This document shows positions 1-64,000 of a stretch of DNA of 64,000 nucleotides, one piece after another; position 1 is the stretch's first letter, and each line of letters opens with the position of its first letter. Under the pieces are notes generated by a model. That model did not search any database and was not told the DNA's origin. It was given only the letters and a program-made list of their open reading frames with translations. This DNA comes from Anadara kagoshimensis. Lineage: Eukaryota; Mollusca; Bivalvia; Arcoida; Arcidae. The stretch covers positions 9,042,635 to 9,106,634 of the forward strand of contig CM037864.1 in NCBI GenBank assembly GCA_021292105.1, given 5' to 3'. The translations under genes and the position numbers were made by a program.

Positions 1-570
1 ATTGCCATATACTATTTTTGACATGTATTTTATGATTAAATAAAAAACGACATTTGGCACAATTAACGCGGGAGATTTTTCGTGCGGTCTGTCTCAACTA
101 GGACGAAACAGGGAACTGGTAAAATAGCTAGATTTTCTGGACACATGTGTGAGAAATCATTGTAATCCTAAGCACCACAGAGGCTGAATTATATAAGAAA
201 ACAATCGCCTCGGCCAATATTTAATCTTCTGGTCAATATCACACCATATACAACCACTAAAAAGTCCATAATTGAATAATATATTCATATAAAACGGATG
301 CAACTGACGTCTTGCATTTTTGGACTACCCGGTAACACATTTGTGTGGTTTAAGCAAGAAAGAGACCTTAACCATTAATTTATTTTAAAAACATCTTATG
401 GCCCTTAATCTCAAATATGTAACGAATACTCATAATCAAAAACAAACATACTTATCCATGTCCAAATCACAATCCAAAAGCAACGTGAAAACTTTGGAAC
501 TGACAAATTAGCGATAGAACATACACAAATGGTACGAAATAAAACAAACAGAAGCTTGATAAAACTTTAC

Positions 571-764
571 CTCAGCTGGGGGATCATACAACCAGTTGTC
601 AAGAATATGGCTTCTAAAATTACCACCAGGTAAAATGGAATATAACGGTGCCAAGTGCTTGTCGTGGTTAGGGTCATTATAACTTCCATGATGATTCCAG
701 AACCCATCCAAGATGACACTAGTATTTTCCTTGATTATTGCTAAATTCTCAAGTCTGGTTAAAA
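571..764 (-). CDS. Second exon of the secreted-protein gene
   Basis: It is 194 nt (2 + 64 codons). The acceptor is GATTTCAG and the donor GAG|GTAAAG. There is no stop codon and the composition is clearly coding-like (aromatic and His/Asn-rich). No known domain was recognised. Confidence 0.6.
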
Positions 765-1995
765 CTGAAATCAAAAGGAAATGACGCAATTAAGCATCAT
801 CAATTAAATAATAAATGAACTTACTAGTATTCAGATAAAGGAAATTGCATATTATACCAATTTTAATTTTGCAGTATTTGACGGTCGTTTTGAAATACAA
901 TTTATCATCAGTAGTGCTTGGACCAAAATTATAAAAAACAAAATTATTTTGAAGATGTTGAAATGATATCCAAAAGGACCAAATATATATTATACCATAC
1001 TAGTATTTAGCCAAGGAAATACTTTGCATGAGGCAGCATACCTTAGTTTGTGAGGAGTTTCAAATTTTAACTAACAAAAAACTTAGACAATAGATTTAAT
1101 TTTGACAATTTTATAAACTTTTTGTATTTTAAAAAAAGAAAAAAAAAAAAAAAAAAAAAGACATTGTTATGTGATTTTTAAATAAGTACAACACTATATT
1201 TTCTATTGATGCTTCTGGTATATATGTTCTAAATAAATCAATGTAAATGGAGCATGTTATTAAAATTGGAACTGTTTGACTAGGAGTTCGATATAAAATA
1301 ATTGCATTTTATACATGTTTTAAGAAACGTTTTAGACCTAGATTCTAGTCCTGGAAGCTAAATATGATCGTAAAAAAAATCGAAAAAATGCATACAAAAA
1401 CATCAAATAGCCAGGTGAATGTACACAAATGCATTTTCTTAGATAAGAATGACTGTGAAATCAATTTTTTTTCGTGGTGCCCTATTTTCGTGGTTCTAAA
1501 AAAAATACCTTTTCATAGAATTATAAATTTTTGATTTGTGGTTTCTGTTTCAGACAAATTTGCAATATTTACTAGTTCGTTGACATGCTATTTCGTGGGT
1601 CAGGATATAATATACACGGAATAACGAAAATTGGGACGCCACAAAAACTGATAATTTCACAGTAACAAAAATTAATCATAGCACTAGCAAAAGACAATTT
1701 ACTAGTATTCACGCTTTTCCTGGTGACTCTTGTACCGAAATATATCTTCTCAGTAATTTTTTATTTCCCTTGTTACAATTTCCCCATAGTTAAAATGTAA
1801 AAATTTCGTACTACGAAACAAATTAAAAGATCAAAACTACGAACTCTTCCTACGTTAATGATTCTTCTTGTACAGTGTTGAAGAATGAAGCATTATTGGA
1901 GAAATGGTGTATGTACCTGTAGCAGCATGTTGTCCTTTCAACTTTAACAATAACAACGCAGCACATAATAGTTGTAACTTAAATGTCAACATCAT
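571..1995 (-). CDS. 5' part of a gene for an unrecognised secreted protein (exons 1917-1995 and 571-764)
   Basis: The first coding exon starts with two in-frame ATGs (1995 and 1992) and encodes a basic-hydrophobic leader beginning MMLTFKLQLLCAALLLL, a convincing signal peptide, with likely cleavage near QHAAT. It ends in a GTACAT donor after phase 1. The second exon follows a TTTTGATTTCAG acceptor, restores the frame (V at the junction) and runs to a GTAAAG donor at 570-569 in phase 0. It gives about 65 residues rich in W, H, N and P, including LDGFWNHHGSYNDPNHD and SHILDNWLYDPPAE, with one NTS sequon. The product is therefore probably exported. I do not recognise the family. Later exons must lie before position 571 or outside the window. 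A TTTATTTCAG acceptor just upstream of the ATG suggests an upstream 5'UTR exon. Confidence 0.6.
862..1065 (+). repeat. Interspersed repeat family R4, copy 1
   Basis: Holds the string CATCAGTAGTGCTTGGACCA and flanking sequence that recur at 56325-56500 (same strand) and 17220-17330 (opposite strand). The copy ends in a long A-tract (1131-1159). Its class is unknown. Confidence 0.6.
1450..1664. mobile_element. Small TIR element (MITE-like), about 215 bp
   Basis: The left end GACTGTGAAATCA and the right end TGATAATTTCACAGT are inverted copies, both followed inward by TTCGTGG-like sequence. No ORF. The length and structure suit a non-autonomous DNA transposon. Confidence 0.6.
1917..1995 (-). CDS. 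Signal-peptide exon of the secreted-protein gene
   Basis: It is 79 nt: 26 codons plus one base, ending at an ACAG|GTACAT donor. The leader has one lysine, then a leucine/alanine-rich core, then KGQHAAT. The exon as transcribed probably begins near 2009, after a TTTATTTCAG acceptor, so the bases before the ATG would be 5'UTR. Confidence 0.6.
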
Positions 1996-2149
1996 ATATG
2001 GATTCTCTGAAATAAATTAAAAATGCTTATAGTAACGGGGTGTCATTATTATGTCCTCCCAAAAATATTAACCAAAAACAGCTAAATGGGACCGATCCAA
2101 AAATAGCAATATTTGCAACTTAACCTTGGCATTATTCCTGTGAAGTTTC

Positions 2150-3225
2150 GAAAAAAAATCCAAACAAGCCATCTCCGAAAACCGCTTCTGACAAGGGTTA
2201 AAGTGAAGAAAAATGCAGTAAAAGAAGAAACGGAGCAATATCAAGATGTCCCGGCCTCGGATGTTTGGGTGTCATACATATAGATATATTTAAGGATTTC
2301 AATGTGTTCGATGAACCCTCAATCTATTTGTATCATACACACACAAATACCAGGAACGTTCTTTTGCTGTCTTATTTTTTTAATTTAAAGCTTTTCATTT
2401 CAGTGTCTTAGTATCCCAAATACCCCTAGGAACTTAGCGTTTTAGACTGATTTATTGACCTTGGTCAATATAGTTTCCTTTTCGATTGAGTACCGCTCAG
2501 ACCACATGTGGGAAATTGAATTTCCTTGCCGTTGGCCTTGACTGGTTCACCCGGTGTCAGTATAATGTGACTGGGGGAGTGGTACGCTTGTCTGCGTTGT
2601 ACTTACTCGGTGAGATAGCACATTAGCCCTGAGTACACGCTGGTACAAGGCAGACCATAAAACACACTCGCACTTTACATGCATACACGAACTTGTTCAT
2701 AGATTAATTCATAAAGATTAATAAAGTATTTCCATCGCGAATAGCTAAAAAATTGCGACCTTAAGCAACATTTAATATCAATATCAACAACATGAATTAT
2801 ATTTCGAATACCTCATTTTTTGACAATGAGATCATGTGTTTCAGAAGAATTAGTTAATAATAAGGTAGAGTACTGAACTGAAAGCTGTTAAATATTTATA
2901 TCTTAAAATTGCATTTCCTTATTGTCTGTAATTTTCGAAATAGTTTACCGACGCGGAAAATGTCGAATTATATTTATTTTTTTCATTTTCCATTTAAATC
3001 CATACATGCTTTGAAGATATATTTCCTTTCGTTTTCCATTTAAATCCATGCATGGTTTGAAGATTCATTATTAGTTTTAACTAGATTACATCACCCTTCG
3101 TGTAATGCCTGCATCTATGAATTCAAAAGATAATACCCGGTGGAGTTGAAAAATAATCAACTTTGACCTAGTAAGATTTGTTTTTTCCGGACGTTTTTTT
3201 TAAAAATACGTTATATTTCCATAAT
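2150..3225. repeat. Tandem segmental duplication, unit 1
   Basis: This stretch matches 3240-4410 in order over its whole length: GACAAGGGTTAAAGTG (2190 and 3263), the TTTCAGTGTC block, a SINE core, the GAGATCATGTG block and AAATACGTTA near the end. Spacing differs because unit 2 carries a longer CA run and about 100 bp more of SINE head. Confidence 0.75.
2487..2765 (+). mobile_element. SINE S1 copy, head missing
   Basis: Matches the full SINE at 49893-50275 from CAGACCACATGTGGGAAA through the central domain (TCAGTATAATGTGACTGGGG) to the CGCGAATAGCTAAAAAATTG tail. The tRNA-like head with A box is absent. Confidence 0.75.
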
Positions 3226-3417
3226 GTAAAATTTCCAACAAGCAATCTCATGAATTACTCGTGACAAGGGTTAAAGTGAAAGAAGATGCAGAAAGAGAAG
3301 AAACATAGCAAAATTAATATGTCCCAAACTTAGATTTTTGGTGGCAAACAAAGAAATATTTTTAAAGTTCTAAATGTGTTAGATGGATCTCATTCCATTT
3401 GATTCTTTGGTATCGTA

Positions 3418-3418
<1 letters not shown>

Positions 3419-3458
<40 letters not shown>
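3419..3458. repeat. (CA)n microsatellite
   Basis: About 20 perfect CA repeats. Confidence 0.95.
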
Positions 3459-3687
3459 AGGAAAGTTATTTTTCTGATTTACTTTCTCAATTTAAAGCTG
3501 GTTATTTCAGTGTCCTAGTATCCGAAATGCCCTCTTAGCGGTTACCGTTTTAGACTGATTTTTTGACATTGATCAATAGAGCTATTTAAAATCTTTCCTT
3601 TCTGATTGATGTTTACGGCGAACGAACAAGTGCACAATCGTTTCTTGCTTTTCTACCAAAACACAATCGAACTTGAATAATATTCGA

Positions 3688-3985
3688 CTGTGAGTTCGAG
3701 TCCCGGTCAGACCACATGTGGGAAAGTGAATTTTCCTTGCCGTTGGCCTTTACTGGTTCCCATGTGTCAGTATAATGTGACTGGGGTAGTGGTACGCTTG
3801 TCTGCGTTGTACTGACTCTTGACTGCATGCTAGTACAGTGCAGACCATAAAACACACTAACACTTTCCATGCAAACACGAATTTGTTCATAGAGTAATCC
3901 ATAGAGATCTACAAAGTGTTTCCATCGCGAATATCTGAAAAAATTGCAACGTTAACCAACATTCAATATCAACATCAACAATTTG
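3688..3985 (+). mobile_element. SINE S1 copy, partial head
   Basis: Same family as 49893-50275. The B box GAGTTCGAGTCCCGG and central domain are present. The 5' head is replaced by unrelated sequence. It sits at the equivalent position in the second duplication unit. Confidence 0.75.
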
Positions 3986-4410
3986 AATTATATTTTGAAT
4001 ACCTTATTTTTTGACAATGAGATCATGTGGTTCAAAAGAATTAGTTGATTTTGCCATATCAAGCAAATCATAACCTTCAATGATTGTTTACTAAACACGT
4101 AAGGTAGAGTACTGAACAGAAAGCTGTTAAATATTTATATCTTGCAATTTCCTTATTGTCTGTAATTTTCGAAATAGTTTACCGACGCGGAAAATATCGG
4201 ATTATATTTATTTTTTCTGTTTTCCATTTGATTTAAATCTATACATGATTTGAAGAGATTCATCATTGACTTTAACTAGATTATATCACTCTGTCACTCG
4301 TGTCTGCATCTATCAATACAAAAGATAGTGCCTGATGGAGTTGAAAATTAATCAACTTTGATCTAGTAAGATTTTTTCCGGACGGGTTTAAAAATACGTT
4401 ACATTTCCAT

Positions 4411-5600
4411 GATTTTTCGATTTGGATAAAATAGTATTCAGCAAGAACAAAGATTAACTTTAGGATCCATACATTATGAAAATCTACGGGAGTTCATAGC
4501 ATGTTTATTTTAATGTGGTTGTAAATATCAGTTTAATTTAAAATCAAACTAAATGTAAATATACAGACATCGATTAACAAAAAAAGGGATTTTGTTATTA
4601 AAAGATGAACTCGCTGACTGTCAAAATCAAGCAAGAATATGAATCAAAATAAGTTGATGATACCACATCTAAACAAGACAAAAGCAATGAAGTACTGATT
4701 ATAAAATTGCCGATGGTATGGTTATAGTATTATTGAAGGGCCCTCTATTTTACAATCCGTGATCTATAAAACGCACATTCAAAAAATAAAATGAACTTTA
4801 TATATAAAAAGTATTAAAAGTTAAAAAGGAAGCCTTATCATAAAAAAACTTGAAAGACTTACTTATATGAAATGTCAGATTTTAATTCCCTGGAACCTAA
4901 ATTAAAATATATTACAGCATTGGTAATAGCCAAAAACAATAAAAGGCACAGCATACACGGAAGTTAGGTACAAGAAAACAAGACAAGATAAACACATCTT
5001 GAGAGAATTTACAAGTATTTACAATAAAAAAAACTGATAAAAAATCAGACCCAATAATAAAATGTTCATGTAAATAGCAATGATAAAGCCGATTGTGCCA
5101 CTCTATTTTTATGTTTGCATTCGGAAATTTGCAAATGTAAATACATTAAATTTTCATATTTTAAGCATAAAACTTAATTAGAATTCGATCTGCAATGAAG
5201 ATGAACTATTGGGCACTTCAGATCAAATTAAGTATAATATATAAAAATCTACAAGATCTTTCAGTAATAAGGACACTTGATAGTTTTGAAACAGATTACT
5301 TATAAAAAAGTTCCATTACCCTCAAGAACTTTCTAGCTTGTATTATATAAGTTAAATTGTACTGAAATTAATGAATTTGAGAGTTGAAACATCTATATAT
5401 AAACGAATCTGCTTTATTAATGAAGAAAGTTTAGTAAATGGGGTGCCTTTAAATTCGTTTGAAGTAAAACATTTAAATAAAAATAAAAAGGAACATTGTT
5501 GCAACCAAGAACGCGTCACAACAAAACGGAACAAGACACAGTGATAAGTCACATATACTGATTATTTTGTAATTAAACGCAAACACAAGTATGCCGCCAA
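4411..5600. other. AT-rich stretch, nothing recognised
   Basis: No exon-like ORF, RNA gene or clear repeat structure was seen. Short ORFs here have no coding character. Confidence 0.5.
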
Positions 5601-5740
5601 ATGTTCGATCACAATCTCAAAAAGCAAAGTAAAAACTGAAAACGGACAAATTAAGTCTATCACGCGAATTTCTTCCAGAGATGTGAGGCCAGGTGCTTCA
5701 GGTAGGTAAACATATCCTTTCTTGTCAGCCACATCATACA
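5600..5740 (+). repeat. R1 repeat fragment
   Basis: Degenerate copy of the R1 head (CACAATCTCAAAAAGCAAAGT, then a GTGAGGCCAGGTGCTTC-like block). Other short plus-strand R1 fragments lie near 440-520, 6705-6815, 7780-7885, 9900-9985, 11935-12090 and 16085-16160, with a reverse one near 8815-8900. Confidence 0.6.
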
Positions 5741-6478
5741 CAAATACATGTATTATACAAATTAAGCCTGACCTTTGATATTCCCAGTAAGCAAGAAATG
5801 AAGAAACTTAAAAGGTCCATTTTGTTCTCTTCATGATGGATTTCAATCAATATATCTCATTTTGTTTTTGACGTTTGGAAATCAAAAAGACTTCCATTAG
5901 AGCAGCAAAGATTAACCTCCACAGAATCGTGAGATTATACAAGATATGTATTACGCAAAACCGGTGGGAATTTGTTGTTTATTAATTTAGTTTTATGTTT
6001 CTGTGATTATAAAACTTTGATGTAAAAATATTTTATCAGATTATGCCACTCCATTATAATGTTTGTGGATATTAATTGAAATCGGAAAAAATGATGAGCA
6101 TAATAATAACTTTAATTTCGTAACGTGTTTTGGTGGATTAGAATGAATACATTACATTTTCAGGTTTTTAACGAGCAAAGATTAATGAAAATGTTGAAAG
6201 TTTCCCTTTTATCTACACGGTTTTGTTAAAATGATTAAGTTTAGTTCTCGCGAACTTGCATTTGGTTGTAATGACAACTGTGATTGAGTTCATTTTTTGG
6301 AAAAATAAGGGTTTCAGTGTATGCATTTATGAAGCACTGGTTGTAAAATAAGTTAGGCGGGTAGGGCCCTCTAATCGAGGAATAAATTTACTATAATTGG
6401 TTGAGAATTAAATCATAACCAGTAGTTTTTTTGTTTTGTCTAGTTCGTCTACTTTAATTTAACGTTCATTGTTTGCAT

Positions 6479-6688
6479 TATAGTCCGTCAGCGATATTTT
6501 GGCAGAGTGTTTAAAACATGGAAGAGTCTATTTAATATAGATAGCCTAATATAGGGATATATAAAGGTGGGGTCGACAAATGAACGTATGAAGGCGTGTA
6601 TACGATAATACGGTATAAATACCTATTGTGTATAATACCCTCACCCGTGTTTATAAACACTCTGCCACAATATCGCTGACGGACTATA
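6479..6688. mobile_element. Small TIR element (MITE-like), about 210 bp
   Basis: Terminal inverted repeats of about 33 bp: the left end TATAGTCCGTCAGCGATAT is mirrored by ATATCGCTGACGGACTATA at the right end, both running inward into GCAGAGTGTTTA or its complement. No coding capacity. Confidence 0.8.
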
Positions 6689-6959
6689 GATGTTGCCATG
6701 TTTTTATTAATAAAAACATACCAATCCGTGTCCAAACAACGATCCCAAAGCAAAGTATAAAGGTTGAAGCTGGAAAATAAGGTTTAACACATGGACTTCC
6801 ACCAGGGAAGAAATTGATGTCTTTTTGTATGAAAAAATAGTATACAATTTAAAAAAGACAAAAAAACCCATTTACTTTGTGGTATGTAAAACCACAGCAT
6901 GCGAGATAAAATCAATTTAATTAAATTTTTAAATCTGTGAGTTAAAAACTGTAATTAAA

Positions 6960-8510
6960 AATCACGATAGTAATATACTAGTACATGTATTGCGAAACAT
7001 TTATCTTCCAAAAACAAGTAAAACGCAGACAAGTTTTTTGAATTTATCAAAAATTCTTACCTTTTATGGATATATCGTCATTTTGGAATCTTAACTTAAT
7101 ATAGACTTTAAACATTGTATTGATAAATCACAAAAGTGATGTATTAGTATCTATATCTTTCAGAACATTAAACAAGAAAAACAGACAAACGTTCAATTAA
7201 TCAACATTTCTTATTCTTTATGCACGTATCCCGCTTATACTCTGAAGGACTGTAACTTTGAAAAAGGTTATAAAATTGAATTGATCAATTATAAAAATAT
7301 ATAATCATTCTTAGAAAATCAATAAGAATAAAATGTAGAGACTAATTACACTTTTGTATACAAGTGAATAACATACCTATGCTATAGGAAATTTTTCTTT
7401 ACAATTTTTCTTGGTTGTAAAAGGCTAAGAAAAATAATGCAAAATCCTATAGGGTGAATGAAGTGTGAGCTTGGACGACTTACTTTTCTTTTAAAAATGC
7501 TGCGCTAATTTGCTGATGAACAAAACAAAATCACTTTTCCATAACTTCTGACAATAATAAAACTCCTGGACACTGGATTTAATGACAAAATAATGTCAAG
7601 TCTGAAGTGCCATTCTTTTGGATCAGTAAAGTTTAAAAACAGAATCGACCAATCATTATGATATAATAGAGATTTTTTAGTATAATATTGGTTTCTTGTT
7701 TTTTGTCTAGTTAGTATGTTTTTATGAACGTTTTGTATGCATTAGATATTGACAAATGCATGGTTTCTTTTATACAAAACAAACATACCAATCCGTGTCC
7801 ACGATCCCAAAGAAAAGTAAAAAATTTTGAAGCTGGAAAATTAGGTTAAAAACATGAACTTCTATCGGGGAAAAAATTGCTATCTTCTTTATGAAATTAA
7901 ATTGAAAACAGTTTACAAAAAGACATAAAAAATAGATACATTGTAGTGTGTAAAAGAGGAAAAGAGGAAATAATACATCGAATTAAAATTCCCATTTTTT
8001 GATCTTTTGTAAACGTATTTAATTTCGTGTGTATTCAATTTTAGCGTTATAACAAATTTAGACATATCCGGGTAGTAAAATTTTTGCGTTTTTGAAATAT
8101 GCACTATACACAATAGGCATTATATAATTTTCGCGCAAAACAAATAACCGCGGAATAAGCAAAAATTAGAAAACCGCGAAATTAAATACGTGTGTAGTAT
8201 GAGTTAAAACCATATTGATAAATCACGATATTAATATACTAGTGCACTGTGCATGTGTTGAGAAACCTATAATTTACGAAAAAAGGAAAACAGACAAAAA
8301 TATGGATTTATCAACATTTCTTACCTTAGTATTCATATATCCCACTCAGTCTCTCAAAGTTGATCTTTTTAAAAACCGTTATAAAATTGAATTATTCAAT
8401 TACGAAAATAGAGGTATATATGATTACTCTTTTCAGAGATACAAGGAGAATAAAACGTATAGGCTAATTACACCATTATATAGTGAAAAGCATATCTTCA
8501 ATATATGAGA
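6960..8510. repeat. Three diverged copies of a 250-300 bp block
   Basis: Copies at about 6960-7090 (partial), 7125-7385 and 8215-8510 share GATAAATCAC, AACATTTCTTA, TTATAAAATTGAATT and AGGCTAATTACAC-like strings in order. The first and third follow R1 fragments (6705, 7780), so a block including R1 was probably duplicated. Confidence 0.6.
8010..8195. mobile_element. Small TIR element
   Basis: GTAAACGTATTTAATTTCG at the left and CGAAATTAAATACGTGTG at the right are inverted copies, and the inside is rich in CGCG-containing motifs. Probable MITE; target duplication not resolved. Confidence 0.5.
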
Positions 8511-8720
8511 TTTTTCTTTCACATAACAACACAGTTAAATAATAAATAACAATATGTGATAATTTACCTGCCTATGTACTCTATTTTCTGTTGGTGCTCA
8601 GCATATCTACATTATTGTGGATTTTTCTTCACATAACAACACAGTTAAATAATAATAGATAACAATATGTGATAATTTACCTGCTTATATACTAAATGGT
8701 CTGCGGGTGCTCAATATTTC
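8505..8720. repeat. Two tandem copies of a 116-bp unit
   Basis: CACATAACAACACAGTTAAA through TGTGATAATTTACCTGC occurs at 8520 and again at 8636 with few changes. Confidence 0.8.
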
Positions 8721-9384
8721 TTATGATTAGCCACTAACACAACTTAAAACACACAAATAAAGAATATCCTTTGTACAGGTTATCCAAAATCGATGCTAAC
8801 ATCATTCTGTTTTATTATTTACCTAATTTGCCAGGCTGTAAGTTTTACTTTGCTTTGGGATTGTGGTTTGGCATTGATTAGTATTTTTGTTTCTGGTGAT
8901 AACGATTGACAATTTAGATATAGTCACACGATCATTTATGTAAATTCCCTGATTTGTCCGAAAATTGGATTTGAACGATTTGCAAAACATATGAAGATAA
9001 AAATGGTAACTAGTTGATAGGGGTCTTTAAATTTAGATTTAAAATAGCAAAAATTAAATTAAAAAACCGCCTATGCAATCAAGAATATGACACTATATAA
9101 ACAGGCAAACGAGACGAGAAAAACAACCACATATTCGGACAGTTGATTTTAAAACTCCTGCTTTTGGATAGACACTGAAGTTCATTCCCATTGTTGCAGT
9201 AATAGAAATATTGTTTGACTACAACGATTCTACTAGTTTTTAAATACAAAAAATAAAAAAATTATTACCATAACATGTATAGGTCGCCCATAAGGAAATA
9301 TTTGAAAAGCCCCTGCTTAAGAAATGAGTAAAAAGCCACTCGTCCATTCATATTAATGTTTAAATGTCTCCTTGCTTCATATTT

Positions 9385-9385
<1 letters not shown>

Positions 9386-9427
<42 letters not shown>
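9386..9427. repeat. Poly(A) tract
   Basis: About 42 consecutive A, possibly a retroposon tail. No element body was recognised next to it. Confidence 0.9.
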
Positions 9428-9430
<3 letters not shown>

Positions 9431-9490
9431 CTATAAAAGCACAAGTTAAAATTTTTTATTTATTAGGTCTGATATAAAGGTTTTACTGAA

Positions 9491-9685
9491 TGGGGTTCGT
9501 CGCTGTACCACACGGTCAATACCTCTTAACGTTTGTGCGGAACATTTTCGAAAACGTCAACGTCACAATTCCTGGAATAACGTCGTTTTACGGGAAAACG
9601 TCATATTGTGTGATTCCATGTCCATTGGAAACAAGCGTTTCGCAGACACGTTAGAAGGCATCACGTGGTACAGCGGCGAATCCCA
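9491..9685. mobile_element. Short TIR element of the TGGGGTTCG family
   Basis: The left end TGGGGTTCGTCGCTGTACCA and right end TGGTACAGCGGCGAATCCCA are near-perfect inverted repeats. The interior shares TAACGTTTGTGCGGAACA and GGAAACAAGCGTTT with 38270-38450 and with both ends of the 44467-49187 element. About 195 bp, no ORF. No clean target duplication seen. Confidence 0.8.
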
Positions 9686-9999
9686 CAGTATTTCATAAGT
9701 TTTGTTTTTAGACGGATACAAGTTAAAATACTATAGAGAAGTACAATGCATCAAGGAAGCTACTTTAGAAAGCTTGTTTTAATATGCCCGACTAATATAC
9801 AGGGCAATAGTAATCAGACAGCCACACCTCCGTAGATTCATAGAGCTTTAGGGTGGGCCACGTTCGGATACCCGATTACCGATGTTGAAAAAATAAAATT
9901 AACCTACCAATAAAAAGTTAAAATTTTGAAACTGTCAAAAATTTCTTAACACATGAACTTCCACCAGGGGAGTACAGACGGATGTTCCGCCGCCATTTG

Positions 10000-11930
10000 A
10001 AAAATATGATAAATGATCTCTCAGGATATTATTTGAAGTATAAAGAAAGTCAAGAAAACTGAAAATTATTCCATAAACCAGAGCATGCATTGTTTGTTTG
10101 ATATATGAAGCAAAGGCATATTAAAACACTGCTTCTAACATGTAGTCTGGTGTTCTCACATTAACATTATATCTATATTGAAGTAAAATTTCATTTTTGA
10201 GTCGACGAAGTTATTTAAAGGAAAAATAAATTAACAACAGAATAAGCAACCCTACTATTTCAACGTATTTGTTCATTTGTATATTTTGTTAATAATGCTT
10301 GCCTTTTAACGCTTCTATCAATTTAATTGTTCTATCGCGCGACAATATGAAATGGATATTTTTCAAAAACAAATTAAAATAAAATAAAATAAAAAATAAA
10401 AATAAATAAATAAATTAATAAAATTAATTAATTTTATTAATTAAATAAAATACTTAATAAAAAAATTGAATAAGAAAAAACCCCAAAATTTATCGTAAAA
10501 ATTAAATAATAATAAAGACTAAATAAATATAATAAATTCAATAAACATAGAGTCAAAAAGTAATATAAAATGTCTTATTCTAACATAAAACGAATGTCTA
10601 GAAAGTTAACAATATTTTACCTTGTTACGAGTACAAGCAGCAAGTGTTATTTCACAGCCAATATATCCTGCTCAGTTTGGAAAGTTTATCATCAACATAA
10701 CGCAGTAGACGTATTGTAATGTGATCTATAGTTCAGATTGAACTTCCGTAGAAGTAATTATGATATCGATTCGTGGTGATAGAATGTCGGTGCAAATAAC
10801 ATTATATTATTATTTATCTAAAACTGCTGTGTTTCTTATGTAATTTTGTGTTTTATCTGCAAAAATATTTTATTTTATTTCATTTTAAAAATACATGTAT
10901 TTAACAAAGCATGATATTTCCATCAAGTTAAAATTGATATAAATTTTTAAATACTTTAAAAAAACACATGTATTAAACAAAGCATGATATTTCCATCAAG
11001 TTGAAATTAATATACATGTATAAAGTTTTTTGACTACTTGTTTAAAAAATAACACATATTTGCTCAAATGTTTGGATTTGTCTGATTTATTTTAATCACA
11101 CCCTTAGACATTTACAATAGTTGTGGAGGTTTTTAAAATTAGAGGTCATATGAGTATTGATAAAATTAGAGTATATTTTAAATACACAAATAGGGAATTA
11201 TAGACCAATTGCTATAAAATAAGTATGTTGTTTTTGACTTTCGAGTAGTAATATATACCCACTGGATATTTTGTCAAAAAAAATCTAGTGTCTCCATGTC
11301 CAAAGTCATCGAGAACTTTATAAGTATTGGTTTTAACATGTGTTTTTCTGTTCTTGTCTTGCTTCTTGCTTAAACTTTCATTGTTGTGTGTCTTGGTTAC
11401 ATTGGCTTTTGGCAAATGCATGCTTTCAGTTACAAGTATCTTTCATTTATTGTATTCTGAGTTCATTTACAATCCTGTAGGAAGTTAACATGTTCGTTTG
11501 TATACATTGAAATCAAACTATACTTGTTGTGTTGTGTTTTGTGTGAAAGCTAAAATTTTACTGTAAATCTGTTTCTACGTCAATTAATTTTAGCTCGAAT
11601 CGTCATTGCAAAATATTTGCATACTTATGTTTTCGCGTATTCGGTTGATGGTCAATGCAGTGTAATTGAATTTTTATAGAAAATTTGTTTCATTTCTAAT
11701 AATTCCATTTAAAGAAATTTTCCAACAACAAAGCAATTTAAACAACAATAAAGCCGAAGCAAGTTGCATCGCTATATCGTAGGCGTTCAAATTTTTGTAT
11801 GTGGACCATAATAAGTTGATGTCATTGAAAGCCAATCCATTCATGCAAACATAACAAAAAAGAATTGACCGGTCGAAATTTTTGAAACAAAAAAGAAAAT
11901 ATTCGCAACAATTTTGTAAATTTATTAATT
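10000..11930. other. Very AT-rich stretch without a recognised gene
   Basis: Holds a low-complexity AAAT/AATT tract (about 10370-10460) with a perfect AT palindrome of about 26 bp, and a 60-bp duplication (AAAGCATGATATTTCCATCA at 10907 and 10979). Nothing gene-like was seen. Confidence 0.5.
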
Positions 11931-12089
11931 CAATCAAAACCAATCTTTGTCCAAACCATAATCTAAAATAAAAAAGTGAGGCATGGTGCTCCGAAAGGGT
12001 AAGTACCTCCTCTTTGGCTAGCTACATACACATGTGTAAAATAAAAAGTGAGCATTAGAGAAACACGGAACGATGGGACCTCAAATATA

Positions 12090-14230
12090 TCCTTTGTAAT
12101 ATTTAAAAACATACACATAAAACAATACTTTTTTATTTACAGCATTCCAATTTAAAGGTGATATACCCATTTCCAGTAAAAAATATACATTTGCCTTCAG
12201 GTTATTGATATTGATTTTACCATCGTAACATTGATTATACAATTATCCCACCTACAGGGTTGATTTAAGTGATTTAAAAATGAACACTACAAAACCACAT
12301 GCATGTCGAGATAATATACATTTATTTACAACTTCTATGTAAATAAACTATAATTGGTCGTTAATTTTGCCAAGAAGGTGATTGTTCATCAAAGATTACA
12401 ACCCACCTCAAAAGTGATTTATATAATTGTTACTGTATCATGTGCTGTATTCTCAGGACTTCATTGTTCTCAATCTTTTTATTGGTGTTGTGATTATACG
12501 AAACCGTTATTTCCCATGGTTGATATGTAATTGTTCAATGTAGCATGAATTTGTTTTTGATAGATACAATAGAATACAAACTATTAAAAAAATAGGTAAG
12601 AAATAACGTTTTTTCGAATCTTTGTACAGGCCAACCTGCCTTTAAGGTCGCTTCTATATAAGGGTCACCTGCTTATAAAGGCCAGTAGAATTGTACCCCT
12701 ATTGTTCTTTATTAAAGTTATTTGAATCTGTCCATAAAGGTCACTTTTACTGGTTCCATTCGGTGGCCGCCTTTATACAGACACCACAGAAAATGTTCTG
12801 TGGTTAAATTCTTTAATATCTTTCTCAATACGTTGAACACACTACAGAACATTTTCTTCAATGTCCATAAAATCAGAAGTTTTACAAACTGCCACAAGTT
12901 GCGTTTCTTTCTTGACTTGTCTAATTGCTATTTCTATCGTTAACTTATATATTTCTGGTTTTTGGTTGCGTTGTCTGTTGTTAAGGCCATGTTTTTCGGT
13001 TAAGAATATTTCTTTTCTATATTCCGGTCTTAATCTTTGTAAATTTTTACAACTATAACAACATAAACTTGATTCAACAAATAGAGATCCTGGTTCAACT
13101 ACGAAATAGCGGCATTATCCACTTTTTTAAGATATGTATAAATACTGGGAAATCCGGAAATTTTGTCAGCCAAGCATTGACAAATTAAATTTAATCTATA
13201 AAATTAGTTGTTCACTGTAATCTAAGTCAAACTAATCATGAAGCGGATATTGCTGATCAGGCATTAAGATTTCTTAACACCCACGTCAATCCGCCAATAA
13301 CAAGTAAAGTCCTGACATTACTGTCGATAATATATACGGCCTTGGCTCAAAATCAATGTCATTCGTCTTCTATTATCTGGACCCAATCGTTCATTCTAAG
13401 GTATAGGTGCTATTTGTCCATTCAAAACAAACATTTTTTGGGGTAAAAATTCTCTAATACAGATGACATTTATACAATGACCTTTATGAAAACACACAAA
13501 GCACTATCAAGAATTCCAAATTTGGTCAAATTAAACACATAAAAAACATATCGACCATGTTCAGACCACAATTTGAGCACAATATGTAGGTTGTCTTCTA
13601 GATATCATAGTCCAACTCAAGGTAGTGTTTCATTAATTTCTGCTACTGATAAACAAGAATCGTGCATGACTGATGTAATTAAATTTCTTCAAGATAAAAT
13701 AGTCTGGAATCGGAATCACAAAGGTAAAGAAATCATTCACACCGACAGTAAAATTACATTTTGAAAAAGTAACAAATGAAATGTTGATACGCACAAATTA
13801 TTCGGTACACAAACCGCGTCCCTTTCATATCTGGTGGAAACAAAAAACATCTGTAATGTAATTTCCTTTCGCAATAACATCAAGCCGCCACGCATGAGAA
13901 ATTGTCACGTCATATTGGTAACATCAAATGCTAATAAAATCAATTGTAATGTTTTTAAAGAAGGTGTAAATGTTACTTTATTTACTTAAATACTCCTTTA
14001 TAATTTGTTTATTATTGGTTAAAACAAGAAACAAATAGAGCCTGTTTCCACTAACTTCTTACAACGAAGCAAATTTAGAAATTAGTGACATATGCTTATC
14101 CATGCCCTTGAAAGATTTATAGCCCTCATCACTATATTGTTGAAAAGTACGATGTCTCAGTTTTAAAAATTAAATCGGATATATTTGACGTCCATTGTTC
14201 ATTTTCAATTTTTTACACACTTGATCATGA
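12090..14230. other. No gene recognised; dispersed-repeat-like stretch at 12620-12790
   Basis: 12620-12790 carries repeated CTTTAAGGTC, CTTATAAAGGCC and CATAAAGGTCAC motifs, a degenerate tandem repeat. The rest shows no coding or repeat signal I can name. Confidence 0.4.
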
Positions 14231-14390
14231 CTGGTGTGCCTAGCTAAACAGGAAGGAGGTACTTACTCTTCAGGAGCACTCAGCCTCACTTTACTTGTGG
14301 AAGGCTACGTGTTTAACTTAATATGCCAGTTTTGAAAAGTTTTACTTAATATTGGGATTGTTATTTGGACATTGGTCGTTATGTTTGTCA
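14230..14390 (-). repeat. R1 copy, reverse
   Basis: Reverse complement of the R1 segment from the lead AATCCCAAAGCAAAGT-like block to GTGCTCC and TTTAGCTAG. Confidence 0.7.
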
Positions 14391-14524
14391 TAGGTTTTAT
14401 ATAATATTTTAATCAGTGATTGACTAAAATTTTGTCATAACAATCAGTTTAAAACAAACTATACCTATGCAAGAAACCTCATATGAGTTTTTTTTTAAGT
14501 TTAAATTATTATTATTCTAAAAAT

Positions 14525-14690
14525 ACAAACATACTTATCCATGTCCAAATCACAATCCAGAAGCAAAATAAAATCTTTGGAACTGACAAGTCAGGTTAGA
14601 CACGTGAACTTCCACCAGGGAAGTGAGACAGGGTGCTCCGGAAGGATAATCACCTCCTGTTTAGCTAGCTACACCCTCCGCGTGTGATAT
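14525..14690 (+). repeat. R1 copy
   Basis: Carries the R1 signature blocks: ATCCATGTCCAAATCACAAT, GTGAACTTCCACCAGGGAAG, then CACCTCCTGTTTAGCTAGCT. It breaks off after the CGTGTG block. Confidence 0.8.
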
Positions 14691-15494
14691 ACTCTTTTTG
14701 TAACTTTCAAATACTTTGTTTTTAATTTTGTTGAGTAAAAACAACGTAAAAGAGCGTTAAGTTTAATCTATCCCATTTCATTAAAAATATAAAAGGTATC
14801 TAAAAATGTTATACTATTTGCATAGATAAGCCGTTCAAGAGAATTACCTTGAATGGGAAATATAACTTAATATTGCAAAAATCAAAAGATTATTTAAATC
14901 CCTTAATCCTCTCGTTATTATTGTCTGTTTTAAGAATCTTCTTTGATATGGATTGAAAAGTTCTATTCAGTTTCAGGATTTATGCTTTAGTGCATCAAAG
15001 AATCTTAAATAATATTTGCTGACAACGCTAAAGATTTTTTCGTTTTCTACAGTTTTACTTCTCGAGATGCTCTATAGATCCATTAGACGGTATTGTATTT
15101 AAGTACAGTGTCTAGTTTCTTTGTATCTATTTACAGAAAACATGTTGCTTTAACAATAGCTAAGTATATAATTTTTGCCTCTAAAGATGTTTATCAATTC
15201 TTAATCCCTGATCCTTTGGTACACAAAATCATGATTGGTATCGTATTTTTAATACACAGTAAAAAGAAATTTTCATGTTTACCATTTTATTGTAATCTTG
15301 TTACTTTTTTCTTGTTCTAAAAGGAAAAATGCATTTTGTCTGGTGATGAATCAGTGGTTTAATCAGATGAATAATTATCAGGAAGACAACGAGTACAAGT
15401 ACTCGATCGAAAAACTGATATTCTCGAGTACCCAGTGATATTGACTCTACGCAAACATTGTGTTTTTCAAAACTTTGAACAAGAATCAGAAAAA

Positions 15495-15850
15495 TGGTAT
15501 CAAGTAAACACTTTGGAACCGACAAGTCAGGTTAGACACGTGAACTTCCACCTGGGAAGTGAGGCCAGATGCTCCGGAAGGGTAAGCACCTCCTGTTTAG
15601 CTAGCTATACCCGCCACGTGTGTAATCAAAATTTTGTGAAAGGAACATGGAACTATGAGACGTCAAATATATCCAGGGCAATCATGGACACACCGACATC
15701 AAAGGTATCAACAATACTGTGATGACGGCCTTGATAAGCGTAGGCTTGCAATATCCCCGAGTCAACAATTTATTTGGGATACAAATACACCATAAGCAGG
15801 AGAAGCAGGTATATTGCTGCATAAAAAAGGGAAGTTGACAATAGAAAAAT
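15495..15850 (+). repeat. R1 copy, one of the longest
   Basis: Runs from the GGAACCGACAAGTCAGGTTA block through CTCCGGAAGGGTAAGCACCT, GTCAAATATATCCAGGGCAA, GTGATGACGGCC and CTTGATAAGCGTAGGC to CACCATAAGCAGGAGAAGC. No terminal inverted repeats, tRNA promoter or ORF were identified, so the class of R1 is open (long MITE, SINE or Helitron fragment). Confidence 0.8.
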
Positions 15851-16458
15851 TGAAGTCATCACGTTTGTCATACAGTTTCAAATGTAGCCTTTCGTGTGGT
15901 TAATAATTCAGGTATAAGTCTAAATATGAAGCAGAACTTGAGGAATCAGTCGTGTCTTTTATTTCAAGCTCACTAGGATAGATGGCATTTACATAGTCTC
16001 CAAATTTAGGATTGTCAAGAGACAGAACGTCATCTATATATCTGTATGTTGAGGGAATAATATTACTTTGAAAATAAAATAAAAATCCATGTCCAAATCA
16101 CAATCCCAAAGCAAAGTAGAAATATTGAAATTTGGAATTAAACATGTGAAACTTCACCTGAGAAGTCATGCAAATAACATGTATAGATTTCAAAATAATG
16201 GCAATAATAAAAATACATTATTTATAATAAACAACAAAGCAAACTAACATTTTAGAACAAATTCTCGCCTTAAATTGATAAGCAAATTTGAACATTTTAA
16301 TATGGCATTACAAATAACTGTGTCAACAAAACTAAAATAGATTTCATACACTTTATGACAAATTCAATACCTGAATATCTTTGAAAAACACCAAAAGCTT
16401 ATATTTCAATACATCAGATTGCTAGCTGAAATGTGAAAATCCTCAAAACTCAGGTATA

Positions 16459-17217
16459 CAGGCCCATCCAGAAAGTTCATCCCCTTCTATAACCTTTGTA
16501 AAAGAGCAATTTCGATGGTCTTAGTACTTGGTGTTTTGTTATTTGTTGAAAGACTATTTTTATAATATACCACCTAGAATGTTATTTAAATGACATAATT
16601 GATAAAAGTTTCAATCTTGTTTTTAGTGAACAGTGAGTGATGAAAAAATTAAAATATTTGGGAAAAATCCTATTTCTTTAATAATGGATTTAATAAATAG
16701 AAAATACTTGAAACGACTTTAAACACTTAGTTCCAAGTGATTATTAAGCACTTTCTAAGTAAAATATGTCATTTTATCTGTTAAAATTTCTTCTGTATTG
16801 AAAATACTGAAATATTTAGAAATACGGTAAAATTGGATTTTTGGTTAGTGTATTTAACGATTATTTCTTTTTCGTGTAACGTCCATTTCCTACTACAAAA
16901 AGATGTTTTATATTATTATTTGACTTAGAAAAAACAATTTTTTATGTTATGGAACAGATGCTTCGTTCTCATTGTTTAAAATCATTTTTTGCCAAAGGGC
17001 AGCCGTTTTTGTGTCTGGAATATATAAAGGGAGATAACAATGTCTTTTGCAATTTTATTGTGTCCAAGTTACATCGATTAGATTTAGTGGAATATCACAT
17101 GTAACCAACTATTAAACACATCATTGATAAAGCATGTCAAAATTTGTTATAACAAACAAATTCGTGGCTAGCTATGAATCACTTTTATGGGGTGCCCAAA
17201 CTTTCTGGATGGACCTA
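16459..17217. mobile_element. mariner/Tc1-like TIR element, non-autonomous, about 760 bp
   Basis: The left end CAGGCCCATCCAGAAAGTT is mirrored at the right by AACTTTCTGGATGGACCTA: a 17-bp inverted repeat GGYCCATCCAGAAAGTT flanked by TA on both sides. TA target duplication and this TIR style are known for Tc1/mariner elements. The interior lacks a transposase-like ORF. Sequence on both sides belongs to R4, so it appears to have landed in an R4 copy. Confidence 0.65.
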
Positions 17218-17219
17218 TA

Positions 17220-17330
17220 AAAAAATTTGGTTTTACAATTTTGGTCCAATCAATACCGACGAGGAATTGTATTTCGAAACGGTCGTCTAGTGCTGTAAAA
17301 TTAACACTGGTATAATATGTAATTTCGTCT
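17220..17330 (-). repeat. R4 copy, reverse, next to the mariner-like element
   Basis: Reverse match to 862-1000 and 56325-56420 (TTTTGGTCCAA, CGAAACGGTCGTCTAGT). The other R4 side, AATCCTCAAAACTCAGGTAT, is at about 16438-16457. Confidence 0.6.
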
Positions 17331-17934
17331 GAATACTTAATTGGGAAACTAGGGTCTGTAATAGAATTGTAATATTTGTACAAACACAGAATGTCGTTAA
17401 CAGGGAAAAACTGAGATAAACCTTTTTGTTGTGTTGAGTTCATTGATCTTAACATAGTTTTATATTTCTGCATACATCAAACATGTGTCTGTGCTTATTG
17501 ATTTAATCCATGAATATATTTATTCTAAACGATGTTTAAAAATCCTATACATCATTATAAAAATATCAATTATAAAGCATACCTCAAAACAAGCATTTTT
17601 AAGTAATAAATCGTGTTTATGTAACATCCAAATCATTAGAGGCCACTCATCCGAACAATGTTTACACCATAATGAATTTTGAATTGTTTTGTCTTCCAAC
17701 ACAGCACGTTTGATTTGATTTACTTGTTGTTGATAAGGTGAAGTCGTGGCAGTTTATGAGTGCTAATAGATCACCAATAGGTTACCAACAGTGAAAAGCG
17801 CATTTACATTTGATGAACATTTTTTATTTACTCGGACTGTGATTATATTTTAAATATAACAAAAATAGATATACTAGATATACTATAACAAGAATTTCAA
17901 ATGACTGGTAATGAAAGTTAGAAAAAAAATAAAT

Positions 17935-17985
17935 ACAAATAAATGAAAAAAATAATAAAAAATAAATAAATAAATAAATAAATAT
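17935..17985. repeat. (AAAT)n-like low-complexity tract
   Basis: Imperfect AAAT/AATAAA repeats. Confidence 0.8.
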
Positions 17986-18174
17986 AAAAAAACCTGAATA
18001 AGGCACATAATAATACAGGTCAGGAACACTTGTGATTGTATAAGTAGTAATTAAGGTATTCAATGAAAGCTGTTGACTGAATAAACATTATTTCATGATG
18101 AACAAACATGTAGATAGATAATGAAGTGAAATAATGTTTATTTATGTCCCTTGTCTGCGTGACTATAAGTACCC

Positions 18175-18500
18175 TACAGGAATAAGTTAAAAAGTTCAAT
18201 AGGATAAATACAAAATAGATACGAATCAAACACAAATATAACGGTTCATAAGTCAAACATGTAACTGCCACCAGGATATCCGGCGCTGAGTAAGGGTGAG
18301 CACCTCCAACACCACCACATGTAAAATCAAAATTAAAAATGAAATTTAAAATGAATTGAGGAACATGGAACGTCAAATATATCCAGTATAATTTTGGATA
18401 CACGGAAATATCATGCTTATGAACAATATTGTGGGGGCGGTTACTAGTATTTCATTTTTAAGGCCCTCGATAAGCCTAAGCTTGCAATTTATCCCCGATT
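18175..18500 (+). repeat. R1 copy
   Basis: Blocks CTGCCACCAGGATATCC, GTAAGGGTGAGCACCTCC, GTCAAATATATCCAG and CTCGATAAGCCTAAGC in R1 order. Confidence 0.75.
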
Positions 18501-18839
18501 CCTCTACAATAAATGATACTAAATTCTCTAAATATTCAAATTGATGCAATAATCAATTTTGTAGTATGCAACAACGAGAGAATTATAAAGTAATGAAATA
18601 CATTTGTATGTTTTTGTCCATCTATTTTGTGAGTGAACCGATTATTCCCACCCACGATAACGATTGGATAATTATTTTCATTGTTTTTAAATCATAAGCA
18701 CTTGAATATTCGATATTTGAATACATGTAGTTGAATATTTGATTTACTAATTTTCCATTAGTATGATAAAGGTTTAATCAAGCAATATGATTACGATAAG
18801 ATGCCTTTTACAATCTATAAATCAAATTCTTATATTAAT

Positions 18840-18990
18840 GTGTGACGGGTGTAGCTAGCTAGGGGTTTCGTATCCTTCAGGAACACCCGATGTCATTTCC
18901 CTGGTGCACATTACACGTGTTTAACTTAATTCACTAGTTTTTCATAATCTTTTCTTTGCTTTTGGGATAACGATTAGGACATGAATTGGC
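18840..18990 (-). repeat. R1 copy, reverse, short
   Basis: Reverse-strand R1 blocks from AGCTAGCTACACCCG to the lead AATCG..ATCCCAAAAGCAAAG. A second reverse fragment lies at 19140-19270 and a plus copy at 19375, giving a head-to-head arrangement. Confidence 0.7.
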
Positions 18991-19139
18991 ATGTTTATGT
19001 TTTATTAACTTTTAATATGTTTAAATATAAGCCATATTATGGTAAAGTAGACGTCTACTATAAAATTCCTGTTGGTAACGTACAAATTTACTATTCTTAA
19101 TATTACTAATATTTGTTTGTTCCTAACAACCAGTAACTT

Positions 19140-19270
19140 ATCGTTTATACAGGTTCTCTCCTTTCCAGAGCACCCGGCCTCATTCACATGCTTAACTTCA
19201 TTTGCCAGTTTTCAGAGATTTTATCTTGCTTTGGGATTGTGAATTGGACATGGATTGATGTTTTTTTTTT
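19140..19270 (-). repeat. R1 copy, reverse, fragment
   Basis: CCAGAGCACCCGGCCTCATT and TTTGGGATTGTGAATTGGAC are reverse complements of R1 blocks. Confidence 0.7.
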
Positions 19271-19374
19271 TTAAATTTTCGCGATGAATAAGATAAGTAT
19301 TTCTTGTGTTATATTAGCAACCTGTAGATGCCATTTTGCAACATTTCTAATAAGTGTTCTATCAAAATCAATAT

Positions 19375-19760
19375 ATTGCTGAATCACAATCCCAAAAGCA
19401 AAGCAAAAATTTTGAATCTGGCAAATAAGGTAAAACATGCGAACTTCAACTAGGGGAGTGAGACTAAGTGCTCCGCAAGGGTAAGCACTTACTTCCTATT
19501 TAGCTACATACACCTGTCACGTGTGTAATCAAAATTGAGTTTGAAAGGAACATAGAAATATGACTTCAAATATATCGAGGGCCATTCTGGATACAGAGAC
19601 ATCATATAATACTATAATGACGGTCATAAAACTTTTTGGGACCTGATAGTGGGCCCGTAGAGGGAGCAAGCTCTACCATAGCGTATTAATTGTGAAACAA
19701 ATACACCATAAGTAGGATAAGCATGTATATTGTTGCAAACAAAAGGAAAGTCATCATGCA
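19375..19760 (+). repeat. R1 copy
   Basis: AATCACAATCCCAAAAGCAA head, GCAAGGGTAAGCACTTAC, TCAAATATATCGAGGGCC and the far tail CACCATAAGTAGGATAAGC are all present. Confidence 0.8.
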
Positions 19761-22100
19761 AAATGTACAATTTTTGATAGCGTTGCAATTATAGGGTCCT
19801 ATATTTTAGAAAAAAGGTAATTTTACAATGAACTTGCAAAATATAACTATCTGTCTCAAATGAAATTTTAGACAGCGCATTATACTTTGCCAGTTCATAA
19901 AGACAGTGGAAAATTACCCTATTTATTATATTTACAATATTTATAAAAATTAATTTTATCGCCGTCTATCATTTTCCATGTTAATTTGGAAACAATTTTG
20001 AAATGCGATGTTGGTCACCTTTTCATAAAAATGGGTAGTCTACTATCAGTCAACGAGAGCATTTGACATCTGAAGTCATCACGTCAGCGTGTGGAGCAAT
20101 GTCTGCACGAAGTTGCAAAGTATTGTTGATGTCAAACACTTTATTGAAGCAAAGATATTGCAATTGTAAATATTTTGGATCAAGGTGGCTTAAATTATAT
20201 ACTATATTTCTATTTACTAAATAAGGTTGAGTTACAGTTTGCAGGATACAAATCGTTTGCATGCTCAGATATTCGAAAATTGACAATAACATGGACCTAA
20301 AGTAAGTATGCCTGCCAGCCTTTTATCCTCCTTTTTAAAAAGTCCTTATTGACAAAAGTATAGTCAAATATAAGCAAAAAAGGAGGAACATCAAAATATG
20401 AATTAAGGAACTTTTGGATCAGAAGAGCTAATAGGCCATTTTTCTCTACAGTCCTCCAGGGTTGCAAAATAAAGCCATTAACCCTTTTAACTTCGAGTTA
20501 TTTCTTCACAGAAGATAAAATAGGAAAAACTTACACATGATGCACAATCAACTAAAAGTTTGCCACATTGTAATAGCATATTTAACTCCATTGAGTTAAG
20601 AAAGATAACTTCTAAGCACTCAATTTGGAATTAAAGTCACCAAATGCTGTCTCATGTCAGGGTAGTAAAATGCCCAGTACTAAATTCCAAAATTGCAGCA
20701 ATAAGACATAAAATTCAGCAACTGCGACTTTTCAATGAAAATAATATAATCTTTACTAGGACATAAAACCTAATTCCTTTTCCGTTTTGTACTTTGTGGT
20801 ATAAAAATTGAAACTTGACAAGACCTCAAAAACTGAAAACATGTTATCATTTGTCACCATAAATCATGTTTAACGATAAAATGATATAGCAGTAGTTAAA
20901 AAACAACTTCGAACCTATGATGTATGGCAGAGTGATAACACCCATCCTGTTCGGCTACATAGTATGAATAATGATTCAAACACAAAATTGCTGTATGCAC
21001 TCTCCAAAAACTATCCAACCTAGCCATTGTTGGTTGGACAACAGTTTTACATGAATAAAATAACAATGAACCAGGATTAAAAGCATGGAATTGATTGGTC
21101 ATTAGAATTTGGTGGGAGGCAACCATATTCATAACACACCTGTCTATTAAACATGGTAATAATTAAACTACCTAATGTTAGGCATAAAAACAGGGGGAGG
21201 CACAATCCATGTTTGGTATTAAAATGATAAAGAAAACTCATAGTAAAACCCTGTTCTAATATCTAATAAATTTGCCCACGTATTTTAACATATTTTATTT
21301 CCCAGATTTTTTCATCTTTAAAACTCTCCAAATATGCCAAATGTCTTTATGTGCTAAAATGTGATTGTTTAAATGTTGGCAGTAAAACAGGTTTTTTACA
21401 GTGTATGATGTGAAAAAACACAAATAATTTAAACTCAGTTTCTAGAAAAACAAATTTATTTAACTTTTAGTTTTACAATTTTATTTTATGCCACTGATAT
21501 TTTTACTGAGCTCTGTATATAATGCTAGGGGAACCTGAAGAAATATTTCAAAACTGACTTTGTTTTGAGAACTTTTTTCTTCTACCATGTAAAGTTATTT
21601 GTACACAACCATTTAGACGACATAAAGAGTAGAACCAGATACTGAATCGAAGTATACAAATTCAAAGTCAGTTGAAATGTAAATACAATTAAACATCATT
21701 TTGACACCATCACATGGCCTACACTCCACAGGGTAGTAAAAAAGGCCTCAGTCAAAGTTGACGCCATCCCTTGAATTGCTATGTCGCTAAAATGCAGTTT
21801 TTTTTGCAAGAAATTCATTCATCCTACATTTTTCTGATATAAAAGCGCTATATGGATGTAAAGATCTATAACTCCACTTCCAACAAATCAGTCTCCTTTG
21901 ATTTATTGTCAAACTAAATAGAACAAATAGTGGCATTTAAATGATACAATGATTTTTTTTTTATTTCTGCTTTCTTTCTTGGAAGTCTCTATTTGTTTGT
22001 GGATATACTTAGTGAGTAATCTAGTTTTAGGATAAATGTTATTAAGAAAGATGATAAAATCCATATTCCTTTATTTGGACTTGAGCTAATGAAGCAAACC
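19760..22100. other. No gene or clear repeat recognised
   Basis: AT-rich non-coding sequence. It lies 3' of the p47 gene, so its right end may include p47 3'UTR; several AATAAA on the minus strand are possible poly(A) signals but none stands out. Confidence 0.4.
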
Positions 22101-22114
22101 ATAATCAATGGATA

Positions 22115-22555
22115 ATTTTGACATCTTCTTGTTCTTGTTGTACTTCCTACAGATGATATGCTACACCATTTGCCTATGAATTCTTTGGGACCAACATACT
22201 TGAATCAATCACATGGTGTAAGTTCTTGTTGAATAGATGATATGCTGTACCATATTCCAGTATGAAAATTTGGGAACTAATATCCTGGAATCATTAAAAC
22301 ATTGTAAGTTCTTGATCTTGTTGTACCTCCTACAGATGATATGCTACACCATTCACATACATGTATGAAAATTTGGGAACCAATATCTTGGAATCAATCA
22401 AATGATGTAACTTCTTGATCTTGAGGTCCCTCCCACAGATGATAAGCTAACCTTTAACATATGAAAGTTTGGGAACTAATATCCTGGAATCAATCAAATG
22501 ACGTAACTTCTTATTCTTGCCATACCTTTTACAGATGATATGCTACACTGTAACT
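22115..22555. repeat. Degenerate minisatellite, about 5 units of 83-103 bp
   Basis: CAGATGATATGCTACACC-like units recur at about 22150, 22234, 22334, 22437 and 22532, each with TTTGGGAACTAATATCCTGG and AATCAATCAAATGATGTAA-like strings. It lies 120-560 bp past the p47 stop codon and may be in the 3'UTR. Confidence 0.8.
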
Positions 22556-22675
22556 TACAATAACAGTCTACTTTGATCCTTCAATATTTTGTTTGATATC
22601 AGACTTATATCACTGATACTTTAATTTACGGTAGTAGCAAAATATAACAAACAAATAAATAAATAATCAATAGTT

Positions 22676-22808
22676 TCACTTTTGTCGTTGAACTATCACA
22701 GCGTTTAATAATTTAGCGTCTTCTAAAGTCTGATTTTCGTCAGTAAGTTCTTTGTTAGGAAATGTTGTCATGAGAACAAAATTTACACCTGCATACTGTG
22801 GTCTAGCT
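22676..22808 (-). CDS. NSFL1C: p47 exon 10 (UBX end, stop codon)
   Basis: 133 nt. [20 protein letters not shown] then LTDENQTL and VIVQRQK, stop TGA at 22678-22676. The usual p47 C terminus. Confidence 0.95.
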
Positions 22809-25800
22809 CTGAAGTAATGTTAAGGTAACTTAATAACCAAAAATCTATGTATGCATCAGATGCCCGACTTAATTTTCAGGACTAACAAACAAATTCAGTG
22901 GATTAGGATCCCCAGCCAGCAGGTTCTTTTTTTGTGATTTGTACTTATGTTCAAAGGACCATAACTCCAAGGAAAATGGACAAACCAATTTGGGTTAACG
23001 AAATGCGCATCTCCTATCTATGTTGATACTATGCACCAAACTTCGTGAAATAGTGCTTCATAGTTTTTGAGAATTTGCGCAGACAAGAATTTTGGATGGA
23101 GGATGGAAACTCGAATTTATTATCCCCTCTTTCTTTGAAAGACAGGGGATAAAAATACAAATGACTCTTATGAAAACTTAACAAGAGCTGTCAGATGGAT
23201 AGTGCAGGTTGTCCATCAAAAACCTCTTACACCAGACAATGCCTCCAAAGGAATGGCATAAGCTCTTCTGCTAAATCTTATTAAACAGGAAAAATAACAT
23301 CTTGTCGCATCTCTTAAGATGGTTTTCACAAAATCATAATTACCCAAATTTTCCGAAATTTTGAAAATATGAAAGTTTTTTCCCTCAAAATTTCTTAGTT
23401 TCATTTTTTTAAAAAGAATTTCTCAGACATTAGTAGCTAATGACAATATTAGTTACCAGGAATGGAAACATATTGACCAAGATTTGGCAAGTGTGTCCTT
23501 GACCAACATATGCAAGTCTTGACTAGGGTGAGGTTTTCATATACCTATCCAACATTGATGCTATATTTCCCCTTATTGATTGAAGCATTAAATTTGAATT
23601 ACTTTTACCTGCATAATCATTACACAATTTACAAAACATTATAAAGTGTTTATTATTTAAAGGATACACTATGATATATCTTCTGACATCTAGCACTCTG
23701 TGACTATGATTAAATTTGGCTACCAATCTACAGGTAAAAACATAAAATCTACAGTTATCCAATAATTTCTCAAATTTGTCAAAAGCCATGAAATTGAAAT
23801 GCAAAAATATCTGACTTGAATGAAATAAAGTAACACCCTTAAATCATTGTTCTGTCAAATTTTGACATCGATGGGGATGACATTAGAGGCAAGTTATTTA
23901 GGCACAATAAAAACATTTTTTATACCATCTGCATGTAAAATTTGTATTTCCTTTAACTACTGGTGGTCAAATCGACCTGGAATTGTGTCTGGCGACCTAA
24001 AATTTGTAAATGGTGGCCAGCATGTCCACTTTAAATTTGGACTTTTGTGACCAGAGAACAAATGTTATTTCTGTGTTATTTCATGATTGATACTGTTACC
24101 AATTCCGGCAATATAATGGACACTGCACATCATTATTGTTATTAATAACACTGATGTATGTAAGTGATTGTAAGTCAATTATAAAAATGTCCACTGGCCA
24201 TCAGAAAATTTTAATTGATGGCCAGCTGGCCACTTAGTTTTGAAACCCACCTTGAGGGCTGACAATCAAGTTCACATTTGTGTACAATGTATATAAAAAC
24301 TGGAATAAAAACTGAATCAACTAAAGACACTAAACAATTGATCATTTCATGTATACATGTAGTTATTTAGTCAAGCTGATTGTTCATGTACGATGCTGGT
24401 CATATGGCTGATGATAAAATGATTTTAAAACAGACCCAAAAAGGTGTCTCATTGAAGATGATTGAAAAAAAAAACCGAATAAAGTTTAGAGTTAAATAGT
24501 AAAATAATACCTTGAACCATCCGCTAATCGTATCTGTAAACTTGTGGTAGGTTTAGAATTATCTACGGAGACAGTACTTTGTGCTGCGCTTTCATTTGCA
24601 GATCCACTTGCTGCTGACGGAGTATGTTGTGACACATTTGGTGCAGGACTGTAAAACAAAATTAAAGTAGAAAAAGCCATCAACAATTTAGCTGAGACTG
24701 GCAATTTTTTTGGCAGGGCTGGTTACTGTTCAATCAGAATGGGCTGAATTTTAACTAAATACATGTCACATTTGGAAGCAATCATGACAAACAAAACTAG
24801 CAGTAGGAAAATAATAAATTATAAATGTCGTGAAAGTGATGAACAGAATGCAATCAAGTAATCTCAATACAAATACCTTAAAGAGCTCCACTAAGCGGAG
24901 CAAAATATGTCCGTCACTATGTGAGTGGGGGAGGGAAAATATGTAAAGGGTATGATTCAATATTAATGATAGGAAGTATAAACAAGTTATAAGTTGACTT
25001 TTCTATTGAAGGAAATATTATTTACTGCTATAGTCCAGTCATGATTATATACTGTAAGTGTATATATATACGAGGATATGTATATTGTAAAAATCCAAGA
25101 CTGCCACCAAGCGGCCATTTTGATTTTTTTCAATCTAGAAAAACATACACAGCATCCTAAAGTCATTAGTAACAGACCTGCAAAGTTTCAAAACATTTGC
25201 TTAAAAACTGTAAAAGTAGTTTGATGCACAAGCAAATAGATTAATGGTCAGATAGACAGACAGACGGACAGTATACCATATTACATCCTGTCAATTGACG
25301 GGCGTATAATAAAAATTGTGTGTCAGAATTTTGTCACAAGGTTGATGAAAAAATTTCAGGAACTTCAGGTCACAGAGGCTCCTAAATCAGTATCAGGTAG
25401 AAGTGGTCATATATTCAATTTCACAATTATCATAACAGGAAAAAAATGCCCATATATTAATTTAGCTTACCTTCCTAACATATGACCAGCTCCAGCGAAG
25501 GCTTTGACTGGCACTTTAGGTTTTACATATTCTTCTTGTCTGTGGTCCTCCATATTCAAGTTAACTTCACCTTTGGCTGATCTTGTTAATTCTCTTGGGA
25601 CTTCTCTAAATACACAAAACATATACATATACATGTACTTGAATAAAAAACAAACATACCAGTTCATTTTCAAATCACAAAAAGGCAAATTTACATGTAG
25701 TTAAACATGTAAACTTCCACCAGAGAGGTGAGGCAAGGTGCTCAGGAATGGTAAGCACCTCTTGTTTAGCTAAACACACATCCATGTGTGTAATTAAAAT

Positions 25801-28800
25801 TAAGAATGAAAGGAACATGGAATTAATGTATGGGATGTCAAATATATTAAAGAAAAATTTTGGATACAGATACATAAAAAAAATTAAATTTATAAACAAT
25901 TTAAAAATAAATTCAGAAATTATCTTCATTTTTTGCACATAAAGAATACTAGTAAACATTTTTTATTCTTTAAACATTTTTAGTACCACTATAGCTATCA
26001 CGGCCTGATCCTTCTAGTAAAGAGACAGAAATAAGTCATAGGTAACACATACCCTCTTGATATTGCATCTAAAAATTCTCTGTTTTCTGGATCTTTGAAA
26101 TCTCTTAGAGGGCCATCATCAACACTAAAACCATTTTTCCATAATTTTAATACCATGTCAACCTACAAGGATAAATACACTTGACAATATAACGATGAAA
26201 TACAGTAAAACCTTGATTTGTTGATGCTGTTAGTTCAGTCAGATTATGGTGTTATAAAGAGTGAGTTGAGTAATGGTGTTTAACGTCCCAGTCAAGAATA
26301 TTTCACTTATATCGAGACGTCGCCAGCTGTAGGCGAAGGTACAGAAATCTTGCCTGTGCGTTGCGCTGATGGCATTATACAGCAGGGTTCTTTAACGTGC
26401 CAAGCCCACCGTGACACGGGACCTCGTTTATTTTAAGTTCCCATCCAAAATGTAGCGTTTATTCCTCTGAAGTTAAGCGTATTAAACACAAAACCTCAAG
26501 AGGAATCGAGCACGGCTCGTGAGTAAGTCAATCCCTTAAGAAGTGTACTGTATGAGGGGAAAAATCTTGACTGAAAAGTGAATAGGGAAAATCATGACTG
26601 AAGTTTAAACAAGTGAAAAAGGTGCAAGACTATAATGTGTATAAAAAAAACTGTAAACGGCGTGGAAGCAGTACAAGACAACTGAATGTTCGCGTAAATA
26701 AAATAAGTAAATCAAATTTAACGGGGGTTGTCAGCGTTCGGCTTCCATACCAACAGTAAGTAGACCAAAAGACAGAAATTTAATATTATAATTTATTAAA
26801 GGACATAAATACACATAAGGGCAAGATAATATGTATTGCAATGAAAATTAAATGGTGTGATGTAAAACACCAGCAAACACAAATTACATTGAGTACCTAG
26901 TAACAATAAGCACTATCAGCAAAAACTAATGCCTTGAAAGTTAATATGAAAATATGTTCATCAAGTCAATTACAATGCTGAACAGAAGTATTCATAACAA
27001 TCGACAGCATAACTATTTGCTCAGGAAATGTAACAATGGAACCCAATGAAAAATATGAAGGGTAAATATCATGAAAATACCTAAGCTCAATTAACAGCTT
27101 GTATAGCTCAGCCCAAATACACGAGTCAATTACAACATGTAATGGTCTAGGACTATGAAAACGAGTACTATATTTACATATCAATGAATGGCACACGTGC
27201 AAATCACGTGTATAAAAGGGCGGTACATTTAAAAATAAATGTCAAGCAAAGTTAACCCTACATGACTGGCCTGAAAAATATGCATGTGACAATCCTAATA
27301 CTGAAAAATTATTAAACTGCCCTACATAAAAAAAATAACATGGACAAAAAAAACGTAAATATCGATACTGTACACTGCCGCAAATAAAACCCCAAACTAC
27401 CGCGAAACCACCCCCCTCCCGAACGCGAGAAATTGAAAATAAAAGAAAAGGAAACTAAACTAAACTAAATAAATAAAATGGCAAACAGTGTACATAATCA
27501 ATACAAGGACATTCTAGCCATACAATAATTTAAATACCTGAACTAGACGCCACGGACACCACTTCACAGCACGGCAGACGACAAAGAGAGAGCACATGTC
27601 TCGAAACTCCCTATTTATAGGCATATAACTAATGACGTCACAGTCATCGGAGCGTTTGCATGTAACCATATTAAATTTGCAACACATGCATCTAACTGAC
27701 CAAGATATGACACGTACCCTAACTCAGTTGGACCATGCTGTCTACGACCAAAGTATGCCCATGCAAATTACCCACGAAATATTAACAAGTCAATTTGCAT
27801 AAGAATAACTAACAGACGTGTGTTAAAAATGATGTTAAATTAAATGTAGTGAAGGAGAGGCCAAAAAGGGGGCAAGTCCAGCCATTACCCAAGATATAAG
27901 AAAAGGTAGAAAGATTAAAGATAGAAAAATGAGGCTATAGTGGGGTAATGACATGACCCACGTTACAAAAAGAACCATGACTTTCATTTCGTAATGCCGA
28001 GTGTTTGGCGAAAAAACAGTCACTACCTACTTTCAAGTCTTGGGTCAGACTCGGCTGGGGATCGAACCCACGACCTCCCACTTACGGAGTGAGGACTCTA
28101 CCAACTGAGCTACGCAGTGGTTATAAAGAGGGTTTGGTTATAACACAGTAATACCTCAATTCATAAGAAAACCCATCCTTCATTTGATCAGACAGATTTT
28201 GTCATTGGTGATAAAATGATAAATACACTGCAAGATGTACTGGTACATGATACATACATCACCAAGATTAATTCAATGTCATCATTAGTTTAGTCTGGCA
28301 TGTTAAAGGGGTTTAGTGATAGTACAGCAAAACCTCAATTTATTACACATCCTATTTGTTAATTTAGATTTGGCATTATAAAACGGCTTACTGATAATAT
28401 AGTAAAACCTTAATTCATCACCACCATTTGTTCTCTCATTGTTATAGTTATAAAAGGGATTTATACTGATAATATAGTAAAACCTTAATTCATCACTACC
28501 ATTATATAAAGGATTATTGATAGTATAGAGTAAAACCCCAATTAGCCCATCTTTTTACTCTTAATATTCAAATTTTTAATAAATCATGTCTACCTCTGTC
28601 TCATTTATTTATATTTTTCCAGTGACTTGACACAGATCTTTTCAAATTAAACACATTGAATTACTGGCACATATATGTATGTTACATGTATATTGTGATC
28701 TCTTTTTTTGAAAACATGACTCTACAAAATACATTTCTGAATTGCAGTAGTATCAAAATAGCCAGCAAGGAGACAAACTACTTTCTAGGATTTAGATTAA

Positions 28801-31800
28801 GTTTGTTGCCTACTTCCACTAAGTTTACATTTTCCGAATATGTTTTACAATAAATATAACTTACTGCTACTGTAAGAAATTTGTCTTGTACTTTAAAATT
28901 TATTGAAAGGGCTGGGATTGAAAACTGCTTCTGTAACCCAGCATTATCCTACCTGTCTAGCAGGTTGTGCAATAGGTCCTCCGTGTACAACATCACTCGG
29001 CATGTCTTCTGTCTCACCTAACCTGTACCCAGTACCTTTAAAGGTGGGTTTCTTTGTACTTCTCTGTGGCTCGGCCTCGTCAACTTCAGTAGCACCGTGT
29101 CTGATAATTAACAAAGATAGATGTAAAACTAAAGGCAATAAATTGAAACAAGAGGCCATTGGGGCTTATTGCTCACCTGAGGAAATGTCTCATATTAATT
29201 GCAAAAATTCAAAAGTCATTTACATTTAGTTCAGACACAATCAAAATTTTCCCAGTTTTGGACCTCAATGACATGATTTTTGCAAATTGAATATTATTGT
29301 CCAACAAATGCTGTACTTCACCTCTGTGGCTCAAACTCGTCAACTTCTGCAGCAACATGTCTAATAATTAACAAAGATACATATAAAAACAACAGCAGCA
29401 ACTTGAAACAAGAGGCTCATGGGCCTTATTGCTCACCTGAGAACATATCTTGTATATATTGCAGAAATTCAATAGTCAATTTGATTAATTATATCCACCA
29501 TCAAAATATTACCCATTTTTTGGACCCCAGTGACAAGATTTTTGGAAATTAATTATGAACTGTCCTAAGAATGTAGTATTTCTTCTCTCTGACGAATTCA
29601 TATGACTTTGATCAAATTTGGCACAAATGTAACCCAATATAAGTGTTGCATACCAAGTTTAGGTGTAGAGGTCAAGGATCAAGGTTTCAAGGTCAAATCT
29701 TAAGACATAACAAGCTGTTAAATGATAGCATTGTGTTTGGGTTATCAATACATACTCTCTGGCTGATTTAAATAAATCTTCTACAATTTTCTTCCCTGTT
29801 TGTTTCTTTTTTGGTCCAAGGATCTGTTGTCCACTGAAATTCAAAATTATCAACCTTCTTCACAAAAACAGAATTGTATAAAAAAAAAATCTCACTTATA
29901 TATAATGAAAACCTGGTATGCAAATATTTGTATTTCATTCACTGTCTGGTATGATCATATTAATTATTATTACAACTTTAGTTTAATTAATTATACAGTA
30001 TATGACACATTACATTTTTATATTCAAAAGTTTGAAAAATAACAATTACAGGACATACCATAATCCTGGTACCGTTTATGTTAAAAAAAAATTATAAAGA
30101 TAAAATAATAATATACACATGTAATGTGGTAATCAAACTAATCCTTAACCTAACACACACTCATTTACTCATTTTAAGATAAAATATTTTTTTCAGGAAC
30201 AATTCTTTTAGAGTCAAAGTAAAAAAAAAAAAAACTAGAAAAACTGTGAGCCACAAGCTCAAAAAAAAAAAAAACCCCGCTCCCCCCACATAAAAAAAAC
30301 ATCTATCGGATCAAATTTTTAAATAGGAGGTGCACATCTACATTATCACAAAGATTGTGTGAAAGTTTCATGAAAATCCATTGAAGGGTTTAGGAGGAGT
30401 TGCAGATAAGAGATAGGTACCCTAAGATGTAACGGAAGAAAGGACACCCCTATCACTATATATCCCCCACTTTTTAAGCGGGGGGCGGGGGGGGGGGGGG
30501 GGGGGGGGGGGGGGCTTGGGGGTGGTATAAAAATCAGAACACAGGCAATGAAATGATATAAAGAGTGACAAGATTCTGGGTCAGTAACCCTGTTCAAAAT
30601 CAACAAAGTATACCGTCCTACCTTGTTTCTGAACCTCCAGCATAAAACGCTTGGCCTTCCTCATTATCTGATTCAGAACTTGCTTCATCTTGTATATTGT
30701 GTATTGTGGCAAATCTGGAAAATTAAAAATGCTTTTATCATATAAAATGTACAGTAAATTCACATACAGTGTAACTTTGATAACTTGATTTTAACTTAAC
30801 AATTATTCAAGAACAGGTCTAAAAATGATTTATCCATGGTATTTGAGACAAAGCAGTTCCAGTTATTGAAGTTATTTCTGTTGTGGTGGCATTCAGTGGA
30901 GGTATTGAGAATCAGGGAGACTGGTAAAAAGTACTCTTGTATATTGCTATATTTCCATGATGCCAATTTTTTGTGGTTTAATGATGACAAGTGTATTCAT
31001 GGTGTCTAATTTTCGCAGTCTTATCTGATTTAAGGGAAGGAAGTACAGGTAGGTAAGAACCTGAAACGTTTACTGAATGTATAAGAAAGCTATATTTTCA
31101 GAGGTTTTATTTCTGCAAGAACCTTAAACGTTTACTAATGCATAAGAAACCTATATTTTCACAGAGGTTTTATTTCTGCGGGAATACACCATATGGCAAA
31201 TATAAGCATTATACAGTAAACACTAGTAGCCATTTACTTGATTGAATCATGTTTGTGGGAATGGAGAGGACTAATAGTGTTTTACGATCTAATCATATTT
31301 CTTTCCATTATACTAAAGTGGTCTGTTCAGGAATAAAAAAAAAATTGGCCTAATTTCACAATGTTTATGTTCTCTAGTTTGTACGGTAAGATAGAACAAA
31401 TTTTAGAGATTTGCTATACCCATAGTATATGGATAACAACGTAACAATTTGTAATGTACATCTGATCTAGAAATGACTGGGAGAATATTTATATACATCT
31501 TTATCATCAAACTGGGGAAGATTACATGGCTGTCTCCCAAAAATTTGTGAATGGGGCCAGATCCATTGTAATTTTGAAAATTCAGGGTCAAAAAGTCAGA
31601 GCTGTGAAAATGAAAAATACCATTATTTTTTACAAAGCTCCAAAATAGACTGGTGAAAACGTGTTTGTTTCTTTCCACATTGATTTTTGATATAGATTTT
31701 TATTTTGATTCATTTTACCATTTTATGGTCAACTTTTTATATTTTTTTTTCAAATTGTGAAAATCTACTACCGTAAGTGTTTGTGGAAAAAGAAAAGGAT

Positions 31801-34800
31801 TTTCATTGTGAATGGGACCCAATGTTGTTACCAAATATGGCCCAATGACTGCCCTGGATTTTGAGACTATTAAACAATCCAAAATCAGTGGATAAATCAA
31901 CGTGTATCCTGAACACATGTTGGGGACAACCATGTAAAGTAAAACCTCATTATAATGTCACTAATTGTCTAGAATATAAATTGAACATAATGATATTATG
32001 ATAATGATTATCATGTTTAAAGTCTACATGTGGCCTGTCAACCAATGTGCTGACCATGAAATTGGAAATGAGAAAACCGGTTTACCACTTTACCTAGAGG
32101 ATGTTTTTTGACCTCTTGAAGCAGGTGGTGGTGATGCTTGTGCTGTGGGTGGTGCTGCCATATCTGCATCTGCAATATCGTCTTCACCCATATTTTCATA
32201 ATAACTGGCAACAGCTAACTGCAAAACAGAAATAACTATCAGAATCTAACAGACTATGCTATATTAAAATTGACTAAGTAGCGTATTGTGTCAACAATAT
32301 ATTCCATGGCTTGGTTAGGCTGGATACAGATAAATTTTAGGTCTTGTGAGTATTAATTTATCAAAAATTTGTAAATAGTTCATACAATTTCATGATGAGT
32401 AAAAGACTAGTACATGTACCGATACTCATCAAATTTAAACACTAGTAAACCGAGGGGGTATAAAATGTGTAGGCGGGCAGGCAAAATTTTACACCCAATT
32501 TTTAATGATCTATATTTCAAAATTCTTCCGAGATAGGATAACAAAATTTTGCAACCCATTTTCAATGATCTATATTTCCATAAATATGTATTGGATTTAT
32601 AAAGTATTTTGACAAAATATCCGGCATGACCTAATTTTTTAAAATATGTTTTTGATTTTAAAAAAATATCTAATATTTTTTAAGTTATTGTGGGCTACAC
32701 TTTTTCCAATCGGTCAAAATTCATCCGAGGCAGGACGGGTAAGCTTTGAACATTGAGCGATATCTCTTCACATGATTATGCTTGTCTATTAAAATTTGCA
32801 ACAAATACGCGGTGGATATGTATCTTTGATACCACCAAATGGTACTTCCTATAATGCAGTGGTTTTCTTTTTATAACTGATTGTTTGTGACATTTGATTG
32901 TTCTATAAGTACGACGCCATAAGTTATTTTTCTGTAAATCCCTCCTGTGTAATGGTGAACCTGTCATGCCTTGATCAAAGATGGCGGCGTACTTATCGCA
33001 ATTAAAGAACAATAAACTGTCACAAACAATCGTTTATAAAAAGAAAACCACTCCATTATAGGAAATACCCTTTGTTGCTATTAAAGATATATATCCACCG
33101 CATATTTGTTGAAAAATTTAATAGGCAAGCATAATTATGTGGAGAGATATCGATCAATGTTCAAACCTCACTCGTCCTAACTCACATGAATTTTGACCGA
33201 TTGGAAAAAGTGTAGCCCGTATTTTCTTTAATAACTTCAAAAATATCAAATATTTTTTAAAATCAAAAATATATTTAAACAATTTAGGTCATGCCCAATA
33301 TTATGTAAAAATATCATAAAAATCCAATAGATATTTATTGAAATATAGATCAATGAAAATTGGGTGGTAAAACTTTGTTATCCTGCCTCGGATGAATTTT
33401 TACCGATTGAAAAAAGTGTAGCCCATGTTTTTTGTAATAACTTCAAAAATATCAAATATTTTCTAAAATCAAAAATATATTTTAAAAATTGAGGTCATGC
33501 CCGATATTATGTGTAAATATTATAAGAATCCAATAGACATTTATTGAAATATAGATCATTGAAAATCGAAGCTAGTCATTTCGTACCATAACCATTTCGT
33601 ACCATGACCATTTCGTACCCAAATTTACTATCTCGTACCCAAGTCTGTCCATTTCGTACCATGCCATATGACCATTTCGTACCATAACCATTTCGTACCA
33701 TGACCATTTCGTACCCAAATTTTCCATTTCTATGGTACGAAATGACTAGCAAATTTTATTAAAATAATGCATTCAAAATCTGCACATGAGAATTACTACC
33801 ATTTTGTACCATATTATTAAAATATAATGACATTATTTGTTGATTGTATTTAAAAAAGACTGGTTCTTTATCAATAAGTGTTACTTTTTAATATTAATTA
33901 GCCTGATATGAAGAACAGGAAAAGAAAAAGAAAATTGATAAGATTCTCCACTTTATCATTTGGAAATTTCGTGACCCGGCCTTTGTTTTTGATCTGATGC
34001 TCCTAGTTCAGCCAAAAACATTGTTTTTAACTAGATTCTCAAAGTCCAAGCGTTTTTTATTTGAAGATGTTCGTGAGTTTTTATTAAAGAACTTTACTAT
34101 CATGTAAGAACTACATTGAGAGAGAGAGAGACTTTCACTATGATACGAAATTTATTGTAGGAATGGTAACATTTTATTATCATATGGTACGTAATGGTAG
34201 CTATGTAGTTGTAATATATGGTAAAATGGCTTGAGTGTATGGTACGAAATGGTCAAAGATTATGGTACGAAATGGTCATGGTACGAAATGGACATGGTAC
34301 GAAATGGTAGTTGATATGGTACGAAATGGTCATGGTACGAAATGACTATAATTCTTGAAAATTGGGTGTAAGATTTTGCCTGCCCGCCTACACATTTTAT
34401 ACCCCCTCTAGTAAACCCACTTTTTGTCAAATTCTGTTAGTAAGTTAGTGTAAATGAAAACAACATATTTTAATTAAAAGTTGAAACAAATGAATATAAT
34501 TGATAACAGTTTTTCAATAAAATAATATATTTCCCGAAAAATTCCATATCAGGTCAGGGTGTCAGACATTTTTCCGACATGCCTGTGAGAACAATCTGGA
34601 CTTCTTTCAGGGATTTCCCAGAGGGTGAATGACGTCATCAATTTGGAATGGGAACAAAAATCCAAAGTTAAGATCGTTTCACTTATTCACTTACAACCAA
34701 ACAGCCACTGGAAATTATATAGCCAAAGAAAGACTACTGTTTATTTAGCCTATTTCGGAGAAAGCAAGATCGCAAAATACTCTATAAATTTCAATACGAC

Positions 34801-35855
34801 GGGTACAAATCAATGATTCTTTTACTTACATGAGCCGAGTCGTAACTGAAAATTTTTGTTTCGGTTCCATTCTTGCTTAATATATCATTTTATGGGACAA
34901 AATATAACCTGGGTGGGTGTTTACAATGGTAATCTTTTTACGAAATGGCGGGGTTCTTTATGTTACGTAGTCATGACGAAAGAGTCGACTATTTACGTAG
35001 GTTAGTGCAGCTCAAGAACGGATTGATTTTTGTGTAACCGGGATGACCAAAATCGATTTAATAAAGTAATAAAGTGAACTACCTTTCTGCATTTTCAAAC
35101 TTTTGAAAAAATTGACGTAAATTCAAACTTTTAAACTCAACCCGACCTTTGACTACCCTTCATTGTACCCCTCGCGAACCTACGTAAAAAATAAATTCTT
35201 CCGTCATCATTACGTCACACGAAAGACTCCGCCATTTTGTCAAAATTTTTACCATTGTAAACACCCATCCAAAACACGTTTTCGTGCATTAAAGGAGTTA
35301 TAATGCACGGATTAGATCGAAATAAGGATTATTAGCAACGACTCGGCTCATGTAAGTAAATGATTATTTGATTTTTAACCGTGTCATTCAAATCTTTGAG
35401 ATATTAGCGTTATTCCTTTCTCTCCAGCCGAGTAAACGGACAGTAACAAACTTTCCCATTGTTAGGACCTATTGTTCATAGATGAAGTGAATGTGAAAGT
35501 AGAAAATGAACATGTGTTATTTCATGATTACGGGTATCCAAATAAAAAAGAATATATGTGTCGGCGGCAAAATTACATGACTTTTGTCGTCCGTAGATAT
35601 ATCCTTTTTCAAAAATACAACTGTCTTCTGCTTGTTACCCCCCACCCCCGGAGTGCGAGTGTGATTTACCGGCATGTTACAAAGGGATTTTAAAATAACC
35701 AAAAAGGAAGGTATAATTTGTATGAAAACCAAGGGGATATTTACTTCAACATTCCATGCAGCTGATTCTAAATAAAACTTTGCTCTGTCTTCTGGAACAC
35801 CCGTCAGATCTTTGAATTGGTTTATCATCTCCGTTTTAGCGTTTTGGTCTGCCAT
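22676..35855 (-). CDS. NSFL1C: p47 / NSFL1 cofactor (UBA-SEP-UBX p97 adaptor), complete, 10 exons
   Basis: Exons in transcription order: 35855-35745, 32218-32094, 30714-30622, 29833-29756, 29100-28953, 26162-26053, 25605-25471, 24648-24511, 23727-23668, 22808-22676. All have AG/GT boundaries and agreeing phases; the sum is 1131 nt, 376 aa plus TGA, close to human p47 (370 aa). The UBA domain is residues 1-45 (start [14 protein letters not shown]). An acidic linker has [23 protein letters not shown] is about 184-248 ([19 protein letters not shown]). The SHP box that binds p97 is FAGAGHMLG at 258-266. UBX is about 298-375, with the FPN turn (TTFPNKEL) and ending VIVQRQK. p47 is known to adapt the AAA ATPase p97/VCP for Golgi and ER membrane fusion and to bind ubiquitin. 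Introns are full of mobile elements. Identification is firm; the extra 39-nt exon at 29322-29360 may be alternative. Confidence 0.96.
22925..23200. repeat. Dispersed repeat fragment in p47 intron 9
   Basis: Has the motifs GGACCATAACTCCAAGG, TATGCACCAAACTTCGTG and TTATCCCCTC, of the kind I associate with dispersed repeats in molluscan intron sequence. The class is not determined from the window. Confidence 0.35.
23668..23727 (-). CDS. NSFL1C: p47 exon 9 (UBX core)
   Basis: 60 nt. [19 protein letters not shown] matches the KFNHSHR segment of p47 UBX. Acceptor CCTGTAG, donor GT|GTATCC. The small exon was placed by phase with both neighbours. Confidence 0.92.
24511..24648 (-). CDS. NSFL1C: p47 exon 8 (Ser/Ala linker, start of UBX)
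   Basis: 138 nt. A low-complexity Ser/Ala linker, then [15 protein letters not shown], the first UBX strand. Confidence 0.95.
25060..25310. repeat. Dispersed repeat fragment in p47 intron 7
   Basis: GCAAAGTTTCAAAACATTTG, a GACAGACAGACGGACAG run and TTGACGGGCGTATAATAAAA at its end. Looks like one end of a dispersed element; no second copy in the window proves it. Confidence 0.35.
25471..25605 (-). CDS. NSFL1C: p47 exon 7 (SEP end and SHP box)
   Basis: 135 nt. [20 protein letters not shown] then [10 protein letters not shown] close the SEP domain; FAGAGHMLG is the p97-binding SHP box. Confidence 0.95.
25645..25870 (+). repeat. R1 copy inside p47 intron 6
   Basis: AACATACCAGTTCATTTTCA head, AACTTCCACCAGAGAGGTGA, CACCTCTTGTTTAGCTAA and CATGTGTGTAATTAAAATTA in R1 order. 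Lies 40 bp beyond exon 7. Confidence 0.75.
26053..26162 (-). CDS. NSFL1C: p47 exon 6 (SEP domain, first half)
   Basis: 110 nt. [17 protein letters not shown] and FLDAISR(G) are diagnostic for SEP. Its far 5' intron contains the SINE/LTR complex. Confidence 0.95.
26451..27967. mobile_element. Probable solo LTR inserted in the SINE
   Basis: A 1517-bp insertion begins TGTAGCG and ends CGTTACA (TG...CA ends), flanked by AAAA on both sides (26447-26450 and 27968-27971). Removing it and one AAAA rejoins the SINE body as GGTTCTTTTGGATGGG on the minus strand. It holds no gag/pol-like ORF, has a TATAAAAGG promoter motif at about 27211 and AATAAA downstream, as expected for an LTR left by recombination. 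A non-LTR origin cannot be excluded because TG...CA and a 4-bp A duplication are weak signals alone. Confidence 0.55.
27188..27222 (+). promoter_or_regulatory. Candidate LTR promoter: two CACGTG E-boxes and a TATA box
   Basis: CACACGTGCAAATCACGTG is followed at once by TATAAAAGGGCGG. Two palindromic E-boxes next to a strong TATA box inside the putative LTR. Confidence 0.4.
28953..29100 (-). CDS. NSFL1C: p47 exon 5
   Basis: 148 nt. [11 protein letters not shown] starts the exon; [11 protein letters not shown] matches the GGGYRLG motif ahead of SEP. Its 5' 39 nt and acceptor are duplicated upstream at 29322-29360. Confidence 0.94.
29062..29577. repeat. 258-bp tandem duplication covering the p47 exon 5 acceptor
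   Basis: Units 29062-29319 and 29320-29577 match in order: exon 5 5' end, acceptor, AACAAAGATA, GAAACAAGAGGC, TTATTGCTCACCTGAG, and the TTTTTGGAAATT-like end. Each unit includes a fragment of an element with the GCTCACCTGAG end also seen at 40730 and 42890. Confidence 0.8.
29322..29360 (-). CDS. NSFL1C: Possible in-frame 39-nt alternative exon of p47
   Basis: This duplicated copy of the exon 5 start keeps an acceptor (TTTGTTAATTATTAG) and ends at a usable donor (CAGAG|GTGAAG). It is 39 nt, enters with one base and leaves with two, exactly the phase needed between exons 4 and 5, and has no stop. It would add about 13 residues ([13 protein letters not shown] after the shared Glu). Inclusion is unproven; it could also be a decoy. 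Confidence 0.4.
29756..29833 (-). CDS. NSFL1C: p47 exon 4
   Basis: 78 nt. [20 protein letters not shown] then FKSAR, the basic GQQIxGP segment conserved in p47. Confidence 0.94.
30480..30514. repeat. Long G tract in p47 intron 2
   Basis: More than 30 G with one C interruption, followed by GGGGGTGG. The sense strand of p47 therefore carries poly(C). Likely hard to sequence, so the length is uncertain. Confidence 0.9.
30622..30714 (-). CDS. NSFL1C: p47 exon 3 (acidic linker)
   Basis: 93 nt. [20 protein letters not shown] then [10 protein letters not shown], the conserved p47 EGQxFYAGGSE motif. Confidence 0.94.
31000..32090. other. p47 intron 2 remainder, nothing recognised
   Basis: Contains a local duplication near 31060-31190 (GAACCTTAAACGTTTACT / GAACCTGAAACGTTTACT) and no other structure. 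Confidence 0.4.
32094..32218 (-). CDS. NSFL1C: p47 exon 2 (end of UBA, Pro-rich linker)
   Basis: The acceptor is TCTGTTTTGCAG. It begins [15 protein letters not shown], which corresponds to the last UBA helix of p47 proteins, then has an Ala/Pro linker. 125 nt; the final AG is completed by exon 3 to Arg79. Confidence 0.93.
32452..34408. mobile_element. TIR element with 9-bp target duplication (Mutator-like), 1957 bp
   Basis: The left end GAGGGGGTATAAAATGTGTA is mirrored by TACACATTTTATACCCCCTC at the right; the match runs on through AGGCGGGCAGGCAAAAT. A perfect 9-bp duplication TAGTAAACC lies outside both ends (32443-32451 and 34409-34417). Inside is a large foldback: about 32500-32930 is inverted at 32970-33400, and part of the right arm repeats directly at about 33400-33560. 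No transposase ORF. TSDs of 9 bp are typical of Mutator-like elements; assignment is inference. It lies in p47 intron 1. Confidence 0.85.
33567..34354. mobile_element. Nested element with inverted arrays of ATTTCGTACC
   Basis: The ends TAGTCATTTCGTACC and GGTACGAAATGACTA are inverted. Each end consists of repeated CCATTTCGTACCATRA units (left 33575-33745, right 34195-34350, opposite orientation). TTGAAAAT flanks it on both sides (33559-33566 and 34355-34362), and the next base pair differs, so the duplication is 8 bp or an imperfect 9. It interrupts the right subterminal part of the 32452-34408 element. Confidence 0.75.
34819..35361. mobile_element. TIR element in p47 intron 1
   Basis: TTTACTTACATGAGCCGAGT at the left equals the complement of ACTCGGCTCATGTAAGTAAA at the right. 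Matching inverted blocks continue inward (GGGTGTTTACAATGGTAA, CGAAAGAGTCG, ATTACGTAG-like). AATGATT is present on both outer sides, a possible 7-bp duplication. No transposase ORF. Confidence 0.75.
35745..35855 (-). CDS. NSFL1C: p47 exon 1 (start codon, most of the UBA domain)
   Basis: 37 codons, phase 0. [20 protein letters not shown] is the second half of a UBA fold, and the GTAAAT donor follows Glu37. The ATG at 35855 fits the usual p47 start, MA(D/E). Confidence 0.95.
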
Positions 35856-35896
35856 GATGAAGCGTATTTTATAAATTTACCTTTATTATTGAAGAG

Positions 35897-35912
35897 CAGT
35901 TTCCGGTTCGGG
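35897..35912 (-). promoter_or_regulatory. ETS-like site upstream of p47
   Basis: ACCGGAAAC on the minus strand, about 45-50 bp before the ATG. ETS sites are common in housekeeping promoters. A single short match, so only suggestive. Confidence 0.25.
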
Positions 35913-35964
35913 GTTAACAAGTACTAGCTTTGCAAAAAGACTGTCTCCCGTTACTACCAATCAA

Positions 35965-36330
35965 TAACGCACACAAAACAAAATTCCAAGCACAGTGAAA
36001 AAACTTTAAAGCTGAAAATTAGGTGGAACACGTGAACTTCCACCAGGGAAGTGAGGCCGGGTGCTCCGAAAGAGTAAGCACCTCCTGTTTAGCTAGCTTC
36101 ACGCCGTACCAACACGTGTGTAATCAAAATCGGGAATGAAACTGAGGAACATGGAGCTATGAGACTTCAAATATATCCAGGGTAATGTTGGATACAGAGA
36201 CGCCGATAATGTACTTGTCAACCATATTGTGATGACGACCATAAAACTTTTTGAGGCCCTTGATAAGCCTAGGGCCGTCGATATCCTTGCGTCAACTTAT
36301 TTATTTCACGGTAAAGTTACTGCAGAGTGG
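35965..36330 (+). repeat. R1 copy directly upstream of p47
   Basis: CACGTGAACTTCCACCAGG, GTAAGCACCTCCTGTTTAGC, TCAAATATATCCAGGGTAA, GTGATGACGACCATAAAAC and CTTGATAAGCCTAGG are present in order. It begins about 110 bp before the p47 start codon and so may overlap its promoter. Confidence 0.8.
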
Positions 36331-36339
36331 GTCCTCATT

Positions 36340-37390
36340 TTTATTCATTGGACGCCAACTGGTAGTTAGCATAATGTGTTATCAATTTTATGAAAAACGA
36401 ATATTGGTGCAACAACATGTGGCCAACCACGTGTAAAACTTTGGAAACCACAATGGAAAATAAAGTGAAATTAACATTAACTTATGGCGGGGAAATCACT
36501 GGACCTTAACAACAACACTTGATTTTTTTTGCATGAAAACTATGTGGGAAAACGTATGGAAACCACCATGGAAATATATTTGAAATACAATGTATACAGA
36601 ATCGTGATTTCAATCACACGGAAAGCGTATGTTTTCCTTATAACTACATTTTCCTTTGCATGGTCATGATGCATTTTGCAATATGGAAATGCATATACAG
36701 TACAGCCTTGTCGAAAGCCAAAATGTAACATTGAGCTAACAAAAAGGAATCGAAGCTAGACTGTCGAGTGACCGAGATATGGATTGCAAGTAGCAGAAAG
36801 GCTTCCGAGGGTTAGATAGCACCTGCCAAAACGTTTGCGAGATATAGCTAAGAGGGGACCTTGAGGAACTACCTATTCGGCACTCGTTCGCTAGCTTAGC
36901 GTTAAAATTGAGATAGGTGGGTACATGTATACTACTGATATACAAATGTACACATATTCTGCCCATTTAGTTTTATATGACGACATTTTTTCCATTACAA
37001 ACTTAGGTGTACCATATGATAAAATTTACGATTCCAGAGCAAACCAACTAGCGACATAAAATTTTATCGTTTTTTTTTTATAAATGACACTAACATCAAT
37101 TTTCAATAACAATTTATTTTTTTTTATTTTTATTTTTCTGGCCTAGAAAGTTGGCCTTATGCAATAAACCTTAAATCAAACACAACAAGAAAAATAATAA
37201 AGTAACAATGATATTTTGGATTCGTAAAACCGATTCTGGAGAAGAGCGACTTTGAGAAGTGAACTCGAGGCTGAACCGAACATCGCACAGATAAGGAACT
37301 TGCATACACTAGATGAAAGACGCATTCCTATTGGTTCTATTAGATAGATATAGGCGAACTCTTTATTCCCGCTTTTGTTTCCACAAAAGT
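36340..37390. other. No gene recognised
   Basis: A short inverted segment (GGAAACCACAATGG at 36443 and GGAAACCACCATGG at 36558 are direct copies) and T-rich tracts near 37070-37135. Nothing else. Confidence 0.4.
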
Positions 37391-37394
37391 TATA

Positions 37395-37560
37395 GTAGAT
37401 GACAATTCTATTTTTACATCCATGGACTTTTGGATTTTCCAGATAAAAGAGACTAGTAGTACATGGCGATTTTATTTTTACATCCATGAAATGTTTGATT
37501 TTCCAGGTAGTAGATGGTGATTCTCTTTTTACATTCATGGAATTTTGGATTTTCCAGATA
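37395..37560. repeat. Imperfect triplication, 51-64 bp units
   Basis: TTTTTACATCCATGGA..TTTTGGATTTTCCAGATA recurs three times (GATTTTCC at 37433, 37497 and 37548). Confidence 0.75.
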
Positions 37561-37664
37561 CACGAGGTTGGTCCACTAGATGCGAACTGCCGAACTCATT
37601 CTAAATTATAAAAATGACATGTTACATTACAACGTTCTATGGGGTTGACATCCATTATATGGAT

Positions 37665-37795
37665 AATTAACAACGTTGTTGCTTTTTACATCAGCTAGAT
37701 GTTGGACCTATTCTCTTGTTCTTTGGAGTTTTCATCCTTTAATGGGTTTTAAACGTTGTTGCTTTTAACATCAGCTAGATGTTGGACCTATTCCG
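37665..37795. repeat. 80-bp tandem duplication
   Basis: CATCAGCTAGATGTTGGACC with flanking AACGTTGTTGC occurs at 37690 and 37770. The second copy overlaps the end of the candidate exon at 37788. Confidence 0.8.
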
Positions 37796-37876
37796 TTGGT
37801 TGCTTATTTGTATCACTTGCTTCTTGTTCTTTGTTAGCATCAGTATCCATTGCCTTTAGTTCCTCATCGATCAATT
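37788..37876 (-). CDS. Candidate terminal exon of an unrecognised gene
   Basis: After a TTTTTTGTAG acceptor, an open frame reads LIDEELKAMDTDANKEQEAS then DTNKQPTE and TAG. The acidic hydrophilic composition looks like a real protein C terminus. No family recognised. Its phase (one base expected from the exon before) does not fit the strongest donor of the 38743 exon, so a missing exon or a separate gene is possible. Confidence 0.35.
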
Positions 37877-38129
37877 CTACAAAAAAGTATTCAAAATTGT
37901 GAAAATGTCCATTTCCTTAGTGCTCATATCTTCCCAAATACCAATTATTATAATGAAAAAAAAATCAAATAAACCAATAGTATCCATGAATATTATAACG
38001 CTTAATTGTATCATACACAAAGTTCGACTATCAGGGTGGGTGGGTACATTGGGGTTGGTAGTCGATTTGTCTAAAGGACGCTCTTGCGCGTCTGAACGCC
38101 AATATTTGAGATTTTGAATTAAACTCAAA

Positions 38130-38240
38130 TCGTAGTGTGAGAAAGTTTGTCAGTCAGCTTACCGGAAGTCTGTTACCAGTTTCCTCCACTACCGATATCC
38201 CCGAAATAAGTGAAAGTATCGTGATGTGGCGTAAAACACC
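38130..38240 (+). mobile_element. SINE S3-like fragment
   Basis: GTGAGAAAGTTTGTCAGTCA and CAGTTTCCTCCACTACC correspond to blocks of the SINE at 63296-63543. The head is missing. Confidence 0.5.
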
Positions 38241-38269
38241 GCTGTTCAACTCAAAACATTGGTGTTCAC

Positions 38270-38450
38270 AATTGCATCACGCGATTCTCCCTAACGTTTG
38301 TGCGGAACAATTATTTCCATTGGATATGGAATCGTATCGGTTCACGTTTTCTAGTGAAAACGACATTATCCCTGGGAATAGCAAAGTAAACGTTTGCCAA
38401 AACGTCCCACGTTTAGCGGTGTTGATCACGTGATACAGCGGCGAACTCCA
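38270..38450. mobile_element. Partial TGGGGTTCG-family element
   Basis: TAACGTTTGTGCGGAAC, CATTGGATATGGAATCGT and right end ACAGCGGCGAACTCCA match 9491-9685. The left terminus is degraded. Confidence 0.65.
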
Positions 38451-38663
38451 TTCAGTCACCCTTTTGTTATTTCGGCTTGACCGTGAAGTAATCAATATAC
38501 GAGAGAAAGGCAGCATTACGATTGATCTGAAGTTGATAAGTCCTAATTTTCAATAACAGTTCCTCCAACAAAAGGAACGAAAAATTTTGAAGGGCAATAT
38601 ATCCAGCGAAATTTTGAAAATGCAAACTTGCGAGAGAAAAACGCGACGACGGATGTGGTACTT

Positions 38664-38743
38664 CCTTTTCAGATTTATCTGTTCTCCTTCGCTATCAACT
38701 TTCGTCTCTTGGCGTATTTCACTTGCAAATTTACTTCTTAATT
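38664..38743 (-). CDS. Candidate internal exon of the same possible gene
   Basis: Open frame with charged sequence LRSKFASEIRQETKVDSEGE then QINLKRK, following an AAATATAG acceptor that fits the phase left by the 39223-39316 exon. The donor is unclear (AGGAA|GTACCA is the best), so the lower coordinate is approximate. Confidence 0.3.
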
Positions 38744-38749
38744 CTATAT

Positions 38750-39220
38750 TTATGTTATATAGTTGTACAAAGTCTTGTTAGCTATACCAGTTGATTAGCC
38801 GATCATGTAGTATTTTGCGTTTTAGGAAATAATTCTGACATCTCTGTTCTAAATTAATGCATCCAATTGTTATTATCAAATAGAAGCAGTTAAAGTGAAA
38901 ACTGTATTGTTACATCAAATATTTTAATGACAATTCAAATTTTCGCTAACCATCTGGTTAAGCTAAGGGAGCCTTGGAGAACGGACCTATTAGTCTTTGG
39001 GTAAGTGAAGCGAAATCATAGAGCGAAGTTGCGATGGCGATAAATTGTGTTAACACTAAAATTGTGAAAACGTGATTGCAAAGGAGTGAAGTTACTGGGC
39101 ACTATCGGTTTAGCTTATGATCCATTTGGATTAGCCGCCTTACGATACTTTGCATTTATGTCACAGGAAAGATGGAAATATTCACGGAAATTAGCCTCGG
39201 ATTATATGTGAATTTGTTTT
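38750..39220. other. No feature recognised between candidate exons
   Basis: AT-rich non-coding sequence without repeats or ORFs of note. Confidence 0.4.
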
Positions 39221-39222
39221 AC

Positions 39223-39316
39223 CATTTATTTCTCTTTCGCTCAAACTTGCTTTTTCATCGGAACTTTTCTCTCGTTCGGTCTTCAAACAAAATATCTTTC
39301 TTAGCACATCGGCGAC
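39223..39316 (-). CDS. Candidate internal exon of the same possible gene
   Basis: Strong acceptor TTTTTTTCTTTCAG and donor ATG|GTAAAA bound 94 nt reading VADVLRKIFCLKTEREKSSD then EKASLSEREIN. Charged, helix-like. No known family recognised. Confidence 0.4.
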
Positions 39317-39373
39317 CTGAAAGAAAAAAAGAATAGAAAAACATAATTCTTCATCGACCTGGGATCAATAGTT

Positions 39374-39554
39374 GGTTGGTTGGTTGAATGTTGCTTAACG
39401 TCGCATCAGCAATTTTTCAGCTATTCGCGACAAGAACTATTTTATTAATCTCTATGGATTAATCTATGAACAATTTTGTGTATGCATGTGAAGTGCGTTG
39501 AGAGACCCTGTATTTGAAGACTGACGTCTTATCAATTAGGCCACCGCGGCCTCA
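39374..39554 (-). mobile_element. Internally deleted SINE S1 with 13-bp target duplication
   Basis: On the minus strand: the head GAGGCCGCGGTGGCCTAAT and GACGTCAGTCTTCAAATAC, then directly the tail CTTCACATGCATACACAA and a CCAACCAACC end. The B box and central domain (about 200 bp) are missing. Flanked by perfect GGGATCAATAGTT (39361-39373 and 39555-39567). Confidence 0.9.
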
Positions 39555-39835
39555 GGGATCAATAGTTACATGATCTCTAAATGCCGGTTTTAGAACTGAA
39601 GAACTTTGATGGAAAAAGAACTAAAAAGTTCTAATATAATGTAAAAATGACTAGACGCTCCTAGCCTTCCAAGTTTAGCTGTATTATAAGCGAAATATAA
39701 TTATAAATCTGGACACCTTCATATAACAAACTGTAGGTAAGACAAATTCAAATCACAGTTAATTTTTACAATAAAACGAATGCATATTGCAAACGTAAAT
39801 AAGAAAAGAAATAAGATATTTGGAACAAAGTGTAG

Positions 39836-39910
39836 CAGTATGGGTAGCTCAGTGGTAGATCACTGGTCTATAGTGCGGGAGGTTCCGACTTCGATCCCCG
39901 AGTATCGGGG
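39836..39910 (+). mobile_element. tRNA-like SINE head
   Basis: GGGTAGCTCAGTGGTAGA (A box) and TTCCGACTTCGATCCCCGAG (B-box region) with tRNA spacing. The ends do not form an acceptor stem, so this is a tRNA-derived element, not a tRNA gene. Confidence 0.55.
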
Positions 39911-40138
39911 ATTAACAAGATGTAAAACGAGTTAGAAATAACGATAATAATGGTAGACATTGGCTATTTTACAACGTTAAATGTATAAGTTCAACAAATA
40001 ATAAACTGTATGCAACACTCCAACAGGAAAAGAAATATTGCAACGGTCAAACATCCTCTCGACTTTGAAACTTTTGCAAATACTAATATGGCTATGTACG
40101 AATTTACGAGTTTTGCAAACACTAGTGTGGCTATGTAC

Positions 40139-40174
40139 TGTTTTGAGTCCAATCTGCCACTTTTCGAGCTCGAT
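40139..40174 (-). CDS. Candidate short exon of the same possible gene
   Basis: The acceptor TTTTACTTTATCAG precedes IELEKWQIGLKT; a GTACAT donor would end it in phase 0. The sequence just downstream is a 33-bp duplication (ACATAGCCAYAYTAGTRTTT), so the end is uncertain. Confidence 0.3.
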
Positions 40175-40288
40175 CTGATAAAGTAAAACGAATTTACTCA
40201 ATTCAAAACATCGTTTATAATTGGCTCAGTCCAAATAAGCAACCCTCGAAAAATAAAGTCATCATCAACATTATTATTATTTACCCAC

Positions 40289-40306
40289 CTTACAACATCC
40301 ACACAT
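40289..40306 (-). CDS. Candidate first coding exon (MCGCCK)
   Basis: ATG TGT GGA TGT TGT AAG runs into a strong donor AAG|GTGGGT in phase 0, compatible with 40174-40139 and then 39316-39223. The Cys-rich N terminus would suit lipid anchoring if real. Supported by two CRE sites 60-90 bp upstream. Confidence 0.3.
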
Positions 40307-40365
40307 TCTTACATGCTATCGTGCAACCCGTTTGCAATGGTTTTGGTTTCCAGGGTCTAATATTA

Positions 40366-40394
40366 TGACGTCATCGTCATACCCAATGACGTCA
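40366..40394. promoter_or_regulatory. Two perfect CRE palindromes (TGACGTCA)
   Basis: TGACGTCA at 40366-40373 and 40387-40394, 21 bp (two helix turns) apart, just upstream of the candidate minus-strand start. CREs bind CREB/ATF proteins and are common in TATA-less promoters. Confidence 0.5.
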
Positions 40395-40723
40395 TAGATA
40401 AAAAATTAATGTTCGCCGATAGAGGTCGCACAATTAGTACATAGAGGGGGGGAAATATTGTGTCTAACACCAGGACCTTTTCGACACAGTCATGGCGCAC
40501 TACCGATTCTGCTGTCTTGATTTTGAATGCACCATTTTAATAAAACATGACACTGCTACTCTGCTAAACTCAATCACTTAATACCATTTTGTCATCTAGT
40601 GATTGTTTAAAGTAGTTCATTTTAAAACAGTGGTTACAGTGTTTTTGAATGTCTGTTTTTCTTATCACTCGTGTGTTTGTTTTTATTAGCCGCAATTTTA
40701 ATTGTTGGCTATTGTCGGGTACA

Positions 40724-42920
40724 TTTTTAGCTCACCTGACCGAAGGTCATGTGAGCTTATGGCATAGCGCAGCGTGTGTATGTGCGTGTGTGCGTGTGTG
40801 CGTGCGTGTGTGCGTGCGTGCGTGCGTCGTTAACACCTATTTTTGACTTCTCCTCTGAAACTACTGGACAGTTTTTAATGAAACTTTGTCAGAAGTATAT
40901 ATGGGCCGGTGCAATTCAGATTTGTTCGTGGCGTTGTCATGGCTACCATAACTAGGTCAAGGTGACCTAGGGGTGCAAAAATCTTAAAAATCTTCTTCTC
41001 CAAAATTACTGATTGGAGAAAAAAACTGATGTGATATTTGGCTTCTCTAGGGTCTTAAGCCTATAGTTTGTTCATTTTGTAAAATTCGGATAAAAAATAG
41101 GTTACGCGTTTTTGCGTTTAATTTTGAAAAAATCGTAAAATAGCTTCAAATTGTTATAACTTGACTATTTGACCAGATAATGACATGGGGTTTGCGGTTT
41201 TGACATCTTCTTGTTAGTATCTTCAAAATGAGGTCAAGGTCAATTGTGAAGGTCGTGACCTAATTTTTTTTACCTCTGATTCTAATTATTATCTCGAAAA
41301 CTATAAACTTTTTGTATAGTCATGTAAATTAGAATGTTGTAGGTATCGATACAACGATCATTTTGATGTATAGAAAAAGGTCATGGGTTCAAAGGTCAAG
41401 GTCACAGATGGGAAACAATACTGAAATGGTTAATTATCTCGAAAACTATAAACATTTTGTACAGGCATGTATATTAGAATGTTGTAGGTATTGATACAAC
41501 GATCATTTTGATGTATAGAAAAAGGTCATGGGTTTAAAGGTGAAGGTCACAGATGCGAAACAATACCGAGATGGTTAATTATCTCGAAAACTATAAACAT
41601 TTTGTACAGGCATGTATATTAGAATGTTGTAGGTATTGATACAACGATCATTTTGATGTATAGAAAAAGGTCATGGGTTTAAAGGTGAAGGTCACAGATG
41701 CGAAACAATACTGAAATGGTTAATTATCTCGAAAACTATAAACATTTTGTGTAGGCATGTATATTAGAATGTTGTAGGTATTGATACAACGATCATTTTG
41801 ATGTATAGATTAAGGTCATGGGTTCAAAGGTCAAGGTCACAGATGCGAAACAATACCGAAATTTTTAATGATCTTGAAAACTATAAACTTTTTGTATAGG
41901 CATGTATATTAGAATGTTGTAGGTATTGATACAACAATCATTTTGATGTATAGAAAAAGGTCATGGGTTCAAAGGTCAAGGTCACAGATGCGAAACAATA
42001 CCGAAATTTTTAATGATCTTGAAAACTATAAACTTTTTGTATAGGCATGTATATTAGAATGTTGTAGGTATTGATACAACAATCATTTTGATGTATAGAA
42101 AAAGGTCATGGGTTCAAAGGTCAAGGTCACAGATGCGAAACAATACCGAAATGGTTAATTATCTTGAAAACTATAAACTTTTTGTATAGGCATGTATATT
42201 AGAATGTTGTAGGTATTGATACAACAATCATTTTGATGTATAGAAAAAGGTCATGGGTTCAAAGGTCAAGGTCACAGATGCAAAACAATACCGAAATGGT
42301 TAATTATCTTGAAAACTATAAACTTTTTGTATAGACATGTATATTAGAATGTTGTAGGTATTGATACAACAATCATTTTGATGTATAGAAAAAGATCATG
42401 GGTTCAAAGGTCAAGGTCACAGATGCGAAACAATACCGAAATGGTTAATTATCTCGAAAACTATAAACTTTTTGTATAAGCATGTATATTAGAATGTTGT
42501 AGGTATTGATACAACAATCATTTTGATGTATGGAAAAAGGTTTATGGGTTCAAAGGTCAAGGTCACAGATGCGAAACAATACCGAAATGGTTAATTATCT
42601 TGAAAACTATAAACTTTTTGTATAGGCATGTATATTAGAATGTTGTAGGTATTGATACAACGATCATTTTGATGTATAGAAAAAGGTCATGGGTTCAGAG
42701 GTCAAGGTCACAGATATGAAACAATACTGAAATGGTTAATTATCTTGAAAACTATTAACTTTTTGTATAGGCATGTATACTAGAATGTTGTAGGTATTGA
42801 TACAACGGTTATCATGATGTAAAAAAAGTTGTTGGGGTTTAGTATTTATGTTTTCTTTAAATCTATCAGCTAGCCATTAGTTATCAGGTGAGCGTATCAG
42901 GCCCATGGGCCTCTTGTTTG
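40724..42920. mobile_element. Pearl-like/Helitron-like element with internal tandem array
   Basis: The left flank is TAGCTCACCTGACCGAAGG followed by a GTGTGC-rich microsatellite (40772-40830). The right flank is TCAGGTGAGCGTATCAGGCC then CATGGGCCTCTTG. Between them is a 145-bp satellite. The same GCTCACCTGAG / AAGAGGCC end occurs at 29149 and 29407. A tandem core between conserved flanks is known for bivalve pearl elements and related Helitron-type elements; the assignment is by architecture only. Confidence 0.6.
41240..42830. repeat. Satellite array, 145-bp period, about 11 copies
   Basis: GGTCATGGGTTCAAAGGTCA recurs at 41379, 41524, 41669, 41814, 41959, 42104, 42249, 42394 and onward at 145-bp steps. 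Copies are highly alike in the centre and drift at both edges. No reading frame spans units. Confidence 0.95.
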
Positions 42921-42924
42921 TGTA

Positions 42925-43440
42925 TTCATTGTGTATTAGAGCACATGGAGACATGGTATGGAAAGAAATGCCGTGTGTCCACAAGGGTGCCCCTATGAAA
43001 TCTTTCACTTGGCACAGGAAATCAAATCCAGTGGAAAGCATTTAGGAGGAGAACCCTAATCATTGGGACACTATGCACCAAGTTTTAAAATTTGTTTAAA
43101 TTTTGTGTGTTGATAATTTTGACAAATTTTGTTATTTTTGACACCATTTAAGTGATTTAAGATAATTTAACGTCTAAGGCAACACAGCAATCTTTCTGTC
43201 TGTAAACTGATTTGAAAACTTTATCATTAAACTTGACACACAAAGATAGCAAAGCTCTTATCTATTACCGGGGTGAAATATTGAGGTCATGTTATACTTA
43301 TCAAAACTACTGAAATTTACATAAAATTATACAAGCCTGCATTTTTATTTTTTAAATATAACTCACGAAACTTTTGTTTAAAAAAGAAATATTGTCCATG
43401 ATGTTTAAAAATCGATTTGTGTTAAAATTTATAAAACGTG
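42925..43440. other. Intergenic, nothing recognised
   Basis: AT-rich sequence between the satellite element and the AKR promoter. Confidence 0.4.
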
Positions 43441-43481
43441 TATAAATATTAAACCGCCGTAGATAGTACATTGCACATTTT

Positions 43482-43507
43482 ATGCAAATTACCCAGGTTA
43501 AAGGTCA
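43482..43507 (+). promoter_or_regulatory. Octamer and DR1 nuclear-receptor-like site upstream of AKR
   Basis: ATGCAAAT at 43482-43489 and AGGTTA-A-AGGTCA (direct repeat, 1-bp spacer) at 43495-43507, 64 bp before the start codon. DR1 is the known site of HNF4/RXR-type receptors. Prediction only. Confidence 0.35.
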
Positions 43508-43570
43508 ACAGCTTCTTATCCCCAGAACTCCCATAGTTTGTATGTGCATTGCTGTAGAAACCTGTGCAAA

Positions 43571-43663
43571 ATGTCGAAAAAAGTAGAGAAAGCGTTGGAC
43601 ATGCCTAGTGGCAAAAAGTACCCTGTAGTTGGGCTGGGGACATTTACTATTTGGAATGCTACG
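43571..43663 (+). CDS. AKR exon 1 (start codon)
   Basis: 31 codons, [20 protein letters not shown] then [11 protein letters not shown], donor ACG|GTAAGA, phase 0. The N terminus is about ten residues longer than aldose reductase. Confidence 0.94.
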
Positions 43664-46600
43664 GTAAGATCATGTTGTATAGTTCAGTTAGGTTATCGGT
43701 GAAAAAACAATATTTTTCGTTATCTTTTTTTCCGTTTTATAAGCATGTTATAGTTTGTAGTTTATATAACAAGGATTTTTGCGGGGCTTAATGGTGTTAC
43801 ACAGGGTGAACAAAAAATTGACAACATTTTTTTCAAATTCTGTCTGGTTTACGCCCATCTTTTTGCAACCACCTCGCTATGAATGCGCGCGGCATTTTGA
43901 ATGTTTTGAACCAAGACACTGTGTTCTTTTCGTCAGCTTTCAAGAGTATAACACAAGGTTTATTTTGGGGCATAATGATGTAACACAGGATCACCAGGAA
44001 ATTGACAACAATTTTTCAAATTTTGTTTGTTTACCGCCTCTCTCTGAATGCGCGCGGTATTCTGAATTTTTAACCAAGACACGATATTCTTTTTGTTATC
44101 TTTCAAGATTTCCGTTTTACAAGCATGTTTTACCACAACGTTTATTTAACACGTGGCAAAGACATTGATACATCTAGATAATATTCAAATTGCACTTATA
44201 GTCTGTAGCAAAAGCAATAATTTGATTACTTGTTAACGCACATAGTTTGCAACAAAAGCAAAAAACCTCACGATTTTTTGTTTGGACAATTTACATAGTT
44301 TGCAACAACTTTTCGATCCTCAATTTGCACAATTTATTTACTGATAGCTTGCGACAATACAAAAGCAATAACCATATAACCTCCAATTTGAACGTTGCAC
44401 TTAGGTTACAGCAAAAGCAACCAGCTTATGATCTCCAATTATAACTGCAACCTTAGTTTGCAACAATGGGGTTCGCCGCTGTACCACGGGATACCTTTTA
44501 ACATGTCTGCAAAACGCTTGTTTCCAATGGACATGGAATCGCACAATATGGCATTTTCCCGTAAAAACGACGTTCAGTCGGAACGCCAACCCCGTCGGCG
44601 TAGGGATTCATTAAAATTTGTGAATTTGCAAATGTGATGTAAAATTTGTCAAAAAATGGCGAACCTTTGAACGACACAAAATGAGGAACTGTGTTGAATG
44701 TATTACAGATTACCATAGATTGGGATGCATAATAAAAAATTCAGAATATTTGAAAACCCACAAAATCTATTTTTTATAATTCCGGTTACAGTTTAATTTC
44801 GTAATTTATAGTGAAACGTGAACCACAGGCTAAAACTCAAAATGTTATCCGTCACAAGATTCCTTCCCATTTCTCACACAGCTCGTGCTCAGAAACAATA
44901 TTTATACCAAATGAAAGACCTTTTTACAAGGTACAATTCCATATATAATACATAAATAATTTCCTGTACACAAAAAACGTCCAAGTTTTAAATGCGAAAA
45001 AAACGCCGCCGTCAATCCGGAATCTTGGATGGGGTCGGTCCATTTTCCGTCTAATTTGACCTAGAAAGTTTGTTAGTACTGCTTCCTAACTATGTTCTAT
45101 ATAGTTGGACACACAGAAGACGCAGAATGGTATTTACGGCTGAAATAAAGTAAGTTTTGGCGATTATTAGCATCTATTTCGTCAGATTTCTCAAGATTTA
45201 TGCCGAATTTTAGGACCTACTTTCAGTCTCCATATTAAATTTGGCCATATGCCGCTTCGATCGTTCATTTCACAAATCTGAATTTCACAGGCCAATCTCG
45301 TACACAAATATTGTGTTGGTTGACCTCTTACGGTGTATATTAAGTATCAGTGAATTGGTGGTACACTTGAAAACATGCGCAACCGTTTATTAAGCGTGTG
45401 CGAGTTATAGGCCTAGGACTAGGATGCCAAAATGGCTTGTCATGTTTTCTGTAACTTTTGCCTTGAAATTTATCATTATATGGTCTCAATATAATCACTC
45501 AGCCTGTGCCTTTCTGAAGATAGGCACAGCTCCCCATATCTGTTAAAAAAACAGTGTCATTGCATGTCAACACACACACACACACCATAGCATAGCTGAT
45601 AGGCCTAATGAAATTTAGAAATGTGCAACAGATATGGTTTTCAGTTGTTCTAAGCTTTAGTACTTGGTGTTGTTAAGAAATTATAAACACCATATGGAAC
45701 TACATTTGATAAAAACTTTTTGCTGAATGAGGCATTATCTTTGGCAGAAAATTAAATGCCAATTTGGTTTTATGTTTTACAATGCAGTTTCATGTCCAAA
45801 GTGTAAGTAGAACAAATTGTGCAAAATAGCAAGAACCAAGCTGAAACTCAATAAGAAGATTAGGTTTCACACCAGTAGTGTCAAAACAAAACAGTGCAAC
45901 TAGAAGGGTGGTATATAAAATCCTCATCCATATTCACTAAAAGTTTGTTTTTATAAACAATCAACACCTGAGTTATGCTAAACACAAATATCTAAAATGA
46001 AACTTGCTGCTTCCAAAATCAACAAATTAATAATCAGTCAGATTACTGGTACTGAAAATTAGTAAATTCCATTAAATGGACATGTTTATCAATTATTTTT
46101 TTAAAGTGAGCATTCTTTAAATGTATAGTGTTTGATAAACATATTTGGTTCCAGTTTTACAGTCATTCCTAAACTAAGATTTTCCTTAATTGAAATCTGA
46201 CAACTTTTGAAACAATTTTATGCAACTGAAAATACAGTTTCAACAAAATTCAATATAAATGTAAACAAATCCTCAAGAATGGTCTTAAAAATGTCCCCTT
46301 AAATTTATGAACATCTTGAATACAGAAAAAAAGTATTCAGCTTTCAAATTTGCTAAATTCAAGTTGAGGAAAATCTCAAATAAGGAATGAATGTTAAACT
46401 GGAGTCAGCAGTCTTAAGACCATCACTTTTACAGAATATTCATATCTAAAGGCACAGTACCAGGCAATAATAACCACTACCATTTCTCAGGTCTTTGTGT
46501 TCAAACCCATAACCCATTTACAGAATAAATCCTCTCCCAAAGGAGCTACTCTAACTGGACAGGCTGTAATGTGTCACAAAATACCAGCATATATGTATTT

Positions 46601-49600
46601 TATACAAAAAACATTGTATATAAATACCATGAAGAATAGGCCTACATATTGTTTGACAGTAAAATTATGGACCAATAATAAGGATGCAAATAATTTTAAC
46701 AAAATTATGCACTGGGATAAAGCTATTGACCTGCCTATATGCACACATCTTGAAGGGCCCGTATGTATACAGTCTAGCTTTGACAGGTCAGTATATATAC
46801 AGTTAAGCTTTGAGGAGCCAGTATGTATACAGTCTAGCTTTGACAGGTCAGTATATATACAGTTAAGCTTTGAGGAGCCAGTATGTATACAGTATATATC
46901 TTGACGGGCATGTATGTATACAGTATATATCTTGACGGGCCTGTATGTATACAGTATATATCTTGACGGGCCTGTATGTATACAGTATATATCTTGACGG
47001 GCATGTATGTATACAGTATATATCTTGACGGGCCAGTATGTATACAGTATATATCTTGACGGGCATGTTTGTATACAGTATATATCTTGACAGGCTTGTA
47101 CCTATACAGTATAGCTTTGACAGGCCAGTATGTATACAGTATATATCTTGACGGGCATGTATGTATACAGTATATATCTTGACGGGCATGTTTGTATACA
47201 GTATATATCTTGACGGGCATGTTTGTATACAGTATATATCTTGACGGGCCTGTATATATACAGTATAGCTTTGACAGGCCACTGTATACAGTATAAATCT
47301 TTATATGCCTGTATGTATACAGTATAGCTGTGATGGGCCAGTGCACAATTATGCATTGATCTTGATGGACAAATGTAAACTTCACTAAATCTTGACAGAG
47401 AAGTGTCAGTATGGTTTAGCTTTATATTATACAGTATATATATTGGGGAGCAGTTGAGGTATGATAAACATAAGTACATATAAGGCTACATAGATACTGC
47501 CATGCCAGAATAGACTGGCTTGATGGGAATACATGATATGTATGGTATAGCTTTTGACAGCCCAACATTGGTTTAACATGTTAAAACAACAATTATAAAA
47601 TTCAAACAATCCATAAGTTTACATGTAATGAATTTAAAGACATTAAGTGATGAGGATTCTTACTGCATCTGTAACTGAAACACTACTCATGTAGCTATTT
47701 AATTATGAAAATGCAAAACACGGTCATTTTTCTTCAAATGTTAATAGAAATCCAATATACAATGGCCATTCAGTTGTCCAAATCCATGTGTTCAAATGCC
47801 ACAGTATATGTTATAAATATATTTGAAAATATAATATCCAATGAAATGCATGTTAGCAAGCTAAAAATTTAAAAATACACTTAGCATTCCTAATATTCAC
47901 AAAAAATTACTTTAATTATAGCAAATGTCTCTTTTTCTTTTGTAAATCCATCTGATTCTGTAGTGAGATAGGCAAATGTTAAATAAGTAAATAATCAATT
48001 AAATAAATATATAAATAAATATATAAATAAATAAATTTATTTTTATAAATAAATAAATAAATAAATAGCCATCAAATCTAAAATGTGCCAATATTAATGC
48101 ACATGGAATTGGTTTTTTTATTTCTTCAGTTTGTCAAACTGTGCCATATAGGCCTTGTCTTTGTTCACAATGCATAAAATCAATCCCTTGTGTGATAATG
48201 GGAATTTTTTGTCATCTCAGAGAGAGAGAGAGAGAGAGAGTATGGTGCTGAGAGAGAGAGAGAGTATATGGTGCTCAAGTCAGGACCAGGCATTGAACTG
48301 GAATACAGATTTTAAACAAATTGGTGGGGCTTCAGTTAGGCAAGGCAAAGACTTCTAAAGACAGAAAGTTCTATGCAAGACAAGAGAGATAACTCTCATT
48401 TTCGTAAATGGCTCTTTGACACTGACCAATGGAATACGTAAATTAACCGTTTAGTTCGTCGAATGATTTATCAACATACAGTAAAATTTGATTATGTGTA
48501 TTTTTATGAAAGAATTTGAAATCGTTATCACGTGAGTGTTATTAAAATTAGTTGCAACGTCATTTGAAACTTGATATTGAAGCATCGATCATCGCGGGGG
48601 CAGCCATATTTGTTTTCATTGACAACCAAATGTACTACCAAGTCTTTCGGGTTTTTAAGATATTAACAGGTCGTGCTCAGAAACCATTCTTAATTGAATT
48701 TAATTCTAATTGTGTGATGTCACATTCTACACAATATAAAGTGGTAATTTTGTGTACACAAAATTCGTCCAAGTTTTAAAGATTGTCGAAAATTTTGGGG
48801 CAATTGCGAGAAGAAATTGATTGTCATCAAGAAATCCGAAAAATGTGTAAATAACAGTATCTTATCGCTAAATTGAAAATTAAATCTCAAACTGTTGTTT
48901 ATTCAGCATATAATTCAAAAGTTTCATCGATAAACTTTACTTCATTATGTCCCAATATAGGTTTAAAAACGGGTGTCTTTTCGCCCCTCAGACACTTGTC
49001 AAAAAGTAATCCCAAATTTCCATACGGCGGAAGGATACAAAATTTATAAAGCCGAAACACAATTTGTGGAAATTGCCGACTTGGCGTTCCGAGTGGTTAT
49101 TCCGGGAATTTATGACGTTGCCGTTTTCCAAAATGTTCCGCACAAACGTTAAGAGGTAATGACCACGTAAAACAGCGGCGAACCCCATTGCAACAAACTT
49201 ATTGACAGTTTGTAATTGCAAAAAAAAAATTGCAGATGTTTCAATATGTTTGGATTCATATTAGTATAGCCATCATGTCGCTATGATGTATATGTAGCCG
49301 TGAATGACATGTCTAAATATTCTTTACGGGCTCTAAAACTCTATATTGCTGGAGTAGTATAAGATGATGCCACATTGGCTTCATCTCAATCATCCGTATT
49401 TTATATCACCGTTCGTACTATAAGGGTATGGTTTCTACGCGATTGTAAATACTCTTATGTTGTTTTAAAAACAGTCCCACCTCTTATCAGAGTGTTTATC
49501 AGTATGTCAACAATGTTAACTGAAAATGACTGTGTCTACACTTGTAAAAAGACGCCGATTAATTATTTTTACAATGGTCTAATGCACGTATAGTACTTAC

Positions 49601-52600
49601 GGGTCACATGGCCTCTCACCGCCTATAGGTTCGAATTTCGATTAAGATCTGTAAGATCAAAGTTTGTCAGTTCGCTTATGAGATCTTTTTTTTGGGAGCT
49701 CTGGTTTCCTCCAACATACTAGAACTGGTCGTCGTCTGGATACAAGTGACGGAATCCTGACTGGTATCGTGTGTAAGCGTACTACTTTGTTAACATTTTC
49801 CGGTTTTGGTGTTCAGACAATCTTCAACGACATCCTTCTGCTTACTATAAATACATTTACACATAATGAAGAAACAAGACACTTGGCCAACAGAGGCCGC
49901 GTCGGCCTAATGGATAAGACGCCAGTCGTCAAATCCAAAATCTCTCACTGCTGTGAGTTCGAGTCCCGCTTAGACCACGTGTAGGAAAGCGAATTTCCCT
50001 TATCGTTGGCCTTTACTGATTCACCTGGTATCATTATAATGGACTGGGGGAGTGGAACGCTTGTCTACGGCGTACTGGCTCTGTGAGCTAGCACGCTAAA
50101 GTCGCCCTGAGTGCGCTCTAGTACAAGACAGACCATACAACACACTCGCACTTCACATGCATACACAAAATTGTTCATAGATTAATCCATAGAGATTAAT
50201 AAAAACATAGTTCCTGTCGCGAATAGCTAAAAAAATTGCTGATGTGACGTTAAACCACATTTAACCAACCAACCAACACTTGGCCAACACGGCATATTTT
50301 AGCCGTTTTTAGTCCATATTTCTGTTTCATTTACACAGGGAGCACCAGGCAAGGTAAAAGAAGCTGTTGAAACCGCCATTGCTGCAGGGTACCGCCATAT
50401 TGACTGTGCATATAATTATCAAAACGAACATGAAGTTGGACAAGCAATACGAACCAAAATAGCCGACGGAACGATAACCAGGGATGATATCTGGATTACA
50501 ACAAAAGTGAGTTTTAATGAAAACACTACAACTGATCCCAACTGACCACTGTATCCCTTATTCTAATTCAATCTGTATGTAACAACAGTTTTCATTGGCT
50601 GACGTCAAACATTTGCGACAGTATAACCACCGATATACTGTCGCAAATTCCGACAGTATAATCACAATATACTGCTGCAAATTTTCCGGGTACTTGCACG
50701 TGCGCGTTCGGTACCGAACGATCTTGATGGATTAATGGAAACTTACACAGGTTATGACAGACATATATCAATCGAGGATGAATATTTTCCTGTCATTGAA
50801 AATATTACACTGTTAGTGGTGTAGGATTCTTTTACTCACATGCCAAAACTCGATTTGTAAACAAATATTTGCATCAGATCATGCCACCGTCCGTGTCTTC
50901 GTTAAATGACGTCATCAAATTTTGTTGACGTTCTTGCGTAAAATGATTATGACGTCATCAATATAGTGTCTATAAGTGATCGTGTCTCATCCGGAAGACA
51001 CTTTACTTTTTCATAGAATCAGATTTAAAAGTCAGAGGAATCAAATTAATGCGGGAAATGGTTCGTGTGATCTGTCTCAACCAGTTCAAATGGATTTGGA
51101 AAATCCCCGAGTTATTTATAGTATCGTTTTCAGAAAATGCTTACCATTTCCTTTAAAGTATGTTTTGAATTAGAATAGGGATAACCATCTTGTAATTTTC
51201 GATTTGCAGACGTATATCGGTGGTTATACTATCGCAAATAACGTTTTATTGGCTCCGCTGACGCGTCGCCAATAAAACTAATTTGCGACAGTATAACCAC
51301 CGATATACGTCTGCAAATCGAAAATTACAAGAATCGGTGACCAACTGACCTTAAGCCCCAGTTTACGGATCACAGTGTTTCTTACTTTTAAATTAAAATT
51401 TTTAACTCCAACTCTGAAAATAGTGGAGGAGGTTTCCATCTTGTTCAACATTTAACATTTCCTTGAAGGGTCCTTGATTGGAAATAAGGTTTTTTGTATC
51501 TAAAGTATCTAAATGCGAGGAAGTCTATGTGCTCTTAAAGTATGGGTTTCTCCACTCTTCCAGAACTGATGGTATCGATACGTGTGTATTAATTTGGGCG
51601 TAACGCCATTCCATCGAAAAACCTGCCCTCGAAATGTTTTCATTTGTAGATTTGTCCTATTTACATGTTGCTTCATCAGTCAGAAGCCAAAGCCACTTTT
51701 CTATGTGGATTTCGTTACACGTGCAAATAATGTAAATACATTTTCGTTACTTTGAGATCAAATGTTGAGATGTGAACTCAACAATGGATACTGATACGGT
51801 GCCGGTCCAAAGTTACTGTTCGTTCAGTAGTTTTGTAGTCATTGCTCTGAACCAGCTGTTCTGAATGTGACGTGTTACGTTATTTCTAGGCCGAGCTATC
51901 TGCCTTAGTGATAGTTAGTCACTTTTTTATATTGGTACCATGTTATCAATATAAAAAAGTAATTGATCATCATTATAGCAGATATATCGAACGTATCGTT
52001 ATTTAATATTTATTTTTGTGTTCTAGTTGTTCTTGTTGTCGTGTGTTCTTGATAACTTTGTCTGTTGCCACATGCTTATTCATCTGCGAATATTCTGAAT
52101 AAATGATTAAGGGTCGTTCTGTTCAAAATGGGTTATTCCCCTTTGACCAATGACGTTGTTAATTAGTTTTATTATTTTATTTCAGCTCTGGGATATTTAT
52201 CACAATCCTAAAGACGTAAAACGAGCCCTTTATAAATCCTTAAATGATCTTGGATTGGAATACGTAGATCTATTTTTGGTACATTGGCCAATAGATTTGA
52301 AGGTAAAACACTTATTTGGCAATTTGTTAATTTACCCAACTTGTGTGAACAATTGGTGAATTATTTACCTTTATTTGTGCAACTTGTTTATTTTTAAATG
52401 TTTAACCTCTTAAAAATGTTAAATTTTATTAAAACTTTTGGTGTCACTTGACCCATCAGTTTCTATCTGAGTGGACCAACATGGTCCATAAAACAGAAAA
52501 AAATCTGAAGCAATGACAATATTCAAATGGTAGTTTTCAATTACCAAAGGAAAAGGTACCAGTTTTGAACAAGTCTCTTCGGAAATCCTCAAAGCGCGCC

Positions 52601-55352
52601 TCTGGATATTGGAGCACGCTGGTTAAACAGTTTCAAAGTTGCGATTTTACTTGAAATGGTAAGTTTTCGGAAAATATATCATCGGAAATCTTCAAAGCGA
52701 TGTGTTTTCATGGAAAAAGCCAACTTTTGGTAAAACAAACGATATACATGACTGTTCCTTTTTGATGACTTAGACCCTTATCTTGCAACGTCAAGCTATG
52801 TGTCGCGAACAAATAGTGTAGCTTAATTTTCATATTTCAATGGTGGTTATTGCTTTTGCAAATAATAGTAAAATAGAGCGAGGTAATTTTTCTCTAAATT
52901 TTGTGATGACGCTTATGGTTTTTTTTTTCATTCAAGGATGGAGACGAAATGTTCCCTAAAGATGAAAATGGTAAAATGATATTTGCTTTTCATGACAAAG
53001 TTGAAGTCTGGAAGGTAAGCAAGTTAAATAGAATTAGATTAAAAATAGATGGTTTTGGGATTAATATGCATTTGTATCATTTTGACTAGATTTCTCGGAT
53101 ATAATATTATTATTATTATTAGGCCGATTATTATAATAATAATAATTATTATTATCAATACTCATCTTTGCTTCCTTTGGATCATGTCTACTTGTTATTG
53201 TTATTTTTAGATGTCACAAATGATCTATTCCTGCATTCGACTCTACATTACTGTACATGTATTTGACTTGCATCAAGACACGGGGATGAAAACCATCTAA
53301 GAAAACTTCCAAGTCGCGGCTGAAGTTCGAATCCACAATAGTTGACTTCGAAAGTCGATATCATTCGATCATGCCTACCTACCACGCAATCAAAATCCAA
53401 CAAGATAACTTTGAAGCTTAAAAAATTAATACAATACACGTGTCAAATGTTACTTAAAAATATTTTTTTTGTGTGTTAATTTTAATATAATCCTGTCATA
53501 TGCTAATTTATTAATCTTAATTACATGTATTTTTATATAGGCAATGGAGGAACTAGTTGATATTGGTATAGCAAAGAATATTGGTATTTCTAACTTCAAT
53601 AAACGTCAAATTGAACGTATTTTAGCCAACTGTCGTATTAAGCCGGCCAACCATCAGGTATAATATTCAAATCTCTTCTGCTCGGATAGGTAGAAAAAGA
53701 CTGAATTAAAATCTGTAGCATTTTGTCTATCGAAATCAGCCTTTATATTGAATAAGTATGGTAATATCGTCAAGCTCCGGACGGCGGTCAACATTCCTGT
53801 ATTTTCGAGACAAAAAACGTCCTTTTGTCCTCCCTTTTGAATTCTATGTAAAATGAAAATGAAATTGTTGGAAATCACTTCATTCATTCATTTTTACAGA
53901 AAATTAAGTCTTCCATCACACAGTGTCCTTATTTCGTTTCTCCTCTTTTCTTCTTCTTATTATTATTCCACTTTCCGCACCCCGCTTGTCCGCCCTTTTT
54001 CTCAGAGATGCCTTGTACAGTAATTACCACAAATGTAATAAAACAGTGTTACATACACATGTATATAGTAATGAACCACAAATGTAGAATGTAGTAAATG
54101 TTGGTCTCAAATGTAGCAAAATGTTACCATAAATGTGGTCCCACAGTCTCACATGCCTTACTCAATCTCAACGAAACTTTATAGCAACAATGTATCAACC
54201 ATGTAGATGTGGAATCTTAAATTTCAAACATGGCTGCCGTTACCATGGACACAGGAGGTGGGAGACTTTTGTCGTTGTGCTTGCCAGAATTACAATTCTA
54301 GTAAATATTGAAGCCAGCAGGGTCATGATATGACGCCAAATACTTTAATAATATTGGACGTTAATAATATGACAAAATTATTAACAAAACAATAACAACA
54401 TGGATATAAAACAATACACAGAAAACTGAAAAAACCCATGCATTTTGCAACGACCGGCTAAACTAAGAGCGCGACAAAATACGAATCAACCAGACATGGT
54501 TAATCAAAAGAAGACCACTGATGTTAAACTCCCCACGCGGTTATAGTACTAAAAGAAAGCCCAAAAATTATATTTTTTATGTAAATCTAACTTTCAGATT
54601 GAAATCCATCCGTATTTTTGTAATACAAAATTAGTGAACTTCTGTCAAGAAAACGGGATAACAGTGACAGGATACGCACCATTTGGTAATCCATCTAGAA
54701 CATGGTAAGATTCAAGATCATTTAAACACACCCCTTCGAACTATTCCCAAAACACACTTAGTATTTAAGACAAGTTTTTCATCATAACTTTGTTAGAGCT
54801 ATATGAAGAAACATTTTTTTCCAGCTTGATTTCCATTAATTAGTCTCTTGTGAAAACTGTAAAATGTGCTAGAATCACGGCTACAGAGTTTGCTGGAGCT
54901 GACTTTATAGACTGAAATTTATGTGCACTTGTTGCGTGACCACCTTTTGTAAAATCAAATAACTTGAATTTGTCACAATGAATGTTTTACAGGAAGGAAC
55001 CAAACGATCCACCTAGTGATATGGATGATCCAGTTTTGAAGGAAATTGCCCAGGCAAAGGGTAAATCAGTTGCACAGGTACTACAATGGTATAGGTACTT
55101 TTTATGTCATAAAATGTGGAAAATGGACAAGCTGAATATTAAATTGCTAATGCCATGTCGCATATCTATACAAAATAGAGTGTAAACGTTTGTACTGAAT
55201 ACATCCAGCAAAAAGCAAGGTAGTCCTAACTATTTGCCTTAACAATTTGATATTTCTACCATGTTGGCAGCAATATCTAAAAGTAACTTACCATCTATCT
55301 GTAATGCAGATAGTTCGGCCCAACAGCATGAACGTCAAAAATAAAAATTATA

Positions 55353-55390
<38 letters not shown>

Positions 55391-57044
55391 TGATAAATCA
55401 TAACTGAAGCAACATTTACTCGTTAACTATAGCCACTTAATACTGTGACCACTGTCCTAAAACTTCTAACAGTCACTAGTCATAATAATAGAATATGTCG
55501 TAATTGGATTTATAGATCTGTCATATACCATTTTAAAAAAATGTATTTTATGATTAAATTAAAAAAAATGGTATATGACAGATCCATAGTACATAGATTT
55601 TAAAATTTAGATTCATGCAACTTTAAGTGCAATTATGCAATTTGTTTCTTGCGTACAGTGCTTGACCCCTCTCTCTTTCTCTCTCTCACCCTCTCTCTCA
55701 ACCAACCAACCAACCAACCATCAATCAATATACATGTGTGAACTCTTTTATTTTTAGGTTGTTTTAAGGTTCCTGGTACAACGAGGTATTGTTGTCATAC
55801 CAAAGAGTGTAACACCTGAACGAATTAAAGAAAATATATCTGTAAGTGGGTTAAGATCTTCTATAGAAAATAAAGTATATTTTGACCCCACTGTCAACAT
55901 TGTAAAAAGGGACAATGTGAAGAAAATAGTGGAGACTATGTGTAATAAATGGGTTATACGGCTACTAGTATACAGAGATGTTTCAGCAATTATCAGGTCA
56001 GAGAAAACCACCAGCGATGTAGGACAAATCTAGAGTTTCAAAATCTATGGTAGGATAGTTGAAATGCTTAAAACGCTATTTTAAATGGATTAGTTTTTGG
56101 TTATGTGGGGACGTTCGACACTCCCTACAAAAATGTTTCTACATTCCAATTAAATGGACTAAATTGCCATGTGCTGTTTGTTAGTGTATCCGTATATTAA
56201 TGTATACTTTTTCTTAAATTAAATTAGATATTTGATTTTGAGCTGAGTGAAGAAGAAATGAAGAAGATTTACGCCATTGACAAAAACCACAGGAACTTCA
56301 CGGAACCTATGTAAGTAATTACATATTATACCAGTTTCAATTTTACATTACTAGACGGTCATTTCGGAATATAATTCCTCATCAGTAGTGCTTGGGCCAA
56401 AATTATTAAACCAAAATTGTTTTCATGATGTTGAAAAGATACTGAAAGATCCAAATTATATTTTACCAAATTGAGCCAAGAAAATACATTGCATTAAGGA
56501 GTATACCTCAGTTTTTGAGGATTTCTAATTTTAATCCGCAATTGCGCATCAGCTAAAATCAATTCAATTCAATATTATTAAATGGCTTTAACATATACGG
56601 TCTATAGCGACATATGTATCCAAGGTGGCAAATATAGAGACTCATCTTAAACAATGGAAATATTAAGATGTTTACTTTTCACAGTTATGACTGGTGTCCA
56701 CATTAATCTAAGAAATGGTCAAGTTCCCATTATAGGATATGTACACTTATAGCAAAAACCTCGTTATAATGAAGTATGTGGGTGATCGAGAGTTCGAACC
56801 TCGGTCGGGGTTTACTAAGACTTGAAAAAGATACAAAGTGGCTATTCTTTTGCAAAACACTGTGCATTTAGAAATGAAAGTCATGACGTCCTTCGGAAGA
56901 GACCTTTAAACCCGATGCTTCAGTCATTTTGAAGGACCTTTTTCACATATTTAAGTTTTTGTGACATGGTTTTTGATCAATTAATTATTTCTACTTTACA
57001 GAGGTATTGGTCACCCGGATTATCCGTTCGATGACGAATATTAA
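43571..57044 (+). CDS. Aldo-keto reductase, AKR1 family, complete, 10 exons
   Basis: Exons: 43571-43663, 50339-50506, 52186-52302, 52937-53014, 53541-53657, 54598-54704, 54993-55077, 55758-55841, 56228-56310, 57002-57044. They total 975 nt, 324 aa plus TAA, with phases agreeing at every junction (human aldose reductase is 316 aa). The (beta/alpha)8 fold signatures are present: LGTF near residue 23, [14 protein letters not shown] with catalytic Asp53 and Tyr58, Lys87, His120 in LFLVHWP. Tyr-to-Lys and Lys-to-His spacings (29, 33) equal those of aldose reductase. GISNFN and [13 protein letters not shown] (Lys271, Ser272, Arg277) bind NADPH. The C terminus is [11 protein letters not shown]. It should be a cytosolic NADPH-dependent reductase of aldehydes or sugars; the substrate and AKR1A versus AKR1B placement cannot be told from sequence by eye. 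Confidence 0.96.
43714..44150. repeat. 184-bp tandem duplication in AKR intron 1
   Basis: TGTTACACAGGGTGAAC / TGTAACACAGGATCACC, AATTGACAACA, TGAATGCGCGCGG and AACCAAGACAC appear twice, about 184 bp apart. The plus-strand ORF over it is a by-product. Confidence 0.75.
44190..44466. repeat. Degenerate minisatellite, TAGTTTGCAACAA units
   Basis: TAGTTTGCAACAA or close variants at about 44248, 44296 and 44454 with AAAGCAA and CTCCAATT strings between. The TIR element starting at 44467 inserted here. Confidence 0.6.
46149..46409. mobile_element. Small TIR element, GTTTCACAATCATTCCT-like family
   Basis: GGTTCCAGTTTTACAGTCATTCC and GGAATGAATGTTAAACTGGA are inverted ends; the interior AAGATTTTCCTTAA matches 62986-63236. 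Confidence 0.65.
46745..47340. repeat. Minisatellite, 31-bp period, about 19 copies
   Basis: TATATCTTGACGGGCATG and GTATGTATACAGTA alternate at 31-bp steps (46901, 46932, 46963...). Because 31 is not a multiple of 3 and units lack stops on the minus strand, all three minus frames stay open and give repetitive peptides; this is not taken as a gene. Confidence 0.95.
47995..48066. repeat. (AAAT)n tract
   Basis: AAATAAATAT-type low-complexity sequence including a short palindrome. Confidence 0.85.
48218..48266. repeat. (GA)n microsatellite, two runs
   Basis: Two AG runs separated by TATGGTGCTG. Confidence 0.9.
49605..49770 (+). mobile_element. SINE S3-like copy
   Basis: B box TAGGTTCGAATTTCG, then AAAGTTTGTCAGTTCGC and CTGGTTTCCTCCAACATAC, parallel to 63350-63450. 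Confidence 0.55.
49893..50275 (+). mobile_element. Full-length tRNA-derived SINE (family S1) with 14-bp target duplication
   Basis: The head GAGGCCGCGTCGGCCTAATG has an A box, GTGAGTTCGAGTCCCGC is the B box, a central domain includes ATGGACTGGGGGAGTGG, and the tail ends TTAACCAACCAACCAAC. Perfect ACACTTGGCCAACA flanks it (49879-49892 and 50276-50289). About 383 bp. The right flank ends 49 bp before AKR exon 2, so it sits in the branch-point neighbourhood. A central domain between tRNA head and tail is the plan of V-SINE/Meta-type SINEs of molluscs; that class name is a suggestion. Confidence 0.93.
50339..50506 (+). CDS. AKR exon 2 (catalytic Asp, Tyr, Lys)
   Basis: 56 codons, [20 protein letters not shown] then [14 protein letters not shown], ending ITTK|GTGAGT. 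The catalytic lysine is the last codon. Confidence 0.95.
50595..51335. mobile_element. Foldback-type element in AKR intron 2
   Basis: TTTGCGACAGTATAACCACC and its complement occur at 50609, 51210 and 51280, bounding AT-rich sequence with TGACGTCA sites (50909, 50952). A segment at about 51043-51085 (GCGGGAAATGGTTCGTG, GATCTGTCTCAACCAGT) also resembles 66-108 at the very start of the window, so copies exist elsewhere. Confidence 0.55.
51189..51331. repeat. Near-perfect 143-bp palindrome
   Basis: CTTGTAATTTTCGATTTGCA with ATATCGGTGGTTATACT on the left arm is mirrored on the right through ATTACAAG; the centre is GCTCCGCTGACGCGTCGCC. It could form a long RNA hairpin in the AKR primary transcript. 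Confidence 0.9.
51921..51960. repeat. 14-bp perfect stem-loop in AKR intron 2
   Basis: ACTTTTTTATATTG and CAATATAAAAAAGT with a 12-nt loop. Confidence 0.8.
52186..52302 (+). CDS. AKR exon 3 (catalytic His)
   Basis: 39 codons, [20 protein letters not shown] then [19 protein letters not shown]. Confidence 0.95.
52303..52936. other. AKR intron 3, nothing recognised
   Basis: A short direct repeat (CGGAAATCCTCAAAGCG at 52579, CGGAAATCTTCAAAGCG at 52683); otherwise plain intron. Confidence 0.4.
52937..53014 (+). CDS. AKR exon 4 (loop A region)
   Basis: 26 codons, [20 protein letters not shown] then KVEVWK. Confidence 0.94.
53101..53160. repeat. (ATT)n / (AAT)n inverted microsatellite
   Basis: ATTATTATTATT, AGGCCG, then ATAATAATAATAATT; self-complementary. 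Confidence 0.85.
53541..53657 (+). CDS. AKR exon 5
   Basis: 39 codons, [20 protein letters not shown] then KRQIERIL and PANHQ; GISNFN is the nicotinamide-binding Ser-Asn pair. Confidence 0.95.
53658..54597. other. AKR intron 5, possible dispersed repeat at 54000-54330
   Basis: ACCACAAATGTA, CTCAAATGTAGCAAAATG and ACCATAAATGTGG units suggest a degenerate short repeat. No exon seen. Confidence 0.35.
54598..54704 (+). CDS. AKR exon 6
   Basis: 107 nt, [20 protein letters not shown] then [21 protein letters not shown] carries the Tyr that stacks on nicotinamide. Confidence 0.95.
54993..55077 (+). CDS. AKR exon 7
   Basis: 85 nt, completes Trp227 then [20 protein letters not shown] and AKGKSVAQ. 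The frame stays open past the donor for about 100 nt, so retention would add residues and a stop. Confidence 0.94.
55354..55388. repeat. Poly(A) tract in AKR intron 7
   Basis: About 35 A. Confidence 0.9.
55515..55584. repeat. Inverted repeat with 16-20-bp arms
   Basis: GATCTGTCATATACCATTTT and AAAATGGTATATGACAGATC flank TGTATTTTATGATTAAAT; the loop also matches positions 24-43 of the window. Confidence 0.8.
55668..55725. repeat. (CT)n then (AACC)n tract
   Basis: CTCTCTCTTTCTCTCTCTC, then AACCAACCAACCAACC, the latter like a SINE S1 tail end. Confidence 0.75.
55758..55841 (+). CDS. AKR exon 8 (cofactor phosphate site)
   Basis: 28 codons, [20 protein letters not shown] then ERIKENIS, the IPKS NADPH signature. 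Confidence 0.95.
56228..56310 (+). CDS. AKR exon 9
   Basis: 83 nt, [20 protein letters not shown] then HRNFTEP. Confidence 0.94.
56325..56500 (+). repeat. R4 copy in AKR intron 9
   Basis: ACTAGACGGTCATTTCGGAA, CATCAGTAGTGCTTGGGCCA and AAACCAAAATTGTTTTCATG match 862-985. Confidence 0.7.
56768..56945 (+). mobile_element. SINE S2 copy, 5' part degraded
   Basis: B box GAGAGTTCGAACCTCGG, AAGACTTGAAA, AAACACTGTGCATTTAGAAA then TGAAAGTCATG match the minus-strand SINE at 28119-27980. Confidence 0.65.
57002..57044 (+). CDS. AKR exon 10 (stop codon)
   Basis: 43 nt, [13 protein letters not shown] and TAA, the typical AKR1 C-terminal loop. Confidence 0.94.
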
Positions 57045-57064
57045 GGCAGAGAAGACAATTATAC

Positions 57065-57290
57065 CCATATATACTGTATATCCAATTATTTTAGCGAGAC
57101 TATTTTCGCGAATCAGGTGTATTAGATTTATTCGCGAGCAAATGAATTCTCGTTTCAGTCATCGTGTATTGAGAAGCAATATATATTTAATTAATCTGGA
57201 TATTGAATTCGCGAAAATGAATTAGGTATATAACGGGATATAACGCGAAAATTACGTTCACGCGAAAAAAAACCGGATTTACAGTACATG
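57065..57290. mobile_element. Small TIR element in the AKR 3' region
   Basis: The left ATACTGTATATCC then TTTTAGCGAG, and the right CGCGAAAAAAAACCGGATTT then ACAGTA are inverted, with several TTCGCGAA motifs inside. It begins about 20 bp after the stop codon, so would be transcribed as 3'UTR. Confidence 0.5.
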
Positions 57291-57303
57291 GTTTCTTGTA
57301 TCT

Positions 57304-57309
57304 AATAAA
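57304..57309 (+). terminator. Candidate AKR poly(A) signal
   Basis: AATAAA 260 bp after the stop codon, the first one on the sense strand in the 3' region. Confidence 0.45.
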
Positions 57310-57517
57310 TTTCACACAAAACTATAAACATTTGTAACAATTGATATGTGTTTGTTTTGACCTATTGTGATATGAAGATTAATATCAATTCTTCAAATAT
57401 GAGATAGACACGTCTGAAAGTGTATGACTTATTATCTTCCTGTGGGAAAACATATATTTTTATATTAAATTTGACCTACTATTATAAAAAAAATAGATAG
57501 TTGTTAATAATATATCG

Positions 57518-57787
57518 ATGAAAGTTTTCAAAAAGTTTATCCGAAGCCTCAGAGTTCTGAAACAGAAATCTATACATGTATATCCCGATCTCGGTGATAA
57601 GTCTAGCGTTGAGCGATTTGAAGCTATTCCCGACGAGATAGTTTTTCTTTATTATCTAAAGCAAGATCTAAATATATATGCAAGTCCATTGCCTGAATTT
57701 TGCGTAAACGTTTTTGATCTGTTTTGTACTAGTGTGGCATTTATATTGCTGACATACTTGTCTTCAAAGATGTTTTTAAACTTTTAA
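57518..57787 (+). CDS. Hypothetical 89-aa ORF, doubtful
   Basis: An ATG-started frame with a basic N terminus (MKVFKKFIRSLRVLKQK), a mixed middle (SSVERFEAIPDEIVFLYYLK) and a hydrophobic C-terminal segment that could span a membrane (FDLFCTSVAFILLTYLSS). It has better composition than neighbouring chance ORFs, but no family was recognised and no promoter or splice support was seen. Confidence 0.2.
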   Translation: MKVFKKFIRSLRVLKQKSIHVYPDLGDKSSVERFEAIPDEIVFLYYLKQDLNIYASPLPEFCVNVFDLFCTSVAFILLTYLSSKMFLNF

Positions 57788-57789
57788 CG

Positions 57790-58150
57790 AGGATCCATTT
57801 GTGTGGTATTACCAGTTGCGGAAATTCCAGTTTTGACAAGAATCCTCTTGAGAGTCAAATACCCTCCAACCCCAACTAAGACTTGCCCTTTTGACCTTGA
57901 CCTTTTACCTATACACCTCAAATTAAGTACACCACGCATCATCTCACGTAAGTATGTATTTGTTCCAAGTTTGAATAAAAATCCATACATAGATCTATGC
58001 GAAGGCAATGGAGCGGAGATGTTTTACAAGGAGAGACCGACATTACAATCATCAAATTTTGGGCGGAGTTTTAATAACTTGTATTAAAGTTGTAAACGGT
58101 TAAAAAGCTAGCTCGTAGTTGTATCTCAGACCCATGAGTGTGGTCCTTCT
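57790..58150. other. Intergenic, dispersed-repeat-like
   Basis: TTTTGACCTTGACCTTTTACC is a motif frequent in molluscan dispersed repeats; no further structure was seen. Confidence 0.3.
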
Positions 58151-58152
58151 TA

Positions 58153-58387
58153 TAGACAAACAACTTTGACCTGTCCGCTTGACCTTTCATTTAAATAATA
58201 CATCCATGTATAGGAAGCACGTTTTTTTTGTATAGATCATGAGATATACTCGCCAGAGTACACTTGTACACTGTGTATGTATTAACTTGGATCTTAACAC
58301 TTACCTATGTATTGGGTGGACCCTCCTATATGAATATTCCTAATAAAAGGTCAAGCGAACAGGTTAATGTTGTTTGCCTATACTAGA
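58153..58387. mobile_element. Small TIR element, about 235 bp
   Basis: TATAGACAAACAACTTTGAC then CTGTCCGCTTGACCTTT at the left, AAAGGTCAAGCGAACAGG then TTTGCCTATA at the right, are inverted with a few mismatches. A TA dinucleotide lies on both ends. Confidence 0.75.
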
Positions 58388-58604
58388 CGATCGTATCATC
58401 GATTTAATTTTCGTCACCTTATACCTACATTATACCAACTGATAATAGTAATGTTTTGACGGAGTCTCTATATAATAGCATATTATATAACATTTTGAGT
58501 GTATCCTTACGTAATATGATAATTCTTCAGATGTTATCGACCTAGTGAGTATTATAACATGATATGTTTTGATGATAAAACCTGGCCCGAGTTTCACAAT
58601 TATT

Positions 58605-59035
58605 TCTTAAGGGTGATCTAAGTAGGAAAATTCAAGTGGAAACCATTTGGTTGAAAAGCGAGAAAGAGGGGTATAATTATGAAATTACCTACACAAGTGT
58701 GAAGATTTATAAATAAAAATAAAACGGGAATTGATAATTTAAGAATTTTTAAAACATTTGTTGCATTTTTGTTTATGAAAAATGTGCAAAATTACACGTG
58801 TTGGGGGAAAAATAGTTTTCACCTTGTATAACGAATTGAAAAAATGAAAAGATATTAATATAGTCAACGTCATAGAGCAATGCAAAGGGGCCAGGGTTTG
58901 TTAAAGAAATACGAGGTTTTTGAAAACTCGACAATTTATGGTTGAGGTCTTCTATGATTTGTTTTCCTTTTAAAAATGCGTGTACCAGGCGTGATAGTTC
59001 ATATTCTAAGGCTAACAACGACCCAAGGTAGCAAC
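58605..59035. repeat. Long inverted repeat, left arm
   Basis: Matches 62195-62757 in reverse: CCTACTTAGAT complement, ACACAAGTGTGAAGATTTAT, CAACGTCATAGAGCA, TACGAGGTTTTTGAAAACT, AATGCGTGTACCAGG, CCCAAGGTAGCAACT. Confidence 0.8.
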
Positions 59036-59657
59036 TTTCATTAAATTTTAAAATTAAAGGTCCTGACAAATTAACCTGTCACAGCTATTTAATAACATCT
59101 GTCTATATTTCCGCTAACAAAAAAACTAGATAATAAATGTCTGTATGGTTGAAAAATAATCCTTCAAAAATTGAGCTAAACTCCGACCGGAAGTTTAGAA
59201 AAATAGCCATTAAGGGGGAAACTACTCTAAATAAAATCTCTAACAAACATTCCCTTAAAAATAGTTCCTCTATAGTCCGTTTTAAAATAAATATTTTTCA
59301 TTATAATGTTGGTACGAAAGCCTATTAAGCTCATGAATAAAAAAAAAAATAAAAGGCGTAATAACGCGAAATAAAGGCATTATAATGCGAAAAAAGGCGT
59401 TATAACGCCTTTAGAAAGGCGTAATAACGCGAATTGAAAGGTGTTATAACGCGAATTAAAAGGCATTATAACGCGAAATAAAGGCGTAATAACGCGAATT
59501 GAAAGGCGTTATAACACGAAATAAAGGCGTAATAACGCGAATTGAAAGACGGAATAACGCGAAATAAAGGCGTACTAACGCGAAATTAAGATGCCTACCA
59601 TAATGATGTGGAGGTCCTGGGGTTTAATTTCTAACCCCCCCTTTACATATATATTAA

Positions 59658-59661
<4 letters not shown>

Positions 59662-59702
<41 letters not shown>

Positions 59703-59727
59703 GTGTGTGTGTGTGTATGTGTGTGTT
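59662..59727. repeat. (TG)n microsatellite within family Z
   Basis: A long TG run; its shorter complement is at 60728-60752 in the inner copy. Confidence 0.9.
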
Positions 59728-60010
59728 TCCTGCATAACTATATGTTATGTAATAAGCTGTTTTATATGTATTTATTCTATGAAAATTCAAAAACTGCACG
59801 TCAGCCGATCCTGCGCTGAAATGAACATACTTTTTCGGAAAAACATAAAGTAAGGCTTCTTTCCAATGTTAAAGTTTTTTCATAAAGAGTATAATTTTAT
59901 TTATGGGGATAGAATTCTTTGGAGTAATTTGAAATATAAACATTGATAAACATTGGCAATATACACATGGCTACATGTATTTATTAAAAAGTTCCTGTCC
60001 AATTGTCAAC

Positions 60011-61199
60011 TACGAAAGCCTATTAAGCTCACGAATAAAAAAAATTAAAAGGCGTAATAACGCGAAATAAAGGCGTTATAATGCGAAAAAAGGCGTTATA
60101 ACGCGAATTGAAAGGCGTTATAACGCGAAATAAAGGCGTAATAACGCGAATTGAAAGGCGTTACAACGCGAAATAAAGGCGTAATAACGCGAATTGAAAG
60201 GCGTTATAACGCGAAATAAAGGCGTTATAACGCCTTTAGAAAGGCGTAATAACGCGAATCGAAAGGCATTATAACGCCTTTAGAAAGGCGTAATAACGCC
60301 TTTTTGTCTATATATAGAGCAGTCACTTGAGAATGTTAACAACCCTCACCACAAACAGACTGGCTTTAGTTTGAAAAGCTTAAGGCAACTGTAGATCTAT
60401 TCATACTAAGATGTCACAGGTGTCATTTAATCATTGTTAAAAGTTAGCGATTGACAATTGGACAGGAACTTTTTAATAAATAGCCATGTGTACATTGCCA
60501 ATGTTTATCAATGTTTATATTTCAGATTACTTAAAAGATTTCCATCCCCATATATAAATGATACTCTTTATGAAAAAACAACACTTTAACATTGAAAAGA
60601 AACCTTTCTTTCTGTTTTACTGAAATAGTATGTTCATTTCAGCGCAGGATCGGATGAGGTGCAGTTTTTTTCATAGAATAAATACATATAAAGCAGCTTA
60701 TTACATTACATATAGTTGTGCAGGAAACACACACACACATACACACACACATTTTAATATGTATGTAAAGTGTGTGTGTGGGGGGTGGGGTGGGGGTAGA
60801 GATTAAACCCCAGGACCTCCACATCATTATGGAAGGCATCTTAACTTCGCGTTATAACGCCTTTCAATTCGCGTAATTATGCCTTTCTAAAGGCGTTATA
60901 ACGCCTTTATTTCGCGTTATTACGCCTTTCAATTCGCGTTATTACGCCTATATTTCGCGTTATTACGCCTTTATTTCGCGTTATAACGCCTTTCAATTCG
61001 CGTTATTACGCCTTTTTTCGCATTATAACGCCTTTATTTCGCGTTATTACGCCTTTATTTCGCGTTATAACGCCTTTCAATTCGCGTTATTACGCCTTTC
61101 TAAAGGCGTTATAACGCCTTTTTCGCATTATAACGCCTTTATTTCGCGTTATTACGCCTTTTAATTTTTTTTTATTTATGAGCTTAATAGGCTTTCGTA
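60011..61199. mobile_element. Inner family Z element inserted in the outer one, opposite orientation
   Basis: TACGAAAG...CTTTCGTA ends, perfect 6-bp target duplication GTCAAC (60005-60010 and 61200-61205), subterminal arrays at 60049-60304 and 60848-61170. Its unique interior (60305-60845) is the reverse complement of the two outer pieces (59590-60004 and 61206-61372) joined at the insertion point, so the inner copy shows what the empty outer site looked like (60450-60455, ATTGAC versus GTTGAC). Confidence 0.88.
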
Positions 61200-61749
61200 G
61201 TCAACAGCTAAGTTTAATAATGATAAAATGGCATTTGTGACATCTTAGTATGAATAAATCAAGTTTTAATCAATTGCAGTTGCCTTAAGCTGTCTGTTTG
61301 TGGTGAGGGTTGTAAACCTAGATAGGGAAATATTCTCCAGGGAAGTGACTGCTCTATAAATAGACAAAAAATGCATTATAACGCCTTTCACTTCGCGTTA
61401 TTACGCCTTTCAATTCGCGTTATAATGCCTTTCAATTCGCGTTATTACGCCTTTCGAAAGGCGTTATAACGCCTTTTAATTCGCGTTATTACGCCTTTAT
61501 TTCGCGTTATAATGCCTTTTAATTCGCGTTATAACGCCTTTCAATTCGCATTATTACGCCTTTATTTTGCGTTATAACGCCTTTCAATTCGCATTATTAC
61601 GCCTTTATTTCGCGTTATAACGCCTTTCAATTCGCGTTATTACGCCTTTATTTCGCGTTATTACGCCTTTCTAAAGGCGTTATAACGCCTTTATTTCGCG
61701 TTATTACGCCTTTTAATTTTTTTTTTCATGAGCTTAATAGGCTTTCGTT

Positions 61750-62190
61750 TTGGACAATATAGTGTAGTTATACTTAAATGATACGGATATAAATCAGTAC
61801 ACGTGTTTGTACATCGGCAGCCATTGTTGTATACAATGGGTAACGGCACCTGCTGTATAGTTCATCGTGTCACAGTTTGCGCAGGGAGGCCTACAACAAC
61901 TGAAATAATGAAAAAATCCCCAAAACTACCAGGAAGAATATGGTCATAACGTTGAAGTTCGTTGGTCATGTCTAAAGTGTATATCATCATTTCAATTTTT
62001 AGGAAAAATGTTAAAAATATCTACGTTCCATTTCTATTGAAGAAAATCGTCATTTAAACTCAAATTTATTTGGTCTTTTACCACAACCAATGCCAAATTT
62101 CCCCACTTTGCTTAACACGTATAAATTTCTATACACCAAAGTATTTTGTCCACTTTTTTTGAAAGTGGAGTTGTCTCCCTTTGTAGGAGT
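61750..62190. other. Nothing recognised between family Z and the inverted-repeat arm
   Basis: No inverted counterpart on the left side (59040-59312) and no ORF of note. Confidence 0.4.
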
Positions 62191-62194
62191 TCAC

Positions 62195-62757
62195 CTCTTG
62201 GTAGTTGCTACCCAAGGTAAGATTATAAAAGCTAAGTTTGTGTATTACTTGATTATTGTTGAGACATATTTGGCTGTATTATATAGTTCAATATTGTGTG
62301 ACCGTGCACTTTTAATGACTTCTTGTATTTTGGATTATAAGTGGCCTTAGAATATAAATATCACTCCTGGTACACGCATTTTTAAAAGGAAAATAAATCG
62401 TAGATAATCTCAACCGTAAATTGCCGAGTTTTCAAAAACTTCGTATTTCTTTAACAAACTCTGGCCCCTTTGCGCTGCTCTATGACATTGACTATATTTT
62501 AAAATATCTTTTCATTTTTTAAATTAATTCGTTACACAAGGTGAACGACATTTTCCCCCCAACACGTGTATTTTTGCACAATTTCCATAAAGAAATGCAA
62601 CAAATATTTTAAAAATTCTTAAATTATCAATTCCTGCTTTATTTTTATTTATAAATCTTCACACTTGTGTAGCAAATTTCATAATTGTACCCCTCTTTCA
62701 TGTTTATCAACCAAATGGTTTTCACTTGGATTTTCCTACTTAGATGACCCTTAACAA
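62195..62757. repeat. Long inverted repeat, right arm
   Basis: Reverse complement of 58605-59035, with an extra 120 bp or so (about 62222-62340) absent from the left arm. The outermost parts resemble the ends of the small TIR family at 62986. Confidence 0.75.
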
Positions 62758-62985
62758 GGATTTTCCTGAACTTAAATCTAACAAAATTGAAATTGTAATA
62801 GTTTTGTTATTTTTCAAGATATTTAGGAATTTAGGGTGTCATTTTGAAGGTCTGTTCAAGCTTATAACATATGCTTTCTAGTTTTGTCAAAGTTTGTATT
62901 TCGAGTTGCTAAACGATTGTCAAAATTAACTAATTCAAAGTTGATGAATATCTTAGCAAAGGAATGATTGTGAAACTGGAACCAT

Positions 62986-63236
62986 GCCCCGGTTTCACAA
63001 TTATTCCTTAGCTAAGATTTTCCTTAACTTGAATTTAGCAAATTTTTGTAATCTATTTTTGGAACTTTTGGTGTATATTTTTGTCAAAATTGAATGCAAA
63101 TGTGATCTTAAAAATGATACCTTAAATGCCTCAATATCTTGAAAATTAACAAAATTATAAAGATTTGAAATTTTGCAAGATTTTAGTTCAGAAAAATTTT
63201 AGCCAAGGAACAAGGCATGATTGTGAAACCGGGGCC
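62986..63236. mobile_element. Small TIR element, CCCCGGTTTCACAAT family
   Basis: GCCCCGGTTTCACAATTATT and ATGATTGTGAAACCGGGGC are inverted ends; subterminal TCCTTAGCTAAGATTTTCC and TTTTAGCCAAGGA also mirror. A related end lies at 62958-62980. Confidence 0.8.
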
Positions 63237-63295
63237 AGGATATCAGAGTTAAAATACGTTGTAGGCAATTTTACCAAGACACCATCGTGTTACCC

Positions 63296-63543
63296 AGCTG
63301 TAAAACCTCTGTGACCGAGTGACTTGCGTATCACAGCGCCTCTTATTGGCTAGGTTCGAACCCCACCTGTTGTAGACCCTAGTGAGAAAGTTTGTCATTT
63401 CACTACCGAAAGTAGGTGGTTTCCTCTGGACACTCTGGTTTTCTCCATCATCCCCCGAACTTAACGCTTCGATTGAAGTGCAAGGATACTGCACGACCTT
63501 TCGGTAAGCATGCTTCTCAAAATGTATAAGGTTGATTTGTGTA
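63296..63543 (+). mobile_element. tRNA-derived SINE (family S3)
   Basis: Carries a perfect B box GGTTCGAACCCC, then AGTGAGAAAGTTTGTCATTT and CTCTGGTTTTCTCCATCATC. Related pieces are at 38130-38240 and 49605-49770. It ends at a 25-bp tandem repeat. Confidence 0.6.
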
Positions 63544-63668
63544 TATTAAATCCGCATCTTAACATCAATATTAAATCCGCATCTTAACATCAATATTAAA
63601 TCCGCATCTTAACATCAATATTAAATCCGCATCTTAACATCAATATTAAATCCGCATCTTAACATCAA
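63544..63668. repeat. Five perfect 25-bp tandem repeats
   Basis: TATTAAATCCGCATCTTAAC plus ATCAA, repeated five times without a mismatch, at the 3' end of the S3 SINE. Confidence 0.97.
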
Positions 63669-64000
63669 GACGGTAATGTGTAATCGAGCTCAAGGGTTTC
63701 CTGCATCGATGACAATCGGATCACAATAGTTGGAATAGCATAATAGATCTGCAAACTCTTATCATAAAACACACGAATACGTTATCGGTAAAAAATCAAT
63801 CGGCGAAATCGGCTTAACGAACAATCATGGGTTAAAAGTATAAATGCTCGTATTTTATATAATTAAGACGGGTTTGAAAACCTATTTGAAGTACCGAAAT
63901 TACTGATAATTATGTAAACCAAACGCAGCTTACAAACTCCGTTTACTTGGAGTTGTTCATCCAGTCAGTCAATATGGAATCTTCAATACATTTAAATGCA
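63669..64000. other. Right edge, nothing recognised
   Basis: No ORF or repeat structure was seen. Confidence 0.4.

Follow-up and report, generated by a model that had tools for sequence, protein, structure and literature searches.

What are the four arrays of short, CG-rich repeat units that lie between positions 59313 and 61748 of a 64,000-nucleotide stretch of the Anadara kagoshimensis genome, and what do they do? This stretch, hereafter the window, is C8:9042635-9106634 in a genome of 1.115 Gb in 36 contigs. A first-pass annotation made from the letters alone had read the arrays as the ends of one terminal inverted repeat (TIR) element inserted in inverse orientation into another of the same family. 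It had suggested that the arrays might be transposase-binding sites, methylation targets or seeds of cruciforms.

We observed that coordinates and alignment both agree with a nested insertion. Four arrays are present in two orientations, with units of 21-22 bp, and the features fall as follows.

59313..60004, minus relative to the inner copy: outer copy, part left of the insertion, from alignment with the inner copy
59313..59332, plus: 20-bp TIR of the outer copy, TACGAAAGCCTATTAAGCTC
59354..59581, plus: array of the outer copy, 11 units of 21-22 bp, units read on the plus strand; converted from element coordinates
60005..60010, no strand: target site duplication GTCAAC, left
60011..61199, plus: inner, younger copy, a 1189-bp non-autonomous TIR element
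60011..60030, plus: left 20-bp TIR of the inner copy
60051..60300, plus: left array of the inner copy, 12 units; unit 1 begins at element base 41
60301..60848, plus: non-coding core of the inner copy; TATA-like TCTATATATAGAG adjoins the left array; CA/GT run
60849..61159, minus: right array of the inner copy, 15 units, inverted with respect to the left array
61180..61199, minus: right 20-bp TIR of the inner copy
61200..61205, no strand: target site duplication GTCAAC, right
61206..61748, minus: outer copy, part right of the insertion, from alignment with the inner copy
61372..61710, minus: array of the outer copy, 16 units; converted from element coordinates
61730..61748, minus: decayed right terminus of the outer copy, ending CTTTCGT, final A lost or changed

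The 20-bp TIRs of the inner element are perfect at both ends (TACGAAAG...CTTTCGTA), as is the GTCAAC target site duplication (TSD) that flanks it. Removal of the element together with one GTCAAC leaves an older copy of 1241-1242 bp in the opposite orientation. Because this outer copy and the inner copy align gap-free across the place of insertion, the inner copy supplies the empty site, just as had been proposed. The two lengths agree, as had also been noted, but the sequences of the copies differ (986 of 1081 aligned bases equal), and so do the unit numbers of their arrays. The right terminus of the outer copy has also decayed (CTTTCGT then TTTGG, against a left flank of TGTTGG), and therefore its own duplication is not intact. 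Identity to the majority core of 29 copies, a set that includes both window copies, was 98.7% for the inner copy and 89.2% for the outer. Elsewhere the window holds two other tandem arrays, at 41288-42828 (145 bp x 10.6, 95% matches) and at 46747-47326 (31 bp x 19).

Perhaps the four arrays were simply a mis-join of the assembly? The 14-bp palindrome GGCGTTATAACGCC occurs at 1104 sites genome-wide and the exact 20-bp end at 763 (385 and 378 on the two strands); since the reversed controls gave 0 for each, chance is excluded. Among 100 listed end places, covering contigs C1 to part of C3, we counted neighboring ends in inverted order as further pairs. Unpaired end places were left out of the duplication score, and five of these (L070-L074) were fetched with longer flanks. 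Inverted end pairs recurred at 34 further places, 33 of them independent, as L036/L037 shares its site with L035; a mis-join is hence not needed to explain the arrays. A perfect 6-bp duplication was found at 31 of the 33 independent sites, the window excluded. The imperfect duplications were those of L056, where 5 of 6 bases are equal, and L064, equal after a one-base shift. TA..TA termini were present in the inner copy and in 34/34 further pairs, all chosen by the exact 20-bp end, so that conservation of the 20 terminal bases is by construction. We conclude that the expected genome-wide family, with its 20-bp ends and 6-bp duplications, exists.

This family is young, because pairwise identity among the cores, compared for 29 copies, is 95.7% at the median (84.1-99.1%). 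Their majority core sequence contains no long open frame, and a transposase gene is encoded by none of the window-family copies that we fetched. Three long copies were considered as transposase carriers and rejected: L035 (7.6 kb), L036/L037 (15.1 kb) and L038 (3.5 kb) are short copies with other DNA inserted, in which no transposase was seen. By our reading of its frames, the L036 insert carries a LINE endonuclease and reverse transcriptase. L035 (C1:47704051-47712045) and L036/L037 (C1:48798533-48814030) lie 1.1 Mb apart, with the same ten bases on each side and the duplication GGGAAT in both, and are probably a segmental duplication of one insertion; LINE frames were seen in only one of the two.

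In all 35 copies together, 686 of the 763 steps from one unit to the next measured 21 or 22 bp. Of the 828 units called, 260 have the 14-bp core GGCGTAATAACGCG, 178 have GGCGTTATAACGCG and 102 have the perfect palindrome GGCGTTATAACGCC, these being the three most frequent cores; strand signs of units are uninformative, as perfect palindromes score equally on both strands. Where two separate arrays could be distinguished (30 copies), the left contained 6-18 units (median 12) and the right 5-22 (median 14). At either end of the element, the outermost units follow the order a-m-P-a-t toward the interior, each position being found in 16-23 of 29-30 copies. The inner edge of the left array also recurs, its last unit being identical in 17/29 copies, while the array interior varies. 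Hence, the outer units form part of the inverted repeat, and it is the length of the interior that drifts.

Were the arrays methylated in the germ line, their CpG pairs should have decayed. In 60 aligned ends, transitions affected 33 of 1769 CpG bases (1.9%) and 43 of 1409 other C/G bases (3.1%), the reverse of methylation decay, and so the mutation spectrum of the ends lends no support to germ-line methylation of the arrays. Counts in the 29 cores (7/200 versus 128/5120) are too few to judge. The idea that the arrays are methylation targets is thus not supported.

Which transposase might move such an element? IS3EU elements have TA..TA ends and a TSD that is usually 6 bp, according to the accessible part of PMC10045372; for TET-bearing fungal IS3EU families, the corresponding part of PMC12730594 gives a 6-bp TSD and TAYGG..CCRTA ends, the extended terminus being stated for some fungal families and not for the whole superfamily. 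The window family has the 6-bp duplication, at the inner copy (GTCAAC) and at the 31 further sites, the outer copy being decayed; its ends read TACGA, one base off TAYGG. Pfam PF24764 is a model that, we presumed, might cover IS3EU-type transposases. When the genome was searched with this profile, 150 of 224 candidates were scored and 129 of them matched, several sets of equally scoring open frames among them; in control genomes 1/14 matched, below cut-off. Two copies were fetched for each of families I-IV, and within each family the two were 99.0-99.8% alike. All four proteins scanned matched PF24764, one of them with a SAM domain as well, and they matched IS481 and/or IS3 models below the curated cut-offs. 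They share D, D and E alignment positions; which of these would be catalytic is our reading of the alignment. Weak helix-turn-helix matches, below cut-off, lie in the N-terminal parts of two of the four, and it is plausible that they mark a dimeric reader of palindromes. Some PF24764 matches in the genome are split, for example those at C14:54986203 and C14:54987513.

Families IV and VI have the termini TACGG...CCGTA, TACGG at both ends, and families I and II, read at the 5' end only, begin with TATGG. Of these families, IV is the nearest model for the window element. Its 24-bp end, TACGGTGGCTGATTTAGGACACGC, occurs 13 + 11 times at <=1 mismatch (reversed, 0), and in ten cases a distance of 665-694 bp separates this end from the PF24764 match that it flanks. 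Eight family IV pairs were read, spanning 8.3-10.0 kb in seven and 1.6 kb in one; the 6-bp TSD was perfect in 7/8 and, in the remaining pair, equal after one extra base. Family VI spans 13.7-14.8 kb, with a perfect 6-bp TSD in 4/4 pairs read. At up to 10 kb and up to 14.8 kb, these two families far exceed the needs of a single transposase.

We wondered if transposons of this kind carry arrays too. Arrays of 21-22 or 43 bp lay beside the ORF in five of eight PF24764 families (I, IV, VI and those of L092 and L087). The tandem repeats program TRF gave family I a 21-bp period and 14 units, adjoining the ORF, and family IV a 21-bp period and 10.5-11.5 units, ending just before the transposase ATG. 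Beside the ORF, no 21-bp array passed the filter in family II, in family III, whose ends lie beyond the fetched copies, or in the L086 family; the 5' end of family II has a 53-bp x 2 repeat and a weak 22-bp x 2.3 repeat. The family II copy L079 also contains, at 5164-5259, a distinct array of 21-bp period that extends to a TACGGTGGCTG-type terminus. This array, present in L083 too, has GGAGCGCTCC palindromes and reaches CAGCCACCGTA; the stretch 5164-5289 of L079 is perhaps an embedded element of a further, family IV-like family.

As a prediction test, we took seven further PF24764 matches and for each picked, by coordinate and unread, the 481-bp stretch that lies 420-900 bp upstream. Six of the seven held 21- or 43-bp arrays (by family, 3/4 of the new ones): L087 has 43-bp x 4.6, L088 is family IV again, L089, L090 and L091 are one new family (VI), L092 is another, and L086 has none. 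The same filter found in these loci one unrelated 40-bp x 2.8 repeat, in L088, and, in 126,246 bp of other genomic DNA used as a control, one 61-bp x 2 repeat besides the window-family arrays. The only family IV copy read at both ends, on contig C6, has inverted arrays of CTCGAGCGCTCG units, with 10 units on the side of the gene and 7 on the opposite side. Unit palindromy exceeded that of 97-99% of shuffled units in the window family, families IV and VI and L092, in a test that is generous, as dominant units were entered by hand; by the same test, none was found for family I, L087 or the array inside L079. The four palindromic array types, the window's included, are unrelated in sequence.

Perhaps it is the shape of the DNA that matters, with cruciforms or hairpins recognized by the transposition machinery or by repair, as in foldback behavior, and with no sequence-specific binding? 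The arms are inverted repeats, long and built of tandem units around a middle domain, which is a foldback-type architecture. As a single strand, the left end folds at -75.2 kcal/mol against a shuffle mean of -40.7 (z -10.45). However, any inverted array of near-palindromes is expected to fold strongly, whatever its use. Moreover, two array families have non-palindromic units, and cruciforms do not need constant 21-22-bp phasing. We consider recognition by shape very unlikely.

We also measured where the arrays begin relative to the terminus. In the inner window copy, unit 1 opens at base 41 of one end and base 42 of the other; the corresponding bases are 41/41/41 for three family IV ends and 41/40 for two family VI copies, and the steps that follow are mostly 21 bp in all three families. 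Since the unit start is at about 41 and the palindromes have centers of their own (GGCGTTA/TAACGCC, TCGAGC/GCTCGA and TTCGTTA/TCTCGAA, the last with an imperfect middle), the first palindrome center falls 47.5 bp in from the terminus, to within 1 bp, in the window family, family IV and family VI, unrelated as their sequences are. The family I array is outside this common register, at ~375 bp from the terminus and not 41.

This register bears on two other explanations. Short repeats near the ends might grow neutrally by slippage and be carried along, as in the case of satellite-seeding foldback elements. Unit numbers of 6-18 and 5-22 among 30 copies would fit such growth, as would L081 and L085, one unit apart (10 versus 11), and the accessible text of PMC4079207 describes satellites from foldback repeats. 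Yet a period common to several families of unrelated sequence, an equal register in three families and recurrent outer units together call for selection. We therefore give neutral expansion little credence.

Alternatively, the arrays could be promoter or enhancer repeats through which a host factor, or the transposase itself as a repressor, controls the transposase gene, retained in non-autonomous copies only by descent. Several observations point that way: the family IV array stops just before the transposase ATG, arrays of other families are upstream of the ORF, that of family I lies by the ORF and away from the terminus, and the left array of the window element adjoins a TATA-like stretch. 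However, family IV arrays (one copy) are inverted at both ends and so are also present away from the gene, non-coding copies keep their arrays, in which the order of the outer units recurs at either end, and the register to the terminus is equal in three families. Control of the transposase gene is thus an unlikely primary role, though not a negligible one, and an array beside a gene may serve transcription too.

If the window family belongs with PF24764 transposons, an autonomous partner with TACGAAAG ends might be expected. The first-pass annotation had called for such a copy, and none was found when 272 of the 763 end places were compared with 95 of the 129 PF24764 rows, the 34 left out being mostly second gene pieces or the weakest matches. 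Nothing lay within 6 kb; the nearest PF24764 places were 6.1 and 11.0 kb from a window-type end. PF24764-like fragments at L071 were rejected as the transposase of a window-type copy, as they lie outside that copy's right end in exon-like blocks. These gene pieces (4970-5164 and 5908-6108), in separate blocks adjoining the element, are possibly an intron-bearing or host-adopted relative. Genome searches with PF13683 (150/787 candidates scored) and NF033516 (73/1349 scored) were swamped by apparent retroelement integrases; from our reading of the frames, L076 and L077 look Ty3/Gypsy-like and L075 Polinton-like. Of the matches to the bacterial IS3 transposase model (73/1349 scored), the top four are all on contig C22 (93277-94239, 126520-127380, 485272-486129 and 335875-336408), in frames broken only by TGA, 3-4 times each, as if TGA were Trp. 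Contig C22 is probably a mollicute symbiont contig.

Could the window element then be of another superfamily with 6-bp duplications, its likeness to the PF24764 families being convergent? None of the 272 TACGAAAG ends compared has a linked transposase, and the fifth base differs from TAYGG. Against this, TA..TA ends, a 6-bp TSD, arrays that begin at base 41 and palindromic units at 21-22-bp spacing jointly match families IV and VI. We regard such convergence as having only a slim chance of being correct.

We think it likely instead that the window holds two nested copies of a young, non-autonomous IS3EU-type element, whose arrays would be repeated transposase-binding sites in two-turn phase; in the same joint judgment, the window family groups with IS3EU despite its TACGA end and with no PF24764 partner among the 272 of 763 ends. 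Binding sites are the most likely use for arrays that are inverted at both ends, fixed in register to the cut, recurrent in their outer units, kept in non-coding copies and built from a family-specific unit at a common spacing. As integrase-type families have arrays of different palindromes placed equally far from the terminus, binding appears to be the best supported of the three uses first suggested, judged from sequence comparison.

Under this model, an IS3EU-type transposase (IS3/IS481-like, integrase-type) supplied in trans would move the non-coding element. The palindromes would be putative binding sites for a dimeric helix-turn-helix part of the enzyme, and a spacing of 21-22 bp, or two helical turns, would put them on one helix face, where many dimers could bind together and help to pair the two ends. 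Unequal exchange would let array length drift while the outer units stay fixed. Each family would have its own palindrome, so that a transposase recognizes only its own ends. More tentatively, and with somewhat less than an even chance in our estimate, the rule may extend to IS3EU-type transposons at least in this animal lineage: the first palindrome centered 47.5 bp from the cleavage site whatever its sequence, a 21-22-bp phase, the transposase a long oligomer on each end, and a private lock-and-key palindrome for each family. If this is true, short non-coding copies are tied to their helper by the palindrome alone. IS3EU is known mainly from database entries, as far as the accessible literature describes it; if its ends are phased palindrome arrays, then the sequence, number and phase of the binding sites could be read from genomes. 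Non-autonomous copies could be matched to transposases, and the co-evolution of DNA-binding domain and site could be traced over many young families in one genome.

How does the element compare with known systems? Its TA..TA termini and 6-bp duplication are those given for IS3EU/GingerRoot in the accessible parts of PMC10045372 and PMC12730594, and the PF24764 families of this genome resemble IS3EU in matching IS481 and/or IS3 models below cut-off and in having ends that start with TAYGG wherever an end was seen. Window copies differ in being non-coding and ending in TACGA. Both IS3EU and repeat-built TIRs, the latter in other superfamilies, are already known. The initial impression that no described family has such ends therefore stands only in part: termini and duplication are as for IS3EU and repeat-built TIRs occur in foldback elements and Galileo, but a limited literature search, Repbase entries not covered, found no earlier report of phased palindromic arrays in IS3EU. 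Marine bivalves have other short non-autonomous elements with tandem repeats, namely tandem-repeat MITEs and Helentron types, as the accessible accounts describe them. The repeats of these elements are central and longer, and Helentron types have neither TIRs nor a duplication.

The foldback elements (FB, Tetris) and Galileo are closer in build, with long TIRs of tandem repeats, variable in number, around a middle part (accessible text of PMC4079207 and PMC3573991). Mutator-kind foldback elements make 8-10-bp duplications, against the 6 bp of the window family. Tetris has such duplications and ~220-bp repeats (PMC4079207, same text) and Galileo F has ~210-bp repeats, whereas the units of the window family are palindromes of 21-22 bp. 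In Galileo, the TIR repeats hold secondary transposase-binding sites (PMC4079207 and PMC3573991, accessible parts), and tandem repeats with extra binding sites are there termed a convergent trait (PMC3573991).
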